DNA from: Myxococcales bacterium
GTDB lineage: Bacteria; Myxococcota; UBA727; GCA-2721815
DNA length: 60,129 nucleotides
Assembly (NCBI GenBank): GCA_002721815.1
Contig: PBLQ01000047.1
Span: forward strand, 1 to 60,129
Direction of reading: 5' to 3'
In this document: positions 1-60,129 of the stretch, in pieces
Position numbering within the stretch: the first letter of the stretch is position 1
Layout of the letters: every line of letters begins with the position of its first letter
Position numbers and translations under genes: made by a program
The notes under the pieces: model-generated
The model's database searches: none
What the model saw: the letters and a program-made list of their open reading frames with translations, nothing else
Told to the model about the DNA's origin: nothing

Positions 1-380
1 CCAATGTCGTTGATTTGATTTTTGAGCTCAGTCAGCTCATCATCAATGAATCCGCGATCACTAACGTCTAAGGTGTCGTTGGATGCCTGAACGGCGAGTT
101 CTCGCATGCGTTGCAGCATGGTGTGAACTTCTTCCATGGCACCTTCGGCGGTTTGGATCATATTAATACCATCTTGAGCATTACGAGAAGCCTGATTAAG
201 GCCCTTTACCTCGGCGCGCAATTTTTCGCTAATCGCTAGTCCAGCAGCATCTTCAGAAGCCGTAGTGATACGGTTACCAGAAGCTAACTTACCCATTGAG
301 CCTTGCAGTTCATTGCCCGCTTTGAACAAAGAACGTTGTGCATTCAATGAAGACACGTTGTTAAGAATTGACATTACCAT
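1..380 (-). CDS. fliC: Flagellin, N-terminal part (cut by left edge)
   Basis: Filament subunit of the flagellum, exported by the flagellar type III apparatus. The visible 126 residues are the conserved N-terminal D0/D1 region: they open MVMSILNNVSSLNAQRSL and contain SGNRITTASEDAAGLAIS and the DGINMIQTAEGAM stretch typical of bacterial flagellins. The C-terminus lies outside the window. The start at 380 is preferred over the in-frame ATG at 374 because AAGGAG sits 9 bases upstream of 380. A 266-base leader separates it from the preceding gene, so it is probably transcribed from its own promoter, which I could not locate. Confidence 0.95.
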   Translation of the reverse strand, partial: MVMSILNNVSSLNAQRSLFKAGNELQGSMGKLASGNRITTASEDAAGLAISEKLRAEVKGLNQASRNAQDGINMIQTAEGAMEEVHTMLQRMRELAVQASNDTLDVSDRGFIDDELTELKNQINDI

Positions 381-431
381 AATAAAAGTCTCCTTCAGTG
401 GTAGAGGGGCGTGTGTTTGTTACCATTTGAA

Positions 432-459
432 GGAGCTAAAGTTGGGGCTCTTTTGCTCC
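432..459 (-). promoter_or_regulatory. Stem-loop in the flagellin leader
   Basis: In the sense of the flagellin transcript, GGAGC (459-455) pairs with GCTCC (436-432), followed after one A/A mismatch by AAAG pairing with CTTT, around an 8-base loop. It lies about 50 bases before the flagellin start codon. No U-run follows, so it is not a normal terminator. Flagellin mRNAs often have stable leaders or leader-binding proteins, so a role in stability or translation is possible but inferred. Confidence 0.4.
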
Positions 460-646
460 GTGTACCAATGTTTCGTCACGGTGCAAAAATTCATTAAGCC
501 AAAGGCGAAGAAATTCCTAAAGTTTTTTCAATGAGCAGCCGGGGCATTATCTCATGGCTAGAAAAAACAGAACATTCTCGCCTTAGACCTCTAAATTTCG
601 ACAGAAGAGGCCCAATTGCATTAGCATTCGGTATGTCGGGGGTGTT

Positions 647-940
647 TTAGTCTTCGTTGTGTTTTTCGACTTTAAGAAGATGGGGCCAGGCAATTCGTTC
701 GGCTAACGCCTCTTCCAACTGCTGAATGGCCAATAGAAAACCTTCTTTGGAACTCTTCAAGTTTCGAATGGATTCCAGGTCAATCACTTGACCTTCTTGG
801 AATGCTTCATCATCTTGCGGCTGCGACGGGGGCATTGTCGCTGAGGTTTTCTCCAAAAAGTCTTGGATCGATAACACCTTGCGGGTTTTTTGGGCTCCTG
901 GGTTCGGGTTGGGTTTTGGGGGCTTTGATTTCAGTGTCAT
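647..940 (-). CDS. Small hypothetical protein between the cyclase-like gene and flagellin
   Basis: A 97-residue soluble protein that I do not recognise. The first 20 residues are rich in Lys, Pro and Asn; the rest is polar and probably helical (QDFLEKTSAT, LLAIQQLEEALAERIAWP). There is no signal peptide or membrane segment. The ATG at 940 is chosen because AGGA lies 8 bases upstream; a TTG two codons earlier is too close to that site. It follows the cyclase-like gene by 46 bases on the same strand and precedes flagellin. Its position suggests a flagellum-related or regulatory role, such as a flagellin chaperone or export factor, but nothing in the sequence proves it. Confidence 0.6.
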   Translation of the reverse strand: MTLKSKPPKPNPNPGAQKTRKVLSIQDFLEKTSATMPPSQPQDDEAFQEGQVIDLESIRNLKSSKEGFLLAIQQLEEALAERIAWPHLLKVEKHNED

Positions 941-986
941 TTTCAATTTCCTGGTTGCCTAAGCCATCGGCACAATTGGGTCTGTT

Positions 987-3257
987 TTATAGGGCAGCAC
1001 TCTGATTAATTTGTTTGGTGAGCCATTTTTCGATTTCTGCAGCCGCATATAACCGGAAGAGTACTTCTGCTTTGGTGGCTGGAAGAGACACAGAGAGTTC
1101 ATCCACCGTCAGTTCGAGTTCAGGGTTGTCGTGCAATACATTATATAGGTGCTGGATGGCTTTTTTGAGTCCCTTGTCAGACTTTTCATCAAAAACATTG
1201 TCTTGCACCGTTAGGACTCTGGCATTGGGAAAAGACCCGGATATTTTGATTGGAAGACATGCTGGTTCACTGGACTGCGGTTTATTGATGAGAACGGCCA
1301 GCTCATTGGGGATGTGGGTTTTCAGAGCCAAGGGGGTCTTGGCGTCGTGCATCCAACTCTGAATGCGGTTCAAGTAGGTGTTGAGGGTACTCAAGGGGCG
1401 TCGAAGGGTGAGCTTGAAGTCCCAAGGGTCATGAAACAGCAAAAAGACTTCGTTCTCTGATATCTTTCGAATGGCACAGTCAAGAACCCGTGTTTGCCCG
1501 GTACGTTGAGGGGCATTGGTGGGGCTAACAAAAGTATTGATATCTGGCGCTTCAGGATCTGAAATGGCTTGGTTGGGCTTTGCGAAAGGTTCTTTGGTTT
1601 GTTTCCATCGGTGATTGTGATGCCGCCAAATTGTGCCGCCCACTTCAATGACGAGGGGACAGTTGGTTGAAAGGGCGGTTTGCATCACCGTTAGGAGCCG
1701 ATTGAGTCGGGCGAGAATCGGCTCACCACTGGTCTGGATGGCTTGGATGTGCACGTCTGCGCGAGACGCCAGTTGTCGATGGAGGGTGAACACGCCAGCT
1801 GCGCTCTGTCTGCAGTACAGCGAAGGGCGACGACCTTTGGGATGAACGCAAAACCAAGTTTCTTTCAGTGTACAGAGTCTTTTGGGGCCGCGATTGAGCA
1901 GATCATTGGGTGGGCCGGGATGCTCCAGGCCGTCTACAAGCATTAGAACTTTACTTTCATATTTAGACGATTCAAAAAACTGACCGAGTTTTCGCCAAAT
2001 ATTACCAAGCGGCAAGATGGGGATTTGGCCATAGACTTGGAAAAGGAAGAACAGTGACCTGATGATGGCTTGTTCAGCAGTTGCACCTCGCGCCACCACA
2101 GCGCCACACGGAGCGGTGATCTCAAAACAGTTTCTGGTGGGGTTTTGTTGTGGCCCAATATGCCAGGGTGTCTGATTGTCCTTTAGCTTGGGATAGCCTC
2201 GCATGGCTTGTTGATATAAAGGCTTCCAAAGCGGTGGGACACCGTGACTAAGAATATGGATGGTGAAAAAATCCTTAGCAAGGGAACGATGGGCTGGGGC
2301 AATGTTGTTGAGAACTTTTTTGCCCTCAGCGACAAATTGATGATGCTCCAAAAGTAAGGTCTCAAGGTTGTTATCGGCGGTTATTTTGTGTTCATTCTTT
2401 TTATTGATGAGACGCATCTCTTCGAGCAAAACAGCTCGTTTGTTTTCATTTTCTGCCAGAGGCAAAAGCAATCGTGTGAGCAAATTACCACCGCTGGTCG
2501 CGTTGGCAGCCCAGAGCAACACAAAAAGGTTTTGGTCCGCCACAATGGGGATGGGAACCTCGGTGACCATTTCCCATAAAAGGTCGCCACAGGTTTTATT
2601 TCTACTGCCCAGTAGGAAGAATAACGCCATTTGTTGCAGGGGTGAGTTGGACGCCTCTTGGAACCATTTCCAGGACATATCGGCCGAAAGCGCGCTGTTG
2701 GGTTTTTGCCAAAACCGTTTAGGAATTTGGCCAGCGATAAAGAAACCTTTGAACAAAAGGTGGTGAAGGGCATTGTCTTTTTGGGTGCCTTGTAGTGTCT
2801 CCCAATGAAAAAATCTCACCCGGCATCCATGTTTGCTCAAAAAAGATTGAACGATGGGTAAGCGCCGTTTGACGCGGTCGAGTGCATCTGCCTTGGCCCC
2901 GGGGCGGTACACCAAGTAGACATCCAGCACCTCTCCACTTTCGTGGCCTACCAATGCAGAAATGGTGGTGTCTTTTTTGGGGAGATCGAGTTCTGGTGGA
3001 ACCCCCATGCGCTTGCGCATGTTTCGAAGACGACTTGAAAGTTTAAAGCCCTGTATGCCCGGCGGGGCCACATCCAGACCGTGTTGTTTGAAGCTTGAAC
3101 AGAAGAAAAAGGGCAGGAGTGCCAAGGCATCTTTAATGGAGGCATCCGTCGATTTATCAAAATACCGCCGGCGCCATTTCAAGAGCGCGGTAAGTCGAAA
3201 ATGAAGCGCGTCATCTGCCAAGCCTGCTTCGTGGGCAGGCCCAGTCTCTGCCGACAT
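987..3257 (-). CDS. Class I adenylate-cyclase-like protein with degenerate active site
   Basis: A 756-residue soluble protein that resembles enterobacterial CyaA in its N-terminal third: an ALLPFFF segment (about 45-52), then a block ending LDVYLVYRPG (111-120), then SKHGCRVRFFHWE (141-153) and LLFKGFFIAGQIPKRFW, in the same order as CyaA SLLPTLL, SDLDIWVCHQS, ASLGVEVSFFLID and LLLDEFYRTAVRLAGKR. The nucleotidyl-transfer signature of CyaA (GS, then SDLD) is not kept: here it reads VGHESGEVLD (103-112), lacking the GS pair and the first Asp. It is therefore probably not a normal cyclase. It follows flgL by 14 bases on the same strand. The similarity was judged by eye. Confidence 0.55.
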   Translation of the reverse strand: MSAETGPAHEAGLADDALHFRLTALLKWRRRYFDKSTDASIKDALALLPFFFCSSFKQHGLDVAPPGIQGFKLSSRLRNMRKRMGVPPELDLPKKDTTISALVGHESGEVLDVYLVYRPGAKADALDRVKRRLPIVQSFLSKHGCRVRFFHWETLQGTQKDNALHHLLFKGFFIAGQIPKRFWQKPNSALSADMSWKWFQEASNSPLQQMALFFLLGSRNKTCGDLLWEMVTEVPIPIVADQNLFVLLWAANATSGGNLLTRLLLPLAENENKRAVLLEEMRLINKKNEHKITADNNLETLLLEHHQFVAEGKKVLNNIAPAHRSLAKDFFTIHILSHGVPPLWKPLYQQAMRGYPKLKDNQTPWHIGPQQNPTRNCFEITAPCGAVVARGATAEQAIIRSLFFLFQVYGQIPILPLGNIWRKLGQFFESSKYESKVLMLVDGLEHPGPPNDLLNRGPKRLCTLKETWFCVHPKGRRPSLYCRQSAAGVFTLHRQLASRADVHIQAIQTSGEPILARLNRLLTVMQTALSTNCPLVIEVGGTIWRHHNHRWKQTKEPFAKPNQAISDPEAPDINTFVSPTNAPQRTGQTRVLDCAIRKISENEVFLLFHDPWDFKLTLRRPLSTLNTYLNRIQSWMHDAKTPLALKTHIPNELAVLINKPQSSEPACLPIKISGSFPNARVLTVQDNVFDEKSDKGLKKAIQHLYNVLHDNPELELTVDELSVSLPATKAEVLFRLYAAAEIEKWLTKQINQSAAL

Positions 3258-3271
3258 GTCTCCTCCAACCG

Positions 3272-4153
3272 TTAAATCTTGTCTAACAGTGTGAGTCTGA
3301 AGCTTTTTACACTGGCAGTCAATGATGCTTCCAGTGCTCTTTCGGCCATTTGGAGCCTGGAGGCCGCATCGATGATATCTGCGTCGCTCAGTGAGGCGCT
3401 GCGGTTATTTTCCTGGTCTCGAAGAAACATCCCAGTTTCGATGGCAATATCGAAGAAATTCTGTTGGGTACCAGCATCGGCGCGTGCGTTAGAGACTTGC
3501 GTGATGAGATCTTTGAGGCCGCCGATGCCAGTTTGAATGCCCGCTTTATCGCTGGCGAGCATACTGGTGTTTAAATCGGTGAGGATTGTATAGGCATCTA
3601 CGCCGCCACCGGCTGCGGTGAAATACTTGCTGGCATTGATAGAGCTCTCAGTGGTGAGACCCGGCGCAATCTCTGACCGGCGCTGGATGGCGCTGCCTTC
3701 AAAATTACCGGCATTATCAAATGGGGGTTTATTATCTTCAATCCCGCCAAAGATATAGCGTCCGCCCACCGAAGTGTTGAGATAGTAGAAAACCTCTTCT
3801 TGGAGCGTTGCCAATTCGATGGCACCGGCTTCTCTATCTTCGGGATTATAAGTGTCATTGGCCAGTTGAACTGAGAGTTCATAGGCACGGGTTAATACGT
3901 TCTGAATGTTGCCCAGTACATCGTCAGCAGTTTGGAGTTCTGATGCCGCTCGCTCAGCACTGTTGATGACACCTTCCCACTGTTTCTCATTGTTGTTGTG
4001 GTAGGCGATTCGGCCCGCAGCCACCGGATCATCCCACGGGTGGACCACACGACGGCCGGTCGATGTTTCAGCCATGGCTTTTTCCATGCGTGATCGGTGA
4101 TTACTGTTCCGAATCACTGAACTGTCAAAAATCATTTTGTCCGAGATACGCAT
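3272..4153 (-). CDS. flgL: Flagellar hook-filament junction protein FlgL
   Basis: FlgL (HAP3) sits between FlgK and the filament. At 293 residues it has normal family length. It opens MRISDKMIFDSSVIRNSN and carries the flagellin-like N-terminal coiled coil with STGRRVVHPWDDPVAA, the usual sequence around residue 35, plus GGRYIFGG in the middle and a helical C-terminus ending SFRLTLLDKI. It lies 10 bases downstream of flgK in the flgM-flgN-flgK-flgL series of late genes. Confidence 0.93.
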   Translation of the reverse strand: MRISDKMIFDSSVIRNSNHRSRMEKAMAETSTGRRVVHPWDDPVAAGRIAYHNNNEKQWEGVINSAERAASELQTADDVLGNIQNVLTRAYELSVQLANDTYNPEDREAGAIELATLQEEVFYYLNTSVGGRYIFGGIEDNKPPFDNAGNFEGSAIQRRSEIAPGLTTESSINASKYFTAAGGGVDAYTILTDLNTSMLASDKAGIQTGIGGLKDLITQVSNARADAGTQQNFFDIAIETGMFLRDQENNRSASLSDADIIDAASRLQMAERALEASLTASVKSFRLTLLDKI

Positions 4154-4163
4154 AATCGTTCCT

Positions 4164-6125
4164 TTATTTAATTCGCATTAAGGTATCCATCATTTGATCA
4201 CTGGTGGTGATCACCTTTGCGATACCTTGGTAGGCCCTTTGGGACGCCTCGAGCTCAACAAGCTCTTCGTCAATGCTCACGCCTGAGATGGATTCTCTAA
4301 GGCTTTTGAGGTGGTTCAATGAAAGGTCTGCGGAATACAAAAGGGCCTCGGCCGCATTGACTTCCACACCGAAGCTGGTGATCATGTCGTTCAACCCGCC
4401 ATTGGCCGTATTGCCGACATTACTCAAGTCAAGGTTTTGCACATCGAGCATGCTGAAGAGGGCACTTGCATCGCCATTGGGGGTGCTGTCGAGGATGCCA
4501 TCTAAGTCCTCATCGGTAACGTTGGCAAAATCAGCCGTGGCGATGAGATCGTTGTTTTCGTCCAAGTCCAGATTCATGGCGATGGCCGCAGCTGCACCTT
4601 TGGCGTTGAACTCTGTGGTGACGGCTGTTACGGCATTGGCGATGAGCGAGTCGGAGAGGGTGTCAGTACTTGAATTACTGACGTCTACGGCACCGGTGGC
4701 GGCATTGTTGACCAAAAGTTGGGCCATCACCGAGTTGTTGCCACCAAAAGTAATATCGAAGGATGACGCAGAGCCGGTGGCCGTGGAGTTGATGGTGAGC
4801 ATGCCATCCGTGCCCATGGTGACCTCAGCAGGATCGATGGTGGCGGTTGGATTGGCGGTGTTGTGGGCAGTGACCGCATCATTAATAATGCGTTTCACCG
4901 CGGCGGCCATGTTGGTTTGGTCAGCGGCGGTCATGGGGGTGACAGAGTAGTCACCCAGGACGACAGCTTGTTCAGCACCGGTTAAGGTACTCCAGTCCAA
5001 AGTGAGCGAGACCCCATCTAAAGTGAGGGTGTCTTGCTGGGCAATATTGATGCTGCTGTGATCAACATTGGTGATGTCAACACCTTTGGTACCTGCTGAT
5101 TCCGGATAAGCACTGTTCACCATGACACCAACATTGTCGAAAAAGAGATTGTGGGTGGCCGCATCTTTTCCGGCCGCATAAAAGTGGATGTTATTGATTT
5201 GGGTTCCGATATCAAAGGCCAGGGCATCCAGTTCGGATTGCGCTTCTGCAATAACGCCGTCACGGGCTTCAAGGTAGCCGCCCAATCGGCCTTGCATGGC
5301 ACCCTGTGGGAGATCATATGGGCCCGAACCATCCGTTTTATAATACCGGATGCTTAGGTGGCCATCATTGCTGGGGTCGGGGAGGGTTTCAAAGGTGGCG
5401 GCCTCTAAACCATTCACGAGCGTTTGCCCGTTGGGGAAGGCCATGTTCAAAGTCCCATCCCCAGAGTTGTATGCGGTGGCACCGGTGAGTTCACTTAATT
5501 CATCACGTGCGATCAGACGTTCGTCCATGAGGTCATTGGGGTAGACACCCGCATCCAATGCATTTTTGATTTGTTGATTGAGATTGGCCACGCGGCCAGA
5601 CAATTGATTCACGCGGTTCATTTCTAAATTCACGGTATGATCGATGGCGTTGCGGTGCTCTTCCAAGGACTCCCATGCCAAGTTGAAAGCGGCGGCGAAC
5701 TGTTTGCCTGCCCCCACCACGGTGGTTCGCAAAGCGGTATCGCCGGGGTTTTGTGCCAGCTCGCGCAGGTTTTGAAAATAATCGGAAACGGCCTCCACCA
5801 CGTTGCCTGGTTCGTTGGGGTCGAAGATGGATACTGCCTTTAAAACGTGGCTTAATCCTGTACCATAGCCGCTTTCAGCCTGGTACTTGGGGATTTGGGC
5901 TTCAGTGAATTGGTCGCGAACCTGAGTGACGTAGGCAACTCGAGCACCATCACCCACCAATGAGCCACCAATCTGTCGGCCACTGGTCACAGAACGCAAA
6001 TGTGCACGCTGCCGTGAGTAACCGGGTGTATTCACATTCTCAAGGTTGTGAGCAATGGTGGCGCTTTTTGAGCGTTGGGTAGCCATGGAGTTGGCTGCCA
6101 CATGTACCATCGTAAAAAGTGACAT
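4164..6125 (-). CDS. flgK: Flagellar hook-associated protein FlgK
   Basis: FlgK (HAP1) forms the first hook-filament junction ring. The N-terminus has the rod/hook-family motif ATIAHNLENVNTPGYSRQ (about 22-39), and the C-terminus carries the family helix VSIDEELVELEASQRAYQ followed by ITTSDQMMDTLMRI. At 653 residues it is about 100 longer than enterobacterial FlgK. The extra length lies in a Thr/Asn/Ala-rich variable region (about 330-580) that is likely exposed. It starts 10 bases after flgN stops, matching the known FlgN-FlgK chaperone pairing. Confidence 0.95.
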   Translation of the reverse strand: MSLFTMVHVAANSMATQRSKSATIAHNLENVNTPGYSRQRAHLRSVTSGRQIGGSLVGDGARVAYVTQVRDQFTEAQIPKYQAESGYGTGLSHVLKAVSIFDPNEPGNVVEAVSDYFQNLRELAQNPGDTALRTTVVGAGKQFAAAFNLAWESLEEHRNAIDHTVNLEMNRVNQLSGRVANLNQQIKNALDAGVYPNDLMDERLIARDELSELTGATAYNSGDGTLNMAFPNGQTLVNGLEAATFETLPDPSNDGHLSIRYYKTDGSGPYDLPQGAMQGRLGGYLEARDGVIAEAQSELDALAFDIGTQINNIHFYAAGKDAATHNLFFDNVGVMVNSAYPESAGTKGVDITNVDHSSINIAQQDTLTLDGVSLTLDWSTLTGAEQAVVLGDYSVTPMTAADQTNMAAAVKRIINDAVTAHNTANPTATIDPAEVTMGTDGMLTINSTATGSASSFDITFGGNNSVMAQLLVNNAATGAVDVSNSSTDTLSDSLIANAVTAVTTEFNAKGAAAAIAMNLDLDENNDLIATADFANVTDEDLDGILDSTPNGDASALFSMLDVQNLDLSNVGNTANGGLNDMITSFGVEVNAAEALLYSADLSLNHLKSLRESISGVSIDEELVELEASQRAYQGIAKVITTSDQMMDTLMRIK

Positions 6126-6135
6126 GGGAGACTCC

Positions 6136-6624
6136 TTAGGCTCGGCGTGAGACGTTAACGACCGAACGCATGGGGGCGCTGGCCTTTTGTCGCATGTTGC
6201 CTTTTTTATCGTAAACCACGCTCGGTGGGTTCAGACAGTCCATATAACTCTGGGCGAAGACCAGGGCTTTCTTCATCAGGACTTGGGTAAAAGCATCGAG
6301 TTGTTTGATTCTTGAAGCTTGGCTTTGAATGCCGCGGACCTTCTCTGCCAAAACAGGGCCATGAGCAGGGTAGGCCACCTTAAGTGCATCTAAGGTGGTT
6401 TGCGCCAACTGGGCTTCTTGTCCGGCTGATTCCATCGCGGTCATGAGATCCTCTTCCAGTTGCCCTGCGGTTTCATTAAACGCTTCCCGGGCGACTGCGC
6501 GGGCCTGAATGGCCTCTAGATCTAATTGTCGGATGTGTAGGATGCCTTCTTGAGTCTTTTCTGCCTCAGAGTGCATCAGGGCTTGCAGTTCTTCTGCAAT
6601 TTCAATGGCTTTTTCGATTTTCAT
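6136..6624 (-). CDS. flgN: Flagellar export chaperone FlgN
   Basis: A 162-residue, almost wholly helical cytoplasmic protein. FlgN chaperones FlgK and FlgL to the export gate. The evidence is its position directly before flgK and flgL, its length, long amphipathic helices (AIEIAEELQALMHSEAEKTQ; LTEDLMTAM-like segment) and the C-terminal YDKKGNMR stretch seen in FlgN proteins of this type. The ATG at 6624 has GGAG 6 bases upstream; a TTG at 6639 with AGAGG ahead of it is an alternative that would add five residues. Sequence conservation in this family is low, so the call rests partly on context. Confidence 0.8.
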   Translation of the reverse strand: MKIEKAIEIAEELQALMHSEAEKTQEGILHIRQLDLEAIQARAVAREAFNETAGQLEEDLMTAMESAGQEAQLAQTTLDALKVAYPAHGPVLAEKVRGIQSQASRIKQLDAFTQVLMKKALVFAQSYMDCLNPPSVVYDKKGNMRQKASAPMRSVVNVSRRA

Positions 6625-6721
6625 AGCATGCTCCGTCAAAATACACCTCTAGCGTGACGCGCCAAAGCGCACCCGCAAAGGAGGAGACGGTGCCATGCAC
6701 CTTTAAACTTAAGCCTTTGAT

Positions 6722-7015
6722 TTAGCTTAAGTTTTGCAGTCGTGCTGCCAATTCGGCGTCTGCCAGGATTTGCTCTGCAATTCTCTCGGGATCTGGACGG
6801 TAAGAACCGTCTCGCACCGCTGCTTCAATATCTCGCAGTCGTTGCGCTCGAGAGGCCTTTGCATTGCTAAGTGCCTGGGAAACCCCAACATCCACTTGTG
6901 CGGATTTTTGGGCAACACTGGGTGTTGAAGACCCTTCCATAGCGGCCTTCTTCGGGGTTCTGGGCGCCGTCTTTTCTCTTATCTTATCGATATTATTTGT
7001 ATTTTTGACTTCCAT
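6722..7015 (-). CDS. flgM: Anti-sigma-28 factor FlgM
   Basis: A 97-residue protein that holds FliA (sigma-28) inactive until the hook is complete and FlgM is exported. The C-terminal sigma-binding region is clear: RAQRLRDIEAAVRDGSYRPD followed by PERIAEQILADAELAARL, the classical FlgM signature. The N-terminal half is Ser/Ala/Lys-rich and likely disordered, as in known FlgM. It lies 40 bases after flgJ and 97 before flgN. With fliA at 12600-13310 it implies a sigma-28 late class in this organism. Confidence 0.92.
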   Translation of the reverse strand: MEVKNTNNIDKIREKTAPRTPKKAAMEGSSTPSVAQKSAQVDVGVSQALSNAKASRAQRLRDIEAAVRDGSYRPDPERIAEQILADAELAARLQNLS

Positions 7016-7055
7016 GCCTAAACTACCCCTGCGGACAGAAATTGCCCGTCACCTT

Positions 7056-7814
7056 TCATTTCGACTCATACCCATATTTCTTAAGGGCTGATCCCGGATC
7101 TATGGGCGATTTTTTACGTTGCACCTCGAAATGGAGGTGAGCACCAGTGGAATCACCAGTGTTGCCTACTGTAGCCAACTTGTCGCCCATTTTCACCTTT
7201 TCTCCTACCTTTACGTTAATTGTATCAGCATGCGCATATAGGGTGCGCGTGCCATCTCCATGATCGAGAACCAGAAAATTGCCGTAGCCCTTCTCATGGT
7301 TGCCGATTTGAGCCACCACCCCAGCTTTTGGTGCTGTAATGGCGCTCCCTTTTGGAGCTGCAATATCAATGCCATCGTGGTGTCTCACATCCCCATGTAT
7401 GGGATGGACCCGATATCCAAAATCACTTGAAATTCTGGTGGCTTCGGCGACCAGCAGATTTTGGGCAGCATTGAAGAGGGAAGGGTCGTTGTTGCCCCTC
7501 CCGTGTAAATTGGGTAATCCTGTGGGCCGCGTGGCGCCCTGTGTGGAATTTTTGGCACCTGGGCCCTCGAAATCTCGCATGAGGGCCTCAGTGAGGCCAA
7601 AACCACCGCCTTTGGAGATGGCTTGAGAGATGGCCTGGGTGAAGAGGTCTGAATGTAAATCACCGCCCGTGCCCTTGATGCGGAAGGCCCCAGAGCTTTC
7701 GAGCATCTTTTTGACCATCACTGCTTCCAGTTGCTGAGCAGCGCTTTTCAGGTCTTTGGGGCGATCCAGCTTTCCGCTGAGGGTGCCCGCGAGGTGATTG
7801 TTGACTGGTTTCAT
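7056..7814 (-). CDS. flgJ: FlgJ rod-assembly protein fused to M23 peptidoglycan endopeptidase
   Basis: Residues about 20-85 are the FlgJ rod-cap domain (AAQQLEAVMVKKMLESS, then LFTQAISQAISKGGGFGL). Residues about 120-245 are an M23 (LytM/lysostaphin) metallo-endopeptidase: H146-x3-D150, H195 in YAHAD and H226-L-H228 supply the zinc and catalytic residues. In enterobacteria the FlgJ hydrolase is a glucosaminidase; here it would cut peptide cross-links to let the rod through the wall. No signal peptide is seen, as expected for a type III-exported protein. The gene overlaps flgI by one base (TAATG). Confidence 0.93.
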   Translation of the reverse strand: MKPVNNHLAGTLSGKLDRPKDLKSAAQQLEAVMVKKMLESSGAFRIKGTGGDLHSDLFTQAISQAISKGGGFGLTEALMRDFEGPGAKNSTQGATRPTGLPNLHGRGNNDPSLFNAAQNLLVAEATRISSDFGYRVHPIHGDVRHHDGIDIAAPKGSAITAPKAGVVAQIGNHEKGYGNFLVLDHGDGTRTLYAHADTINVKVGEKVKMGDKLATVGNTGDSTGAHLHFEVQRKKSPIDPGSALKKYGYESK

Positions 7815-8923
7815 TACATCACCTCAAGATCGGCGTCGATGGCACCCGCCGATTTCATCGCTTGTAGGATGGTGATCAAATCTCGGGCAGAGACGCCGAG
7901 CGTATTCAAGGCCGTTACGAGTCCTTGAATGTTTGTGGCACCAGGTACTGCGATGACAGGGTTCACTTCTTCACGGGTGTTAATGTCGTTCACCGACCCA
8001 GCTACGGTTTGCCCGCCTTGTGAAAAGGCGTTGGGTTGTGAAACAAAATTCTGTGGGGTGATGGAAACCTCGAGGTTACCATGGGCGACGGCCACCGGAC
8101 GTATCACCACATCTGCACCTGCAACCACCGTCCCAGTGCGCTCGTTGATCACGATTCGTCCCCGTCGGTCTGCCTCCACGCGCAGGGTTTCTAACTCGCC
8201 TAAAAATGCCACGACGTTGTCTGCTTTGTCAGCGGGAACGGTGATTTCGATGGCGGCGGCATCTACAGCGCGTGCCACATCGTCAGTACCGATATAATCA
8301 TTGAGTGCCTTCACCATACGGCTCGCAGTCGTGAAATCGGGCTCTTTGAGGTCCATATAAAGTCGGCCTGCATTTAGATTGGGCAGAACCGAACGCTCAA
8401 CAATACCCCCACCGGGAACACGCCCTGAGGTGGGTTGGTTTTTTTGTATACTTGCACCTTGGCTAGAGCCGGCACTGAAACCACCCGCCTGTACCGAGCC
8501 TTGTCCTAGGGCATAGACCTGTCCATCGGGTCCTTTGAGGGGCGTCATCAATAAGGTACCGCCGGCCAAAGATCGGGCGTTGCCAATAGAGCCCACGTTG
8601 ACATCGAGTTTTGCTCCAGATCGAACGAAGGCGGGCAGTTGTGCGGTGACCATAACGGCTGCCACATTGCGTGAACGAATGTCCATGGGTGATACCCGAA
8701 CGCCCAATCGGCCCAGCATGCCGCTGATGCTTTGATTGGTAAACAAGACCTGTTGGGTATCGCCGGTGCCCGATAGACCCACCACGAGGCCGTAGCCGAT
8801 CAACATATTTTCTCTAACCCCGCGGACGTCAGCCAGCTCCTTGATGCGCGAGGGCGCACTCAAACCCATGCTCGGAAGGGTAAGGCCAGAAATCAAGATG
8901 AGCGTTGTTAAAATGCGAATCAT
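7814..8923 (-). CDS. flgI: Flagellar P-ring protein FlgI
   Basis: Periplasmic P-ring subunit, 369 residues, normal length. A signal peptide (about 1-23, LTTLILISGLTLPSMGLSA) is followed by SRIKELADVRGVRENMLIGY and GLVVGLSGTGD, hallmark FlgI sequences. DLKEPDFTTASRMVKALND and the ISARDLITILQAMKSAGAI-type C-terminus (here GVSARDLITILQAMKSAGAI) are also present. It needs FlgA as periplasmic chaperone, encoded two genes upstream. Starts 12 bases after flgH. Confidence 0.97.
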   Translation of the reverse strand: MIRILTTLILISGLTLPSMGLSAPSRIKELADVRGVRENMLIGYGLVVGLSGTGDTQQVLFTNQSISGMLGRLGVRVSPMDIRSRNVAAVMVTAQLPAFVRSGAKLDVNVGSIGNARSLAGGTLLMTPLKGPDGQVYALGQGSVQAGGFSAGSSQGASIQKNQPTSGRVPGGGIVERSVLPNLNAGRLYMDLKEPDFTTASRMVKALNDYIGTDDVARAVDAAAIEITVPADKADNVVAFLGELETLRVEADRRGRIVINERTGTVVAGADVVIRPVAVAHGNLEVSITPQNFVSQPNAFSQGGQTVAGSVNDINTREEVNPVIAVPGATNIQGLVTALNTLGVSARDLITILQAMKSAGAIDADLEVM

Positions 8924-8935
8924 GTGAAACCTCGA

Positions 8936-9649
8936 TTAAAAAGGATAAATCCAGCTGAAGAACCGTGAGAACCAACCTTGTCGCTGGTTGTCGGACATGA
9001 CACCGCGACCCACAAACTCGATTTCTGCTTCTGCAATCTTTGAACTCGAAATAATATTGTTTTGGTCAATGTCGATGGGTCGAATGATGCCCGAAAGATA
9101 AAAATGTTGTTCTTCATCATTGACCAAAATAACGCGGTGTCCTTCGACGAAGAGATTGCCGTTGGGCAGTACTTTCTTGACCACGGCGGAAACGGTCCCT
9201 GTCAGGTTTTCAGTACGACCGGTGGTGCCTTCGCCGCGGAAGCTGCCCGATGAACCGCCTTCAATATCGGGGGAAGCTGCATCACCGTCGATGGTCATGG
9301 CGCCGAGCATTTTACCTAGAAATGGGAAGGAAGTGATACTGCCTTGCGAATTGGAGGTGCGACTCATGGTGGTGTCCGCTTTGCGCTCCGCATTGGCGCT
9401 TTCTTCAATTTTAATGACCACAATGTCATTGGTTTGAAAGGCCCGCGCATCTGAGAATAACAACGTGTGCGCTGCGTTGCGTTGTTGCCACAAAGATCCG
9501 GTTTGTTGGGCTTCTTTTTGTCGCCGCAAGTCGTCCTGAGTGACCGGTCCAACCGGGTAGTCTCGCGTTTTAGGCACATATGGATCTACATGTTTTTGAG
9601 CACATCCAAAACAAAACAAAATGCAGATGGCTGTCAGTGTTTTTTTCAT
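8936..9649 (-). CDS. flgH: Flagellar L-ring lipoprotein FlgH
   Basis: Outer-membrane L-ring subunit, 237 residues. The N-terminus is a lipoprotein signal with lipobox ending FGC (Cys16). The family core is present: SLWQQRNAAHTLLFSDARAF, NDIVVIKIEESANAERKADT, LPNGNLFVEGHRVILVNDE and HFYLSGIIRPIDIDQNNII. Its presence with FlgI shows a Gram-negative envelope. The start overlaps the flgA stop by one base (TGATG), indicating translational coupling. Confidence 0.96.
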   Translation of the reverse strand: MKKTLTAICILFCFGCAQKHVDPYVPKTRDYPVGPVTQDDLRRQKEAQQTGSLWQQRNAAHTLLFSDARAFQTNDIVVIKIEESANAERKADTTMSRTSNSQGSITSFPFLGKMLGAMTIDGDAASPDIEGGSSGSFRGEGTTGRTENLTGTVSAVVKKVLPNGNLFVEGHRVILVNDEEQHFYLSGIIRPIDIDQNNIISSSKIAEAEIEFVGRGVMSDNQRQGWFSRFFSWIYPF

Positions 9650-10317
9650 CAGTGAACCTCTACGTAAAGGGTGTCATTTTCGTAAGAGCCGCGTACTTTT
9701 TTGCCAGATGGTAAAACGGCGCAGGGGAGGGAGCCGTTGCAAGGAACAGCACGGCCTTTTTGCTTGATTTGAATGGCTTGGGCTTGCACCACGACCGTTA
9801 CATCGCTGCCAGGTTCTGGCCCCAAGGCTCGCACATCGTTGTCGCGAATGGGACTGGCTTTTGGAATGTACCGATTGGCGACCTTATCGGTCAGATTGCC
9901 TTGATAGGGCAAACGGCCATTTTTGATTTCACGCCACCGTTGTTTGAAATTACCTTCTAATAGCGCACCGTTTTGAACCGGCCGTGTGGCAACCCACATT
10001 TTGGCTTTGAGCTGAATGCTAACCCATGCCCAACCTTGGCAGGAAACCCCGTGATTGTCGTGTCCGGTGGTTTTCACGAGGACGCGGCCCGACCGATTGA
10101 TGGCTCGATCCACTTGGGCGTACCGAAGGTGACATTTCGCGGGGATGCGAGAACGGTAACTGCGATAGGCTATTTTAGCATTTTTCACCGTGACCCCATC
10201 GCGTACCGCCGATTTAATAATGGAAGGGACGTTGACTTTTTTGGCTTCCACCGAAGAAGCAGTGAAAAACAAAAATCCAAAGGCCAAGAATGAAGATAAG
10301 CAAATGGGCGATCTCAT
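9649..10317 (-). CDS. flgA: P-ring assembly chaperone FlgA
   Basis: Periplasmic chaperone for FlgI, 222 residues. It has a signal peptide (about 1-25, FGFLFFTASSVEA) and a C-terminal SAF domain: VATRPVQNGALLEGNFKQRW, then GSDVTVVVQAQAIQIKQKG and the closing VRGSYENDTLYVEVH. Four Cys residues in the mature part may form disulfides. It lies between flgG and flgH with spacing of 8 bases and a 1-base overlap. Confidence 0.9.
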   Translation of the reverse strand: MRSPICLSSFLAFGFLFFTASSVEAKKVNVPSIIKSAVRDGVTVKNAKIAYRSYRSRIPAKCHLRYAQVDRAINRSGRVLVKTTGHDNHGVSCQGWAWVSIQLKAKMWVATRPVQNGALLEGNFKQRWREIKNGRLPYQGNLTDKVANRYIPKASPIRDNDVRALGPEPGSDVTVVVQAQAIQIKQKGRAVPCNGSLPCAVLPSGKKVRGSYENDTLYVEVH

Positions 10318-10325
10318 GAGAACTC

Positions 10326-11111
10326 CTAGCGCATGTTGCCTAGTTTTTGCAGCATCTGATCTGCTGATTGAATCACTTTGGAATTCATTTCGTAGGCACG
10401 TTGTGCTGAAATCATTCCGATCATTTCAGTAATGGCTTCGACATTGGAGGATTCGAGGAACCCCTGTATGATTCCGCCTGCTTCATCGGTGGTGGGCTGG
10501 GTACGAATAGGGGGTCCACTGGCTTCTGTTTCCACGAGCACATTGCCACCGATACTCTCCAAACCACCTGGGTTCACGAAAAGGGCAAGTTCAATTTGAC
10601 CAATCTCTTCATGTTCTGGTGCATTGGGTCGTTCCACCATGATGCGGCCATCAGCATGAATCATAACGTGTTTTGTATCTGCTGGGAGATTGACTTGTGG
10701 GAAGACCAAATCACCACTGGCAGTGACCATACGCCCCTCCGAATCCACACGGAAATTTCCAGCGCGGCTGTAGGCGATTTCACCATCGGGTCTTTGCACT
10801 TGGAAAAAGCCAGGCCCCTCAATGGCGAGGTCCATGGGATTCTCTGTGGACTCCAGGCTGCCTTGTGAGAAGGTACGGGTGGTGGCCCTGGTGCGGACCC
10901 CCATGCCGACTTCTAGGGCTGTGGATTCAGTGCCACCCGTTGGATTGGGAGCGGCGGCCGGGCGAATCTTTTCAGAAAGTAATTCTTCAAATTCGGGTCG
11001 GCTTTTTTTGAAACCAACGGTACCTTGGTTTGCGAGATTGTTTGCAATCACGCTCATGCGGGTTTCTTGGGCGTGCATACCGGTTGCGGCAGTGTATAAT
11101 GAGCGAAACAT
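10326..11111 (-). CDS. flgG: Flagellar distal rod protein FlgG
   Basis: Distal rod subunit, 261 residues, normal length. The N-terminus MFRSLYTAATGMHAQETRMS and VIANNLANQGTVGFKKSRPE are FlgG-specific forms of the rod/hook motif; EFEELLSEKIRPAAAPNPTG follows. The C-terminus SSNVEAITEMIGMISAQRAY is canonical. It lies 11 bases downstream of flgF, as in most flagellar systems. Confidence 0.97.
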   Translation of the reverse strand: MFRSLYTAATGMHAQETRMSVIANNLANQGTVGFKKSRPEFEELLSEKIRPAAAPNPTGGTESTALEVGMGVRTRATTRTFSQGSLESTENPMDLAIEGPGFFQVQRPDGEIAYSRAGNFRVDSEGRMVTASGDLVFPQVNLPADTKHVMIHADGRIMVERPNAPEHEEIGQIELALFVNPGGLESIGGNVLVETEASGPPIRTQPTTDEAGGIIQGFLESSNVEAITEMIGMISAQRAYEMNSKVIQSADQMLQKLGNMR

Positions 11112-11122
11112 ATTTCTCTCCT

Positions 11123-11824
11123 TTAGACCTTGCCAATTTGGATGGCTCGGTCGTCAATTTTACGGTAAGTTTGAACGGCTTGAACGGCGTGATCGAAAAG
11201 TCGTTGGGTATGCATCATGTCAACGGATGCTTCCAACGCACTGATATTGGATAACTCTATTTCACCCACGCGAACGCGATTGTCCGCCATTTCCGATTCG
11301 CCATTTTTGGCTTTAACAATAGATGCAGACACCCGTTCCAATTCACCTTCAAGGCTATAGGTGCCCAACTGTTCAATGCGATTATCGCCAGACCAAACGG
11401 TCCCATCTGCACTGATTCTCACTGGGGCATCTGGGGGCATGACAATAGGGGAGCCCCCTTCACTCATCACAGGGTTCCCTGCGATGGTTAATGTCCCATC
11501 AGGCTGGACGGTGAGATGACCGTTACGGGTGAATCCCATATCACCGTTTTTCATTTCCACTTGAAAGTAGTTTTCGCCCGCTGGAATAACATCCAATGGG
11601 TTGCCCGTTTGTCGAATGAGTCCCATACGATGGTCAAGTCCAGCATCCACAGTGGCTACAGAGGCCATGTTTCCATCGGCCCCATCGGGGAAAAAGGTTT
11701 CAAAGGCGTACATGTTGGCCTTAAAGCCGGGTGTATCGGCATTGGCCAGGTTATCTGCGATGGCTTCAAGTTCTCGCTCACGCGAGGACATGGCCGTCAT
11801 TCCTACATACATTCCGTCTGACAT
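11123..11824 (-). CDS. flgF: Flagellar proximal rod protein FlgF
   Basis: Proximal rod subunit, 233 residues. It begins MSDGMYVGMTAMSSRERELE and carries IADNLANADTPGFKANMYAF, and ends with the family helix around ALEASVDMMHTQRLFDHAVQ. It is the first gene of the operon flgF-flgG-flgA-flgH-flgI-flgJ-flgM and beyond. A strong AAAGGAGG ribosome site and a -24/-12 promoter stand just upstream. Confidence 0.92.
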   Translation of the reverse strand: MSDGMYVGMTAMSSRERELEAIADNLANADTPGFKANMYAFETFFPDGADGNMASVATVDAGLDHRMGLIRQTGNPLDVIPAGENYFQVEMKNGDMGFTRNGHLTVQPDGTLTIAGNPVMSEGGSPIVMPPDAPVRISADGTVWSGDNRIEQLGTYSLEGELERVSASIVKAKNGESEMADNRVRVGEIELSNISALEASVDMMHTQRLFDHAVQAVQTYRKIDDRAIQIGKV

Positions 11825-11850
11825 AAATGCCTCCTTTCCACCCGGATTAA

Positions 11851-11868
11851 TGCATGTGGTGCACCAAA
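11851..11868 (-). promoter_or_regulatory. Sigma-54 (-24/-12) promoter for flgF operon
   Basis: On the minus strand the sequence TTGGTGCACCACATGCA has GG and GC exactly 12 bases apart, as in the sigma-54 consensus TTGGCACGNNNNTTGCA. It ends 26 bases before the flgF start, leaving a short leader that contains AAAGGAGG. The -24 half is less perfect (TGGTGC) than at fliL and flhF. Confidence 0.65.
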
Positions 11869-11999
11869 GGGTGCGCGAAGGGCCTAAGCATCTGTAAGTA
11901 ATATGGTTTTTGTTTTCGAGTCGCCTTGATTAGGCGGGGTGCAGATGCTGATGAGGTAAAAATGACAGATTTCTGACGAAAAAAGAGATCTCAAAAAGC

Positions 12000-12027
12000 T
12001 AAAGGAAAAAAAAAAGGTGGCCGATGT
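12000..12027 (+). promoter_or_regulatory. Possible sigma-28 promoter at the FliJ-like gene
   Basis: TAAA (12000-12003) and GCCGATGT (12020-12027) resemble the sigma-28 elements TAAA and GCCGATAA, separated by 16 bases instead of the usual 15. The -10 box ends 7 bases before the start codon, which would make the transcript nearly leaderless. Weak evidence. Confidence 0.3.
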
Positions 12028-12034
12028 GTGAATC

Positions 12035-12460
12035 ATGAAGAAACAAAATCGCTTAGATACTTTGGTTTGGATTAACGAGCAGAAGGAGGGGCAGGCCCGT
12101 GAAAAGGTCATGCTGCTTTCTGAGCGTCACCAAGGTTTAGAAAATCAACGTAAAGCGTTGAAAGAGGCCTATATTCGCTGTGAAGCAAATGGCAAGAAGG
12201 CGGTGATGTGGGAAGTTGCACAGGCAGCGGCCCGGCGACTCGTCGCTCAGATAGAGTCGGTAGAACAAGAGCTGGAAAAGTCTGCAAAGATTTTGGAAGA
12301 GGCTCGAACACATCACCAAAAAACCTATGCCGATCTCAAAGCCGTTTTGCGCTTACGTGATAACCGTCTTCTCGAGCTCAAGCAGGCAGAAGACAAGAAG
12401 GAGCAAAAGGTCATGGATGACCTCGCTGTGATGATGTTCGCACGCAAAGCAGCGTCCTGA
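12035..12460 (+). CDS. fliJ: FliJ-like flagellar export component (opposite strand to cluster)
   Basis: A 141-residue, almost entirely coiled-coil cytoplasmic protein. It opens MKKQNRLDTLVWINEQKEGQ and closes KVMDDLAVMMFARKA, a pattern, length and heptad character that fit FliJ, the central stalk-like protein of the FliI ATPase. No fliJ is present next to fliI, where motE follows directly, so this is the best candidate. It is the only flagellar gene here on the plus strand, placed between flgF and fliA and followed by its own terminator. FliJ sequences diverge strongly, so a different coiled-coil protein cannot be excluded. Confidence 0.65.
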   Translation: MKKQNRLDTLVWINEQKEGQAREKVMLLSERHQGLENQRKALKEAYIRCEANGKKAVMWEVAQAAARRLVAQIESVEQELEKSAKILEEARTHHQKTYADLKAVLRLRDNRLLELKQAEDKKEQKVMDDLAVMMFARKAAS

Positions 12461-12508
12461 TTTTTGAATCGAGTTTTTTCATAAAAAAGCCTGAGCCACA
12501 CGCTTTTT

Positions 12509-12543
12509 CCTCCTGGCAGCTTAAAGTTGGGAGGTTTTTTTTT
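12509..12543 (+). terminator. Rho-independent terminator after the FliJ-like gene
   Basis: CCTCC (12509-12513) pairs with GGAGG (12530-12534) and is followed by a run of nine T. It lies 48 bases after the stop codon. Confidence 0.75.
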
Positions 12544-12547
12544 GCCT

Positions 12548-12575
12548 AAAAAAAGCCGCTGACAAGAGCGGCTTA
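12548..12575 (-). terminator. Rho-independent terminator after fliA
   Basis: In the minus direction AAGCCGCT, a 6-base loop and AGCGGCTT form a perfect 8-bp stem followed by a T-run. It ends the flhF-flhG-fliA unit 25 bases after the fliA stop and stands back-to-back with the terminator of the convergent FliJ-like gene. Confidence 0.85.
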
Positions 12576-12599
12576 TTTAATTGGATGGCTTGAAAATGA

Positions 12600-13310
12600 T
12601 TAATCGTCGTTTTCTTCAGCTTCGATGTTCTCGCGAACCAGTTTGATGGCCTGCCCATGAAGTTGACAGACACGGGGTTCGGAGACACCCAAAATCCCAG
12701 CAATTTCGCGATAGGTGAGGGCTTCTACGTAGTGGAGAGAGAGAACCAATTGTAACCGTTCGGGTAACGTTCCGATAGACCGGGTGACGAGGGCTTTGAG
12801 CTCTTTATTTTCCAATAAGGTAAATGGCGAAGTGTCTTGTTCTTCGTGATAGGGCTCGATTTTTTGGATGTCCACGATGGGCTGGGTGAGACCTTGAAGG
12901 TTACCCAGTTGCGCAATGTCGATTTCCAGCTCTTCGCAAAGCTCTTCATTGGTGGGTTCTCGTCCTAAATCATTGGCCAAACGTTTTCGGGCGTTTTTCA
13001 TGCCTTCGGTTTGGGCACGTAAGCGTCTTGGCAAGTGGTCTTGCTTGCGCATTTCGTCCAGCATAGAGCCACGGATGCGGTGTTCCGCGAAGGTTTCGAA
13101 CTTGATACCACGGCTGGTGTCGAAACGGCGATGGGCATCGAGCAGGGCCATGGCGCCGGAGACCCAGAGGTCATCAAACATGTCGTACATTCCCGTGCGC
13201 ATGGTCAGTCGATGGGCACAACGGTCGATCAGACCGCTGTGGGTCTTGATGAGCTCGTTTTCATCCACCGGCTTGCTGGTATAGGCTTGGATTGCACGTT
13301 CTGCTGTCAT
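12600..13310 (-). CDS. fliA: Flagellar sigma factor FliA (sigma-28)
   Basis: RNA polymerase sigma factor for late flagellar genes, 236 residues. Region 2 is seen as GMYDMFDDLWVSGAMALLDA and RFDTSRGIKFETFAEHRIRG, with SMLDEMRKQDHLPRRLR; region 4 as LPERLQLVLSLHYVEALTYR followed by EIAGILGVSEPRVCQLH. It begins 2 bases after flhG ends and is last in its operon. It is controlled post-translationally by FlgM (6722-7015). Confidence 0.96.
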   Translation of the reverse strand: MTAERAIQAYTSKPVDENELIKTHSGLIDRCAHRLTMRTGMYDMFDDLWVSGAMALLDAHRRFDTSRGIKFETFAEHRIRGSMLDEMRKQDHLPRRLRAQTEGMKNARKRLANDLGREPTNEELCEELEIDIAQLGNLQGLTQPIVDIQKIEPYHEEQDTSPFTLLENKELKALVTRSIGTLPERLQLVLSLHYVEALTYREIAGILGVSEPRVCQLHGQAIKLVRENIEAEENDD

Positions 13311-13312
13311 GA

Positions 13313-14188
13313 TTAATTCGCCATTGTTGTGGATTCACGCAGAACCCTTTGCCAAAGAAACTTGAGCCCTCCATCCAAATTGTTTGGGGCAGGACGGTCT
13401 AAGAGATTGGTGTATAACGTGGCGACTGCCCGAGCAGCGGGGCAGTTGGGATACAGGTCTACAAAAGGTTTTTGTGACAAGATTGCGCGCCTAACGTCGT
13501 CATCGCGGGGAACAAAGCCATAGTAGTTCACATGGGCATTTAAGAACCGAGAGGTGACCATGGTGAGTTTTTGGAAAATATCGCGTGCAGCAGCTTCGTG
13601 TGGGGCTGCATTGACCACCACGTTGAAATGCTGCACCCCAGCCTGTTGGGAAAGCACTTTGACAGTGGCATAGGCGTCGGTGAGGGAGGTGGGCTCAGGT
13701 GCCACCACCAGCAAGGTTTCTTGGGCAGCACCGGCGAAGAAGAGCACATTGTCTCCAATGCCAGCGCTCACATCGATGAGAATGGTATCAAATTGGTCTT
13801 CGAGTGGGTCAAATGCAGAAATCAGGCGCATTTGGTCCTCTGTGCTGAGTTGGGTGAGTTGTTGAACCCCTGAGCCTGCAGCAAGAATTCGCACATTGTG
13901 GGGGCCCGTCCCGAGCACGTGGTCGATGGGCATTTCTTCGTTGAGCAGATGCCCCAAATGAAATTGTGGTTTGATGCCCAAAAGAATCTCTGCATTGGCC
14001 AAGCCCAAGTCCGCATCAATGATGAGCACTTTACGCCCAGCTTTGGCTGCAGTGATGCCCAGATTGACAGTAAGTGATGTCTTACCCACGCCGCCTTTTC
14101 CGCTGGCAACGGCGATCACCCTCAGTGGGCGTTGGGGGGCTTTGTTCTCGGACATGTGTTTCCTCAGGTTGTGGGCTTGGTCTAACAT
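13313..14188 (-). CDS. flhG: Flagellar number regulator FlhG (MinD-like ATPase)
   Basis: FlhG (FleN/YlxH) limits flagellar number and stimulates FlhF GTPase. At 291 residues it has a deviant Walker A (GKGGVGKT, 30-37), DADLGLAN for the MinD switch I region and DVSAGIGDNVLFF for switch II. The start at 14188 is supported by the N-terminal DQAHNLR (residues 3-9), which is the DQAxxLR activator helix known from FlhG; starting at the second Met would lose it. It lies between flhF and fliA. Confidence 0.94.
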   Translation of the reverse strand: MLDQAHNLRKHMSENKAPQRPLRVIAVASGKGGVGKTSLTVNLGITAAKAGRKVLIIDADLGLANAEILLGIKPQFHLGHLLNEEMPIDHVLGTGPHNVRILAAGSGVQQLTQLSTEDQMRLISAFDPLEDQFDTILIDVSAGIGDNVLFFAGAAQETLLVVAPEPTSLTDAYATVKVLSQQAGVQHFNVVVNAAPHEAAARDIFQKLTMVTSRFLNAHVNYYGFVPRDDDVRRAILSQKPFVDLYPNCPAARAVATLYTNLLDRPAPNNLDGGLKFLWQRVLRESTTMAN

Positions 14189-14243
14189 AGGCTGGGGTCG
14201 GTTTTAAAACTTTAAAGGCGTGAAGTGAAGAATTTGACGCTAA

Positions 14244-15596
14244 TTATATGTCTAAAATCAAGTCTACCAGTTTTTGGCTGTCGGCTTGATGAAGGTCCTC
14301 CGGAACGGTTTGCCCATCCGTGTAGCAACACAGGGGGGTAGAGGGCGAAATTTCAGCCGCAAAAATGCTTCCAGGGCTGAAACTCTCGTCGATTTTGGTG
14401 ATGATGACGCCTTTATGGGCGGCCATGCGGTAGGTCGAGGCAGCCCCGGCCATTTGGAGATAGCCACAGGCTGCACTGAGCGTCAGGTAGATTTCGAGCC
14501 CCGGAATGCGCTGCAAAATCCCGGTTTGCTTTAAAATGGAGCTTTTGTCGGCCCGTCCTGCGGTATCCACCAAGACCAAATCACAATCTTGGGTTTGCTC
14601 GATGGCTTCGGCCAACTCGTCTTCATTGCGACAAATAAAAGTGGGGGCGGACATGATTTCGCCGTAGCGCTTCAATTGTTCCGCTGCCCCAATTCTAAAT
14701 GTATCTATAGATATAAGAGCAACACTTAAACGAGATTCGATGATTGCTCGTGCTGCAATTTTGGCGATGGTGGTGGTTTTGCCCACGCCGGTTGGGCCCA
14801 CCAACGCCATGATTTTCCGACGTTGTGTTTTCCAAGGTGGGGTCATGGCAGGCAGACGCTTGCGCATTGCGGCTGCCACCTCTTTTCTTAGGGTTTGATT
14901 TGAGTGACACGTTTGTGGGGTAAGGCGACACTCAATGATATCCTCAGCAATTTCCTCAGAAAGGCCTTTTCGCTGCAGCTCACGCATCAATTGTCGTGCG
15001 TGGGGCGGCATGTGCGAATAGGGCAAATCCGAAGTGGGCATTGCTTTGGAGGGTTTTTGGGGAAGGTTTTGTGATTTCGTAGCGGCGATAAGCGCTTGGG
15101 CATTCTGTGCCAAGATACTTTTGCCTGTCTGCTCGTTGGCTCTTAAGTTACGAGGCTCAATTTCCTCGATATCATAAGGTTCGGGCTCTTCGTTGATGTC
15201 CTGCTTTAAGTTGGCGGGCAAAGCCTGCATGAATGATTGTGTCTCAGGTTCAACTTTTACTTTCTCCTGTAAAGGTACAGGATTGTTGGCACTTTCCCAC
15301 TCTTCAAAGATCCAGTTGTCATCTTTGGTGAACGCGGGATGTTTGGAGACCGGGGCGGTCTCATTCGTGGCACCATAAGCAGCAGCAGCTTTCTTTTGGG
15401 CGCGCTTGTCTTTTTTGGATTGGGGTTTTTGTGCAGGAAGGGCTGCTGTGATTTCGATTTCACCCCTTTTGAACAGGTTGCCGCCCACTTCGCGCGTGGA
15501 GATGATGACCGCGTCTGGGCCCATCATGGCTTTAACGATGTCTAAAGCGGCTTTGGGGTCTTGAGCTCTAAAGGTGCGTACCGTGTTGTGGTTCAT
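14244..15596 (-). CDS. flhF: Flagellar placement GTPase FlhF
   Basis: SRP-type GTPase that sets the site of polar flagellar assembly. The B domain (about 1-190) is variable and charged; the NG domain follows with P-loop GPTGVGKTT (267-275), SIDTFRIGAAEQLKRYGEIM around 295-315, DTAGR (344-348) and TKID (400-403). The presence of flhF and flhG points to polar flagellation. It has GAGGAGG upstream and its own sigma-54 promoter, so flhF-flhG-fliA form one unit. Confidence 0.96.
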   Translation of the reverse strand: MNHNTVRTFRAQDPKAALDIVKAMMGPDAVIISTREVGGNLFKRGEIEITAALPAQKPQSKKDKRAQKKAAAAYGATNETAPVSKHPAFTKDDNWIFEEWESANNPVPLQEKVKVEPETQSFMQALPANLKQDINEEPEPYDIEEIEPRNLRANEQTGKSILAQNAQALIAATKSQNLPQKPSKAMPTSDLPYSHMPPHARQLMRELQRKGLSEEIAEDIIECRLTPQTCHSNQTLRKEVAAAMRKRLPAMTPPWKTQRRKIMALVGPTGVGKTTTIAKIAARAIIESRLSVALISIDTFRIGAAEQLKRYGEIMSAPTFICRNEDELAEAIEQTQDCDLVLVDTAGRADKSSILKQTGILQRIPGLEIYLTLSAACGYLQMAGAASTYRMAAHKGVIITKIDESFSPGSIFAAEISPSTPLCCYTDGQTVPEDLHQADSQKLVDLILDI

Positions 15597-15618
15597 GGGT
15601 AACCTCCTCTCTTTAACG

Positions 15619-15637
15619 AAGCACGTTTCGTGCCAAA
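15619..15637 (-). promoter_or_regulatory. Sigma-54 promoter for flhF-flhG-fliA
   Basis: Minus-strand TTTGGCACGAAACGTGCTT matches the -24 element TTGGCACG fully, and the -12 GC lies 12 bases from GG. It occupies the 68-base gap between flhA and flhF and ends 22 bases before the flhF start. The element also contains the small inverted repeat GCACG-AAA-CGTGC. Confidence 0.8.
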
Positions 15638-15664
15638 GGGAATGTCAATTTCTCGACACTGGGT

Positions 15665-17758
15665 TTAGACAGGCCTTGGAACCAGTTCGATGATGCCCGT
15701 GGGCTCCAGCTGGGTGCCTGGTGAGAGTTCTCTGGCGGTGACCACTGAAAGGTCACCCAAAAAGCGATTGGCAAAGTCAAAAAGCGGACGCCGCAAGTCT
15801 GAAGGGGCAATGACCACAGTGGGGAGTCCAGCAGAGGCCAATGCTTGTGCATTTTGCTCCAGTTGCTCCATGAGCATTCGGGCCACGTCCAAATCGGGGG
15901 TCAGCATGGGTTCGCCATCAGCGGCCACCATGGTGCCTCGCAACAGGTCTTCGGTTTGACGGGTCAGGGTCATGGCGTGAACTGCGCCGGTTTCGTTGCA
16001 CACCGTCGACGTGATTTGCCGTGCCATGCGCTTGCGGGTTTGTTCAATCATGTAGGGCAGCTCTTTGCTCTTGGTGGATGCATCGGCCACAGCTTCCAAA
16101 ATGGTGACCATGTCCCGCACAGAAATACGTTCTTTGAGCAACCCACGAACGACGCCCACCAGCTCACCCAAGGAGACCAAGTTGGGCACCACGTCTTCAA
16201 CCAGTTTGGGGGCTTCTCTGCCCACCATATTGAGCAATTCTTGGACTTCTTGGCGTCCCACCAGCTCATGGGCAATCTTTTTCAGGACTTCTGACAAATG
16301 GGTGGTGATCACGGAGGGGCCGTCTACCAGGGTGTAACCTTTCGCATCGGCTTCTTCACGTTTCTTTTCCTCAATCCACATGGCGGGAAGCCCGAATGCG
16401 GGTTCTTTGGCTTCAATGCCCTTGACGTTGGGCAGTTGGCCGGTGCCTTCCAGGGCCATCAGGCGGTCGGAGAATGCGATGCCTTTGGCCACTTCGACGC
16501 CGCGCAGAACAACCCGGTAGTCATTGGCCTCAAGGTTCAAATTGTCTCGCAAATGTACAGAGGGGAGAATGATACCCAACTCGGCAGCCAACTGTTTGCG
16601 AAGGGAGGTGATGCGACCAGGCAGTTCGCCGCCGCGGTCCACATCGATCAGGGCCAAGAGACCGTAGCCCACTTCCAGCTCAAGGGTGTCCACTTGGAGC
16701 AGGTCTTCGAGGGTCTGTTGTTCACTTTTCGCCTCTTCTTCGGCATCTGCGGGCGCACCGCTCAGGCCTGCTTTCTTGAGCCGCTCTTCGTCTTTTTCTT
16801 TCCGGGCCACACGTTGTGCCAAGTAAATGGCGCCGCCAGCAAGCCCCGCGAATGCGAAAAGAGGCATGCCAGGAATCATACCGATGGCCAACATCACCGC
16901 TGATGCAGAGATAAGGGTTTGGCTGTTACCAAAAATCTGTCCACTCAATTGCAGACCAAGCTGGGTTCTATCACCGGTACGGGTAACAACGATACCTGCA
17001 GCTACGGAGATGAGCAGGGCGGGCATTTGCGATACCAAACCATCACCCACCGTTAAAATTGTATAGGTATCTACTGCTTGTCCGAAGCCAAGGTTGTTTT
17101 GCACCATACCGGCGATGAGGCCACCGACGATGTTAATACCCGTAATAATGAGGCCGGCGATGGCATCCCCACGGACGAATTTAGATGCACCGTCCATGGC
17201 GCCAAAGAATTCGGCTTCTTGCTCTAATGTACTGCGACGTTCTTGTGCTTGTGCCTCAGTGATGGCGCCTGCAGCCAAATCAGCGTCAATGGCCATTTGC
17301 TTACCGGGGAGGGCATCCAAGGTGAAACGGGCAGCCACTTCTGACACACGGCCAGAACCTTTGGTAATGACCATGAAGTTAACGATAATCAAGATGAGAA
17401 AGATCACCAAACCGATGATCACACTACCGCCCACAGCAAACTCACCAAAAGTTTGAATCACGCTACCGGCGGCGGCGGGACCGGTGTGACCATCTCTTAA
17501 AATTAATCGGGTGGTGGCAACGTTGAGACCCAGTCGAAACAGGGTGGTGATCAACAACATGGCGGGGAAGACAGAGAATTCAAGAGCGCGTTTCAAGCGT
17601 AAGGCCACCAACATCATGGTAACCGCCAACCCAACATTCATGGCCAATAAAAGGTCCATGGCCACAGCGGGAAGGGGCATAATCAGAATGCCCAAAATAC
17701 CGATCACGCCCATGGCGACCAGTCTTTCAAGTGTTACGGATTGTTGTTGCTCATTCAT
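15665..17758 (-). CDS. flhA: Flagellar export gate protein FlhA
   Basis: Largest membrane component of the export gate, 697 residues. Eight N-terminal membrane segments (about 15-315) include GLNVATTRLIL and the highly conserved cytoplasmic FHIPEP-like loop, seen here as VVITKGSGRVSEVAARFTLD then ALPGKQMAIDADLAAGAI. The soluble C-terminal domain (about 350-697) receives chaperone-substrate complexes. The start overlaps the end of flhB by 8 bases, which indicates coupling; it ends the fliL-flhA unit. Confidence 0.97.
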   Translation of the reverse strand: MNEQQQSVTLERLVAMGVIGILGILIMPLPAVAMDLLLAMNVGLAVTMMLVALRLKRALEFSVFPAMLLITTLFRLGLNVATTRLILRDGHTGPAAAGSVIQTFGEFAVGGSVIIGLVIFLILIIVNFMVITKGSGRVSEVAARFTLDALPGKQMAIDADLAAGAITEAQAQERRSTLEQEAEFFGAMDGASKFVRGDAIAGLIITGINIVGGLIAGMVQNNLGFGQAVDTYTILTVGDGLVSQMPALLISVAAGIVVTRTGDRTQLGLQLSGQIFGNSQTLISASAVMLAIGMIPGMPLFAFAGLAGGAIYLAQRVARKEKDEERLKKAGLSGAPADAEEEAKSEQQTLEDLLQVDTLELEVGYGLLALIDVDRGGELPGRITSLRKQLAAELGIILPSVHLRDNLNLEANDYRVVLRGVEVAKGIAFSDRLMALEGTGQLPNVKGIEAKEPAFGLPAMWIEEKKREEADAKGYTLVDGPSVITTHLSEVLKKIAHELVGRQEVQELLNMVGREAPKLVEDVVPNLVSLGELVGVVRGLLKERISVRDMVTILEAVADASTKSKELPYMIEQTRKRMARQITSTVCNETGAVHAMTLTRQTEDLLRGTMVAADGEPMLTPDLDVARMLMEQLEQNAQALASAGLPTVVIAPSDLRRPLFDFANRFLGDLSVVTARELSPGTQLEPTGIIELVPRPV

Positions 17759-18821
17759 AATGTCGCCTCATGCCCGGCAGCCGCCCTGTCACGCGATAAA
17801 CAAAAGCCAAAATGGCTGCCACCGCTTTGTAGGTTTCTGCCGGCACTGTCTTTCCTACTTTCACTTTTTTATACAAGAGTCGTGCCAAAGGGACGTCTTT
17901 CACGATTGGCACACTGTTTTCTCTAGCTAATTGTCTCATTAAGTCGGCCACTTTGTCTTTGCCTTTGGCCGTGACTTTTGGCGCCTCGTCTTTGCCCCGA
18001 ACGTAGCGAATGGCAATGGCAATATGCGTGGGGTTGACCACCAATGCATCGGCTTTAGGGACTTCAATGGCCACACGGTTTTGGGCGATTTCTCTCGCCT
18101 TGGCTTTACGCTTACCGCGAATATGCGGGTCACCCATTTCTTCTTTGAACTCGCGTTTGACCTCGTCCATGGTCATCATCATTTTCTTATTAAAGCGATT
18201 GGCTTGAATCACATAATCGAGCACGGCAATGGCCACCATGACCAAAATTACAAAGGCAATCATTTTGGCTAAGGGGTAAACCATGGCTGCCAATAACGAT
18301 TTTTGTGGCCAATAAAAACTTTCGGAAAGGGCCATGAAATCGTCGTAAAGAACCCAAACAGCAAGGCCCATAATTCCGGCGACTTTTAATAGGGTCATTC
18401 CCAAATCGACGAGAAAGTCGACCTTAAAAATCTGGGTCACTTTTTCAATGTTGAAACATTTTTTAAAGTCTGGGGCCATTTTTTGAGGCCAAATGGTGGC
18501 TTTGGTTTGGCTGAGGGTAATGGCGCTCGCGCCCACTGCAGCGCTCCCTCCGATGATGATCATATAGAGCATGGGCTTTGCAATAATTTCAACATTTAAG
18601 ACGAAGCTGCTGGCGGCCATTTGACGTATGCTGGTCGTGACCGCTTCTATCAGCGACCTGCCCACCATTTGGCCAATTGCGCCAAGCGCGATAAACCCAA
18701 AGGTCAAAGAAGCAACGGTGCTGGCATCTTTACCAATGGGTAGGTCACCCTCTTCAAAAGCCTTGCTCAGCTTCTGCGGGGTGGGTTCTTCTGTTTTAGA
18801 GTCCTTATCCTCATCCGACAT
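17751..18821 (-). CDS. flhB: Flagellar export switch protein FlhB
   Basis: Export-gate subunit that switches specificity from rod/hook to filament substrates. At 356 residues it begins with the family signature DEDKDSKTEEPTPQKLSKAF, has four membrane helices between about 35 and 210, and the autocleavage motif NPTH (263-266). The ribosome site is weak (ACAGG, 10 bases from the ATG) and lies inside a hairpin. Confidence 0.97.
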   Translation of the reverse strand: MSDEDKDSKTEEPTPQKLSKAFEEGDLPIGKDASTVASLTFGFIALGAIGQMVGRSLIEAVTTSIRQMAASSFVLNVEIIAKPMLYMIIIGGSAAVGASAITLSQTKATIWPQKMAPDFKKCFNIEKVTQIFKVDFLVDLGMTLLKVAGIMGLAVWVLYDDFMALSESFYWPQKSLLAAMVYPLAKMIAFVILVMVAIAVLDYVIQANRFNKKMMMTMDEVKREFKEEMGDPHIRGKRKAKAREIAQNRVAIEVPKADALVVNPTHIAIAIRYVRGKDEAPKVTAKGKDKVADLMRQLARENSVPIVKDVPLARLLYKKVKVGKTVPAETYKAVAAILAFVYRVTGRLPGMRRHYE

Positions 18822-18831
18822 CGTATAAATA

Positions 18832-18864
18832 CCTGTTTTATATATACAGAATATATAAAGCAGG
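18832..18864 (-). promoter_or_regulatory. AU-rich hairpin overlapping the flhB ribosome site
   Basis: A 33-base interrupted palindrome between fliR and flhB. In the transcript the 5' arm (CCTGCTTTATATAT) pairs with the 3' arm (ATATATAAAACAGG) at 13 of 14 positions around a 5-base loop. The end of the 3' arm, ACAGG, is the only Shine-Dalgarno-like sequence before flhB. There is no U-run, so it is not a terminator. Ribosomes finishing fliR, 22 bases upstream, could open it. Confidence 0.6.
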
Positions 18865-18885
18865 ATTCGTGCCAGCTTTTACAGC

Positions 18886-19632
18886 TTAACGTGTCAATGT
18901 GCTGACGGCCATCCTGGCTGCGATTTCTGAGGCTGGATTAACGGAAATGAAGAGGGCAGCACCACCGCAGAGAATCGCGATGGAAAAGCCCAAAGCACTC
19001 AGGTTGAGCTGTGGGGCCGTTTTGCCCACAATGCCCAAGGTGATGTGTCCGAAGGTCACCGATGCCAAAACGGGAAAAGCCAAACGAACGCCCATCGCCA
19101 CGGAATCACATATCATTTCCATCATTTTGGGTATCATGGCCGTAAAATCAACGCTGCTCCCTGGAGGCCATTGGGTGGTACTTTCGTACAGCCACATGAC
19201 CGCTTCACGATGCAAGCCTAAGGCGACAGCGAAGGCCAAAGCGGCCATGGTGTAAAGACGGCCCAGGGAAGTGGAGGGCACGCCGTTAAAGGGGTCGGCC
19301 ATCTGAGAAAAGCCAAGGCCCATGGGGAATCCGGCAACCTGGCCCGCCACCATGGCCATGTCGAGCGTTAATCTTGCGGTCAAGCCAGCGAGGGCGCCCA
19401 AAGCGGTCTCGGTTAAGGCCATGGTCATGAGGGCACCCATGGTGGTGGGTGGGGTGAATCCTTTGTCCGCAAGGCCTAAATAAATCGCAACGGCAAAAAA
19501 CATGGCGGCCACCACGCGAATGGTCACTGAAACAGCTTTGGAGCCAAGAATAGGTGCCGTTAAACAAATTCCACCACATCTCAGAAGGATCAGAAAGATC
19601 AGTAATGCGTGGGGAATGACGTCGGTAATCAT
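18886..19632 (-). CDS. fliR: Flagellar export gate protein FliR
   Basis: Core export-channel subunit, 248 residues, about six hydrophobic segments. Family features visible are LIFLILLRCGGICLTAPILG at the N-terminus, VAGQVAGFPMGLGFSQMADP in the centre and GIVGKTAPQLNLSALGFSI near the C-terminus. It starts 6 bases after fliQ. Confidence 0.95.
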   Translation of the reverse strand: MITDVIPHALLIFLILLRCGGICLTAPILGSKAVSVTIRVVAAMFFAVAIYLGLADKGFTPPTTMGALMTMALTETALGALAGLTARLTLDMAMVAGQVAGFPMGLGFSQMADPFNGVPSTSLGRLYTMAALAFAVALGLHREAVMWLYESTTQWPPGSSVDFTAMIPKMMEMICDSVAMGVRLAFPVLASVTFGHITLGIVGKTAPQLNLSALGFSIAILCGGAALFISVNPASEIAARMAVSTLTR

Positions 19633-19638
19633 GGTGAT

Positions 19639-19899
19639 TTAGGGAGCGATGGAGGGGAGGGCCAAGGCCGCTTGGGTGAAAAAACCAGCGAAATTTTCGA
19701 GCATCCAACGGCCGAAAAACCAACAGATGGCCCCGCCACCAACAATACGTGGTACGAAGCCAATGGCGGGGTCATTAATCTGGGTCGCTGCCTGGAGCAT
19801 CCCCATTAAAATACCCACCACCAACAAGGTCATGAAAAGCGGTGCGCCGTTAAGAGCCAACATGGCCATGCCTTCGGTCAATAATGATGCGGTACTCAT
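19639..19899 (-). CDS. fliQ: Flagellar export gate protein FliQ
   Basis: Small export-channel subunit with two membrane helices, 86 residues as usual. Visible features are LFMTLLVVGILMGMLQAATQ then INDPAIGFVPRIVGGGAI. It starts one base after fliP ends. Confidence 0.95.
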   Translation of the reverse strand: MSTASLLTEGMAMLALNGAPLFMTLLVVGILMGMLQAATQINDPAIGFVPRIVGGGAICWFFGRWMLENFAGFFTQAALALPSIAP

Positions 19900-19900
19900 A

Positions 19901-20575
19901 TTAAAAACTCCTCGCGATAGAGGTCACGATCAAGTGCCACCCATCGGCCAATAAAAAGACGCCTACTTTAAGGGGCAGGGTTACCATCATGGGGGGAACC
20001 ATCATCATCCCCAAGGACATTAAGACGCCCGCCACCAACAAGTCGATGAGAACCATGGGAATAAAGAGGTACATGCCCATTTGAAAGGCGGTGGTGAGCT
20101 CGGAGACCATGAAGGCTGGGGCTGCGATGGACAAAGGAATCTCGTCATTTTTATTGGGACGGTCTTTGCCTGCAATCTCGTAGAAAGTTCGCAAGTCTTC
20201 CTGCCGGGTTTGTTTGAGCGTGAACTTTTTGATCACGGTTGCCGCGCGATCGCCGGCCACGAAATGGTCGATTTCATCGTTCATAAAAGGGCCAAGTACT
20301 TTTTCATTCATCTCTTTGATGGTGGGCGTCATGATAAAAACAGTCATGAAAAGCGCGAGCCCCATCACCACTTGGTTGGGCGGCAATTGGGGGGAACCAA
20401 TGGCTTGTCGGAGGAGGGACAAAACAATGATGATACGTGTAAAGGCGGTGAGACCGATGATGATCGCACTGCCGAAGGACATCACCGTCAACAGTAAGAA
20501 GATTTTAACGGTTGTCGTGGTGCCCTTGGCTAATTCTGAAAACAGGGGTGCGAGGTCGTTTGCTGCCGATTCCAT
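19901..20575 (-). CDS. fliP: Flagellar export gate protein FliP
   Basis: Core export-channel subunit forming the pentamer with FliQ and FliR. Conserved blocks are TAFTRIIIVLSLLRQAIG, PPNQVVMGLALFMT, APAFMVSELTTAFQMGMYLF and GMMMVPPMMVTLPLKVGVFL. At 224 residues it is slightly short: the N-terminus (MESAANDLAPLFSEL) is polar and lacks the cleavable signal peptide found in enterobacterial FliP. The start has AGAAGGAGCG just upstream, so no longer form is likely. Confidence 0.96.
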   Translation of the reverse strand: MESAANDLAPLFSELAKGTTTTVKIFLLLTVMSFGSAIIIGLTAFTRIIIVLSLLRQAIGSPQLPPNQVVMGLALFMTVFIMTPTIKEMNEKVLGPFMNDEIDHFVAGDRAATVIKKFTLKQTRQEDLRTFYEIAGKDRPNKNDEIPLSIAAPAFMVSELTTAFQMGMYLFIPMVLIDLLVAGVLMSLGMMMVPPMMVTLPLKVGVFLLADGWHLIVTSIARSF

Positions 20576-20605
20576 GGCGCGCTCCTTCTAAGGCCGTTCG
20601 CTGAC

Positions 20606-21724
20606 TTAGGCGAGGAAAAGGTCACGGGAAGTTTGAATCTTGCGACGCAATAACTCATCTTCCGCGGTATCGGTGAGCATTTGTTCAAATACACTTTCTT
20701 TTTCGGGCTTGGTACCAACCAAATCTAGGGAAGGGGTTTGATGTAACCCAGACTTCGGCCAAGCGAGAATATTGTCGTTTGCTTCCTGGGGTGGAGGTAC
20801 CAAACCCAAAACGGGTTTGTCTGCGAGGACTTCTTCTTGAGGTGTCGGTGTGGGTTTTGTCGAAGTGACTTGAGGTTTCTCTGGTGACTCTAAGGGAAGA
20901 TCTTTGAGCAGTTGAATACCGTTCTCACAGGATGCCAAAATCAACTTATGACCTTCCACTTCTGCGACCATGATGGAACGTTTGGGGCTGAGATGGGTGG
21001 TTTTTAAGACATTAAAGTTGCCTGGGCTTTTCTTGTTTTGGGGCAGCTTCTTTCGCAGCCATAAAATCAAACCCGACATCCCGAAAAGCAACAACACAGG
21101 CACGAGAATCGCGGCGAAACCAGTGGCCGAAGACGTTTTTTCTTCTTGAATCACCGTATCAGCTTCCATGGCGGCCATGGAGAGCGGGTTGACTTCGGCT
21201 TTGTCTTCTTGGGGTTCGTCAGCTGCATCAGTAACTTTAGCGCTGGACAGGGTTTCTTGGGTTTCGGTGACGGCCAGGGATGCCGATTTTTTACTTCGCT
21301 TGTTCTTTGGCCCTTTGCGCTTGTTCGCGGCGAGGGTCAAAGCATTGGGGACCTTTTCGCACTGGCTCAATGCGCGAATCCCACGGGTGCTGGTTTTGAG
21401 TGCGATTGCGCCGGCACACTGAAGTTCTTTCTTATACACCACATCCAACTCGACGCTTGTCTTGTGCTGGTGCGCTTTAATGGTGACACCACGGTGTCTG
21501 AAAGTTTTGGTGGGGGCTCCCAGTTTGGCATCGCGAACCCAGATGATCATCATTTTGTCACCATTGTGGGCGGTGACTTTTTTCATGTTGATGGGTTTGT
21601 TGCCTTTGATGTGGAAGGATACTTTTCCTTCTCGAATTCCAACTTTTACATCTTTGATGCTGGTTTTAGGCACACTGGGGGTAGCAACTGCACTCAGTGC
21701 AGCTAGGGCAAAGGGTAAAAACAT
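20606..21724 (-). CDS. fliO: Flagellar biosynthesis protein FliO, long form
   Basis: Assembly factor for the FliP ring. The FliO core is in the middle: membrane helix about 207-226 (AAILVPVLLLFGMSGLILWL) then VLKTTHLSPKRSIMVAEVEG and HKLILASCENGIQLLKDL. At 372 residues it is far longer than usual (100-150). It has a signal peptide (1-15), a periplasmic region about 20-125 that looks like an AMIN domain (KVGIREGKVSFHIKG), a Lys-rich linker and a charged C-terminal tail. It lies between fliN and fliP. Confidence 0.85.
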   Translation of the reverse strand: MFLPFALAALSAVATPSVPKTSIKDVKVGIREGKVSFHIKGNKPINMKKVTAHNGDKMMIIWVRDAKLGAPTKTFRHRGVTIKAHQHKTSVELDVVYKKELQCAGAIALKTSTRGIRALSQCEKVPNALTLAANKRKGPKNKRSKKSASLAVTETQETLSSAKVTDAADEPQEDKAEVNPLSMAAMEADTVIQEEKTSSATGFAAILVPVLLLFGMSGLILWLRKKLPQNKKSPGNFNVLKTTHLSPKRSIMVAEVEGHKLILASCENGIQLLKDLPLESPEKPQVTSTKPTPTPQEEVLADKPVLGLVPPPQEANDNILAWPKSGLHQTPSLDLVGTKPEKESVFEQMLTDTAEDELLRRKIQTSRDLFLA

Positions 21725-21736
21725 GAGAAACCTCTC

Positions 21737-22114
21737 TTAGCGAAGACGGGCAATACGTTCCGAAGGGCTGACAATATCGGTGATTCTCACACCAAACTTA
21801 TCATTCACAACAACGGCTTCTCCCCGTGCCACCAAGCGACCGTTCACCATGATATCCAATGGGTCGCCGGCGTTTTTGTCTAACTCGACGGCTGCTCCAG
21901 GGGATAACTGTAAGAGTTCCTGAATGGACATCTTACTTCTTCCAAGCTCCACCGAGAGATTCAGTGGAATGTCCAGCAAAAGTTCTAAGCGTTCATTGCC
22001 TTGGGGCAACCCTGGTTCAACAGGGAGGCGTTCATCGGCAGCAACCGCGGTAGGGGCCTCTGGCTGGGCTTCTTGCTCTTGGTTGAGTTCTTCAGTTTGG
22101 GTCGTTTCAGTCAT
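21737..22114 (-). CDS. fliN: Flagellar C-ring protein FliN
   Basis: Switch-complex subunit, 125 residues. The C-terminal SpoA domain is clear: DIPLNLSVELGRSKMSIQEL, LQLSPGAAVELDKNAGDPLD and VNGRLVARGEAVVVNDKFGV. The N-terminal 40 residues are acidic. Starts 72 bases after fliM with AGGAG 7 bases before the ATG. Confidence 0.96.
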   Translation of the reverse strand: MTETTQTEELNQEQEAQPEAPTAVAADERLPVEPGLPQGNERLELLLDIPLNLSVELGRSKMSIQELLQLSPGAAVELDKNAGDPLDIMVNGRLVARGEAVVVNDKFGVRITDIVSPSERIARLR

Positions 22115-22186
22115 CGTCTGCTCCTAAACTCAGGCGAAGATTTGGACTTTGTCATGGCATTGACACTGGGTCCGTTGTCTTACGCT

Positions 22187-23215
22187 TTACTTTGCCAGAT
22201 CCGTGCCGTTTTCTCCAAAAGGCGGCTTAAGTCCTTGAGTTATTTGGATTCCCATAGAACTGTTGATGACCTTTGGGACGCCAAAAAACTTCGGGCGCCC
22301 CTCGACCGTCAAAGGTAATTCAGATCGTTCGTCAGTATCGAGCTTTAACACATCGCCTGCTTTCAGTTTGAGCAATTTCTGCAGGGATATTTCGGCTTGT
22401 CCCAATTCAGCAACGGCTTCTACTGGTACCTCGTTCAATTCACGTTTCATGGCCAGGTTAAAGCGTTCATCGCTGCTGGTGGCGGCTCGAGGGGGTTGCG
22501 AGAGCTGCTTTTTCACTGGTTCGACGGTGGAATAGGGGATGCCGAGCTGCATGGTGCCCTCGATAGAACCGGAAAGCTCGAAAGAGGATAAAATGGCCAC
22601 TTCATTTGGGGGGGCGATCACCGCCAAACGAGGGTCGTTTTCGAAACGCATGACTTCTGGCGTGATGGGCAGCAATGGTGCCCATGTGTCTTCCATGGCT
22701 TTGGTAAAAAGGGCCAGAATGCGTTTAAGAACCAATCGTTCGATTTGAGTCAGTTCTCTTTTACCATTCACATCGGGCGATTCACCGCGGGCCTGTTTGT
22801 CCCCAAGGGCACCGGCCAAGATGGCTTCTGCCAAGCCGGTTTCAAGAACGCAAACGGCAGCCCCGTATGCAGGGCCCAAAGTAAAAACCACAACCGTTGC
22901 CGTGGGGGCCAGCAGTGCATTGAAGTCAACGAACTTCAGTAAGGATGAAGGGTTGGAAGCGACCCGGACTTGAGTTCGCATTCGGCCCGTGATGCTGGAG
23001 GCAAAGGTAGAGGCCACGGAGTCATTCATTGAATCCAATGTGGGGAGCTGCCCACGAATAATTCGGTCTTGACTGGTGAGGTCGTATTCAACCGCATCGA
23101 TGTTTTTTTGTTGTTGTTGCGACGGGGGCGTGCCTCCTTCAGCGACGGGAACATCTCCCGTCTGGATGGCCTCCATCAACGCATCAACTTCACTTGGATT
23201 CAGGGTTGAGGGCAT
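22187..23215 (-). CDS. fliM: Flagellar motor switch protein FliM
   Basis: C-ring subunit that receives the CheY-P signal, 342 residues. The N-terminal LNPSEVDALMEAI (5-17) corresponds to the CheY-binding peptide LSQxEIDALL. A CheC-like middle domain (about 55-240) and a C-terminal SpoA domain (about 255-330, VAELGQAEISLQKLLKLKAG) follow. It starts 8 bases after fliL. Confidence 0.95.
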   Translation of the reverse strand: MPSTLNPSEVDALMEAIQTGDVPVAEGGTPPSQQQQKNIDAVEYDLTSQDRIIRGQLPTLDSMNDSVASTFASSITGRMRTQVRVASNPSSLLKFVDFNALLAPTATVVVFTLGPAYGAAVCVLETGLAEAILAGALGDKQARGESPDVNGKRELTQIERLVLKRILALFTKAMEDTWAPLLPITPEVMRFENDPRLAVIAPPNEVAILSSFELSGSIEGTMQLGIPYSTVEPVKKQLSQPPRAATSSDERFNLAMKRELNEVPVEAVAELGQAEISLQKLLKLKAGDVLKLDTDERSELPLTVEGRPKFFGVPKVINSSMGIQITQGLKPPFGENGTDLAK

Positions 23216-23223
23216 AAATCACC

Positions 23224-23760
23224 TTATTGAATCACGAACTCAGTGAGGAACAAGGCTTTTACCCTGCGGCCTGGAATGATGGTATCCAATCGCTCGAAGA
23301 GATCTGACTTTACTTTTTCGAGTCCGGCAGAACCGGTGAGTTCTTCGAGTGAGCGGTCGTTCAGGTAAGCGATGAATCGGTCCCGAATCTCAGGTTGCAT
23401 CAGCTTAATATAATCGATGTCCGAGTCGCGTCCCAGTTGGGCTTGGAATTCAAAGCGTGCGTAGCGGTCCATGTCTGGATTTCGCAAGTGAACCACATAT
23501 TCACCCAAACCGATGGTGGGGCCGCGCATAGGCAGACCGGTTTTTGGATCGATAGGCTCACCCGTCGGGCTCGCAGGTGGTGGAGGCGGCGCCGCGGCAG
23601 CCGCTTGCGGTGCGTTGCTTTCCTCATCGTCCCCGCTGGGTTTCAAGAATTGCAACGCCACGAGGCCGACCATGAGCACACTGTTCACAATTAGGAAGAG
23701 AGGCATCAACTTGCTTTTGGGATGCGGCGGGGGGCTTTCTAAATCTTCTTCATTTGCCAT
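23224..23760 (-). CDS. fliL: Flagellar stator-associated protein FliL
   Basis: Single-pass inner-membrane protein that surrounds the stator, 178 residues. The membrane helix is at about 19-37 (MPLFLIVNSVLMVGLVAL), followed by an Ala/Pro-rich linker and a stomatin-like periplasmic domain (GEYVVHLRNPDMDRYARFEF; SDLFERLDTIIPGRRVKALF). It ends LTEFVIQ, typical of FliL. First gene of the large fliL-flhA unit. Confidence 0.93.
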   Translation of the reverse strand: MANEEDLESPPPHPKSKLMPLFLIVNSVLMVGLVALQFLKPSGDDEESNAPQAAAAAPPPPPASPTGEPIDPKTGLPMRGPTIGLGEYVVHLRNPDMDRYARFEFQAQLGRDSDIDYIKLMQPEIRDRFIAYLNDRSLEELTGSAGLEKVKSDLFERLDTIIPGRRVKALFLTEFVIQ

Positions 23761-23977
23761 ATTTCACCTCTTTTGCTTCTTTAAAGCAAAGCCCGTGCCA
23801 AAAGGGATGATTCTGGACGGAGGCTTCCTTAAAAAACGCAAAGTCTTTTGTTTTCCCCGATTTAAGACAATCTAACCACAGGGGGACGGTGGGCGCCAGT
23901 TTCTGGCACAAGTCTCCCTGGGGACCACCATCGGCCACCAGTCGAATGTTCAAGGAATGCATGTAAAACTCATTCAA
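23750..23977 (-). CDS. Doubtful small reading frame in the motB-fliL gap
   Basis: The 303-base gap between motB and fliL holds one open frame of 75 codons. It could start at TTG 23977 with AAGGTG 5 bases upstream and would overlap fliL by 11 bases. The product (ending EAKEVKYGK) is not recognised and has no membrane segment or signal. The fully conserved sigma-54 promoter of fliL lies inside it, which suggests that the gap is a regulatory region and the frame is chance. Apart from the promoter I see nothing else in the gap. Confidence 0.25.
   Translation of the reverse strand: MNEFYMHSLNIRLVADGGPQGDLCQKLAPTVPLWLDCLKSGKTKDFAFFKEASVQNHPFWHGLCFKEAKEVKYGK
23784..23802 (-). promoter_or_regulatory. 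Sigma-54 promoter for fliL-flhA operon
   Basis: Minus-strand TTGGCACGGGCTTTGCTT agrees with the sigma-54 consensus TTGGCACGNNNNTTGCWT at every fixed position. It ends 23 bases before the fliL start, with GAGGTG in the short leader. It is the best promoter match in the window. Confidence 0.85.
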
Positions 23978-24063
23978 AACAACACCTTACACGTGAAGTC
24001 AGGATTATGACGGGTCAGCCACTGGTTTGGCGCTCCCGGGGTATGATTTGCCTTGCGTGCCAT

Positions 24064-24834
24064 TTAAAACACGTTTCTTCCTGACCCAGGCTTAATCTCA
24101 ACCAAGATATCGATGCGTCGATTGCGCTCGCGACCATCCGCGGTGTCATTGGAGGCGATGGGTCTGGACTCACCGTAGCCACCAACGGACAAGCGGTCTG
24201 AAGGTATGCGATGGGCATTTTGAATATAGTTGACCACCGAGGCGGCCCTTAATGCGCTTAAATCCCAATTACTTTTGATGAGTTTGGAGCGAATGCGGCT
24301 GTTATCGGTATGTCCTTGGATACGGATGGGTTTGCCCAGGGGGCCGAGCTCGCTCATGATGGCATCCAGCACTGGCATGGCCTCTGGGCGTAATACGGCT
24401 GATGCAGGGTCGAAGATTTGGGTAGCTGCCATACGAATAAGCAAGCGTCTGCCATCCGTTTCGATGACGATCACCGGTTTAGAACTGGTGGGTTTGAGCA
24501 GAAAAGGCTTGAGGGCACGCTCGACTCGGCGACGTTTGGTTTCAACCTCTAGCCGGTCACGAATGTTCCAGGTTTTACCTTTGCCTAACGTGGTCATGCA
24601 GTTTCCGCCAGATGGTGGACCTTTGAAGAGCGGCATTTCTGCGAGACCACCCGTTCCTTGGAAGTGCATGGCGAATCGCACGGCTCTTTCGATTTCCACC
24701 ACGCGCTTCTGGTCTACGGCAGAGACGGCGTACATCACGACAAAGAACGCGAAGAGCAGGGTGATGAAGTCAGCATAAGACACCAGCCATCGTTCGTGGT
24801 TTTCGTGTTCTTCGTGGTGTTGTCTTTTTCCCAA
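24064..24834 (-). CDS. motB: Flagellar stator protein MotB
   Basis: Stator subunit anchored to peptidoglycan, 256 residues. The N-terminal helix contains the ion-binding Asp22 in SYADFITLLFAFFVVMYAV. The C-terminal OmpA-like domain (about 120-250) has IRIQGHTDNSRIRS and NWDLSALRAASVVNYIQ. Ion specificity (proton or sodium) cannot be decided by eye. It follows motA by 36 bases. Confidence 0.95.
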   Translation of the reverse strand: MGKRQHHEEHENHERWLVSYADFITLLFAFFVVMYAVSAVDQKRVVEIERAVRFAMHFQGTGGLAEMPLFKGPPSGGNCMTTLGKGKTWNIRDRLEVETKRRRVERALKPFLLKPTSSKPVIVIETDGRRLLIRMAATQIFDPASAVLRPEAMPVLDAIMSELGPLGKPIRIQGHTDNSRIRSKLIKSNWDLSALRAASVVNYIQNAHRIPSDRLSVGGYGESRPIASNDTADGRERNRRIDILVEIKPGSGRNVF

Positions 24835-24870
24835 GGTCGCCTCTCTCTAATGACGCGCGTATGACACGCT

Positions 24871-25638
24871 CTATTCGCTTTCTTCTGAATCCAGATGTCC
24901 CCCGACGTAAGATTTCAACTTTTCTTCCAAAATCCGAGGATTCAAGCCTTCTTGAATGGACAGAACACCCTCTGCAATAACGGTTTTACGTTCTTTTTCT
25001 TCGCCGGATTTAATAATGATTTTTTTGCCCATGGGCAGGAGAATCAAGTTAGCGATGCCCACCCCGTATACCGTTGCCACAAAAGCGACGGCGATCCCAG
25101 AGCCTAACTTGGAGGGATCGGACAAGTTCTCCATCACGTGAATCAGGCCGAGCACCGCTCCAATAATGCCAATGGTTGGGGAGAAAGCGCCCATGGTTTC
25201 CCAGAACTTACCGGCGGCCACTTCTTCCTCGAAGTTTTTAAAGATCTCAGCCTCTAAAGAGTCGCGAGTGACATTGGCATCCACACCATCAACAACGAAT
25301 CCAATGGCTTTTTTCATAAAGGGGTCTTCGATGTCGTTTAATCGTTGTTCGAGAGCCAAAACACCGTCGCGACGGGCGACACCGGCGAGTTCTACCAAAA
25401 TAGAAATGACTGCGGGGTAGTTGGGATCCACGTGTACGAACGCTCTTTTGGCGAGGTTGAGCGATTTTTTAATCACGTTGGCGGGAAATGCCACACACCC
25501 GGCACCAATGGTTCCGCCGAACACAATAACCGCTGCGGCCCCTTGGATGATGGAGCCGATATGACCACCCTCAAGCGCTTGACCTCCCAGAATTCCGCCG
25601 AACCCGACGATTAGCCCGACAATTGTAGGTATATCCAT
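24871..25638 (-). CDS. motA: Flagellar stator protein MotA
   Basis: Stator subunit with four membrane helices, 255 residues, about as long as PomA/MotA of polar systems. It begins MDIPTIVGLIVGFGGILGGQ; the cytoplasmic loop has ELAGVARRDGVLALEQRL and the last helices GAFSPTIGIIGAVLGLIHVM with GSGIAVAFVATVYGVGIANL. The start lies directly after the flbD stop. Confidence 0.96.
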   Translation of the reverse strand: MDIPTIVGLIVGFGGILGGQALEGGHIGSIIQGAAAVIVFGGTIGAGCVAFPANVIKKSLNLAKRAFVHVDPNYPAVISILVELAGVARRDGVLALEQRLNDIEDPFMKKAIGFVVDGVDANVTRDSLEAEIFKNFEEEVAAGKFWETMGAFSPTIGIIGAVLGLIHVMENLSDPSKLGSGIAVAFVATVYGVGIANLILLPMGKKIIIKSGEEKERKTVIAEGVLSIQEGLNPRILEEKLKSYVGGHLDSEESE

Positions 25639-25908
25639 TTAGAGCTCCTCTTTCGGTGACGCAGCAGCAGCCTCGGGGGACGGCAGTTGGTCTTCATATA
25701 AAACTTCTTTCACCACATGAGGCAAGGGTGCATTAATGTGGCGGCGGTAATCAATCACTTTGCTCAAAATATCTTCGAGCGACTCTTTCACCATTAACCG
25801 TTCACCAGTGGTGAAGGATATCAGGGTATCCGGGGTTTTTTGAATGCTGAAGATGAGCTCCGCATTTAAAATCATTTCTTGTCCGTCTAAACGTTTCACT
25901 TGGATCAT
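25639..25908 (-). CDS. flbD: FlbD / SwrD-type flagellar protein
   Basis: A small cytoplasmic protein, 89 residues, of the family found next to motA in many bacteria (SwrD in Bacillus, needed for full motor torque). The core is complete: VKRLDGQEMILNAELIFSIQ, TPDTLISFTTGERLMVKES and a following helix. The last 30 residues are a Pro/Ala/Glu tail. First gene of the flbD-motA-motB unit, downstream of a terminator. Confidence 0.88.
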   Translation of the reverse strand: MIQVKRLDGQEMILNAELIFSIQKTPDTLISFTTGERLMVKESLEDILSKVIDYRRHINAPLPHVVKEVLYEDQLPSPEAAAASPKEEL

Positions 25909-25920
25909 GGCTTACTCTTA

Positions 25921-25948
25921 TATTCGGCTTTTTCGGGCCTTACGTTTA
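25921..25948 (-). promoter_or_regulatory. Possible sigma-28 promoter for flbD-motA-motB
   Basis: Minus-strand TAAA (25948-25945) and GCCGAATA (25928-25921) resemble sigma-28 elements, spaced by 16 bases rather than 15. The -10 box ends 12 bases before the flbD start. No sigma-54 pattern is present in this gap, and a terminator upstream means a promoter is needed here. Confidence 0.4.
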
Positions 25949-26033
25949 GGTTTGAGCTGAAATCTTGTATTCCAGCGGGGGGGCTTGGGGGACGCTATCA
26001 CACATGGGGACCCCATCGCGAGCAACTCTAAGG

Positions 26034-26074
26034 CAAAAAAGCTCCCGCAACTTAGTGGGGGCGTCGCGGGAGCT
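26034..26074 (-). terminator. Rho-independent terminator after flgE
   Basis: In the minus direction AGCTCCCGC (26074-26066) and GCGGGAGCT (26048-26040) form a 9-bp stem around a 17-base loop, followed by TTTTTT. It lies 23 bases after the flgE stop and ends the flgB-flgE unit. Confidence 0.88.
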
Positions 26075-26097
26075 AATTTACCGTATTTTTGGGATTT

Positions 26098-27381
26098 CTA
26101 ACGTTTCAAGGACATCAGTTCGGCCAAGAGTTGGTCGGCACTGGAAATGGTCTTTGCGTTGGCCTGATAACTCCTCTGGGAAGCAATCATACGAATAAAT
26201 TCTTGTGCCAAGTCAACATTACTTTGTTCGAGCGCACCCGAGACCACTTGCCCGCGGCCACCGGTCATGGCGGTACCGATGTTGGGCTCACCGGCTTCTG
26301 CGGTTTGGGAATACATGTTTCCCCCTACACGCATGAGTTGGTCAGATGCGGGAAAATCGGCGAGGGCAAGCTGGGCGAGGGTCCGGCTTTGACCGTTGGT
26401 AAACGTACCCAGCACCATGCCTGTATCGTCGATTTGAATACCGGCCAATTCACCCGGTGGGTAACCATCTTGGTTAATGAAGGAGGCTGCGGAAGGGGCA
26501 GAGAACTGGGTGATTCCGTCCAATCCAGTGCCGTTGGTCGCCGTTGGGTCACCCAGGTTAAAGTTGAGCGGCTGTGCCAAAGCATCTTTCGGCGTAAAGG
26601 TCGAAGTTTGCGTGTGGGTCGCCATTTTACCTTCGGCATCAAAAGTCATGGTACCAGAAGCGATTTGCGTGGGTTCACCGGCAACCCCGCCCTCGATGCC
26701 GCCACCATCGGTAAGGCCCACCCAGCTCCACTGGCCACCGCCATCATTGTGGAAGTAAATATCGATCTGGTGAGGTGTACCCAGTGAATCGTAAACGGTG
26801 GTGGTGGTGGAGAAGTTTGTGGTTCCTGAGAGGTCACCCAAATCCAAGGGAGGCAACACTTCGGCTTGGGCATCCAGGTTCGCTTTTAAAACCACTTCAC
26901 TACTGGCCAAAGGTGGGAATGATGTATCACCAATCAGCAGATTGCCTTGGTTGTAGAGAATGTTGCCTTCAGCGTCAGCAGTGTAGCCCTGGACACGCAT
27001 GCCATTCAGGGTGCTCAAGAAGCCTTCGTTGTCGACTGCGAATTGACCCGAGCGGGTGAAGTAGTTCACTTTTGCACCATTCACTTCACCTTGAGCCACG
27101 AAAAAACCAGAGCCCTGAATCGCCAAGTCGGTACCCACGCCCGTTTGGAGGAGGGCGCCTTGACCCATCATTTTTTGCACGGTCTGTGCACGAGCACCGT
27201 TACCGATTTGGCCAGAACCAGGTCCGACCACCCATTGGGCCAATGAATCTTCAAATACCGCTCGGCCCCGTTTAAAACCGATGGTGTTCACGTTGGCGAT
27301 GTTATCACCCACCACACTCAGTTCTTGACTGTTGAGCTGAAGGCCGGAAACGGCGGCGTAAATAGAACTAATCAAACCCAT
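26098..27381 (-). CDS. flgE: Flagellar hook protein FlgE
   Basis: Hook subunit, 427 residues. It begins MGLISSIYAAVSGLQLNSQE and has VGDNIANVNTIGFKRGRAVF, and ends with SNVDLAQEFIRMIASQRSYQ and ISSADQLLAELMSL, the canonical FlgE ends. The central domain includes STTTTVYDSLGTPHQIDIYF, typical of hook proteins. Last gene before the terminator. Confidence 0.97.
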   Translation of the reverse strand: MGLISSIYAAVSGLQLNSQELSVVGDNIANVNTIGFKRGRAVFEDSLAQWVVGPGSGQIGNGARAQTVQKMMGQGALLQTGVGTDLAIQGSGFFVAQGEVNGAKVNYFTRSGQFAVDNEGFLSTLNGMRVQGYTADAEGNILYNQGNLLIGDTSFPPLASSEVVLKANLDAQAEVLPPLDLGDLSGTTNFSTTTTVYDSLGTPHQIDIYFHNDGGGQWSWVGLTDGGGIEGGVAGEPTQIASGTMTFDAEGKMATHTQTSTFTPKDALAQPLNFNLGDPTATNGTGLDGITQFSAPSAASFINQDGYPPGELAGIQIDDTGMVLGTFTNGQSRTLAQLALADFPASDQLMRVGGNMYSQTAEAGEPNIGTAMTGGRGQVVSGALEQSNVDLAQEFIRMIASQRSYQANAKTISSADQLLAELMSLKR

Positions 27382-27407
27382 GATAGACTCCTGTAATGCT
27401 ATGGGGT

Positions 27408-28091
27408 TTAAGAGGTCGCTTCGAGAATCTCTAAAACGTTTTCCAATGCGATGCGTAAGTCACCGCACAAAAGTTCGGGGAAGCCATTTTCAAATGACAT
27501 TCCATCCACGTGTGCAACAATGTTGGCGCTGGCTTCGACTTTTTCATCATTTTCATCAACGGCACCAACGCTGAAACTATAAAGTCCTTCTGGGGCAGGG
27601 TTGCCATCATCGTCAAGCCCATCCCATTCCACATCAAAGGAGCCTTTCCCCTGCGTGCCCAAGTGCAAAGTACGCACCGGAACGCCAGCCTCGTTTTTGA
27701 TGGTCACAGTGACTTCTTTGGCAGGGCCCTCGAGCAAGATGCTCATGTTTTCTGCTTCACCTTGGAGGTGATTCAATTCACTGCTGTTAATTTTAATGTC
27801 TTTGCCAATGAGATTGGCCATGGAAGTCTGGTTGCCCGCTGCTTGGGCCATCAACAATGCATCCAATTTCTCATTGGTTTGTTGCATTACTTCCAAAGTT
27901 GAAAATTGGGCCAACTGCGATGCCATTTCTTGGCTGTCTTGAGGCGCCGTGGGATCTTGGTTGGCCATCTGAGTCATCATAAGTTTCAAGAACGCATCTT
28001 TGCCTAGGTCAGGGTTGCCTTGGGCATCCTGTGTCGAGGGTGTGTCTACCCCAAAAGGTCTTAATGCGTAATTTTCGCCAATGTTATTCAT
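27408..28091 (-). CDS. flgD: Flagellar hook-cap protein FlgD
   Basis: Scaffold for hook assembly, 227 residues. The N-terminal conserved part is GKDAFLKLMMTQMANQDPTA with SQEMASQLAQFSTLEVMQQT; the C-terminal part is a FlgD-Ig/Tudor fold with WDGLDDDGNPAPEGLYSFSV. It lies between fliK and flgE with AAGGAG 9 bases before the ATG. Confidence 0.96.
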   Translation of the reverse strand: MNNIGENYALRPFGVDTPSTQDAQGNPDLGKDAFLKLMMTQMANQDPTAPQDSQEMASQLAQFSTLEVMQQTNEKLDALLMAQAAGNQTSMANLIGKDIKINSSELNHLQGEAENMSILLEGPAKEVTVTIKNEAGVPVRTLHLGTQGKGSFDVEWDGLDDDGNPAPEGLYSFSVGAVDENDEKVEASANIVAHVDGMSFENGFPELLCGDLRIALENVLEILEATS

Positions 28092-28104
28092 GATTCAGTA
28101 CTCC

Positions 28105-29505
28105 TTAGGCCTGCACATGCATGGTTGCGCCGTTTCGCACGCGTTTTGCGGTTTGTGCTTGAACAGCAGATTCTGCATTGCCCAGTTCATCATCTTCAAA
28201 ATCTTCGGATTGCTCGTGGCCTTCTCGTTCTTCAAGATCTTGGCTGAGATTAAACTGTCCCAAATCTAAGCCTTCGGCCTGTAGGGCCGCTTGAAGTTCG
28301 TCTTTCTTATCGAAGACTGCTGCATTTTCACCCGCGAGTCGGATATCTGCCACGCCTTCTTGTTTCATTTGAAGTCGAACCGCCACTTCACCGGCCTTTT
28401 CTGTGGCCACACGAATGTTCGCGTCGTGCCCATCGATTTGGACTTTGACCTTCGGGTCGATCAAATCTTGGACTTGGGCAAAGTTTTTATTGACCCCGGA
28501 ACTCCCCGTCACTGGACCTGCTTTCCCTGCGACATTGGCGCCCGATTTAGCGGCAGGGTTGGTGCCTCTGAGCCCAAACTTCGGATCGCTTCCTTTGTTG
28601 GTCTTCGAACGTGGCCCCGCCGTTTTGGCTGTGGGGTTGTTCTCACTTTTCATGGCCTGTTCGAAAGGCTTGAAGTTGTCATCTTGAGAAGCATTTTTGG
28701 CGGTGTCAGTGTGCTGTTGTTGCTCTGCTTGACCCTGGGTCTGCGCTTGGGTGGTATTGTTTTGTAAATTCGGGTTTTCAGTTGTTTTTACTTGAACGTT
28801 CTGAGGCATCACGGCCTTGTCACCCATTTCAAGTTTCACTTGGTTAGATTTGGAATCCGGTTTTTTCAAGGATTGGCCTAGCTGGGTGAGTTGTTTGGAG
28901 GTCACTTGCTCCGCTGCCATTGCCAACTGGGTGTTCTCTTTGGATTGTGAGAGCGCCAGCGGCAGCATTTCTGCTTTAAACTGGTTGGCTTGTTTGGCCT
29001 GGGCATCCTGCTTGGCCTCGGTTAGAACTTTTTCACCCAGTTGGTTTTTCATGTTTTGCAGCAGGGGGTTTTGCATTCCCTTTTTATTAAAAGGGGCGCC
29101 CTTGCTCGCTTGCTTGGTTACATTGTCCACGCCGGAACGTTGGGTGGTTTTTTCTTCGATGGCCACGCTACCTTTATCTGCACCATCGCAGTTTGCTTCG
29201 CTCTCTACGTCCGACGTTTTATCGGTAGAGGTCTCAGCTTTGGTTTCTGAACGGGCAGGTTCATTGTTTTGGGTGTTCATTTGGTCAGAGAACACATCAT
29301 CGAAGTCTTCTCGCTGTTCTCTGGGTTCGATGTCCCGATGGTCGTCCGGACGAACTGGGTCATTGCGATTGATATCAAACGGGGCCTTATTGTCATTCGC
29401 AGGCTGAACGGGGCGTGCGGGCCGGGCACTTTGCAGATCTTTGAGCTGCTGGGCCAAGTCTGTTTGGGCCATGGTTTGGGTTTGGATGGACATCATGTTT
29501 TTCAT
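28105..29505 (-). CDS. fliK: Flagellar hook-length control protein FliK
   Basis: Molecular ruler that also triggers the FlhB switch, 466 residues. The long N-terminal part is disordered and rich in Gln, Asn, Lys and Asp, as in other FliK. The C-terminal Flg_hook domain (about 355-430) is visible as VQIDGHDANIRVATEKAGEV and AVRLQMKQEGVADIRL. Its start overlaps the motE stop by 4 bases. Confidence 0.85.
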   Translation of the reverse strand: MKNMMSIQTQTMAQTDLAQQLKDLQSARPARPVQPANDNKAPFDINRNDPVRPDDHRDIEPREQREDFDDVFSDQMNTQNNEPARSETKAETSTDKTSDVESEANCDGADKGSVAIEEKTTQRSGVDNVTKQASKGAPFNKKGMQNPLLQNMKNQLGEKVLTEAKQDAQAKQANQFKAEMLPLALSQSKENTQLAMAAEQVTSKQLTQLGQSLKKPDSKSNQVKLEMGDKAVMPQNVQVKTTENPNLQNNTTQAQTQGQAEQQQHTDTAKNASQDDNFKPFEQAMKSENNPTAKTAGPRSKTNKGSDPKFGLRGTNPAAKSGANVAGKAGPVTGSSGVNKNFAQVQDLIDPKVKVQIDGHDANIRVATEKAGEVAVRLQMKQEGVADIRLAGENAAVFDKKDELQAALQAEGLDLGQFNLSQDLEEREGHEQSEDFEDDELGNAESAVQAQTAKRVRNGATMHVQA

Positions 29506-30335
29506 TGTAAAACCTCACCAGTATCAGGGTCAGTGGCTAAGTCGGTTGCGAGCATGGCCGCGGCAGCGGGCTTCATGGAGCCGAGCACTGCACCGGCTTG
29601 TCGTGCGGGCATGCGGCGCAAAAGCTCTACGGCAATATCTCGGTCAAGACTTTTGAGAAGTTGAGCGGCTTGTTTGGGCTTCATGTTACGAAGTGCTTTG
29701 GACAGCGACTTGATGCGTCCGCCGGTTGGGGCAGCAACCGTAGCAGCAGTACCGCCTTCAGCTTCGTCTTTTTTGCCTTTGGTGCATTCGCTTTCTGTGA
29801 TCGCACGAAGTTGTTGCGCATTGATCTTTCTCGCTTTTTTTAGCTCGGCGAGTTCTTCTTCGTTTTTCTCAAGGGTATGCTCAAGATTGAGTGTTTCCGC
29901 TTTGAGTTGGGTCCTTGCTGCCTCTATCTTTTTCAATAAGGCTTTAAGCTCTTCTCGTTCCGCGTTAAGGGCAGCACGTTCTTGCTCAATCTTGACCCGC
30001 TCTTCAGCTAGCCTGTCACTTTGAGTTTTGTTCTCGCTGGCAGCCCGCATGAGTTCATCGTTCAGCGACTCCATTTTGAGTGCGGGGGGACGAAAAGAAT
30101 CACGCACTCGGTCTTTAGTGGCTGTTTTACGTTTTGCCAACAATGTGCCGGTAGAGGTGGCCGCTTTTGCCTTCGAAGTGACCGGTGCAGCGTCTGTCGC
30201 TTTTTCTGCGTTATTGGCAGGGGCCGTTGCATTCGTTTCAGCTGGGGCCGTGGCAGGTGCAGCATCCTTTGGCCCTTCAGCGATCGTGAAGGCAGGAATG
30301 CTCAACATGGCGAACAAAAGAAAAACTTTAAGCAT
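29502..30335 (-). CDS. MotE-like periplasmic protein (MgtE N-domain family)
   Basis: A 277-residue protein encoded between fliI and fliK, where MotE-type proteins are found in Alpha- and Deltaproteobacteria. It has a signal peptide or anchor (1-19, MLKVFLLFAMLSIPAFTIA), an Ala/Thr-rich segment, a long coiled coil (about 90-185) and a C-terminal MgtE-N-like helical domain (KALRNMKPKQAAQLLKSLD; VELLRRMPARQAGAVLGSM). MotE is a chaperone of the stator partner MotC in Sinorhizobium; here the role is inferred. ATG 30335 is chosen for AAGGAG 6 bases upstream; it overlaps fliI by 8 bases. Confidence 0.75.
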   Translation of the reverse strand: MLKVFLLFAMLSIPAFTIAEGPKDAAPATAPAETNATAPANNAEKATDAAPVTSKAKAATSTGTLLAKRKTATKDRVRDSFRPPALKMESLNDELMRAASENKTQSDRLAEERVKIEQERAALNAEREELKALLKKIEAARTQLKAETLNLEHTLEKNEEELAELKKARKINAQQLRAITESECTKGKKDEAEGGTAATVAAPTGGRIKSLSKALRNMKPKQAAQLLKSLDRDIAVELLRRMPARQAGAVLGSMKPAAAAMLATDLATDPDTGEVLQ

Positions 30336-31662
30336 GGTTGCTCCTTGCACCACCCATCAGGGCGGTCAATTGTTCCAGTGTTTCTTCTAAAGAATCGGAT
30401 TCAGAATCTAACTGTCGGAGTAGTTTGTTAAGCGGTTCATGGAGCATGATGGCTTGATCAATTTTGGGGTTGCTCCCAGGCTTGTAAGCGCCCACATCGA
30501 TCAAATCTGCTGCGTCGTTATAGGTGGAGAGGACTTCTCTTCCATGGCGCGCAAGAGATTTGTGTTCATCGTTGACCAGGTCATTCATCACCCGACTGAC
30601 ACTGGCCAAAATATCGATTGCCGGAAAGTGTCCACTGTTAGCCAACTTGCGCGAAAGCACAAAGTGCCCATCGAGAATCGATTTGGCGGAATCGGCAACG
30701 GGGTCGTTAAGGTCATCACCTTCCATCAAGACGGTGTAGAGGGCGGTAATACTACCGTTTCCACCATCACGACCTGCACGCTCCAAAAGCTTGGGGAGTA
30801 TTGCAAACACGGAGGGCGGGTAGCCTTTCGACGTAGGTGGCTCACCGATTGCGAGTCCAATTTCACGCTGAGCCATGGCCACGCGGGTTAATGAATCCAG
30901 CAATAGGAGAACTTTTTTGCCTTTTTTACGGTAATGTTCTGCCAATGCGGTTGCAGAAAGCGCAGCACGAATGCGCATCAGTGGAGCCTCATCGCTGGTG
31001 GCGACCACAACGATGGATCGGGCCAGGCCCTCAGGTCCCAGGTCTTTTTCTACGAATTCACGGACCTCACGACCGCGCTCACCCACCAGACCCAGAATAA
31101 TAACATCCGCCTTGGCATTACGGGCGAGCATGCCTAAAAGGACGCTTTTTCCAACGCCGGCGCCAGCGAAAATACCGATTCGTTGACCTTCGCCGACTGT
31201 CAAAAAAGAATCGATGGCGCGGATGCCCATGCTTAAAGGCGCTGAAATGCGTTTGCGTTCCATGGCTGTAGGGATGCGGCCTTGGATGGGGGTCTTTTCG
31301 TTGAGAAACGGCGTCGGACCGTTATCGATGGGTTTGAGGTTCGCATCGAGCACGCGCCCTAGGAGTGCGTCTCCCACTGGAATCATCTCGGTTCCACCTT
31401 GTGGTACAACGGCGGCGCCAGAGCGAATGCCTTGCATGGAGTCGAAGGGCATCAACAAAGCGGTGTTTCCATTGAAGCCCACCACCTGTGCGGTGACGGA
31501 GCGTTGATGGTCAACGGCGATGCTGCAGGTTTTCCCAACTGCCATTTGGGGAAGGGTGGCTTCAATAATGACCCCTGAGGCGCGCGTGACGCGTCCCGTT
31601 TGCACAACAGGGTCGGCTCGTTTGATGGCAGCCTGTATTGAATCCATGTTGAAAATAGCCAT
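30328..31662 (-). CDS. fliI: Flagellar export ATPase FliI
   Basis: ATPase of the export apparatus, related to F1-beta, 444 residues. Walker A is GIFAGAGVGKSVLLGML; the Walker B region reads KVLLLLDSLTRVAMAQREIG. FliI-typical LVGERGREVREFVEKDLG and GEPPTSKGYPPSVFAILPKL are present. The start shares a base with the fliH stop. Confidence 0.97.
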   Translation of the reverse strand: MAIFNMDSIQAAIKRADPVVQTGRVTRASGVIIEATLPQMAVGKTCSIAVDHQRSVTAQVVGFNGNTALLMPFDSMQGIRSGAAVVPQGGTEMIPVGDALLGRVLDANLKPIDNGPTPFLNEKTPIQGRIPTAMERKRISAPLSMGIRAIDSFLTVGEGQRIGIFAGAGVGKSVLLGMLARNAKADVIILGLVGERGREVREFVEKDLGPEGLARSIVVVATSDEAPLMRIRAALSATALAEHYRKKGKKVLLLLDSLTRVAMAQREIGLAIGEPPTSKGYPPSVFAILPKLLERAGRDGGNGSITALYTVLMEGDDLNDPVADSAKSILDGHFVLSRKLANSGHFPAIDILASVSRVMNDLVNDEHKSLARHGREVLSTYNDAADLIDVGAYKPGSNPKIDQAIMLHEPLNKLLRQLDSESDSLEETLEQLTALMGGARSNHA

Positions 31663-32519
31663 TAGCTCGGATCTCCTTCTTGAGAATCATCGATCACTGT
31701 CTTGATTTCCTTGAGTCTTGTTTTTATGCGGCCGTCGATTTGTCCGAAATCGGTATCGACCACCACATCCCCGCGGTCGAGGCTGGCGTTGGGAACGAGC
31801 TCGATTTGGGCGAGGGCAATCTCCGTAAATTGGCCATCTTCCAAGGCTTTTGAGACGCTCTCGTGGTCTTGGGGGTGGAGTGAGAGGCGCAAGACTTTGG
31901 AGTCGCCCACTTTGCGGAGTGCGGATCTGATTAATGCGATCATCGCTGTGACATCGGCACTGACCTCGCGTTCGAGGATGCGTTGAGCAACTTGAAACCC
32001 GATTTCTAACGCCGTGGAACGCGCTTCCTCGGCCAGTCGGGTATTCGCTTGACGCATGTGTTCCACCATCCGAATCATCTTTTCGGTAGCCACGTGCGCA
32101 CCAATGCCCTCTTCGACACTTGCCAGCTCTGGCGAGGGAGCAGGGGGTTGCACCATTTCCTGGAACGGCGCTTCATGCACATTTGGCACGGTCGCAGAAA
32201 GGTCGTCGCTGGGGGGCTCATCCAGACCCATTTCAGCATCTGGCACCGCCTCTGGCGTGCTTTCAGGCACGACTGCACCGGGAGGCTCTGGTTCTTCGTT
32301 CATCTCTTCAGCAGCATGCAATTCAGCGCTGGGCATCGAAGGTAGCGCTGGAGTTGGTTCCACCGGCGGGGAGGTCGGATCTTGCTCTAGGGCTAGATTT
32401 TTGACGACACCGAGGCTCTCTTGCTGGTCTTTGGTCATGCCAAAGGCGAGGGGAACCACATTGTTGGTCATCTCAACGTCTTCCAGGAACTTGGGTTTGC
32501 GGATGGCTTGATTTCCCAT
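31662..32519 (-). CDS. fliH: Flagellar export protein FliH
   Basis: Negative regulator and peripheral stalk of FliI, 285 residues. The C-terminal conserved region runs from EIGFQVAQRILEREVSADVT to DVVVDTDFGQIDGRIKTRL. The region from about 40 to 130 is Pro/Glu-rich and probably disordered, longer than in enterobacteria. It lies between fliG and fliI with one-base coupling to fliI. Confidence 0.88.
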   Translation of the reverse strand: MGNQAIRKPKFLEDVEMTNNVVPLAFGMTKDQQESLGVVKNLALEQDPTSPPVEPTPALPSMPSAELHAAEEMNEEPEPPGAVVPESTPEAVPDAEMGLDEPPSDDLSATVPNVHEAPFQEMVQPPAPSPELASVEEGIGAHVATEKMIRMVEHMRQANTRLAEEARSTALEIGFQVAQRILEREVSADVTAMIALIRSALRKVGDSKVLRLSLHPQDHESVSKALEDGQFTEIALAQIELVPNASLDRGDVVVDTDFGQIDGRIKTRLKEIKTVIDDSQEGDPS

Positions 32520-32535
32520 GATAGGTTTCCTCTAG

Positions 32536-33564
32536 TTAGACCATTTGATCGCCAGGAGCGACGATGGTGATGCGTTCCTGCTCTGCCATTTGCATGACCA
32601 CAGCGACCAACTCTTGTTGCGCTTTCTGAACTTCGGACATGCGAATGGGACCCATGGCTTCCATGTCATCCACCAGCATTTTTGAAGCGCGGGTAGACAT
32701 GTTGCCCAGGATTTTATCACGGATACGTGGCGACGCGCCCTTGAGGCCCAGCATGAGAAGGTTAGAATCGAATTCTTTAATCAAAGTCTGGATGTCGCGG
32801 TCGGTAAGGCTCCACAAATCTTCAAAGGTGAACAACTTGGTTTTGAGATCTTGTGCAAGATCCACATCGCTTTGCTCGATTTCTGTGATGACCACTTGCT
32901 GTTGCTTGCTTGGGCTTTGACGCAAAATGGCGAGGGCAGTGCCGCGGCCGTCCACTTGGCGCATCCCATCGGCCACCATGGCTGCCAGTTCGCGGGCCAG
33001 GGCTTGTCCTACCTCGCGCAAGACTTCAGGTGCCACTGAATCCACAGATGCCATTCGAGAAAGTACTGCAGGTTTCAGGTCTTCTGGTAGATGTTGCATG
33101 ACTGGTAAGGCGCGATCGGGACCCATGGCGCTCAAAACCAGCGCAACAGTTTGAGCGTGTTCACGAGCCAGAATCATTCCCAGTGAAACAGGATCGGCCT
33201 CAACAATGGGGCCCAAAACTTCATCGGGGGGTGGCGGTGGTTGGACGCCTTCAAAGGCACGTCGGGCCACTTCTTCGCCCACCGCATCGATGGCAACATT
33301 GCGTAACAGGTCATCGCCTACCAAGGCATCGGTGGACCCTTGCTCCATCAAGTCTACGAACTCTTGAAGGGAATCATTCAAAGATTCGGGGGCTGCTTTA
33401 CGAAGTTCTCTGGCCCCTAAAGCGACCCGTCGAATATCGGATTCAGACAGTTTGGTGAAAATCTTCTTAGAAATGTCTGGTCCAAGTCCCAGCAGGATGG
33501 CAGCAACTTTCTGTGTGATAGGGCCGCCTTTGGCTTCGGTGATTTTGTTGTTTTCATCAGCCAT
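32536..33564 (-). CDS. fliG: Flagellar motor switch protein FliG
   Basis: Rotor protein that contacts MotA and FliF, 342 residues. Conserved features are QKVAAILLGLGPDISKKIF at the N-terminus, AREHAQTVALVLSAMGPDRA in the middle, and the charged torque helix region FTFEDLWSLTDRDIQTLIKE near the C-terminus. The usual EHPQ motif of the middle domain reads EHAQ here. It is followed by fliH after 16 bases. Confidence 0.97.
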   Translation of the reverse strand: MADENNKITEAKGGPITQKVAAILLGLGPDISKKIFTKLSESDIRRVALGARELRKAAPESLNDSLQEFVDLMEQGSTDALVGDDLLRNVAIDAVGEEVARRAFEGVQPPPPPDEVLGPIVEADPVSLGMILAREHAQTVALVLSAMGPDRALPVMQHLPEDLKPAVLSRMASVDSVAPEVLREVGQALARELAAMVADGMRQVDGRGTALAILRQSPSKQQQVVITEIEQSDVDLAQDLKTKLFTFEDLWSLTDRDIQTLIKEFDSNLLMLGLKGASPRIRDKILGNMSTRASKMLVDDMEAMGPIRMSEVQKAQQELVAVVMQMAEQERITIVAPGDQMV

Positions 33565-33630
33565 TGTTATGCTCCGTGATTGAGTGGGTAGGTCAGGTTA
33601 AAGTTAATGTTTTGCGTTGGATTTGTCATG

Positions 33631-35244
33631 CTAAGCCACTTCTTCTTCTTCATTGATTTCTTTTTCAGCAGCTTCCATGAGCCATCCACGAATGAGATAA
33701 AGGGCGCGAACGGGATCTTCTTCCACCAAGCGGCGCGCACGCTCTCGGAGCAGGGCGTCTGCAGACGGTAAGGCCGCAGCGCGTTTTCGTTCTTCTTCTT
33801 CTGCTTCTTCTGCAGCTCGTGCCATTTCGCTCTCTTCGTTGATGATGGCGTCAATATCAGCCACTCGTTTCCCGGGTTGCAGCATGGCCACAGGCATGGT
33901 TTCAAGCTCTTCCATAGCTTTCTTGCGTCGGAAGAAGACAAAGAAGGCGATGGCGCTGGCGAGCAAAAGGGCCAACAAGATGGCTTGCCAAGGTTCGATT
34001 AATGGCTTTTCTGCAACGATTTCTTCAGGTCGGGTAAAAATATGGCTGGCGATTTCAAAACGGTCACCCCGTTTGTCGTCGTAGCCCACTGCGCTTTTGG
34101 CTAATTCCTCGAGCTTTTGAATCTCTTCAGCGGTTCGGGCTTGCCCTTCAACGCCGTCTACTAAAACTGCGGCGGATAACTTTACAATACGAGGTGCACG
34201 TTTGCGAACGGTGGTGACTTTTTTCGATATTTCGTAGTTTCTGACTTCATCGGCTTGTTCTAAATTGTCGTTGGTGGTGGTGGCGCCGATGGTGGCAAAA
34301 CGACCCATGGGCTGATTGCCCGCTGCACCGGCAAGGCCGCCGGGCGGGGTAGATACTTTATTGTCGGTTTTGTTCACGGCGCGTTCGCTGCGAACGACCG
34401 CGGATTCTGGATCGTACTCTTCGGAGGTGGTCACCACATCGCTGCTGTCCACTTCGAGGGTCACGCGGGCAAAAACGGCGCCTTCACCCACTGCTGGCTG
34501 GAGCAATCCAACAATGCGTTGCTCATATTGTCGCTCTAATTTACGACGATAGACTTGGTCGTTATCAGCCCATGATTCATCTTCAGCGTAACTTTTACCA
34601 GCGCTGTCGACCAGGGAAACATTGTCCACTTTCAGACCGGGAACGGCAGATGCGACCAAATGACGAATGCCATTCACCGCTCGTTTGTCAATAACGCGGC
34701 CCGGGATTAGAGTCACAACCACTGCTGCAGTGGCTTCATGATCATCTTCTTTGAATAACCCCGTCTCTGACAAAGTGAGGTGAACACGGGCGGTTTTGAC
34801 ATTTTGCATCGATGAAATGGTTCGGGCCAGTTCGCCCTCAATGGCCCGTCTGAGATTCACTTTTTGTGTGAACTGGGAAACGCCCAAGTCTCCTTTGTCA
34901 AACAGATCAAAACCGACAAAGCCGCCACGAGGCAAACCTGCTCCAGCAAGTAACATGCGAGCATCGTAGACGCGTTCCTTCGGTACACTCACGGCAGAGC
35001 CATCAGAAGAGATGCGAAAGGGGATGGCAGAGGCCTTCAAAGTCTGTGATACTTCGTTGCTGTCCTCAGTGGTGAGGTTGGTAAAAACGTACTCGAAGTT
35101 ATCTGTACGTTGCACCAAAACCGCAGTGGCAATGATGAGCCCGGCAATGCCAAGCCCACCGAAAATGAGGCCCACGCGATTGCGCATGGACATCTGTGAA
35201 AATTTACCAGAGAAGTTTTTAAGTTGTGAAAGTAGATCTTCCAT
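33631..35244 (-). CDS. fliF: Flagellar MS-ring protein FliF
   Basis: MS-ring subunit, 537 residues. Two membrane helices bracket the periplasmic ring-building motifs: GLIFGGLGIAGLIIATAVL (about 24-43) and WQAILLALLLASAIAFFVFF (about 423-442). Visible family sequences are FTQKVNLRRAIEGELARTIS, VHLTLSETGLFKEDDHEATA and ESAVVRSERAVNKT. The C-terminal tail that binds FliG is rich in Glu. First large gene after flgB-flgC-fliE. Confidence 0.97.
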   Translation of the reverse strand: MEDLLSQLKNFSGKFSQMSMRNRVGLIFGGLGIAGLIIATAVLVQRTDNFEYVFTNLTTEDSNEVSQTLKASAIPFRISSDGSAVSVPKERVYDARMLLAGAGLPRGGFVGFDLFDKGDLGVSQFTQKVNLRRAIEGELARTISSMQNVKTARVHLTLSETGLFKEDDHEATAAVVVTLIPGRVIDKRAVNGIRHLVASAVPGLKVDNVSLVDSAGKSYAEDESWADNDQVYRRKLERQYEQRIVGLLQPAVGEGAVFARVTLEVDSSDVVTTSEEYDPESAVVRSERAVNKTDNKVSTPPGGLAGAAGNQPMGRFATIGATTTNDNLEQADEVRNYEISKKVTTVRKRAPRIVKLSAAVLVDGVEGQARTAEEIQKLEELAKSAVGYDDKRGDRFEIASHIFTRPEEIVAEKPLIEPWQAILLALLLASAIAFFVFFRRKKAMEELETMPVAMLQPGKRVADIDAIINEESEMARAAEEAEEEERKRAAALPSADALLRERARRLVEEDPVRALYLIRGWLMEAAEKEINEEEEVA

Positions 35245-35292
35245 TGGGGCCTCTTGACTAGAGTTGGGTTAAGAAAAGAAAGAGAAAAAAAT

Positions 35293-35595
35293 TTAGACGT
35301 GCATTCTCATGATTTCTTGATAGGTTTCCACGGCCTTGTTTCGGACTTTCATTGCCAAGCGCAGTGAAATGTCGGCTTGCTCAAAAGCCAGGGCCGTTTC
35401 GTGTAGATTACCTTCGCCATGGGCGAGTTTGCTGGTTTCGATATCCGCTTCAACCTGTAAGTTGTTCACGTGCTCGATGGCGTCTCCCAGTGAGGTTGAA
35501 AACGCTTCTGAGGGGGCTTGCACCTCAGGAGCGATGGGGCTTTCCACCACTGGGATAAATAGTTTTTCTGAAACAATGGCGTTTGCATTTTCCAT
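35293..35595 (-). CDS. fliE: Flagellar MS-ring-rod adaptor FliE
   Basis: Rod adaptor and early export substrate, 100 residues. The C-terminal family signature is complete: NLHETALAFEQADISLRLAM followed by KVRNKAVETYQEIMRMHV. It sits 16 bases after flgC and 48 before fliF. Confidence 0.95.
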   Translation of the reverse strand: MENANAIVSEKLFIPVVESPIAPEVQAPSEAFSTSLGDAIEHVNNLQVEADIETSKLAHGEGNLHETALAFEQADISLRLAMKVRNKAVETYQEIMRMHV

Positions 35596-35611
35596 GATTC
35601 AACTCCTCTAA

Positions 35612-36043
35612 CTAGCGCAAGATTTCCAGTGCGCGTTGGGCCATGCCCTTTAAGGTTTCAATGGCAGTGGCATTGGCTTCATAGCTACGGGAAGCACTCA
35701 TGAGATTCACCACTTCGTGACTGGGATCGATGTCAGGGTAGGTCACAAAACCTTCAGCATCGGCATCAGGGTGAGAAGGGTCGAAGACTTTACGGCCAGG
35801 GCCTTGGTCTTCGATGACCGCAGATACTTTGACACCGTTATAAGGTTTGGCTTCGCCCCAGCTGGCGTTCATCGTGTCATCGAAAGGAACCGATTCGATC
35901 ACGGGATCTCTGCGTTTGTAGCCTTCACCATTGGGCCCTCGTGTGGAGTTAGCGTTCGCCAGGTTTGACGTGGCCACATTCACACGGGTTCTGTTGGTTT
36001 TCAGGGCGCTGGTGCTAATGCGCATTGCAGACAAAAAATCCAT
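35612..36043 (-). CDS. flgC: Flagellar proximal rod protein FlgC
   Basis: Rod subunit, 143 residues. It opens MDFLSAMRISTSALKTNRTR, has VATSNLANANSTRGPNGEGY and ends with HEVVNLMSASRSYEANATAI, all canonical. It lies 9 bases after flgB. Confidence 0.97.
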   Translation of the reverse strand: MDFLSAMRISTSALKTNRTRVNVATSNLANANSTRGPNGEGYKRRDPVIESVPFDDTMNASWGEAKPYNGVKVSAVIEDQGPGRKVFDPSHPDADAEGFVTYPDIDPSHEVVNLMSASRSYEANATAIETLKGMAQRALEILR

Positions 36044-36052
36044 GTTCTCCTC

Positions 36053-36487
36053 CTATCCGGCAGAACCGTCTGAGCTCACGTACTTAAGCAGTGAGAGTTT
36101 CTTTGCGATGGAACGTGCGGCAGCGTTGTATTGAAGGGCATTTTGGGCCAAGTGAGACATGGTGGTATCGATGTCCACTTGGTTGCCATCTACGCTGGGC
36201 TCGGCGCTTCGGTCATAATAAGTGGGGATTTCACCGTAACCGCCATCGAACTCAAACATGAGCTCGGCGGAATCGGGCATTTCCTCAATGTGATTGCTCT
36301 GCGTGCCGTTCAGCCGTCGCTCTTCTTCTGGGACAGTGACAGCCATAGCTGCATTAAAATCAACTTCTTGCGGCACGTAGGTCGGGGTATCCACGTTGGC
36401 CACATTGTTGTTGAGCATGCTCTGTCGAATCATGCGCACATCCATGGAGCGCGTTAACGTATTAAATGCAGCATCGAATAGTTTCAT
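36053..36487 (-). CDS. flgB: Flagellar proximal rod protein FlgB
   Basis: Rod subunit, 144 residues from the chosen ATG at 36487, which has GGAGG 7 bases upstream; the reading frame extends further but without a site. Motifs include MKLFDAAFNTLTRSMDVRM and LNNNVANVDTPTYVPQEVDF; the C-terminus has VDIDTTMSHLAQNALQYN. It opens the flgB-flgE unit behind a sigma-54 promoter. Confidence 0.95.
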   Translation of the reverse strand: MKLFDAAFNTLTRSMDVRMIRQSMLNNNVANVDTPTYVPQEVDFNAAMAVTVPEEERRLNGTQSNHIEEMPDSAELMFEFDGGYGEIPTYYDRSAEPSVDGNQVDIDTTMSHLAQNALQYNAAARSIAKKLSLLKYVSSDGSAG

Positions 36488-36528
36488 TTGGGCCTCCTTG
36501 CGTTTCTTCCACAGGTTCATCACCTATG

Positions 36529-36546
36529 AAGCAAGTAAAGGGCCAA
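36529..36546 (-). promoter_or_regulatory. Sigma-54 promoter for flgB-flgE operon
   Basis: Minus-strand TTGGCCCTTTACTTGCTT has GG and GC 12 bases apart and a perfect -12 half (TTGC). The -24 half differs from TTGGCACG at three places. It ends 41 bases before the flgB start. Confidence 0.72.
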
Positions 36547-36586
36547 ATATGTAAGTATCTGTTATTGTTTGCGAAAAATCTGTTTT

Positions 36587-36604
36587 GCGGCGATTTCGAG
36601 CCGC
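36587..36604 (-). terminator. Possible weak terminator before flgB promoter
   Basis: GCGGC and GCCGC form a 5-bp stem around 8 bases immediately after the stop of the secreted repeat protein. The T-run begins only 8 bases later, so termination would be weak. Confidence 0.3.
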
Positions 36605-36608
36605 TTTG

Positions 36609-38186
36609 TCAGAATTCTGGCATCCATTTTTCCCACCAAGAAGGTTCCTGTGCAGGCTCTTCCGGGACGCCTGCATCCGCGGTTTCTTCTTCGGCCTCTT
36701 CCAGCTCATTAATGGTTTCAAAAGCCAGAGGGTATTTCTCTCGAAGGTCAATATCGCGCTTATTGCCAAAGGATTTGGCTTCGGCCAGCGTGGATAGCGT
36801 ATCGGCCAATATGGCCGTTTCGTTCAACAGGGCCTTTCGCGTATCAACATCCGATTTTTCGATGGGCGGAACGTCATAAGCGGTGGGTTTATAGTTCCGA
36901 ATGCCCTTAATAATGGGTACCCATTTACTCGAGGTGTATACGCGGTCTCCGAAGAATTCTTTGGCATATTCCAAAATGACGTCCGCGCGCGCCGTATCCC
37001 CGCCCAGTACAAAAAGATGCGCTACATCTACCAGGTGGTCTTCGAGCTCATCATTAGGAACTTCTTGGGTGACCGCCGCCAGGATTTTGGCAGCAAAAGA
37101 GGGAGCGCCTATGGCGGTCGCCGTTTTGGCTGCTTTTCGAGCTGCAGGCCAGGCGAGGGCACCGCTGTTGATGTTCGGCAGGCTGATATAGCCTCGCAGC
37201 AATTGAATTTTTTGCTCTTCATTCGCTCGGTCGAACCCAGCCATGATGATGCGGCGGCACAAGGCGGCGGTACTCAAACAGGTCTTCGGCCGCATTTCGT
37301 CAACGATGCGGTTGCTCAATGCTACGGCGGCGTCAGAGGACTGTCCCAAATAAGCCATGATACGCCAATGGCGTAACTCTATTTCCGAGCGCATGGGTTC
37401 GGGCACACCCAAAGTGGAAAACACATTGAGGCGGTCTTGGTCCTTATCAAAGCAATCTCCGACCATCTCGCACAGACGTGCTTTGGCCAGACGTGCAAAA
37501 GGAGAATTTTGTGGGACCCTTAAATACCAACCTGCGGCTTTGGCGCCTTCCCCGTTTCTGTAAGCCATATCACCCAAGCGGAATGCGGACCATCCGATCC
37601 AAAGCGTGTCATAGGATTCGCGATATTTATCGATGGCTTCTTGCAGCTTGCCTTCGAACAACAAGCATTCTGCTTTCATCACCAAGCTCGTCCCTGGACA
37701 CGGTTCAGCTTCGGCGTTCACGAACGTCATGGGATAAAAAGGGTAGGGTGGCGGGTCATGTTGGCCGGTCCACGGCACACCACGTACTTCCCGAATCTCG
37801 AGCAAGCGACGTTTTTTATTGGCAATGACTTTGGCCTCTAGCCGACGGGTACGGCATTTAAGGCGTACGTGATTTTTTCGGGCTTCAATATCCACGCAGA
37901 TGCTGGCACCACTGGTGTATCGGTTGAGTGTTTGGATGAGCAGATTTGGATTACCGGTCAAAAGCGTAATGGATGCCCCAATGCCATCCACGTCGACCAG
38001 TACCTTACCAAGTTGTGACGGTAAGGGCACGTGCTGGACCGTGGCGGTCGTGGCTACAAAGTGTGACGGAATGGGGTTTTGTCCTGGCGGGGATGGGACA
38101 TAGTAGTCTTCCGCATGCGCGACGGATCCTGCCAAGAGCGATGCGATGAAAAACAGACTGATACTGAATGACTTTGAACTCATCAT
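36609..38186 (-). CDS. Secreted repeat protein coupled to the flagellar activator
   Basis: A 525-residue exported protein. ATG 38186 is chosen because it gives a clean signal peptide (SFSISLFFIASLLAGSVAHA) and lies 7 bases after the activator's stop; the frame is open further upstream inside the activator. Residues about 40-150 resemble an AMIN-type beta domain (VLVDVDGIGASITLLTGN; RRLLEIREVRGVPW). Residues about 180-430 are helical repeats of TPR kind (LFEGKLQEAIDKYRESYDTL; FRLGDMAYRNGEGAKAAGWY). The C-terminus is acidic and ends PSWWEKWMPEF. The role is unknown; its place between activator and flgB suggests a periplasmic scaffold for motor or wall-related assembly. Confidence 0.75.
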   Translation of the reverse strand: MMSSKSFSISLFFIASLLAGSVAHAEDYYVPSPPGQNPIPSHFVATTATVQHVPLPSQLGKVLVDVDGIGASITLLTGNPNLLIQTLNRYTSGASICVDIEARKNHVRLKCRTRRLEAKVIANKKRRLLEIREVRGVPWTGQHDPPPYPFYPMTFVNAEAEPCPGTSLVMKAECLLFEGKLQEAIDKYRESYDTLWIGWSAFRLGDMAYRNGEGAKAAGWYLRVPQNSPFARLAKARLCEMVGDCFDKDQDRLNVFSTLGVPEPMRSEIELRHWRIMAYLGQSSDAAVALSNRIVDEMRPKTCLSTAALCRRIIMAGFDRANEEQKIQLLRGYISLPNINSGALAWPAARKAAKTATAIGAPSFAAKILAAVTQEVPNDELEDHLVDVAHLFVLGGDTARADVILEYAKEFFGDRVYTSSKWVPIIKGIRNYKPTAYDVPPIEKSDVDTRKALLNETAILADTLSTLAEAKSFGNKRDIDLREKYPLAFETINELEEAEEETADAGVPEEPAQEPSWWEKWMPEF

Positions 38187-38193
38187 ACGCGTC

Positions 38194-39513
38194 TTATACG
38201 TTCCCTTTCGCTTTTTCACGACGACGCAGCTTTTCAACCAAAGTGGTCCTTTGCAGACCTAAAAGTTCTGCAGCTGCTTTTTTATTCCCATCGGTTTCCG
38301 CCAGCGCCTTTTCGATGAATGCTGCTTCGAGGTCGGCCAGAAGACTGGGAACCTCTAATGGCAGGTCGTGCGTGGCAACAAAATCGTTTGCGGTGATGGG
38401 CTGAGTGACGGTTGACGTTGCGGAGGCATTGGTTTCGTGGATGGGTGCATCGGGCGCAAAGGCAGATGCCAAAACGCTCGAGGCGAATGCATCTTGAGTC
38501 GGCTCATTGGTCGCCGGCGTAGGGGGTGTTGAAAATGCGGTGGGTGGCACTGCAGCCACTGGTGCCGGAGCGCCTGGTGAATTTCCACTCGTGGGGACTG
38601 GGTTGGGTTCCGGGGTTGCAGGCACCGAAACAGCGGGAGCTGTGGGTATGCTCGGCGCAGGGGTGTTCCATACGGAGGGAATGGCCGAGAATATGGGTTC
38701 CACATTGGCCATGCCTGCCGTTCCAACCGGCGGGGGCAAATCTTGATAAGTGATTTCATTTCCGACGGTACATACGCTGAGCCGCTCTACCAGGTTTTCT
38801 AGTTCGCGAATGTTGCCGGGCCAGTTATAGCTGGCCAGGGCTTGCATGGCTTCAGGGGTAATCTTTCGTTTTTCCCCTTTCTTTTCCCAGAAATGATTGA
38901 AGAGTTCAACGATGTCACCTGGGCGCTCACGCAGCGGTGGTAGCATAATGGGGCAAACGAACAGTCGGTAATATAAATCTTGTCGAAAGCGTCCTGCCTG
39001 CACCTCGAGCGCCAAGTCGCGGTTGGTGGCGGCGATGAGTCGAAAGTTCGCCGTTTTGGAGGCATTGGAGCCCACGGGCTCGTAGGTCCGCTCTTGCAAC
39101 ACGCGCAAGAGTTTCACTTGCATGGATAAAGGGAGTTCGCCGATCTCATCGAGAAACAAGGTCCCGCATTCGGCCGCAGCGATGCGTCCCATTCGGGCGG
39201 ACGCAGCACCGGTGAAGGCGCCTTTGACGTAGCCAAAAAATTCACTCTCTAAAAGGTTTTCAGGAATTGCACCACAATTGACCGGCACGAAGGGACCACT
39301 TTTGCCCCTTGGGCTAGAGACATGGATATAGCGTGCGAAGACTTCCTTGCCGGTTCCGGTTTCACCATTGAGTAAAACGGTCGCCTCACTTTGGGCAATG
39401 CGCTGGCAGGAGTGCAGCACCACCGCAATGGGACTTTGTGCGGTATGTATAATGTTATGGGCCGAAGGATCTTGTACTGCGGCAGGTGGCATGGACATTT
39501 TACTGGCGTTCAT
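38194..39513 (-). CDS. Sigma-54-dependent flagellar transcription activator, no receiver domain
   Basis: AAA+ enhancer-binding protein, 439 residues. It has Walker A GETGTGKE (50-57), the sigma-54-contacting loop GAFTGA (98-103), Walker B GTLFLDE (117-123), the arginine-finger region [20 protein letters not shown], and a Fis-type helix-turn-helix at about 405-432 ([20 protein letters not shown]). There is no N-terminal receiver or GAF domain. Residues about 270-380 are an unusual Ala/Pro/Thr linker. ATG 39513 with AAGGG upstream is preferred. It is the obvious activator for the sigma-54 promoters of this cluster (FlrA/FleQ/FlrC-like role, inferred). Confidence 0.9.
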
Positions 39514-39799
39514 AGCGTCCCTTTCCTGTTGGCGGATTTGGGGGCCAATGGGCTCCCCTTGTCCTACATCCACTTACCTGTTTCGGCCAATGGTTCCAAA
39601 TTTTTGACGGATCACGAATCATGCCAAGTTCAAAAGTGTTGATTTTGGTCACAATTTCGGAGCGCGTGAACCCATTTTAGCCCAATCTTACGCCATATGT
39701 CATCTCTTTGACACCTTTCGCAGCACCAAAAACTGACTATTTGATTTAGGCGGCAGGTGTGGCATGAAAAAGACCGATTTTGACGAAAAGAGGACCCCC

Positions 39800-42466
39800 A
39801 TGACCGCCAAAGATTCAACTGTGACCCCCAAAGTGATTCATCTCAAAGATTATCAGGTGCCCCCCTATTTGGTGGACGATGTTTTTTTGGACTTCAACCT
39901 CTTCGATGACCATGCGGCCATCACCTCTAAGGTCGAATACCGCTTAAATCCAGCGTCCAAGAGTGGGGAGACGTTGATTTTGAATGGAAAAGACTTGGAA
40001 TTGGTCTCCATTCATATGAACGACACTTTGGTGGGTGAAGACCAATACGACATTTTTGGCGAAGAACTGCACCTCAGTATTCCCGCAGCAAACCAAAATG
40101 AATTTGTTCTGACCATTGAAACCAAAAGTAACCCTCACGATAATAAGAGTATGGAGGGATTGTACTGCTCCCGAGGGATGTTCTGTACCCAAATGGAGGC
40201 CCAAGGTTTTCGCAAGGTCACCTACTTTCAAGATAGGCCCGACGTGTTGGGCATGTATACCACCCGGGTTGAATCCGATAAAACTGCGAACCCATTGCTT
40301 TTGTCCAACGGTAATTTGGTAGAAGAGGGTGATTTGGAGCAGGGCAGACATTACGCCGTTTGGAAAGACCCTCATCGCAAGCCTTGTTACCTTTTCGCTT
40401 TGGTGGCCGGTGATTTGGGTGTGGCTGAAGACACGTTCACCACGACGACTGGCCGTGAAGTGGCATTGAAAATATTTGTGGAAAAAGGTCAGGAATCCAA
40501 AACCGGGCACGCCATGAAAGCCTTGCAAGATTCCATGAAGTGGGACGAAGACATCTATGGGCGAGAGTACGACCTCGATATCTTCATGATCGTGGCAGTA
40601 GATGATTTTAACTTTGGGGCCATGGAAAATAAAGGTCTGAATATTTTCAATGCGGCACTCATTTTGGCGGACCCCAAAACAGCCACTGATATGGATTACC
40701 AACGTATTGAAGGTGTGGTGGCCCACGAGTATTTCCATAACTGGACGGGGAACCTCATCAGTTGCCGTGACTGGTTCCAATTGAGCCTTAAAGAAGGACT
40801 CACCGTATTTAGAGATCAATGCTTCTCCGGCGATATGAATTCACAGGCTGTGCAACGGATTGACGACGTCCGTGCGCTGCGGGCGTTTCAATACCCGGAA
40901 GATGCAGGTCCCATGTCCCATCCGATTCGGCCATCATCGTTTGTAAAAATTGATAACTTCTATACCGCCACGGTTTATAACAAGGGTGCCGAAGTCATTC
41001 GCATGATGCACACCTTACTGGGAGCGGATGGTTTTCGTAAAGGAACCGATAATTACTTCGAGCGCTTTGACGGGCAAGCCGTGACCACTGAAGATTTTGT
41101 GAATGCCATGGAAACGGCCAACGGTGTGGATTTTACCCAATTCAAAAATTGGTACAATCAATCGGGGACGCCAACGGTCAAGGCCAATGGCGTTTATGAT
41201 GCCGACCATCAAACTTACACTTTGACTTTGAGCCAGAGCACGCCCCCCACTGCAGGGCAAGATGAAAAAGCGCCTTTTGTGATTCCTGTTCGCATGGGAC
41301 TGTTGAACAGCGCTGGTAAAGACATGGCGCTTCGGCTTGCTGGCGATGAGAATGCCGTGGGCGAAACCACGCGTGTAATCGTTCTAAATGGGCAAGAGCA
41401 AACCTTTGTCTTCGAGAATGTGCCCGAACGACCCATTCCATCTTTGTTTCGCCATTTCTCTGCGCCCATTAAGTTAGAGGCAGAGTATTCACTCGACCAA
41501 CTGCGCTTCCTGTTGTCCAACGATTCTGATTTCTTTAACCGATGGGACGCTGGCCAAAAATTAGCATGTAAAGTTTTGCTGTCTTTGGTGAAACAACGGC
41601 AGTCTGGCGAAGCATTCAGCATCGAGGACAGTGTGGTTGATGCCTACGGTCAGCTTCTGTCCGATGACCGTCTCGACCGTGCGTTGGTTGCCGAAACCTG
41701 GCTGTTGCCTTCCGAGTCTGAAATCGGCCATGCCATGGACGTGGTAGACGTCGAAGGAATTCAGGCTGCCCGTCAATACATGCGTCAAATACTGGCAAAC
41801 GCCCATGAAACACAGTTGTTGTCCACTTACGAGAAGTTAGAGGATACCGGCGCGTACGCCATCACGCCAGAGGCCATGGCCCGTCGACAGCTGCGCAATG
41901 TTTGCTTAAGCTACCTGTCTACATTGAACAAACAAGACCACTTTGATCGCGCGCACCTGGCGCTTAAAAATGCACGCAGCATGACTGATGAAATTGCTGC
42001 CTTAGGTTGTGTGAGTCACAATGAAAATGATGGCCGCCAAGCAGCGCTTGATGCCTTCGCCGCAAAATGGAAAGACGACTTGTTGGTGATGAATAAATGG
42101 TTTGCGGTGCAAGCAGGATCGCCTTTGCCTCAAACCCTCGAAGCGGTAGTGGCTTTGCAAAAGCATCCCAACTACGATGCCATCAATCCCAACAAGGTGC
42201 GGTCTTTGGTGGGTATTTTTGCGCGTAACCAAAATCAGTTCCACCGGGCTGATGGTGCAGGCTACGTGTTTTTGGCGGACCAAGTACTGGCGGCCGATAA
42301 AAGAAATCCGGGACTTTCTGGAAGACTGGTGGGCGCCTTCAACGACTGGAAACGCTTTGATGAGAACCGGCAGGGACTCATGAAAACCCAGTTACAGCGA
42401 ATTCAGGGAGCAACGGGCTTGTCCGCCAATGTGCGTGAAGTGGTGGATCGCGCTTTGAAACACTGA
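39800..42466 (+). CDS. pepN: Aminopeptidase N (M1 zinc metallopeptidase)
   Basis: Removes N-terminal residues from peptides in the cytoplasm. At 888 residues it has the length of proteobacterial PepN. The exopeptidase motif GAMEN and the zinc motif HEYFH (HExxH) with a downstream Glu (SLKEGLTVF) are all present, followed by the alpha-helical C-terminal domain. ATG 39800 is chosen over an in-frame ATG at 39764 because AGAGGA lies 5-6 bases upstream and the N-terminus then aligns with known PepN. It has no signal peptide. It is divergent from the flagellar activator; the 286-base gap between them shows no convincing promoter. Confidence 0.95.
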   Translation: MTAKDSTVTPKVIHLKDYQVPPYLVDDVFLDFNLFDDHAAITSKVEYRLNPASKSGETLILNGKDLELVSIHMNDTLVGEDQYDIFGEELHLSIPAANQNEFVLTIETKSNPHDNKSMEGLYCSRGMFCTQMEAQGFRKVTYFQDRPDVLGMYTTRVESDKTANPLLLSNGNLVEEGDLEQGRHYAVWKDPHRKPCYLFALVAGDLGVAEDTFTTTTGREVALKIFVEKGQESKTGHAMKALQDSMKWDEDIYGREYDLDIFMIVAVDDFNFGAMENKGLNIFNAALILADPKTATDMDYQRIEGVVAHEYFHNWTGNLISCRDWFQLSLKEGLTVFRDQCFSGDMNSQAVQRIDDVRALRAFQYPEDAGPMSHPIRPSSFVKIDNFYTATVYNKGAEVIRMMHTLLGADGFRKGTDNYFERFDGQAVTTEDFVNAMETANGVDFTQFKNWYNQSGTPTVKANGVYDADHQTYTLTLSQSTPPTAGQDEKAPFVIPVRMGLLNSAGKDMALRLAGDENAVGETTRVIVLNGQEQTFVFENVPERPIPSLFRHFSAPIKLEAEYSLDQLRFLLSNDSDFFNRWDAGQKLACKVLLSLVKQRQSGEAFSIEDSVVDAYGQLLSDDRLDRALVAETWLLPSESEIGHAMDVVDVEGIQAARQYMRQILANAHETQLLSTYEKLEDTGAYAITPEAMARRQLRNVCLSYLSTLNKQDHFDRAHLALKNARSMTDEIAALGCVSHNENDGRQAALDAFAAKWKDDLLVMNKWFAVQAGSPLPQTLEAVVALQKHPNYDAINPNKVRSLVGIFARNQNQFHRADGAGYVFLADQVLAADKRNPGLSGRLVGAFNDWKRFDENRQGLMKTQLQRIQGATGLSANVREVVDRALKH

Positions 42467-42616
42467 GTTTGTTTTTATTGGGCCTATGAATGCTGACCAA
42501 GTGGCCATAGGAATGTGATTGGGCTTATCTTTTTATTTGGTAGGAGTGACTGATGCTCCGCATTTGAATGGGCTTGGTTCTGAGCGTGGTACCGCTTTGG
42601 CCTGATTCAAATTAAG

Positions 42617-43831
42617 TTAGCCAAGTAATAATCGCGCCACTTCGGCGGCGGTATGTTGGCCAGAATTAAAGGCACCGTCAACGGTTTGCCCATAAGCGCC
42701 GGCAAAGGCTTCACCGGCAAAAAAAAGTTTATTGTCCACGGGCCTGATGAGGTTGTCGTTTAAAGGGAATTCGCCGGGTCGGTGGGATGCATAAGCACCA
42801 AGGGTGAATGGGTTTGCAGCCCAGTCGGTAAAGACGGTTTTCCCGAAAACATCTGTGGGGTCGATTTGTAGGTGTTGGCATAAAGCATTTTGCAGTAACG
42901 AGCCCACTTCGGATGTTTCTTTGCTGCCGATGTCTTTACCATGGGTGCCTCCTAAATAAGCCACCACGTAGGGCATGCCAGCAGGGCGCAAATGGAAAAA
43001 GAAAAAGTTGTCCTCTTGATGAGGAACATAAAGCCAGGTGTCCTCGCTAAAAACGTCGGGCTTTTTCAGTTCCAAATGGACCTTCAAAAGATGCCCCATT
43101 TGCACATCTTTAAAGGCACGTCGTTTCCACGCAGGCAGGTCGGGTTGAAAGGCGATGGCACCGGCATGAAGCACGCCCATGGAAACCGTACAAATGCAGG
43201 TTTTCGCAGTGATGGTTTCGGTGTTGGTGTGAATGATCGTGTGGTCCTGGGCGTAATCAATGGCGGTCACGGGTGTGTTCAGCTGCAATGGGACATGCTG
43301 GAACCCCTGCTCGATGATGGCGCCATAGCCGTGTTCTGCGAATAGGTTTTCACCATCGCCCGCCATATGCATCCATGCCATGACGGAAGTGTTTTGAGGG
43401 TCTGTGCCCATGTCGATGTTGCACATCCAATAGGCCGCGGCCGCAGCTTGGGGGTGGTCCATGTTTAAGAATTGAGAGGCAGGCTCGTCACGGTCGGCGT
43501 GCACCGCATCTTCAAGCGACGTGTCAAACAGAGCGCAGGTGGATTCAAAGTCGAACGCTGTGTGCATGGAATCAAAAGACTCCATGCCCACTGTTGATAC
43601 GGTGGCGTTTTGCGCTTTGGCCAAGGGCAATAATGAATTTTTATGGCCATGGTGCAGCCAGCCTGCGCCCAGGTCAATGGTCGAGTTGTTATGGACAATG
43701 GTATGGGCCCTGCCACCGGCACGGTGACTGGCCTCCAGCACCAAATATTTTAATGCCTTGGTGCGAAGGATGTATGCGGCACCCAGGCCTGCAGCGCCCG
43801 CGCCAATGATCACCACGTCGTATTGAGTCAT
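42617..43831 (-). CDS. Flavin-containing amine oxidase family protein
   Basis: FAD-dependent oxidase of the monoamine/polyamine oxidase family, 404 residues. The dinucleotide-binding motif VVIIGAGAAGLGAAYILR stands at 5-22, with the second FAD motif EASHRAGGRAHT at about 34-45. The C-terminal FAD site is LFFAGEAFAGAYGQTVDGAF. There is no signal peptide, so it is cytoplasmic. The substrate cannot be told from sequence. The start overlaps the stop of the DUF1285-like gene by 4 bases. Confidence 0.88.
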   Translation of the reverse strand: MTQYDVVIIGAGAAGLGAAYILRTKALKYLVLEASHRAGGRAHTIVHNNSTIDLGAGWLHHGHKNSLLPLAKAQNATVSTVGMESFDSMHTAFDFESTCALFDTSLEDAVHADRDEPASQFLNMDHPQAAAAAYWMCNIDMGTDPQNTSVMAWMHMAGDGENLFAEHGYGAIIEQGFQHVPLQLNTPVTAIDYAQDHTIIHTNTETITAKTCICTVSMGVLHAGAIAFQPDLPAWKRRAFKDVQMGHLLKVHLELKKPDVFSEDTWLYVPHQEDNFFFFHLRPAGMPYVVAYLGGTHGKDIGSKETSEVGSLLQNALCQHLQIDPTDVFGKTVFTDWAANPFTLGAYASHRPGEFPLNDNLIRPVDNKLFFAGEAFAGAYGQTVDGAFNSGQHTAAEVARLLLG

Positions 43832-44325
43832 GGGTTAGTTGGTGCCTCCGACCAATTCAGGGGTGCTTCAATCTTATGAATGGGCAGGGATGGCACCAAA
43901 TCCAGTTGGTACTGACCGTTGCTTTCCATCACGTGAGGAAGAATGGCCTGCAATGCGTTGCGGGACCAGCGTGCCCAAAGTTGTTGCTCCACAATGGCGG
44001 TTCTCCACTGATCGTCAGCATCCACCACCAAAGCCTGGGGATGGGGACTGAGCAAAAATTTCGTTTCGTTAGAGAGGGTTAAACGCAGCTGTCCGTGGAG
44101 GTTTTCCACCTGCAGGACCCTCAAGGGGGCATCTTCGCATTGGATGTCCAGCCAATCACGACCCGTGGTTATACCAACCCCACCATCAGTTTTACGTTTG
44201 ATGCACCGGTGCAACAAATTGGACAGCCGCTCATGACGTACGAGGTCGCCGTCGTGGTACCAGGCCCCATCTTTGTTGAGATACAGCCCTTTATGGAAAT
44301 CTTGGAGGTTGAGCGTGTTGGACAT
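43828..44325 (-). CDS. DUF1285-like protein
   Basis: A 165-residue soluble protein. The N-terminal part follows the DUF1285 pattern: LNKDGAWYHDGDLVRHERLS, then a conserved CEDAPLRVLQVE where other members read VEDAPFVAVE. No catalytic residues are known for this family. Overlap with the amine oxidase by 4 bases shows that the two are co-expressed. Function unknown. Confidence 0.65.
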   Translation of the reverse strand: MSNTLNLQDFHKGLYLNKDGAWYHDGDLVRHERLSNLLHRCIKRKTDGGVGITTGRDWLDIQCEDAPLRVLQVENLHGQLRLTLSNETKFLLSPHPQALVVDADDQWRTAIVEQQLWARWSRNALQAILPHVMESNGQYQLDLVPSLPIHKIEAPLNWSEAPTNP

Positions 44326-44407
44326 GTTCCTTTAAATTTAACTTTTTTGGTGGGGAATGAAAGGCGAGAAGGTTGTTTTTTACCGAATATTGCTGTTTTC
44401 TGGCCAC

Positions 44408-45160
44408 ATGAACTCCCAAATGAACCATTTAAGGCTGATTCAGACGGACGATGGCAGTCAAACGTTACAGGATGATGCATTGGAAGTGACCTACCGTTCC
44501 ACGCAAGGGGCGAAAGGTGAATCGCAGCATGTTTTCCTTGGACAATCGGGGTTACAAGCTCAACAGCGCAGTTGGTCTGTCTTTGAGTTGGGCTTTGGTG
44601 GTGGCCGTAATTGTTGGGAGACCCTCCACGCATTTTTGAACCGGTCTGATGCGACCCATCTTCTTTACGTGTCGGTCGATCATGCCCCCATTTCGATGGA
44701 ACTATTCAGAACGCTTTTGGACAATGAGCCTGTACCGGCAGAAGTATGGCAAATGTTTGAGGGACTGTTGGGCCCAGGGGCGCACCAAGTTCAGCGGTTG
44801 GTTTGGTCCGACGGTCGGGTCATCGAACTGCAATTGTATCAACAAGGGTGGGAGCAAGTACCCTCACATCTTGGCCCCTTTGATGTGGTTTTTCACGACC
44901 CATTTGGGCCACAGGACAACCCTCAAGCTTGGACTGAGGATTGTTTTCGGTGGGAGAAATCACAACTCAAACTCAGCGGCCGCTTGGTCACCTATGGGGC
45001 GGCAGGGCATGTCCGTCGTAACATGGAGCAGGCGGGTTTTATTGTTGGCAAGGCGTCTGGCTTCGGTCGCAAACGTGAAATGACGGTGGCGGTGTTGGAC
45101 GATAAAGAACTGAAGGGGCTCAAGCGGTTTACAAATACAAAAACGGGGCGCCAATCGTGA
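44408..45160 (+). CDS. mnmD: tRNA 5-methylaminomethyl-2-thiouridine methyltransferase (MnmC N-domain, free-standing)
   Basis: SAM-dependent methyltransferase of the DUF752 family that makes the last step of mnm5s2U at the tRNA wobble base. The SAM motif is FELGFGGGRNCWETLHAF; the catalytic-region signature is FDVVFHDPFGPQDNPQAW; the C-terminus has LVTYGAAGHVRRNMEQAGF and GFGRKREM. In enterobacteria this domain is fused to the oxidase encoded by the next gene. The start is uncertain: ATG 44408 gives a normal N-terminus and leaves room for a divergent promoter, while ATG 44357 would add 17 residues. No good ribosome site is visible at either. Confidence 0.85.
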   Translation: MNSQMNHLRLIQTDDGSQTLQDDALEVTYRSTQGAKGESQHVFLGQSGLQAQQRSWSVFELGFGGGRNCWETLHAFLNRSDATHLLYVSVDHAPISMELFRTLLDNEPVPAEVWQMFEGLLGPGAHQVQRLVWSDGRVIELQLYQQGWEQVPSHLGPFDVVFHDPFGPQDNPQAWTEDCFRWEKSQLKLSGRLVTYGAAGHVRRNMEQAGFIVGKASGFGRKREMTVAVLDDKELKGLKRFTNTKTGRQS

Positions 45161-46254
45161 CCGCGGTCCCCCTTGTCATCATCGGTGACGGCTTGGCCGG
45201 TTTGACCACCGCCCAGCATTTACTGGGGTCGGGTGTCCCCGGTGCGGAGATCCTCGTGTTAGCACCCGAAGCGGAAGATGCGAAAGCTTCTGATGCGCCT
45301 TGTTCTATTTGCCATCCGTTTCCAGGACAGTCTTTCCAGCTGAGGCCGCATGTGCTTGATGCCTTTGCCGCTGCCGACCGTTTCCTTTCGCAGTCGCCAC
45401 CTCATTTGCGACGATGCGTCCGTGCACAACGCTGGCTGAGCGAGGAACACGGTCAACGGTCACGCTTGTTAAAATCCTATGACCGAATCCAATCTCAGTT
45501 GTCTGGGGCGGTTCGTGTGGACCAACAATACCCCTCATCCGCTCATCCCAAGAACGTGAGTGAGATTTTTGAAATAGCGCCAGCGTGGGTGGCGAATCTT
45601 AAAGGCATTTGTGATTGGATGCGTGAAGGGCTGAGGCAAAGAGGTATTCAGTTCGAAAGCGGCGTCTTGCAGAGGTTACGGAAAGAGGACGGCAAATGGT
45701 CGGTAAACGACGGGGTCATCGAAGGCGAAAAAGTGATTTTGGCTTTGGGTGTGGGCTTGCCCTCTTTTTTTCCGGCGTTGCCCCATCAAAAGGTTTGGGG
45801 GCATTTGGTTCGAGGTGAGCGCATCAACCCAGAAATGGATATTGTGATTGGAGACGGACATCTGACCAGCATGGACCATTTTTTGTGGGGCGGCGCCTCT
45901 TTTTTGCCGCAACAAGAGAAACCCCATGCGCAACAAGAACAAGAGGCCATTGATGCGTTAAAAACGAAGATGACGGTGCTTGCCGGTAGGGAATATGCCG
46001 TGACCGACAAGTGGGAAGGGGCCCGGTTGGTGATGGGGCACGAAAGACTTCCAGTGGCCGGAGAGATTCCAGGGTTGGATTCTTGTTTTGTGATCGGTGG
46101 CGCGGGCGCCAATGGCTTGTTGTGGTTACCGTATTTGTCCGAACGGCTGACCCAGGAGCTGCAAACGCGTCAGGAAATTATTCCCGAAGCTTTTCAGCCC
46201 AACCGTTATGATTGGGATTGTTGGCAACCCGACCGCCAAAAAATTCGAAGTTAG
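45157..46254 (+). CDS. mnmC: FAD-dependent cmnm5U oxidoreductase (MnmC C-domain, free-standing)
   Basis: DAO-type flavoprotein that removes the carboxymethyl group of cmnm5s2U in tRNA. At 365 residues it has LVIIGDGLAGLTTAQHLLGS as FAD motif, GEKVILALGVGL in the middle and, at the C-terminus, WEGARLVMGHERLPVAGEI, VIGGAGANGLLWLPYLSERL. These resemble the C-terminal half of bifunctional MnmC. GTG start overlapping the methyltransferase stop (GTGA) shows tight coupling. It ends tail-to-tail with the dioxygenase gene, overlapping by 4 bases. Confidence 0.78.
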   Translation: MTAVPLVIIGDGLAGLTTAQHLLGSGVPGAEILVLAPEAEDAKASDAPCSICHPFPGQSFQLRPHVLDAFAAADRFLSQSPPHLRRCVRAQRWLSEEHGQRSRLLKSYDRIQSQLSGAVRVDQQYPSSAHPKNVSEIFEIAPAWVANLKGICDWMREGLRQRGIQFESGVLQRLRKEDGKWSVNDGVIEGEKVILALGVGLPSFFPALPHQKVWGHLVRGERINPEMDIVIGDGHLTSMDHFLWGGASFLPQQEKPHAQQEQEAIDALKTKMTVLAGREYAVTDKWEGARLVMGHERLPVAGEIPGLDSCFVIGGAGANGLLWLPYLSERLTQELQTRQEIIPEAFQPNRYDWDCWQPDRQKIRS

Positions 46255-47099
46255 AGCTCGGTGCGCAATTCCCACAGTTCGGGGAAGAAGCGGATGTCCA
46301 ATGCTTTTTTGAGGTAGTTCACGCCGGAGGTTCCACCGGTCCCGCGTTTAAAGCCGATCACCCGTTCTACGGTTTTCATGTGTCGAAAACGCCACTGTAG
46401 GAAACTGTCTTCGAGATCCACCAGCTTTTCGGCGAGTTCATAAAGGTTCCAGTATTTGTCGGTGTTGGTGTAGATGGTTTTCCATGCGTTACGAACATAA
46501 TCATTGGATTCATAAGGTTGGCTGAAATCACGTTCTACCAAATTGTGTGGAATGCCAAGGTCCGCGACATCGAGCAGTTGGACCACGCGGTCGTACATGC
46601 TTGGCCCGTGGTATAATTCATTGAGTGCTTTGTGTTTGTCTGAATCGTGCTCGTGTGGTTTCATCATGGCAGGGTGTTTGTTGCCTAATGCGAACTCCAC
46701 CGCCCGGTATTGAAACGATTGAAACCCCGAGGCTTTGCCCAGGTCATCACGAAAACTTAAATAATCAGCTGGCGTCAAAGTCGACAACACATCCCAGCTT
46801 TGAATCATTTGTTTTTGGATGCGGGCCACACGAGCCAACATCTTGAACGAAGCGCGAATGTCCTTTTGGGTGAGTAAATTTTGAGCGGCCACAACTTCGT
46901 GCAGCACCAACTTAAGCCAAAGCTCCGTGGCTTGGTGAATGATGATAAATAGCATTTCATCGTGTTCACCACTGATGGGAAACTGTGCGTTCAGAATTTT
47001 GTTGAGCTGCAGATAATCGCCATAGATCATGTCTTCGCTAAAATCGGTATAGGCGTCTTTATCGGCGGGTTGCTGGGTTGAAAAACGATCGTCAGACAT
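46251..47099 (-). CDS. kynA: Tryptophan 2,3-dioxygenase
   Basis: Heme dioxygenase that opens the indole ring of tryptophan to N-formylkynurenine. At 282 residues it matches bacterial TDO. Conserved blocks are IYGDYLQLNKIL, FIIIHQATELWLKLVLHEV, SGFQSFQYRAVEFALGN and FRHMKTVERVIGFKRGTGG, which contains the heme-ligand His region. No other kynurenine-pathway gene is in the window. Confidence 0.96.
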   Translation of the reverse strand: MSDDRFSTQQPADKDAYTDFSEDMIYGDYLQLNKILNAQFPISGEHDEMLFIIIHQATELWLKLVLHEVVAAQNLLTQKDIRASFKMLARVARIQKQMIQSWDVLSTLTPADYLSFRDDLGKASGFQSFQYRAVEFALGNKHPAMMKPHEHDSDKHKALNELYHGPSMYDRVVQLLDVADLGIPHNLVERDFSQPYESNDYVRNAWKTIYTNTDKYWNLYELAEKLVDLEDSFLQWRFRHMKTVERVIGFKRGTGGTSGVNYLKKALDIRFFPELWELRTEL

Positions 47100-47188
47100 G
47101 TGGCCTCCTGAAGCGATTGGAGGCTAACACGCTCGGCTTGCAAGGAAAGGGCAAAGAGGGCTAAATCAGACCAGTAAAGGATTGAAAA

Positions 47189-48124
47189 GTGGCAGAATTC
47201 GCAGACAGTTTAGCGCGGTTACCGGTTTTGGGGGTGGGTGTGAGTTTATCCCTTGGGACCCAGCCAGATCCGGTGACCTTAAGCCAGCGTCCCGGAGGCC
47301 CTGATTTTGTTGAGTATGCCGGTGCAGTGGATGTTTCGGTGTATCGCAAGCAAATCGAAACCCTGCAAAAGCATTCAATTCCAATGCTTTACCATCCCAG
47401 TTGTCTAAATTTGTGTGGTCCTTGGCCCAATCCGCCCCATTGGTTGGCACAGGTCAACCAACATGTTCAGCACGTTCAGTCTGCTTGGTTGGCCCAAGAT
47501 GTTTCCGTTTGTTTTACCGGTGATGTGCCTGGTTATTCCATCGATTTGGGGTATTTTGTCCCACCCATTTTGACCCAGGCTTCATTAACCGAAGCCATTG
47601 AACGGGTGGGTGAGGTGCGGGCGGCAGTGGACGCGCCATTGCTTTTGGAGCCAGCGCCGGTCACGTGCCAAGTGGGTGAGATGTCCATTTTCTCTTGGCT
47701 CACGCAGCTGGCGCAGGCCACCGATTGTGGTCTCTTATTAGATGCAGGGCACGTGGTGTCGCATCAGTTGGCCCAAGGTAAATCCCGGACTCAGTTAACC
47801 CATGGGTTAGATGACATCGATTGGGACCGCGTGGTGGAAGTTCATGTGGCTGGGGGGATTATTGAAAGCCATCCCGAGCACAGCGATAGAGCCTACTATC
47901 TGGATGCCCACGACCTTCCTGTTTTGGATGAAACCTGGATGGTCTTTCGGCATATTTTAGAGCATGCCAAACATCTAAAAGCAGTTTGTTTTGAATGCGA
48001 AAGTGCGGATGTCGCCACCATCCTTTGGATGTTGGGCCAAGTTCGAGAACGGGTCATTGCCGGCACGGCCCACCAGGCTTTAAAGGCGCATGTGCTCGAA
48101 AAAAGTCAGGGGACACAGCCATGA
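47189..48124 (+). CDS. DUF692 / MNIO-family multinuclear iron oxidase, divergent
   Basis: A TIM-barrel protein of 311 residues in the family of MbnB, TglH and BufB, which use two or three iron ions to modify Cys residues in ribosomal peptides. Candidate metal ligands match family positions: H69 (YHPS), E154 (LLLEPAP), D185 and H188 (LLLDAGHVV, where most members have LLLDVNN), H219 (VEVHVAG), D239 and H241 (LDAHDLPV) and E269 (CFECES). GTG 47189 has AAAGGA 7 bases upstream. It overlaps the next gene by 4 bases. Assignment is by motif reading; the N-terminal third is weakly conserved. Confidence 0.72.
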   Translation: MAEFADSLARLPVLGVGVSLSLGTQPDPVTLSQRPGGPDFVEYAGAVDVSVYRKQIETLQKHSIPMLYHPSCLNLCGPWPNPPHWLAQVNQHVQHVQSAWLAQDVSVCFTGDVPGYSIDLGYFVPPILTQASLTEAIERVGEVRAAVDAPLLLEPAPVTCQVGEMSIFSWLTQLAQATDCGLLLDAGHVVSHQLAQGKSRTQLTHGLDDIDWDRVVEVHVAGGIIESHPEHSDRAYYLDAHDLPVLDETWMVFRHILEHAKHLKAVCFECESADVATILWMLGQVRERVIAGTAHQALKAHVLEKSQGTQP

Positions 48125-49032
48125 TCGTCCGGCCCTACGACTTTTGGTTGGCTTTGCTTTTTGATGAAGGTTTGCGCACGCGGTTTACAAACGATGTGGA
48201 ACAAACCTTGTCTGAAAGTGGCCTCAGCGATGAGGCGCAAGCTGTTTTCGCTAAAGTGGACCTTCACGGTTTGGCATTGGATGCCAAGGGCAGGGGCCAA
48301 TACCTGATGAGTGCGCTATGTCGCTCTTTTCCATTCACAGTGGCCTGCTTGGGAACGGCCGAGGGCGCAGACCGTGGCATGCGGTTATTTCTGAAAGAGA
48401 TTCCGTCGTTCCACAATTTAAGCGAACGTACTTTGGCATTCGGATCGCATTTGGGAGAACTGATCGGGGAGAATTTGTGGAATGCCAAACCGGTGCTGGT
48501 GGAATTGGTTCGGGCCATTCACGAATTTGAAATGGCCGTTGCGAAGAATACGGCCAGATGCCGAGAGGCCGTCAATGCAGGTCAGCCCATTCCTCGGGTT
48601 GAGAAAGTTTCAAACAGTGCCATCAAACGTCAGAACTTGGTGTTGCCCCCCTTCATGCTGGTGTCACAGCTGCCCGTTTCTTTTGGGGTTCTGGCGCAGG
48701 CGCTTTTCAATCCCGCGCCAGAAACCGTTTGGGACAGGGTTCAGACCAAGCATTCTTTGGATCAGGCCCGCCTGGAAAGTGTGGCCTCGGGCGCCACTTT
48801 ACCGGTGACCGTGGTGGCCAGAGCTCAAGTCTTGGGGATCCAGGGGCAACGCGGCGGCTCGGGGGCCGTGGCACCCCTCATCCACGTGTCCCACCTGAAG
48901 ATGGAACTAAGTGGCCGTAAAGCAAGCCTTTTCCATGCCATCAAGGGCGATCAAAAACTGACAGATTACCCCGCCGAACTTCAAAAGCCTTTGCGCCAGT
49001 TTATCGACGCTGGGTTTGTGGCCCTCAAATAA
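48121..49032 (+). CDS. HvfC/DUF2063-like partner protein of the MNIO enzyme
   Basis: A 303-residue soluble protein, coupled to the MNIO gene by ATGA. The N-terminal half follows the order seen in partner proteins of this enzyme family (BufC/HvfC, also MbnC and TglI by role): a helical start, RSFPFTVACLGTAEGADRGM, a conserved FLKEIPSFHNLSERTLAF and PVLVELVRAIHEFEMAVAK. The C-terminal half ends LQKPLRQFIDAGFVALK, as in the winged-helix-like tails of partners. Partners bring the substrate peptide to the enzyme. The family call is moderate; the functional pairing is inferred from overlap and order. Confidence 0.6.
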   Translation: MIVRPYDFWLALLFDEGLRTRFTNDVEQTLSESGLSDEAQAVFAKVDLHGLALDAKGRGQYLMSALCRSFPFTVACLGTAEGADRGMRLFLKEIPSFHNLSERTLAFGSHLGELIGENLWNAKPVLVELVRAIHEFEMAVAKNTARCREAVNAGQPIPRVEKVSNSAIKRQNLVLPPFMLVSQLPVSFGVLAQALFNPAPETVWDRVQTKHSLDQARLESVASGATLPVTVVARAQVLGIQGQRGGSGAVAPLIHVSHLKMELSGRKASLFHAIKGDQKLTDYPAELQKPLRQFIDAGFVALK

Positions 49033-49076
49033 AGAAAAATGAACAAAATCGGGGCACTGAGGATGAGTTTGAGCTA

Positions 49077-49097
49077 CCTTGTTCGGGTTGAACAAGG
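49077..49097 (+). promoter_or_regulatory. Inverted repeat over the ribosome site of the first Cys-rich gene
   Basis: CCTTGTTC (49077-49084) and GAACAAGG (49090-49097) form a perfect 8-bp stem with a 5-base loop. The 3' arm contains AAGG of the AAGGAG ribosome site (49094-49099). It could be an RNA hairpin that limits translation, or a 21-bp DNA operator for a dimeric regulator. Confidence 0.5.
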
Positions 49098-49105
49098 AGA
49101 TGGCT

Positions 49106-50806
49106 ATGCGTTTTGGTTCCCCTCTAAATCCACTTTTTTTCGTTGTTTGTTGTGCCCTGGTGAGCTTGCCCTCAGCGGCCGCTGAAGATCCCCCGCCGCC
49201 CGATGCGAACAATTCTGAAGAACCTGAGCCCGAAGAAGCCGATTCTGATGGGTCCCATGAGCACGAAGGCGAACCCTGCAATACCAACGATGATTGCCCC
49301 GAGGGTTATTATTGCGGCAGTCATGGGGGACCAAGCATCGTGGACGGCTCAGACAATCCTGGCTCCGAAGACGACATGGACAGTGAGTACAATGGAATCT
49401 GTTTGTGGGACTATTCTTGCGATACCAACGATGATTGTGACGATGGTGAATTCTGCGACATGGAAGAGCGTTTGGAATGTGTCCATCAAGACAACGATGA
49501 GTGGGCTTGTTCATCTGTGCAAGACGGCTGGTGTGCCGACGATGACAGGGTGGATTGTACCGAGGCCAGTGATTGCCATCTCGAAGAAGTCTGCCATGAA
49601 CGTTCTATTGACGACCACGCGCACTGTACCTTCGGACGTAAGGTGCCTTGTACCGAAGACAGTCAATGTGGCGACCGATTGGTTTGCGAGGAAATCCTTT
49701 TGGACCGCTTCTGCTACGGCACTGCCGTCAGCAGCAACTCTAACCCAGACGCCGAACCAGGTACTTTTGAATGCGAAGACCTCGCGGCTGAACGGTGCGT
49801 CATGCGCACTTGTACCCACAGCGATATTTGCCTCGATGATGAAATTTGTGTGCGCATCCATGCCGAACACCATCATCCCTTAGACCACGAGCCCAGTCCA
49901 GAATCTGAAGACGACCCGATGCCGCCTGAAGGTGACGAATGGTGGCTGCCCGAAGAAGGGGTGTGTGCGCCGCCCGCCGCGGGCGACTGTGACAATGACG
50001 ATGAATGCGGTGAATACGAAGAATGTGCAGAAATGGGCAACTTGCCCTGTTTTGACGATGACACACAGTGTGAAGAGGCGACTGTGTCCATTTGTGCTGA
50101 CATCCGAATGGAGTGCGAAGAAGACACGGATTGCCCAGGCTCTTACCATTGCTCTTTCCAGTACACCACCATGGGCCCCTTTGATTATGGCCCCTACATG
50201 GGTGGTCCTGATTCAGGCGGCGGACCGATCGAGGTGGATGCCCCCGAGGAAGACTCTGATGAAACAGATGACTCGGAGGATGACGGTGAACCCCAGGAAC
50301 CACCCAACCCTGACCCAGAGGATGGGCACGATGAAGAGATTGAACAAGACGTGGGGTTATGTTTTCCCGAGTACGGTGATTTAATGTTCTGCGATGACGA
50401 AGCAGAATGCCTTCGGTATGTCGATTGGTCTTACTCGGGCTGGAGCGACCATGACGAAGACGACGCATTACCCCAAGACCAAGAGGACGGCCCAGGGAAC
50501 GGCCCGGGAACAGGTGGTGACGATGATGACGATAATGGGAATGGTGATGACGGTGATGTCGGTCCCGTCGACAGCGATGATGGCGATGATGGCGATGATG
50601 GCGATGAAGACCCCGCAGGGGATAACAATGGGGGCGAGGATGACACGAACCTGAACGTGAACGAGGCACCCGAGCCTGGCTCAGAGGGGTCGCAGCCGCT
50701 CTTTAGTTGTCACAGCACCGGCGGTGAAGGGTTGGTATCATTGTTGGGTTTGGTCACGCTCATGGGCTTGCGCCGACGCCGTGTAATTACGTTTGATATT
50801 AATTAA
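49106..50806 (+). CDS. Secreted Cys-rich acidic protein with MYXO-CTERM-like tag
   Basis: A 566-residue exported protein. ATG 49106 is chosen: AAGGAG is 6 bases upstream, while ATG 49100 touches it. A signal peptide (about 1-24, FFVVCCALVSLPSAAA) is followed by around ten Cys motifs of the form C-x4-DC-x4/5-C (CNTNDDCPEGYYC, CDTNDDCDDGEFC, CTEDSQCGDRLVC), as in Dickkopf/EB-like modules of myxobacteria. An acidic low-complexity region (about 460-525) precedes LFSC, a hydrophobic helix (GLVSLLGLVTLMGL) and RRRR. Seven residues (VITFDIN) follow the Arg cluster. It probably ends up on the cell surface after tag processing. Function unknown. Confidence 0.82.
   Translation: MRFGSPLNPLFFVVCCALVSLPSAAAEDPPPPDANNSEEPEPEEADSDGSHEHEGEPCNTNDDCPEGYYCGSHGGPSIVDGSDNPGSEDDMDSEYNGICLWDYSCDTNDDCDDGEFCDMEERLECVHQDNDEWACSSVQDGWCADDDRVDCTEASDCHLEEVCHERSIDDHAHCTFGRKVPCTEDSQCGDRLVCEEILLDRFCYGTAVSSNSNPDAEPGTFECEDLAAERCVMRTCTHSDICLDDEICVRIHAEHHHPLDHEPSPESEDDPMPPEGDEWWLPEEGVCAPPAAGDCDNDDECGEYEECAEMGNLPCFDDDTQCEEATVSICADIRMECEEDTDCPGSYHCSFQYTTMGPFDYGPYMGGPDSGGGPIEVDAPEEDSDETDDSEDDGEPQEPPNPDPEDGHDEEIEQDVGLCFPEYGDLMFCDDEAECLRYVDWSYSGWSDHDEDDALPQDQEDGPGNGPGTGGDDDDDNGNGDDGDVGPVDSDDGDDGDDGDEDPAGDNNGGEDDTNLNVNEAPEPGSEGSQPLFSCHSTGGEGLVSLLGLVTLMGLRRRRVITFDIN
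50573..50605 (+). repeat. GATGATGGC short tandem repeat
   Basis: About three and a half copies of a 9-base unit coding Asp-Asp-Gly within the acidic region of the first Cys-rich protein. Changes in copy number would stay in frame. Confidence 0.7.
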
Positions 50807-50818
50807 GGGGAGAAAAGA

Positions 50819-53800
50819 ATGAACAGGTTATTAATTATATGTTTAGGGCTGTTGGTGAGTACTCAAGTGTATGCCAACAGCGATGTCCAAATCTGCTATT
50901 TGCACGAAGAGTGTATGGATGGTGACAACAATATGGGCCCCCAAGAAACGCCGGGTTCAGCGGGGTTGGTCTGCATCTTCCCTGGCGAAGTTGGTGTAAA
51001 CCCAGGGATGTGTACCCCATCGTGCGAAGTGGTCCCGGACGTCTGTGATGCCGAGACCGAGGACTGTATCCAATACCCCGATTATGCCCAATGCCACAAA
51101 GATGGCGTTTTGGGGGCGGCGTGTGACAACCACGCCACGGTGCGCATATGTGCGCCCAAAGGTGGTGGCGGTCACGATGGCGACAGTGTGGTTGGTGACA
51201 ATTGTCCAGAGACTTGCGCTACCAATGAGTATTGCGATGCGGGCAGTAATGTCTGTCTGCAGGTCCCTTGCGATTTAATGGCACCACATGACAGTTGCCC
51301 ACCTGGGCTCACCTGTATGGAGGTTCCCGACTCAAGTGGGTTGGCGGGCGCTTTTTGTGTGGCTCAAAATGGCTCTGGCGGTCACGATGGTTCTGCACAT
51401 GGCAATACCGACGGGGTTCCTGATGGCGCGTTAGATGGCGAACTGGACGGCGCTCCCGAAGGCGAATTAGATGGTGCACCCAACGGTGGTTTAGATGGTG
51501 AGTTAGATGGTGCCCCCGAAGGCGATTTGGACGGTGCCCCTGAAGGCGCATTGGATGGCGATTTTGATGGGGCCGGAGATGGCAATGTGGGAGAAGGCCC
51601 AACGGCTTGCCAAGCCCACGACGACTGCCACAATGAACCGGGTGGTAACAGTGTTTGCATCACAGAAGACCCCATTTCAGATGCCGCCAACTTTCACGGC
51701 ATTTGCAGTCCCATGTGCGAGTCCGACGCAAACAGTTGCCCGCCGGGCATGGCGTGCATCGAGCACCCGGATTATATCGGCTGTGCAGTATCAGCCACCG
51801 CGGTGTGTGACGTTGTATTCAAAGTGTGTGCGCCAATCGATGATGGTGGTGGATGTGGCGATTGTGGTCCCACCGGGTTCTGCAACGGCGATCAGGGGTG
51901 TTCAAGCGAACCTTGTGATGACAACATGCCTCGCCAGCCCTGTGCAGATAACCAGTCTGTTGGCGATACCTGCGCGAGTCTCACCGGCGGCAATTTTGCC
52001 AGCACTTGTCAACTCATCAACGCTGAACTGGTTTGCACCAATCAGGGTTCGCCTTGTTTCGGTGGTGACGAGTTTTCCTGCCAAGAGGTTAAAGACAACG
52101 ATGGGCAGATTATGGGACAGTTTTGTTTGCCCAACAATGAACATGGTGGTGGTGATGGCGCGTGTGAAGACCAGACCGCCGATGGCACGCCGGGCTTCGA
52201 GTGGGAGGGCCAATGCTTTAACAGCTGTACCCCACCGTACACCGATAATGGTGAACCCCCGGCCTGTAACGTAGACGAAAATGCTGGCGATGGTTCAGGA
52301 AAGTGTGTGCCCCTCGACTCGCCTGAAGGTGACTATCTGGGCTATTTTTGTATGCCCGGTCAGGGCGGAGATGATTGTGCAGATAACGAGCTACCATACA
52401 ACGACCGTTGTTTAGCATCGTGTGCAGGTGATTTGTCCATGGAGATTGGGGGCATTGATTACTGCAGCTTGCCTGGTGGTGACCTGGGATTGTGTTTCGA
52501 AATCCCTGGGCAAGGTGACTTCTGCCACCCCATTTTTGATTGTGACCCTGTTTGCCAGCCTCACGAAATTTGTGGCCCCGACGCAACGGGGGAGAATGGG
52601 GAATGTTTAACCGTTTGTGCAGGGAATGAAGACTGCGACTCGGATTCGGTTTGTTTGGACTATAGTGAACCTTGTGACAGTGCTGACCCCAATTGTACCG
52701 GTGAACCAGATTTTCGCGCTTGCGGTGCGGACAACGGTGGGCAGAGTTGTGAACCAGGGGATACCTATGATTCCGAATGCGAAGACTGTACATGCACCGA
52801 TGCTGGCACTTGGGACTGTGAAAATCTGTGTGGGGACAGTGACGCATGTGCACTGGCGGAGAGTATTGGAGGGTGCCCAGAGTGCGCCGATGGGGATATG
52901 ACCTGTACTTTCGATATCCACTCTGAAACCGCCATGTCCTGTGGGGACTGTCAGGCGCGATCTGCCCTCTACGAACGATTATGCTATCTCGGGGTTGATG
53001 CTTCCACTTCAGAAATTGAAGAGGGCACCCTATGCGAGTCGCCCCAAGGCTGTGACCATGACGAGACCAGCTATGAACATGGTGACGAATGGTACGATGC
53101 GCAGGGCTGTTCCATTTTTACCTGTGACAATGGCCAAGTCATTCAAGCAATAATGGATTGCTCCATCGACCATACCTGTGAAGAAACCATGAATGGGTTG
53201 GAGTGCATCTGTGTATATGGGGCTAAAAGAACAGAACCCGATGGTTGTACCGAGTGCGAATGTATCGCGGGCATTGCCAACAACATGTGGCTCTGCGACT
53301 CAAGTGCTTGCTCTGGCGGGGGTGATGATTGCTGCACCGAACAAGAAGAACAAATGTGCCAAGACCTCGAAGCCCAATTGACCCTCTGTGATGATATTTT
53401 TATTGGGCCAGACCAGCAAAATGAGATCGATCAGTGCAAACAAGCGGCAGAACAAACGCTGTCTTGCGACTGTGATCGGGACTGCCACGGGAATGATGGC
53501 AGTTGCACTCACGGCGAGGGGGATGACAACCAAACTTATCTGGATGGTGAAAAATGGTACGATGTTGCATCTTGCCAAATCTACGAATGTGATGCAGGCC
53601 AAGTGATGACCATCCAGATGGACTGTTTGCCAGACCACACTTGCCAGGAAAATCTCGCTGGTGACAACTTGGAATGCGTTTGTAATCTGGGCGCCAAAAA
53701 GACAGAAGCGGATAACTGCACGGAATGCGAATGCATTGCAGGTGTCGCCAGTAACATGTGGCAGTGTGACGACAGCGCATGTTCAAATGATACCGATTGT

Positions 53801-55075
53801 ATCTATGACGGCGAAACCTACCAAGAAGGCGAAAGCTGGACTGTGGAATGTCACACCTGCACCTGTACCAATGGCGTTGTCTCCGGTTGTGACAACACCC
53901 AGCAGATGTGCGAGCAAGACTGCGACGGCGATTACGACGGTGACGTGTTGGATTGTAACAACGAGTGTGGCGGCACCGCCACCTACGACAACTGTGGACA
54001 CTGCACCGGTGGTAATTCTGGCGCGGTCGCCTGTGTTGCAGACTGTGCCGGTGACTGGGGTGGTACCGCGTTCGTGGACAGTTGCGACAACTGTGTGGCT
54101 ACCGTGGAAGAGGCTTGTGTTGCAGACTGTGCCGGTGACTGGGGTGGTACCGCGTTCATGGACAATTGCGGCTACTGTGTGGCTACCGCGGAAGAGGCTT
54201 GTGTGGCGGACTGCAACGGTGATTGGGGCGGATCGGCCACCATCGATAACTGTGGTAACTGCACTGGTGGCAATTCTGGCGCGGTCGCCTGCGTTGCCGA
54301 TTGCAACGGGGACTTCGGTGGCAGCGCTGTAGAAGATGATTGCGGCAACTGTGTGGCTACCGCGGAAGAGGCTTGTGTGGTGGATGACACCGCGGATGCA
54401 GGTTCATCGGGCGGGGATGCTGACGGTGCAACTGATGGCACGACCACCGGCGTGGTAGATGGCAATACCGATGGCAATACCGATGGTGATGCCGATGGTT
54501 CAAATGAAGCCGACGCAGGTTCTACGGATGGTACGGTCGACGGTTCATCTGATGGCAGTGGAGAAGGGTCTCAAGAGCTGGACGCAGGAGCCTCTGACGG
54601 AAATTCCGATGGTGATGCCGATGGTGATGCCGATGGGGATGCTGATGGTAATACCGATGGTGATACCGATGGTGATACCGATGGTGATACCGACGGCTCA
54701 GATGAAACCGATGCGGGCTCCACGGACGGCTCCGCCGATGGCAGTGGAGAGGGGACCGGTGACGGTTCGGATGAAACAGACGCTGGTGCAACAGACGGTT
54801 CCTCTGAAGGCAGTGCTGATGGAGCTCAAGAACTGGACGCAGGTTCCGCTGACGGAGCCTCCGATGGCGATACTGACGGCGATACCGATGGGGATACCGA
54901 TGGGGATACCGATGGGGATACCGATGGGGATGATGTCCCGGGTGACCCACCTGCACCTGAACCCGCGCCCATCACGCTCTTTAGTTGCGCCAGTACCGAC
55001 GCGGCACCGGTTAGTTTGTGGGGCCTTCTGGCTGGCTTGTTCCTCTGGCGACGTCGCCGTCAGCGGCTACGCTAA
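50819..55075 (+). CDS. Giant secreted Cys-rich repeat protein with MYXO-CTERM-like tag
   Basis: A 1418-residue exported protein 12 bases after the previous gene, with GGGGAG upstream, so in the same operon. Order: signal peptide (about 1-19); Cys-rich modules (25-190); a Gly/Asp repeat linker (195-260, LDGELDGAPEG type); more Cys modules (264-640); VWC/pacifastin-like blocks CECIAGIANNMWLCD (about 813-827) and CECIAGVASNMWQCD (about 970-984) inside two long duplicated segments; four DCxGDWGG repeats (about 1075-1185); a DGDTDG acidic tract (1196-1372); then LFSC (1387-1390), a helix and RRRR. DxDxDG runs could bind calcium. A surface or matrix role is likely but unproven. Confidence 0.82.
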   Translation: MNRLLIICLGLLVSTQVYANSDVQICYLHEECMDGDNNMGPQETPGSAGLVCIFPGEVGVNPGMCTPSCEVVPDVCDAETEDCIQYPDYAQCHKDGVLGAACDNHATVRICAPKGGGGHDGDSVVGDNCPETCATNEYCDAGSNVCLQVPCDLMAPHDSCPPGLTCMEVPDSSGLAGAFCVAQNGSGGHDGSAHGNTDGVPDGALDGELDGAPEGELDGAPNGGLDGELDGAPEGDLDGAPEGALDGDFDGAGDGNVGEGPTACQAHDDCHNEPGGNSVCITEDPISDAANFHGICSPMCESDANSCPPGMACIEHPDYIGCAVSATAVCDVVFKVCAPIDDGGGCGDCGPTGFCNGDQGCSSEPCDDNMPRQPCADNQSVGDTCASLTGGNFASTCQLINAELVCTNQGSPCFGGDEFSCQEVKDNDGQIMGQFCLPNNEHGGGDGACEDQTADGTPGFEWEGQCFNSCTPPYTDNGEPPACNVDENAGDGSGKCVPLDSPEGDYLGYFCMPGQGGDDCADNELPYNDRCLASCAGDLSMEIGGIDYCSLPGGDLGLCFEIPGQGDFCHPIFDCDPVCQPHEICGPDATGENGECLTVCAGNEDCDSDSVCLDYSEPCDSADPNCTGEPDFRACGADNGGQSCEPGDTYDSECEDCTCTDAGTWDCENLCGDSDACALAESIGGCPECADGDMTCTFDIHSETAMSCGDCQARSALYERLCYLGVDASTSEIEEGTLCESPQGCDHDETSYEHGDEWYDAQGCSIFTCDNGQVIQAIMDCSIDHTCEETMNGLECICVYGAKRTEPDGCTECECIAGIANNMWLCDSSACSGGGDDCCTEQEEQMCQDLEAQLTLCDDIFIGPDQQNEIDQCKQAAEQTLSCDCDRDCHGNDGSCTHGEGDDNQTYLDGEKWYDVASCQIYECDAGQVMTIQMDCLPDHTCQENLAGDNLECVCNLGAKKTEADNCTECECIAGVASNMWQCDDSACSNDTDCIYDGETYQEGESWTVECHTCTCTNGVVSGCDNTQQMCEQDCDGDYDGDVLDCNNECGGTATYDNCGHCTGGNSGAVACVADCAGDWGGTAFVDSCDNCVATVEEACVADCAGDWGGTAFMDNCGYCVATAEEACVADCNGDWGGSATIDNCGNCTGGNSGAVACVADCNGDFGGSAVEDDCGNCVATAEEACVVDDTADAGSSGGDADGATDGTTTGVVDGNTDGNTDGDADGSNEADAGSTDGTVDGSSDGSGEGSQELDAGASDGNSDGDADGDADGDADGNTDGDTDGDTDGDTDGSDETDAGSTDGSADGSGEGTGDGSDETDAGATDGSSEGSADGAQELDAGSADGASDGDTDGDTDGDTDGDTDGDTDGDDVPGDPPAPEPAPITLFSCASTDAAPVSLWGLLAGLFLWRRRRQRLR
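51400..51590 (+). repeat. LDGELDGAPEG-coding repeats
   Basis: Imperfect repeats of about 24-33 bases (core GGCGAATTAGATGGTGC and variants) encoding Leu-Asp-Gly-Glu and Ala-Pro-Glu-Gly units, forming a flexible linker between the first and second Cys-rich regions. Confidence 0.65.
54032..54380 (+). repeat. 84-90-base tandem repeats coding DCxGDWGG modules
   Basis: Near-identical units begin at 54032, 54116 and 54200 (84-base period), and a fourth begins near 54290 with a longer linker. Each encodes a 28-30-residue module VADC-x-GDWGG-x5-D-x-CG-x-C. The first two copies are almost identical in DNA, so duplication was recent. Confidence 0.8.
54608..54691 (+). repeat. 12-base tandem repeat, block A
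   Basis: Seven units of the type GATGGTGATRCC encoding Asp-Gly-Asp-(Ala/Thr). The unit is a multiple of three, so slippage alters length without a frameshift. Confidence 0.8.
54869..54928 (+). repeat. 12-base tandem repeat, block B
   Basis: Five units; the last four are exact copies of GATACCGATGGG. They encode Asp-Thr-Asp-Gly just before the sorting tag. Perfect identity suggests recent expansion. Confidence 0.85.
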
Positions 55076-55096
55076 TTTAACTACGAGTAACATTAC

Positions 55097-55126
55097 AAAA
55101 GGGGCTCTAAGGGGCCCCTTTTTTAT
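55097..55126 (+). terminator. Terminator after the Cys-rich operon, possibly bidirectional
   Basis: AAAAGGGGC and GCCCCTTTT form a 9-bp stem around 8 bases, followed by TTTT on the plus strand. On the minus strand the stem is followed by TTTTGTAA, so it may also end the gene on the other side. Confidence 0.8.
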
Positions 55127-55353
55127 TGGAACATATCGGTGAGACAGTTGGCCCCAAGCATGAAGGGGATGACATATAAAATAGTGTCTCGAATGAGGTA
55201 GAAAATAAAAAACGCGGCGATGAGGCGCCAGCCACCTTTTTTAATCATGCCTTTCATGCCGTCTTGTTTGCGTACCTCATTGGCTTCCAAAATCCATTGC
55301 GGCATCAGAAATCTGCGCTTTTTGGTGGGATTTGTGGGGCTTGGGTCAGACAT
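55123..55353 (-). CDS. Small membrane protein, unknown
   Basis: A 76-residue protein with a basic N-terminal half (TNPTKKRRF, RKQDGMKGMIKKGGWR) and one or two hydrophobic segments at about 45-68 (LIAAFFIFYLIRDTILYVIP). This arrangement suggests an inner-membrane protein with its N-terminus in the cytoplasm. ATG 55353 is preferred over a TTG 12 bases upstream, but neither has a clear ribosome site. It ends inside the shared terminator. Not recognised. Confidence 0.55.
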   Translation of the reverse strand: MSDPSPTNPTKKRRFLMPQWILEANEVRKQDGMKGMIKKGGWRLIAAFFIFYLIRDTILYVIPFMLGANCLTDMFQ

Positions 55354-55425
55354 GAGTGTTACCAAAATGAAGGTTCGTTCTCATTCTAGTCATTCGAGTC
55401 GCTGGGTCAACGCCAGGGGGATTGT

Positions 55426-55806
55426 TTAAGGGCCGGCGTCCTGGCGGGTGGCAACGCCGCCATCTGTACCATTGGAATCGCACAAATAACGCACTTCTTT
55501 CCAAACCGCTTCACCTTCAACGACCACTTCGGCTTCACCCACGATCTTATAATCAGGGCCCTCGCAGCTGTCGTGCATAAGCTGGTAGGCCGCTTCACGG
55601 TTTTTAACCGCGTAATCGGGGGTCACGGGCTCACGGGTGGTCCCGGACATGGGGGCGATGGGGTAGCGCACCATGGCCACCGGATCTGCCGCTTTGGCTG
55701 GGGCATAGGGACTCTTTTTTGGGGTTTGAATGAGCTGGGCCCCCAAACACCCCACGAATAGGAGCAGGAAAAACGTAATGGCCCATCTGGAATCCGACTG
55801 CTTCAT
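55426..55806 (-). CDS. Putative lipoprotein or membrane-anchored protein
   Basis: A 126-residue protein with an N-terminal hydrophobic segment (about 8-24) ending in LLLFVGC, which may serve as a lipobox (Cys20), followed by a Pro/Ala-rich linker. The globular part has two Cys residues (HDSCEGPDYKIVG; VRYLCDSNGTDGG) that could form a disulfide. GAGGA lies 8 bases before the ATG. It is divergent from the trmB-like gene. Not recognised. Confidence 0.65.
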   Translation of the reverse strand: MKQSDSRWAITFFLLLFVGCLGAQLIQTPKKSPYAPAKAADPVAMVRYPIAPMSGTTREPVTPDYAVKNREAAYQLMHDSCEGPDYKIVGEAEVVVEGEAVWKEVRYLCDSNGTDGGVATRQDAGP

Positions 55807-55872
55807 CTTTTCAATCCTCGAGTTCTGTCTTATTTATCGGCACGAGCCCCCAAAAAAGAAAGAAATGCTTTT

Positions 55873-56547
55873 TTGACCTATCTGATCCAGAGCGCCCAAT
55901 CCACGATTCACCCCGATTTAGAGAAATGGGTGAGGCGCGCACAAATCGAAAAATTTAATAAACCCATTAGAAAACAGAGCCTTGAGGGGTTTGACGGGCT
56001 GCTTGGATGGTTGGGGCAACACGAGGGCCCCATCATTCTCGATTCGGGTTGCGGCACTGGCCATTCCACGTTGAATTTGGCCCAAGCCCACCCTAAAGCC
56101 CGCGTGATTGGCTTTGATCAATCAGCCGAAAGATTAAAACGAGCCCCAGAAACGCTGAAAACTACTGAAAATGCTTATCTTTTCCGGGCAGAGGCCGTGG
56201 ACCTGTGGCGCTTGTTGGCCCAAGCACAGGTCCCCATCGAACGCCATTGCCTGTTTTACCCGAATCCTTGGCCCAAAATCGGCCAGGTGAAACGACGCTT
56301 TCATGCCCATCCCGTTTTTCCAGTGATGGCCAATTTGAGCCAAAGCATCGAACTGCGCGCCTCATGGTTGATTTATGCGCAGGAGTTCGCAGCCGCGCTC
56401 ACCTATGTAGGGAAACCGCCAAGTGCACCGCAACCCATTCGGCCGCAAACGCCCATCTCCTTGTTTGAAAAAAAATACATAGAGACGGACACTGACATGT
56501 ACCAAGTCACTTGGCCGCAAGGGCTCGATCCAACAGCGCTTGGGTGA
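55873..56547 (+). CDS. trmB: TrmB-like tRNA (guanine-N7)-methyltransferase
   Basis: SAM-dependent enzyme that methylates G46 in tRNA. At 224 residues it has SAM motif ILDSGCGTGHSTLNLA and the family signature CLFYPNPWPKIGQVKRRFHA (usually FPDPWPK...KRR). The end, SLFEKKYIETDTDMYQVTW, resembles the TrmB C-terminus (T-KYE family ending). No ATG is available near the start; TTG 55873 is the likely start. The last 41 bases overlap tail-to-tail with mutH. Confidence 0.82.
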   Translation: MTYLIQSAQSTIHPDLEKWVRRAQIEKFNKPIRKQSLEGFDGLLGWLGQHEGPIILDSGCGTGHSTLNLAQAHPKARVIGFDQSAERLKRAPETLKTTENAYLFRAEAVDLWRLLAQAQVPIERHCLFYPNPWPKIGQVKRRFHAHPVFPVMANLSQSIELRASWLIYAQEFAAALTYVGKPPSAPQPIRPQTPISLFEKKYIETDTDMYQVTWPQGLDPTALG

Positions 56548-57220
56548 ACTGTCGGCGCAAATAAAAGCCAATGGGTTTGGCTTCAAACGCGTCACCCCAG
56601 GCATCCATGGCTTGGCGTCTCACCCGTGAGTTGGCGGCTTTGGGGCGCACCTGCAAAACTTTCCCCCGACGGGCGGAGATGCCATCGGACAGGCCTTGGC
56701 CGATGATTTCCATGTGATCGTGCCAATCTTGGGCGAGAAGTGCTTCTTCATCGGCACTGGGTGACCATAGAAAAGGCATCCCCAAGCGCAGGTCATGCCA
56801 GTTTTTGCTGTCGTCGTCCTCGACCGGAAAAAACAACACTTTTTCGATTTTGTGGAACGTGCGACTGTCCCGCCATGATTTTTCAAACCCTGCTTTGAGA
56901 TCGATGCTGCACACAAACGTGGTTTCGAGCACTTGTCCTTTCGGGGAGACGGGCAGGGTTTTGAGCTCAATGCCTAGGTTTTCAAAATCGGGATGCGCCT
57001 TGTTGCCGGCAGTGGCGCCCAATGCAGTCTCGATCAGTTGCCCGGTGAACCCTTTGCCGTGCTTTTTCAGGCTGGGCAGTTCCATTTGCAGTTGGTGGGC
57101 GAGCTGCCCGATACACAGGCCGGCCAGCCCTTGAGCGCGGGTGAGCAATTGCGCTTCATTTTCAGGGGGATCAATCCCAGCGGGCATAAAAAAGTCTGGT
57201 TGGTTGTTCTTAGAACTCAT
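56507..57220 (-). CDS. mutH: DNA mismatch repair endonuclease MutH
   Basis: Nicks the unmethylated strand at hemimethylated GATC in methyl-directed mismatch repair. At 237 residues it is close to E. coli MutH (229). The four active-site residues are kept with identical spacing: E64 (GQLIETALGA), D78 (HPDF), E85 and K87 (GIELKTLP), where E. coli has E56, D70, E77 and K79. PVSPKGQVLETTFVCSI, LQVRPKAANSRVRR and GFYLRRQFTQALL also match. ATG 57220 gives the family N-terminus; the frame is open much further upstream but overlaps the divergent gene. Confidence 0.95.
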   Translation of the reverse strand: MSSKNNQPDFFMPAGIDPPENEAQLLTRAQGLAGLCIGQLAHQLQMELPSLKKHGKGFTGQLIETALGATAGNKAHPDFENLGIELKTLPVSPKGQVLETTFVCSIDLKAGFEKSWRDSRTFHKIEKVLFFPVEDDDSKNWHDLRLGMPFLWSPSADEEALLAQDWHDHMEIIGQGLSDGISARRGKVLQVRPKAANSRVRRQAMDAWGDAFEAKPIGFYLRRQFTQALLDRALAAK

Positions 57221-57251
57221 GATTTGACCCATTCCCGCAAACGCCTTTAGC

Positions 57252-58799
57252 ATGGGGACCAAGCGTTGCGATATCACTTCGCGTTTCCAGAGGAAAGTGC
57301 ACACCTTGAACGCAAAATGGTTCAGCCCAGTTTTTGATTCCATCGGCCTCATTTGGGTGCTGGGGTTTGTGCTCATGCTGACCCACCACCTTCGCATCGG
57401 GATGGACGCTCCTGAGGAAACCGATATCGCCATCACGCCACAAGATTTGGCCAATGGTTTTCGTTCGGGCACCGAATGGCACGCCATCTACCTGCGGGAA
57501 GCCAAGGTGGGTTTTTCCAAACTGGAGCGGCAAAAGACAGAAGAAGGCTTTTTGCTCAAACAAATGATGCGCTTGAACATGACGGTGATGCGCCAAGACC
57601 AAGTCCTCACCGTCCGTGTGAAAACCCATCTCAACCCCGATTACACCTTGCGCTCTTTTGACCTCAAAATGGACAATGCTGCGGCTCCTTTTGCCGCGGT
57701 GGGCGATGTTGATGGGGCCACCGTTCGGGTTTCCCTGAAAATGGGTGATTACGAGGAGCAAAAAACCATCCAGCTGGACAAACCGCCGGTGGTGGAGCTG
57801 GGGATTCGGCCGCTGTTGCTGCAAAAAGAACTAAAAAAAGATGAACGGTACGCCATGAAATATTTTGACCCCCTGTCGCTCACCGAAAAAGAGATGAGCA
57901 TTATCTATTTGGGGAAGTCAAAAATGCACAGCTTGGGCGAAGAGGTGGAAGCCCATCATTTGCGTCGCTTTATCGGCGAACAATATTACGACGCGTGGGT
58001 GAACGATTTGGGTGAAGTTTTAGATGAACGTCTACCGCTTGGGTACGTGGCCATTCGTGAATCCGAAGCTGAGGCCACCTACGGGGTCATGCGATACGAG
58101 GGGACCGTGCGCCATGATGTGGTGGAGAAATCAGCGCTGTACGCCAAAAAGGTGACCGGTCAGCGTGACGACGCGAAGCGTGCACTTTGGAAGTTCTCAG
58201 GGGTGAGTCCCGCCGACTTTCAAATGGACGGTGGACGACAAACCTTGCGCAAAACGGAGGTGGGATACGAGTTGGTGGTGAACAAAATGCATCCCCCAGG
58301 GGCCATTGACGATAAAACAAAGGCGTTGGCCTTAGGGGATGAAAGCATGCTGTCCATCGGTCATCCCAAGATTCAAGCGGTGATCGCGCAGGTCAAAGCA
58401 GCGCAACCACAGAACGTCCATTTTGGGGCGGCGTTGGTGGATTGGGTTTTTCAAAACATTCAGAAAAAACCGGTGGTGAGTTTGCCCAGTGCGGTTCAAG
58501 TGCTCGAAACCCGAGAAGGGGATTGTAACGAACACGCCACCTTGGGAGTGGCGCTGTTGCGAGGGGCCGGCATTCCGGCGCGCATGGCCACCGGGTTGGC
58601 GTACTTGGAGGGGCGTTACTTGTTTCACGCTTGGGTGGAATATTACGACGGCACCCAATGGGTTTCGGCAGATCCAACTTGGGGGCAGCGTTACGCAGAT
58701 GTGGGGCACGTTCGGTTTTTGCTGGGTGGGTTGCAGACCCAACTGGCCTTGTTGCAAGTGGTAGGGAATCTCAACCTACAAGAGTTAACCTGGGAGTAA
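57252..58799 (+). CDS. Membrane-anchored transglutaminase-like protein
   Basis: A 515-residue protein with one N-terminal membrane helix (about 27-47, FDSIGLIWVLGFVLMLTHH) and a large presumably periplasmic part. The C-terminal transglutaminase/protease core (about 395-490) has Cys in EGDCNEHATLG, His in LFHAWVEYYDG and Asp in VSADPTWGQ, the complete catalytic triad. The N-terminal periplasmic half is beta-rich and unrecognised. It ends 5 bases before the ABC ATPase gene, so it is probably in one operon. It may cross-link or cleave envelope proteins. Confidence 0.85.
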   Translation: MGTKRCDITSRFQRKVHTLNAKWFSPVFDSIGLIWVLGFVLMLTHHLRIGMDAPEETDIAITPQDLANGFRSGTEWHAIYLREAKVGFSKLERQKTEEGFLLKQMMRLNMTVMRQDQVLTVRVKTHLNPDYTLRSFDLKMDNAAAPFAAVGDVDGATVRVSLKMGDYEEQKTIQLDKPPVVELGIRPLLLQKELKKDERYAMKYFDPLSLTEKEMSIIYLGKSKMHSLGEEVEAHHLRRFIGEQYYDAWVNDLGEVLDERLPLGYVAIRESEAEATYGVMRYEGTVRHDVVEKSALYAKKVTGQRDDAKRALWKFSGVSPADFQMDGGRQTLRKTEVGYELVVNKMHPPGAIDDKTKALALGDESMLSIGHPKIQAVIAQVKAAQPQNVHFGAALVDWVFQNIQKKPVVSLPSAVQVLETREGDCNEHATLGVALLRGAGIPARMATGLAYLEGRYLFHAWVEYYDGTQWVSADPTWGQRYADVGHVRFLLGGLQTQLALLQVVGNLNLQELTWE

Positions 58800-58804
58800 A
58801 GTTC

Positions 58805-59563
58805 GTGATTCAAGTTCAAGGACTGATTAAAGATTATAGCGATTTTCGGGCGGTGAATAATGTCTCGTTCGAAGTCAAGGCCGGTGAAGTGTTCGGTTTT
58901 TTGGGGCCTAATGGCGCAGGAAAGACCACCACCATGCGAATGATTGCGGGGTTGCTCATGCCCACTCAAGGTCGCATCAGCATCGGTGGTTTTGATTTGG
59001 CCACCCAGGCCAAAGAGGCCAAACGCATTTCCTCTTTCATTCCAGACCGGCCCTATCTGTACGAAAAACTAACGGCCATGGAGTTTTTACTGTTCGTGGG
59101 GGGGTTGTACCAGCTCGATCGCGCCCACGTGCTGAAAAAAGCGGGCGAGATGCTGCACACTTTCGGTCTTACGGACTGGCGGGATGCCATGGTTGAAAAC
59201 TTTTCCCATGGCATGAAGCAACGTTTGGTGTTCTCGGCGGCACTTTTGACTGATCCCAAAGTGTTGATCGTGGATGAGCCCATGGTGGGCCTGGACCCCA
59301 AAGGGGCCAAGCTGGTGAAGAATGTTTTTCGAGAACTGTGTCACAACAAAGGCCTCACGGTGTTTGTGAGCACCCACACCATGGATGTGGCACAAGAAGT
59401 TTGCGACCGCATCGCCATCATCCATAAAGGGGAAATCGCTGCATTGGGCACATTGGCCGAAATCGAAAACCAGGTAGGTGTACACAACAGCCGTTTAGAA
59501 GACATCTTCTTACAGATCACCGAGGAAACTTCAGACATTCAAGAGGGTGACAGCACTTCATGA
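58805..59563 (+). CDS. ABC transporter ATP-binding protein
   Basis: ATPase subunit of an ABC exporter, 252 residues. Walker A GPNGAGKTTT, signature FSHGMKQR in place of LSGGQ, Walker B KVLIVDEPMVGLDP and H-loop VSTHTMD are all visible, in the order typical of ABC-2 type exporters (CcmA/NatA group). GTG 58805 is chosen because GGGAG lies 8 bases upstream; the frame is open earlier inside the transglutaminase gene. It overlaps the permease gene by 4 bases. Confidence 0.92.
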   Translation: MIQVQGLIKDYSDFRAVNNVSFEVKAGEVFGFLGPNGAGKTTTMRMIAGLLMPTQGRISIGGFDLATQAKEAKRISSFIPDRPYLYEKLTAMEFLLFVGGLYQLDRAHVLKKAGEMLHTFGLTDWRDAMVENFSHGMKQRLVFSAALLTDPKVLIVDEPMVGLDPKGAKLVKNVFRELCHNKGLTVFVSTHTMDVAQEVCDRIAIIHKGEIAALGTLAEIENQVGVHNSRLEDIFLQITEETSDIQEGDSTS

Positions 59564-60129
59564 TGTTTTTTGGTTTCATACGCATGCGACGACAGATGTT
59601 GTCAAACCAACTCAATGCCATGGATAACGCGCTCCGACGCGGCATCGGCTTGTTGGTTTTGGCGTTGTTGTTTTGGGGCGGCATTTATGCGGTGTCTCAT
59701 TGGTTTGTTTTGCAAACGCTCGCCATGGAACCCATTGGGGAAATGGTGGTCCGGCATTTACTTGCCATGGCCATTTTTTTCGTTTTTGTAATTCTTATCT
59801 TTTCGAACTTGGTGGCGGCATTCTCTTCGTTCTTTTTATCGGATGACCTGCAACTGTTGCTAACGATGCCTTTGCACAACAATCAGTTTTTTGCCGCCCG
59901 GTTTTTAGAAAATGCCTTAACGGCATCTTGGATGACCTTGATATTTGGTATTGCGCCTTTCATTGCCGTGGGCATCCTCATGCACGGTGGGTGGGCTTAT
60001 TATCTCTCTTTGGTGTTTGTCTTTTCAGTATTGTTTGTGGTGCCATCGGCCGTGGCCATTGTGGTGTCGTTGCTTCTGTGTTCAGTCTTTTCGGCGCGGC
60101 GGGCCCGGCACGTGATTCTTTTTGTGGGC
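59560..60129 (+). CDS. ABC transporter permease, N-terminal part (cut by right edge)
   Basis: The first 190 residues of a polytopic membrane protein. After a basic start (MMFFGFIRMRRQML) there are hydrophobic segments around LLVLALLFWGGIYAV, LLAMAIFFVFVILIFSNLVA, LIFGIAPFIAVGIL and LSLVFVFSVLFVVPSAVAIV. The DDLQLLLTMPL stretch between helices is common in ABC-2 exporter permeases. The ATGA overlap with the ATPase gene supports one transporter. The substrate is unknown; the transglutaminase upstream suggests an envelope-related one. Confidence 0.85.
   Translation, partial: MMFFGFIRMRRQMLSNQLNAMDNALRRGIGLLVLALLFWGGIYAVSHWFVLQTLAMEPIGEMVVRHLLAMAIFFVFVILIFSNLVAAFSSFFLSDDLQLLLTMPLHNNQFFAARFLENALTASWMTLIFGIAPFIAVGILMHGGWAYYLSLVFVFSVLFVVPSAVAIVVSLLLCSVFSARRARHVILFVG

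Follow-up and report, generated by a model that had tools for sequence, protein, structure and literature searches.

A pair of adjacent genes in a myxobacterial genome encodes an enzyme and a partner protein that belong to a discrete and widespread subfamily of MNIO (DUF692) proteins, which is set apart by a PME-type 2-like partner, by two invariant switches of metal ligands and by the lack of a linked precursor gene, and which has apparently not been described so far. The pair lies within a window (the whole stretch of DNA that was analysed) of 60,129 nucleotides, contig PBLQ01000047.1 of the Myxococcales bacterium assembly GCA_002721815.1.

The gene pair

The two genes and the features that connect them are as follows:

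47189-48124, forward strand: MNIO (DUF692) enzyme of the D104/H188 subfamily, 311 aa, GTG start (PF05114 match, AlphaFold2, Foldseek)
48121-49032, forward strand: PME-type 2-like partner, 303 aa (AlphaFold2, pLDDT 92.5; Foldseek match to 3dee, probability 0.98)
48121-48124, forward strand: ATGA start/stop overlap of enzyme and partner genes, indicating translational coupling (sequence)
48133-48270, forward strand: N-terminal helical segment of the partner, with a resemblance to LigA/NHLP (Os17) leaders (NF038399)

It had been predicted that an MNIO is coupled here to a partner through an ATGA overlap and both parts of this hold, as the enzyme matches PF05114 and bases 48121-48124 are common to the two ORFs. 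Exactly this -4 spacing with ATGA is found in 33 of the 52 recognisable split pairs among 80 related loci, and at 25 of the 80 enzyme and partner are encoded by one ORF.

Family and fold of the enzyme

The PF05114 (DUF692) profile matches the enzyme with E = 4.5e-26 and 92.1 bits against a cut-off of 25, as expected for a member of the family. The equivalog cut-offs of the named NCBIfam models are all missed, with 74.7 of 310 bits for BufB, 66 of 400 for ApyH, 52.7 of 360 for HvfB and 18.1 of 600 for ChrH, and by these cut-offs the enzyme lies outside the named MNIO subfamilies. The nearest solved structures by sequence are 3bww and TglH (phmmer, E about 2e-4). The AlphaFold2 model is a TIM barrel with a mean pLDDT of 92.8, for which the best PDB matches in Foldseek are TglH (1.2e-14), 3bww (1.4e-12) and MbnB (2.4e-12), with endonuclease IV (Endo IV) and sugar epimerases ranking next after the MNIOs. 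The metal-ligand positions of the model, H69, D104, E154, D185/H188, H219, D239/H241 and E269, are found at or just past the C-terminal ends of successive strands; the five that had been proposed to meet in one site (H69, E154, D185, H219 and E269) lie at the ends of strands 3, 5, 6, 7 and 8. The genome contains one further MNIO, on contig 26.

Two switched metal ligands

The metal ligands of TglH are H71, H107, E151, D184, N187, H216, D229, H231 and E258 (PMC10880893). The equivalent positions of the enzyme, with their conservation in 81 subfamily sequences, are:

47393-47395, forward strand: H69, equivalent to TglH H71, site-1 ligand at the end of strand 3; His in 81/81
47498-47500, forward strand: D104, at the position of TglH H107 (the His of the SDH motif), site 1, end of strand 4; Asp in 81/81, His in 49/49 canonical controls
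47648-47650, forward strand: E154, equivalent to TglH E151, bridging ligand; kept in 81/81
47741-47743, forward strand: D185, equivalent to TglH D184, bridging ligand; kept in 81/81
47750-47752, forward strand: H188, at the position of TglH N187, site-3 ligand; His in 81/81, Asn in 49/49 canonical controls
47843-47845, forward strand: H219, equivalent to TglH H216, iron ligand; kept in 81/81
47903-47911, forward strand: D239 and H241, equivalent to TglH D229 and H231, site-3 ligands; kept in 81/81
47993-47995, forward strand: E269, equivalent to TglH E258, iron ligand; kept in 80/81, with one gap

Seven of the nine ligands are kept and two are switched, a site-1 His to Asp (D104) and the site-3 Asn to His (H188), so that the nine columns read H, D, E, D, H, H, D, H, E in all 81 sequences with the single exception of the gap. 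These sequences span Myxococcota, Gammaproteobacteria, Acidobacteria and Planctomycetes and were gathered with scan patterns that leave positions 104 and 188 free. For comparison, 20 further MNIOs were taken from Myxococcota and 30 from a sample of Gammaproteobacteria, and His and Asn, the canonical residues, are present in 49 of these 50; the exception (locus L026) has both switches and joins the subfamily on a long branch. The enzyme does not have the full canonical set of ligands, which comprises a pair of His at site 1 and Asn-Asp-His at site 3; since Pfam does not define the family by these ligands, membership of the MNIO superfamily stands and membership of a canonical subfamily does not.

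The original prediction had placed a departure from the family at the metal-ligand block LLLDAGHVV, and indeed these are residues 182-190 of the enzyme, with H188 in place of Asn. The change at D104 is a second one that it had not recorded. An alignment in which D104 stands opposite the Asp of SDH, with the site-1 His lost altogether, is ruled out by better alignments: a gap-free alignment from the invariant W100, the alignment with 3bww and an alignment of 57 sequences all set D104 opposite the ligand His, and the change is therefore a swap and not a loss. The switches are described in no paper found in a literature search, most subscription journals being outside its reach.

Other residues vary by clade. 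Within residues 105-109, just after D104, Cys-Phe is found in the clade that unites the window enzyme with Gammaproteobacteria and Trp-His in the other two clades, whilst C77 is likewise specific to the first clade; these residues could be extra metal or substrate contacts.

The partner protein

The partner had been called HvfC-like, which is valid at the level of fold alone, as a Pfam scan of the window partner gave no family match and PF09836 (DUF2063) was among those without one; PF09836 is also absent from the 25 families listed for 45 partner homologues. The AlphaFold2 model has a helical domain (residues 1-152) followed by a winged-helix/RRE-like domain (about 165-300), and its sole credible PDB match in Foldseek is the DUF2063+RRE protein NGO1945 (3dee), for which the E-value of 0.03 is above 0.001 and the global superposition is poor (TM 0.34/0.47, rmsd 8.0). 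NGO1945 is the DUF2063+RRE structure against which the PME-type 2 proteins were recognised (PMC12452194). The partner fits that category (PMC12452194), being encoded after an MNIO and having a DUF2063-like and RRE-like fold without the DUF2063 signature, and for want of that signature it does not fall in PME-type 1 with HvfC and BufC. The leader-type model NF038399 matches 32 of the 45 partner homologues (best E 1.9e-7), the window partner weakly (E 0.11); the model for ApyI, the RRE partner of ApyH, matches seven of the 45 (best 2.1e-4) and is likewise weak for the window partner.

Distinctness and distribution

That the enzyme represents a distinct subfamily, as had been proposed, is borne out by a profile of its own, which scores 273-395 bits on members and 128 bits or less on every other MNIO. 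In the tree the 40 sampled members fall on one side of a starred, highly supported branch and only L026 is added to them. Relatives are found in Myxococcota, Gammaproteobacteria, Acidobacteria, Planctomycetes and others. Of 195 Myxococcota genomes searched with the profile, 81 contain one subfamily gene apiece, and in one large myxobacterial family (f13) most of the members sampled have it. Genomes of Myxococcus are among those with subfamily members (L097, L100, L101, L118). No true ApyH above the cut-off was present in 369 genomes for a comparison of ligands; 30 other MNIOs from these genomes were used as controls. Myxobacterial-type loci also occur in records titled Klebsiella pneumoniae (MAG) (L085) and Comamonas sp. 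KCTC 72670 (L122), and the labels of these records are therefore probably wrong.

Gene neighbourhoods

No small precursor gene had been seen beside the pair, and a survey of the window and the 80 related loci extends this: none of the small ORFs next to the pair is conserved across clades, and those that recur are confined to yajC, neighbours shared at family level and artefacts from antisense or overlapping frames. The adjacent conserved precursor that marks a RiPP gene cluster is thus lacking. Such a gene would have been noticed, since a precursor-like ORF of 116 aa was seen in front of the canonical MNIO that this genome also encodes. This second cluster (L044:7822-9754, G000:C26) encodes an MNIO with SDHL and DLHN motifs; the 116-aa ORF before it, a possible precursor, has a lysine-rich C-terminus ending IDWCGRCW, and a 223-aa ORF that overlaps the end of the MNIO is a possible partner.

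The neighbourhoods vary by clade and are mostly non-biosynthetic. The pair sits between queA-tgt and yajC-secD in nine gammaproteobacterial loci, has yajC-secD downstream in two further ones where the upstream side is truncated, and precedes queA-tgt-yajC in one more (L064). In Myxococcaceae an enzyme-partner fusion is found beside udk, and prs, der, nrdR-rpiB or prfB are near the pair in other loci; names of neighbours besides queA, tgt, yajC and secD rest on a reading of their sequences. A tryptophan dioxygenase gene lies divergently upstream of the pair in the window, with MnmC2/MnmC1-like genes beyond it. The latter (44357-46254) encode a tRNA methyltransferase of the MnmC2 type and an MnmC1-like FAD oxidoreductase separately, in two overlapping genes and not as one fused protein.

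The queA-tgt context prompted the idea that the pair replaces QueG, which is ruled out: QueG is present in 32 of 32 genomes tested, whether or not they have the pair, which is therefore no stand-in for queuosine reductase. No paper joining DUF692 with queuosine was found in the literature search, with the same limited reach into subscription journals.

A co-occurring NHLP/Os17 precursor was also looked for and no consistent one was found. At least one match of this type, L135, sits where G025 encodes its partner and is that very protein, and several more fall in reading frames as long as a partner. One myxobacterial genome (L129, G097) does contain an Os17/NHLP-type RiPP precursor candidate above the family cut-off (43 bits). 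At one locus only (L065:8014-8223) a 69-aa Cys- and Met-rich peptide is encoded some 200 bases past the partner, and the gene that comes after it is P-type ATPase-like and has CPMHPE motifs.

Downstream of the pair in the window (49079-55075) are genes for two large acidic, Cys-rich and apparently secreted proteins of 575 and 1418 aa, which both end in FSC, a hydrophobic stretch and RRRR, an arrangement reminiscent of MYXO-CTERM sorting signals; repeats of the DGDTDGD type are present in the larger one.

Comparison with known systems

The closest fold match is TglH-TglI of 3-thiaglutamate biosynthesis, with seven of nine ligands identical; the differences are the Asp and His at the positions of H107 and N187 and the absence of a TglA-like precursor. 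ApyH-ApyI also combines an MNIO with an RRE partner, ApyH giving the best score to a subfamily member (1.2e-28) among the NCBIfam models and ApyI being the only named MNIO partner model that matches. However, the window enzyme is far under the ApyH cut-off, and the aminopyruvatide pathway genes (precursor, P450, radical SAM and methyltransferase) are missing at the pair.

In HvfB-HvfC and BufB-BufC an enzyme gene is likewise followed by one for a partner with a DUF2063+RRE-like fold. An HvfBC fusion has been made in the laboratory to stabilise the complex (PMC13419390), and fusions of this kind occur naturally in the subfamily. In contrast to these systems, the subfamily has no Cys-rich precursor with a Sec signal and no DoxX gene, its window partner has no DUF2063 signature and its enzyme has switched ligands. 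MbnB-MbnC shares the MNIO fold and the pairing of enzyme and partner, but site 1 of MbnB is two His holding the ferric iron that binds substrate, where the present enzyme has His and Asp.

Endo IV is a TIM barrel as well, although its fold is less similar to that of the enzyme and it has no RRE-type partner. D-x-x-H is a metal motif of Endo IV and the DxxH block of the enzyme equals it, whilst Endo IV keeps His at the position of D104.

Proposed function and alternatives

We lean towards the view that the pair is an oxygen-activating multi-iron complex of enzyme and partner which has a remodelled metal site and acts in trans on a peptide or protein. As no precursor gene is repeatedly found next to the pair, the substrate is most likely encoded at another place in the genome, and the substrate-recognition fold retained by the partner makes a peptide or protein the most likely candidate, with tRNA or a nucleotide as a possible alternative. 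The original prediction of another kind of substrate is plausible and is not supported as it was stated, as none of the analyses points to a substrate.

The TIM-barrel subunit would carry the iron cluster and perform the oxidation, and the partner would present the substrate via its RRE-like winged-helix domain, the split pairs presumably forming a heterodimeric complex. HvfB attains its active, mixed-valent state only with HvfC (PMC13419390), and by analogy the partner may help to set the active oxidation state of the iron. In MbnBC the site-1 ferric iron, held by two His, binds the Cys thiolate of the substrate, and O2 probably binds to the ferrous iron at site 2 (PMC13419390). With one His and one Asp replacing the two His, site 1 would turn harder and less suited to a thiolate, which may move the chemistry away from cysteine. 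Cysteine is not obligatory for MNIOs, as ApyHI (PMC10635010) and PbsCD (PMC12257519) act on other residues and Asp, Phe and homocitrulline are among the known targets (PMC10635010, PMC12257519, PMC13174530). Site 3, with His replacing Asn, would become a stronger metal site resembling that of Endo IV. The role of the third iron site is debated, since mutation of its ligands abolishes HvfBC activity even though this site appears to hold no metal in the active state (PMC13419390). A bolder form of the proposal, which we hold only tentatively and consider rather doubtful, is a conserved MNIO branch outside natural-product biosynthesis for which the oxidation of a cellular protein (or tRNA) is a core function, with the His/Asp site 1 and His-rich site 3 favouring a permanently trinuclear cluster and non-cysteine chemistry.

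Points against the favoured view are that no substrate was found, that the partner has a PDB fold match above E = 0.001 with a poor superposition, and that the housekeeping-like contexts (tgt, yajC, udk, prs) would fit a non-peptide substrate as well. This could be tRNA or a nucleotide in modified form, for example, with the winged-helix domain of the partner binding nucleic acid. The queA-tgt/yajC-secD loci, comprising the nine complete and two partial ones and the L064 variant, are in keeping with this, as are the MnmC2/MnmC1-like genes near the pair in the window and the fusion beside udk; but these contexts differ by clade, the partner resembles RiPP partner proteins and, with QueG in all 32 genomes, no queuosine reductase is missing, so that we consider a non-peptide substrate unlikely.

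A RiPP pathway with a small precursor in trans and a secreted natural product appears quite unlikely. Known MNIO-partner pairs with identified substrates do work on RiPP precursors and some bufferin precursors are encoded away from the MNIO genes (PMC12452194), but neither a peptidase nor a transporter is a recurrent neighbour of the pair across clades, an NHLP-type precursor does not accompany it with any consistency, and the single-copy pair is carried by most sampled f13 members, unlike patchy natural-product clusters.

It is improbable that the enzyme has left oxidative chemistry for that of a Zn/Mn hydrolase or isomerase nearer to Endo IV and the sugar isomerases: the DxxH block, a more oxygen-rich site 1 and the rank of Endo IV folds just behind the MNIOs would suit such a change, but potential ligands occupy nine of nine positions, the partner is still of PME type and in sequence-profile comparisons the MNIOs come out ahead of every other family. 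That the Cys-rich proteins downstream (49079-50806 and 50819-55075) are the substrates is very improbable. They do share the strand of the pair and contain many Cys, the gene for the first begins about 50-75 bases past the partner stop, and large MNIO substrates have been proposed (PMC12452194), but they are not conserved: the closest relatives, L045 and L046, have different Cys-poor genes there and L047 has an antisense gene. Similar Cys-rich genes are also found elsewhere in this genome.

Significance

To our knowledge, MNIOs with identified substrates modify the precursors of peptide natural products. The single-copy occurrence of the present subfamily in myxobacteria without a linked precursor suggests instead a cellular role. 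The subfamily offers a ligand swap made by nature at precisely sites 1 and 3, and natural fusions of enzyme and partner to go with it.
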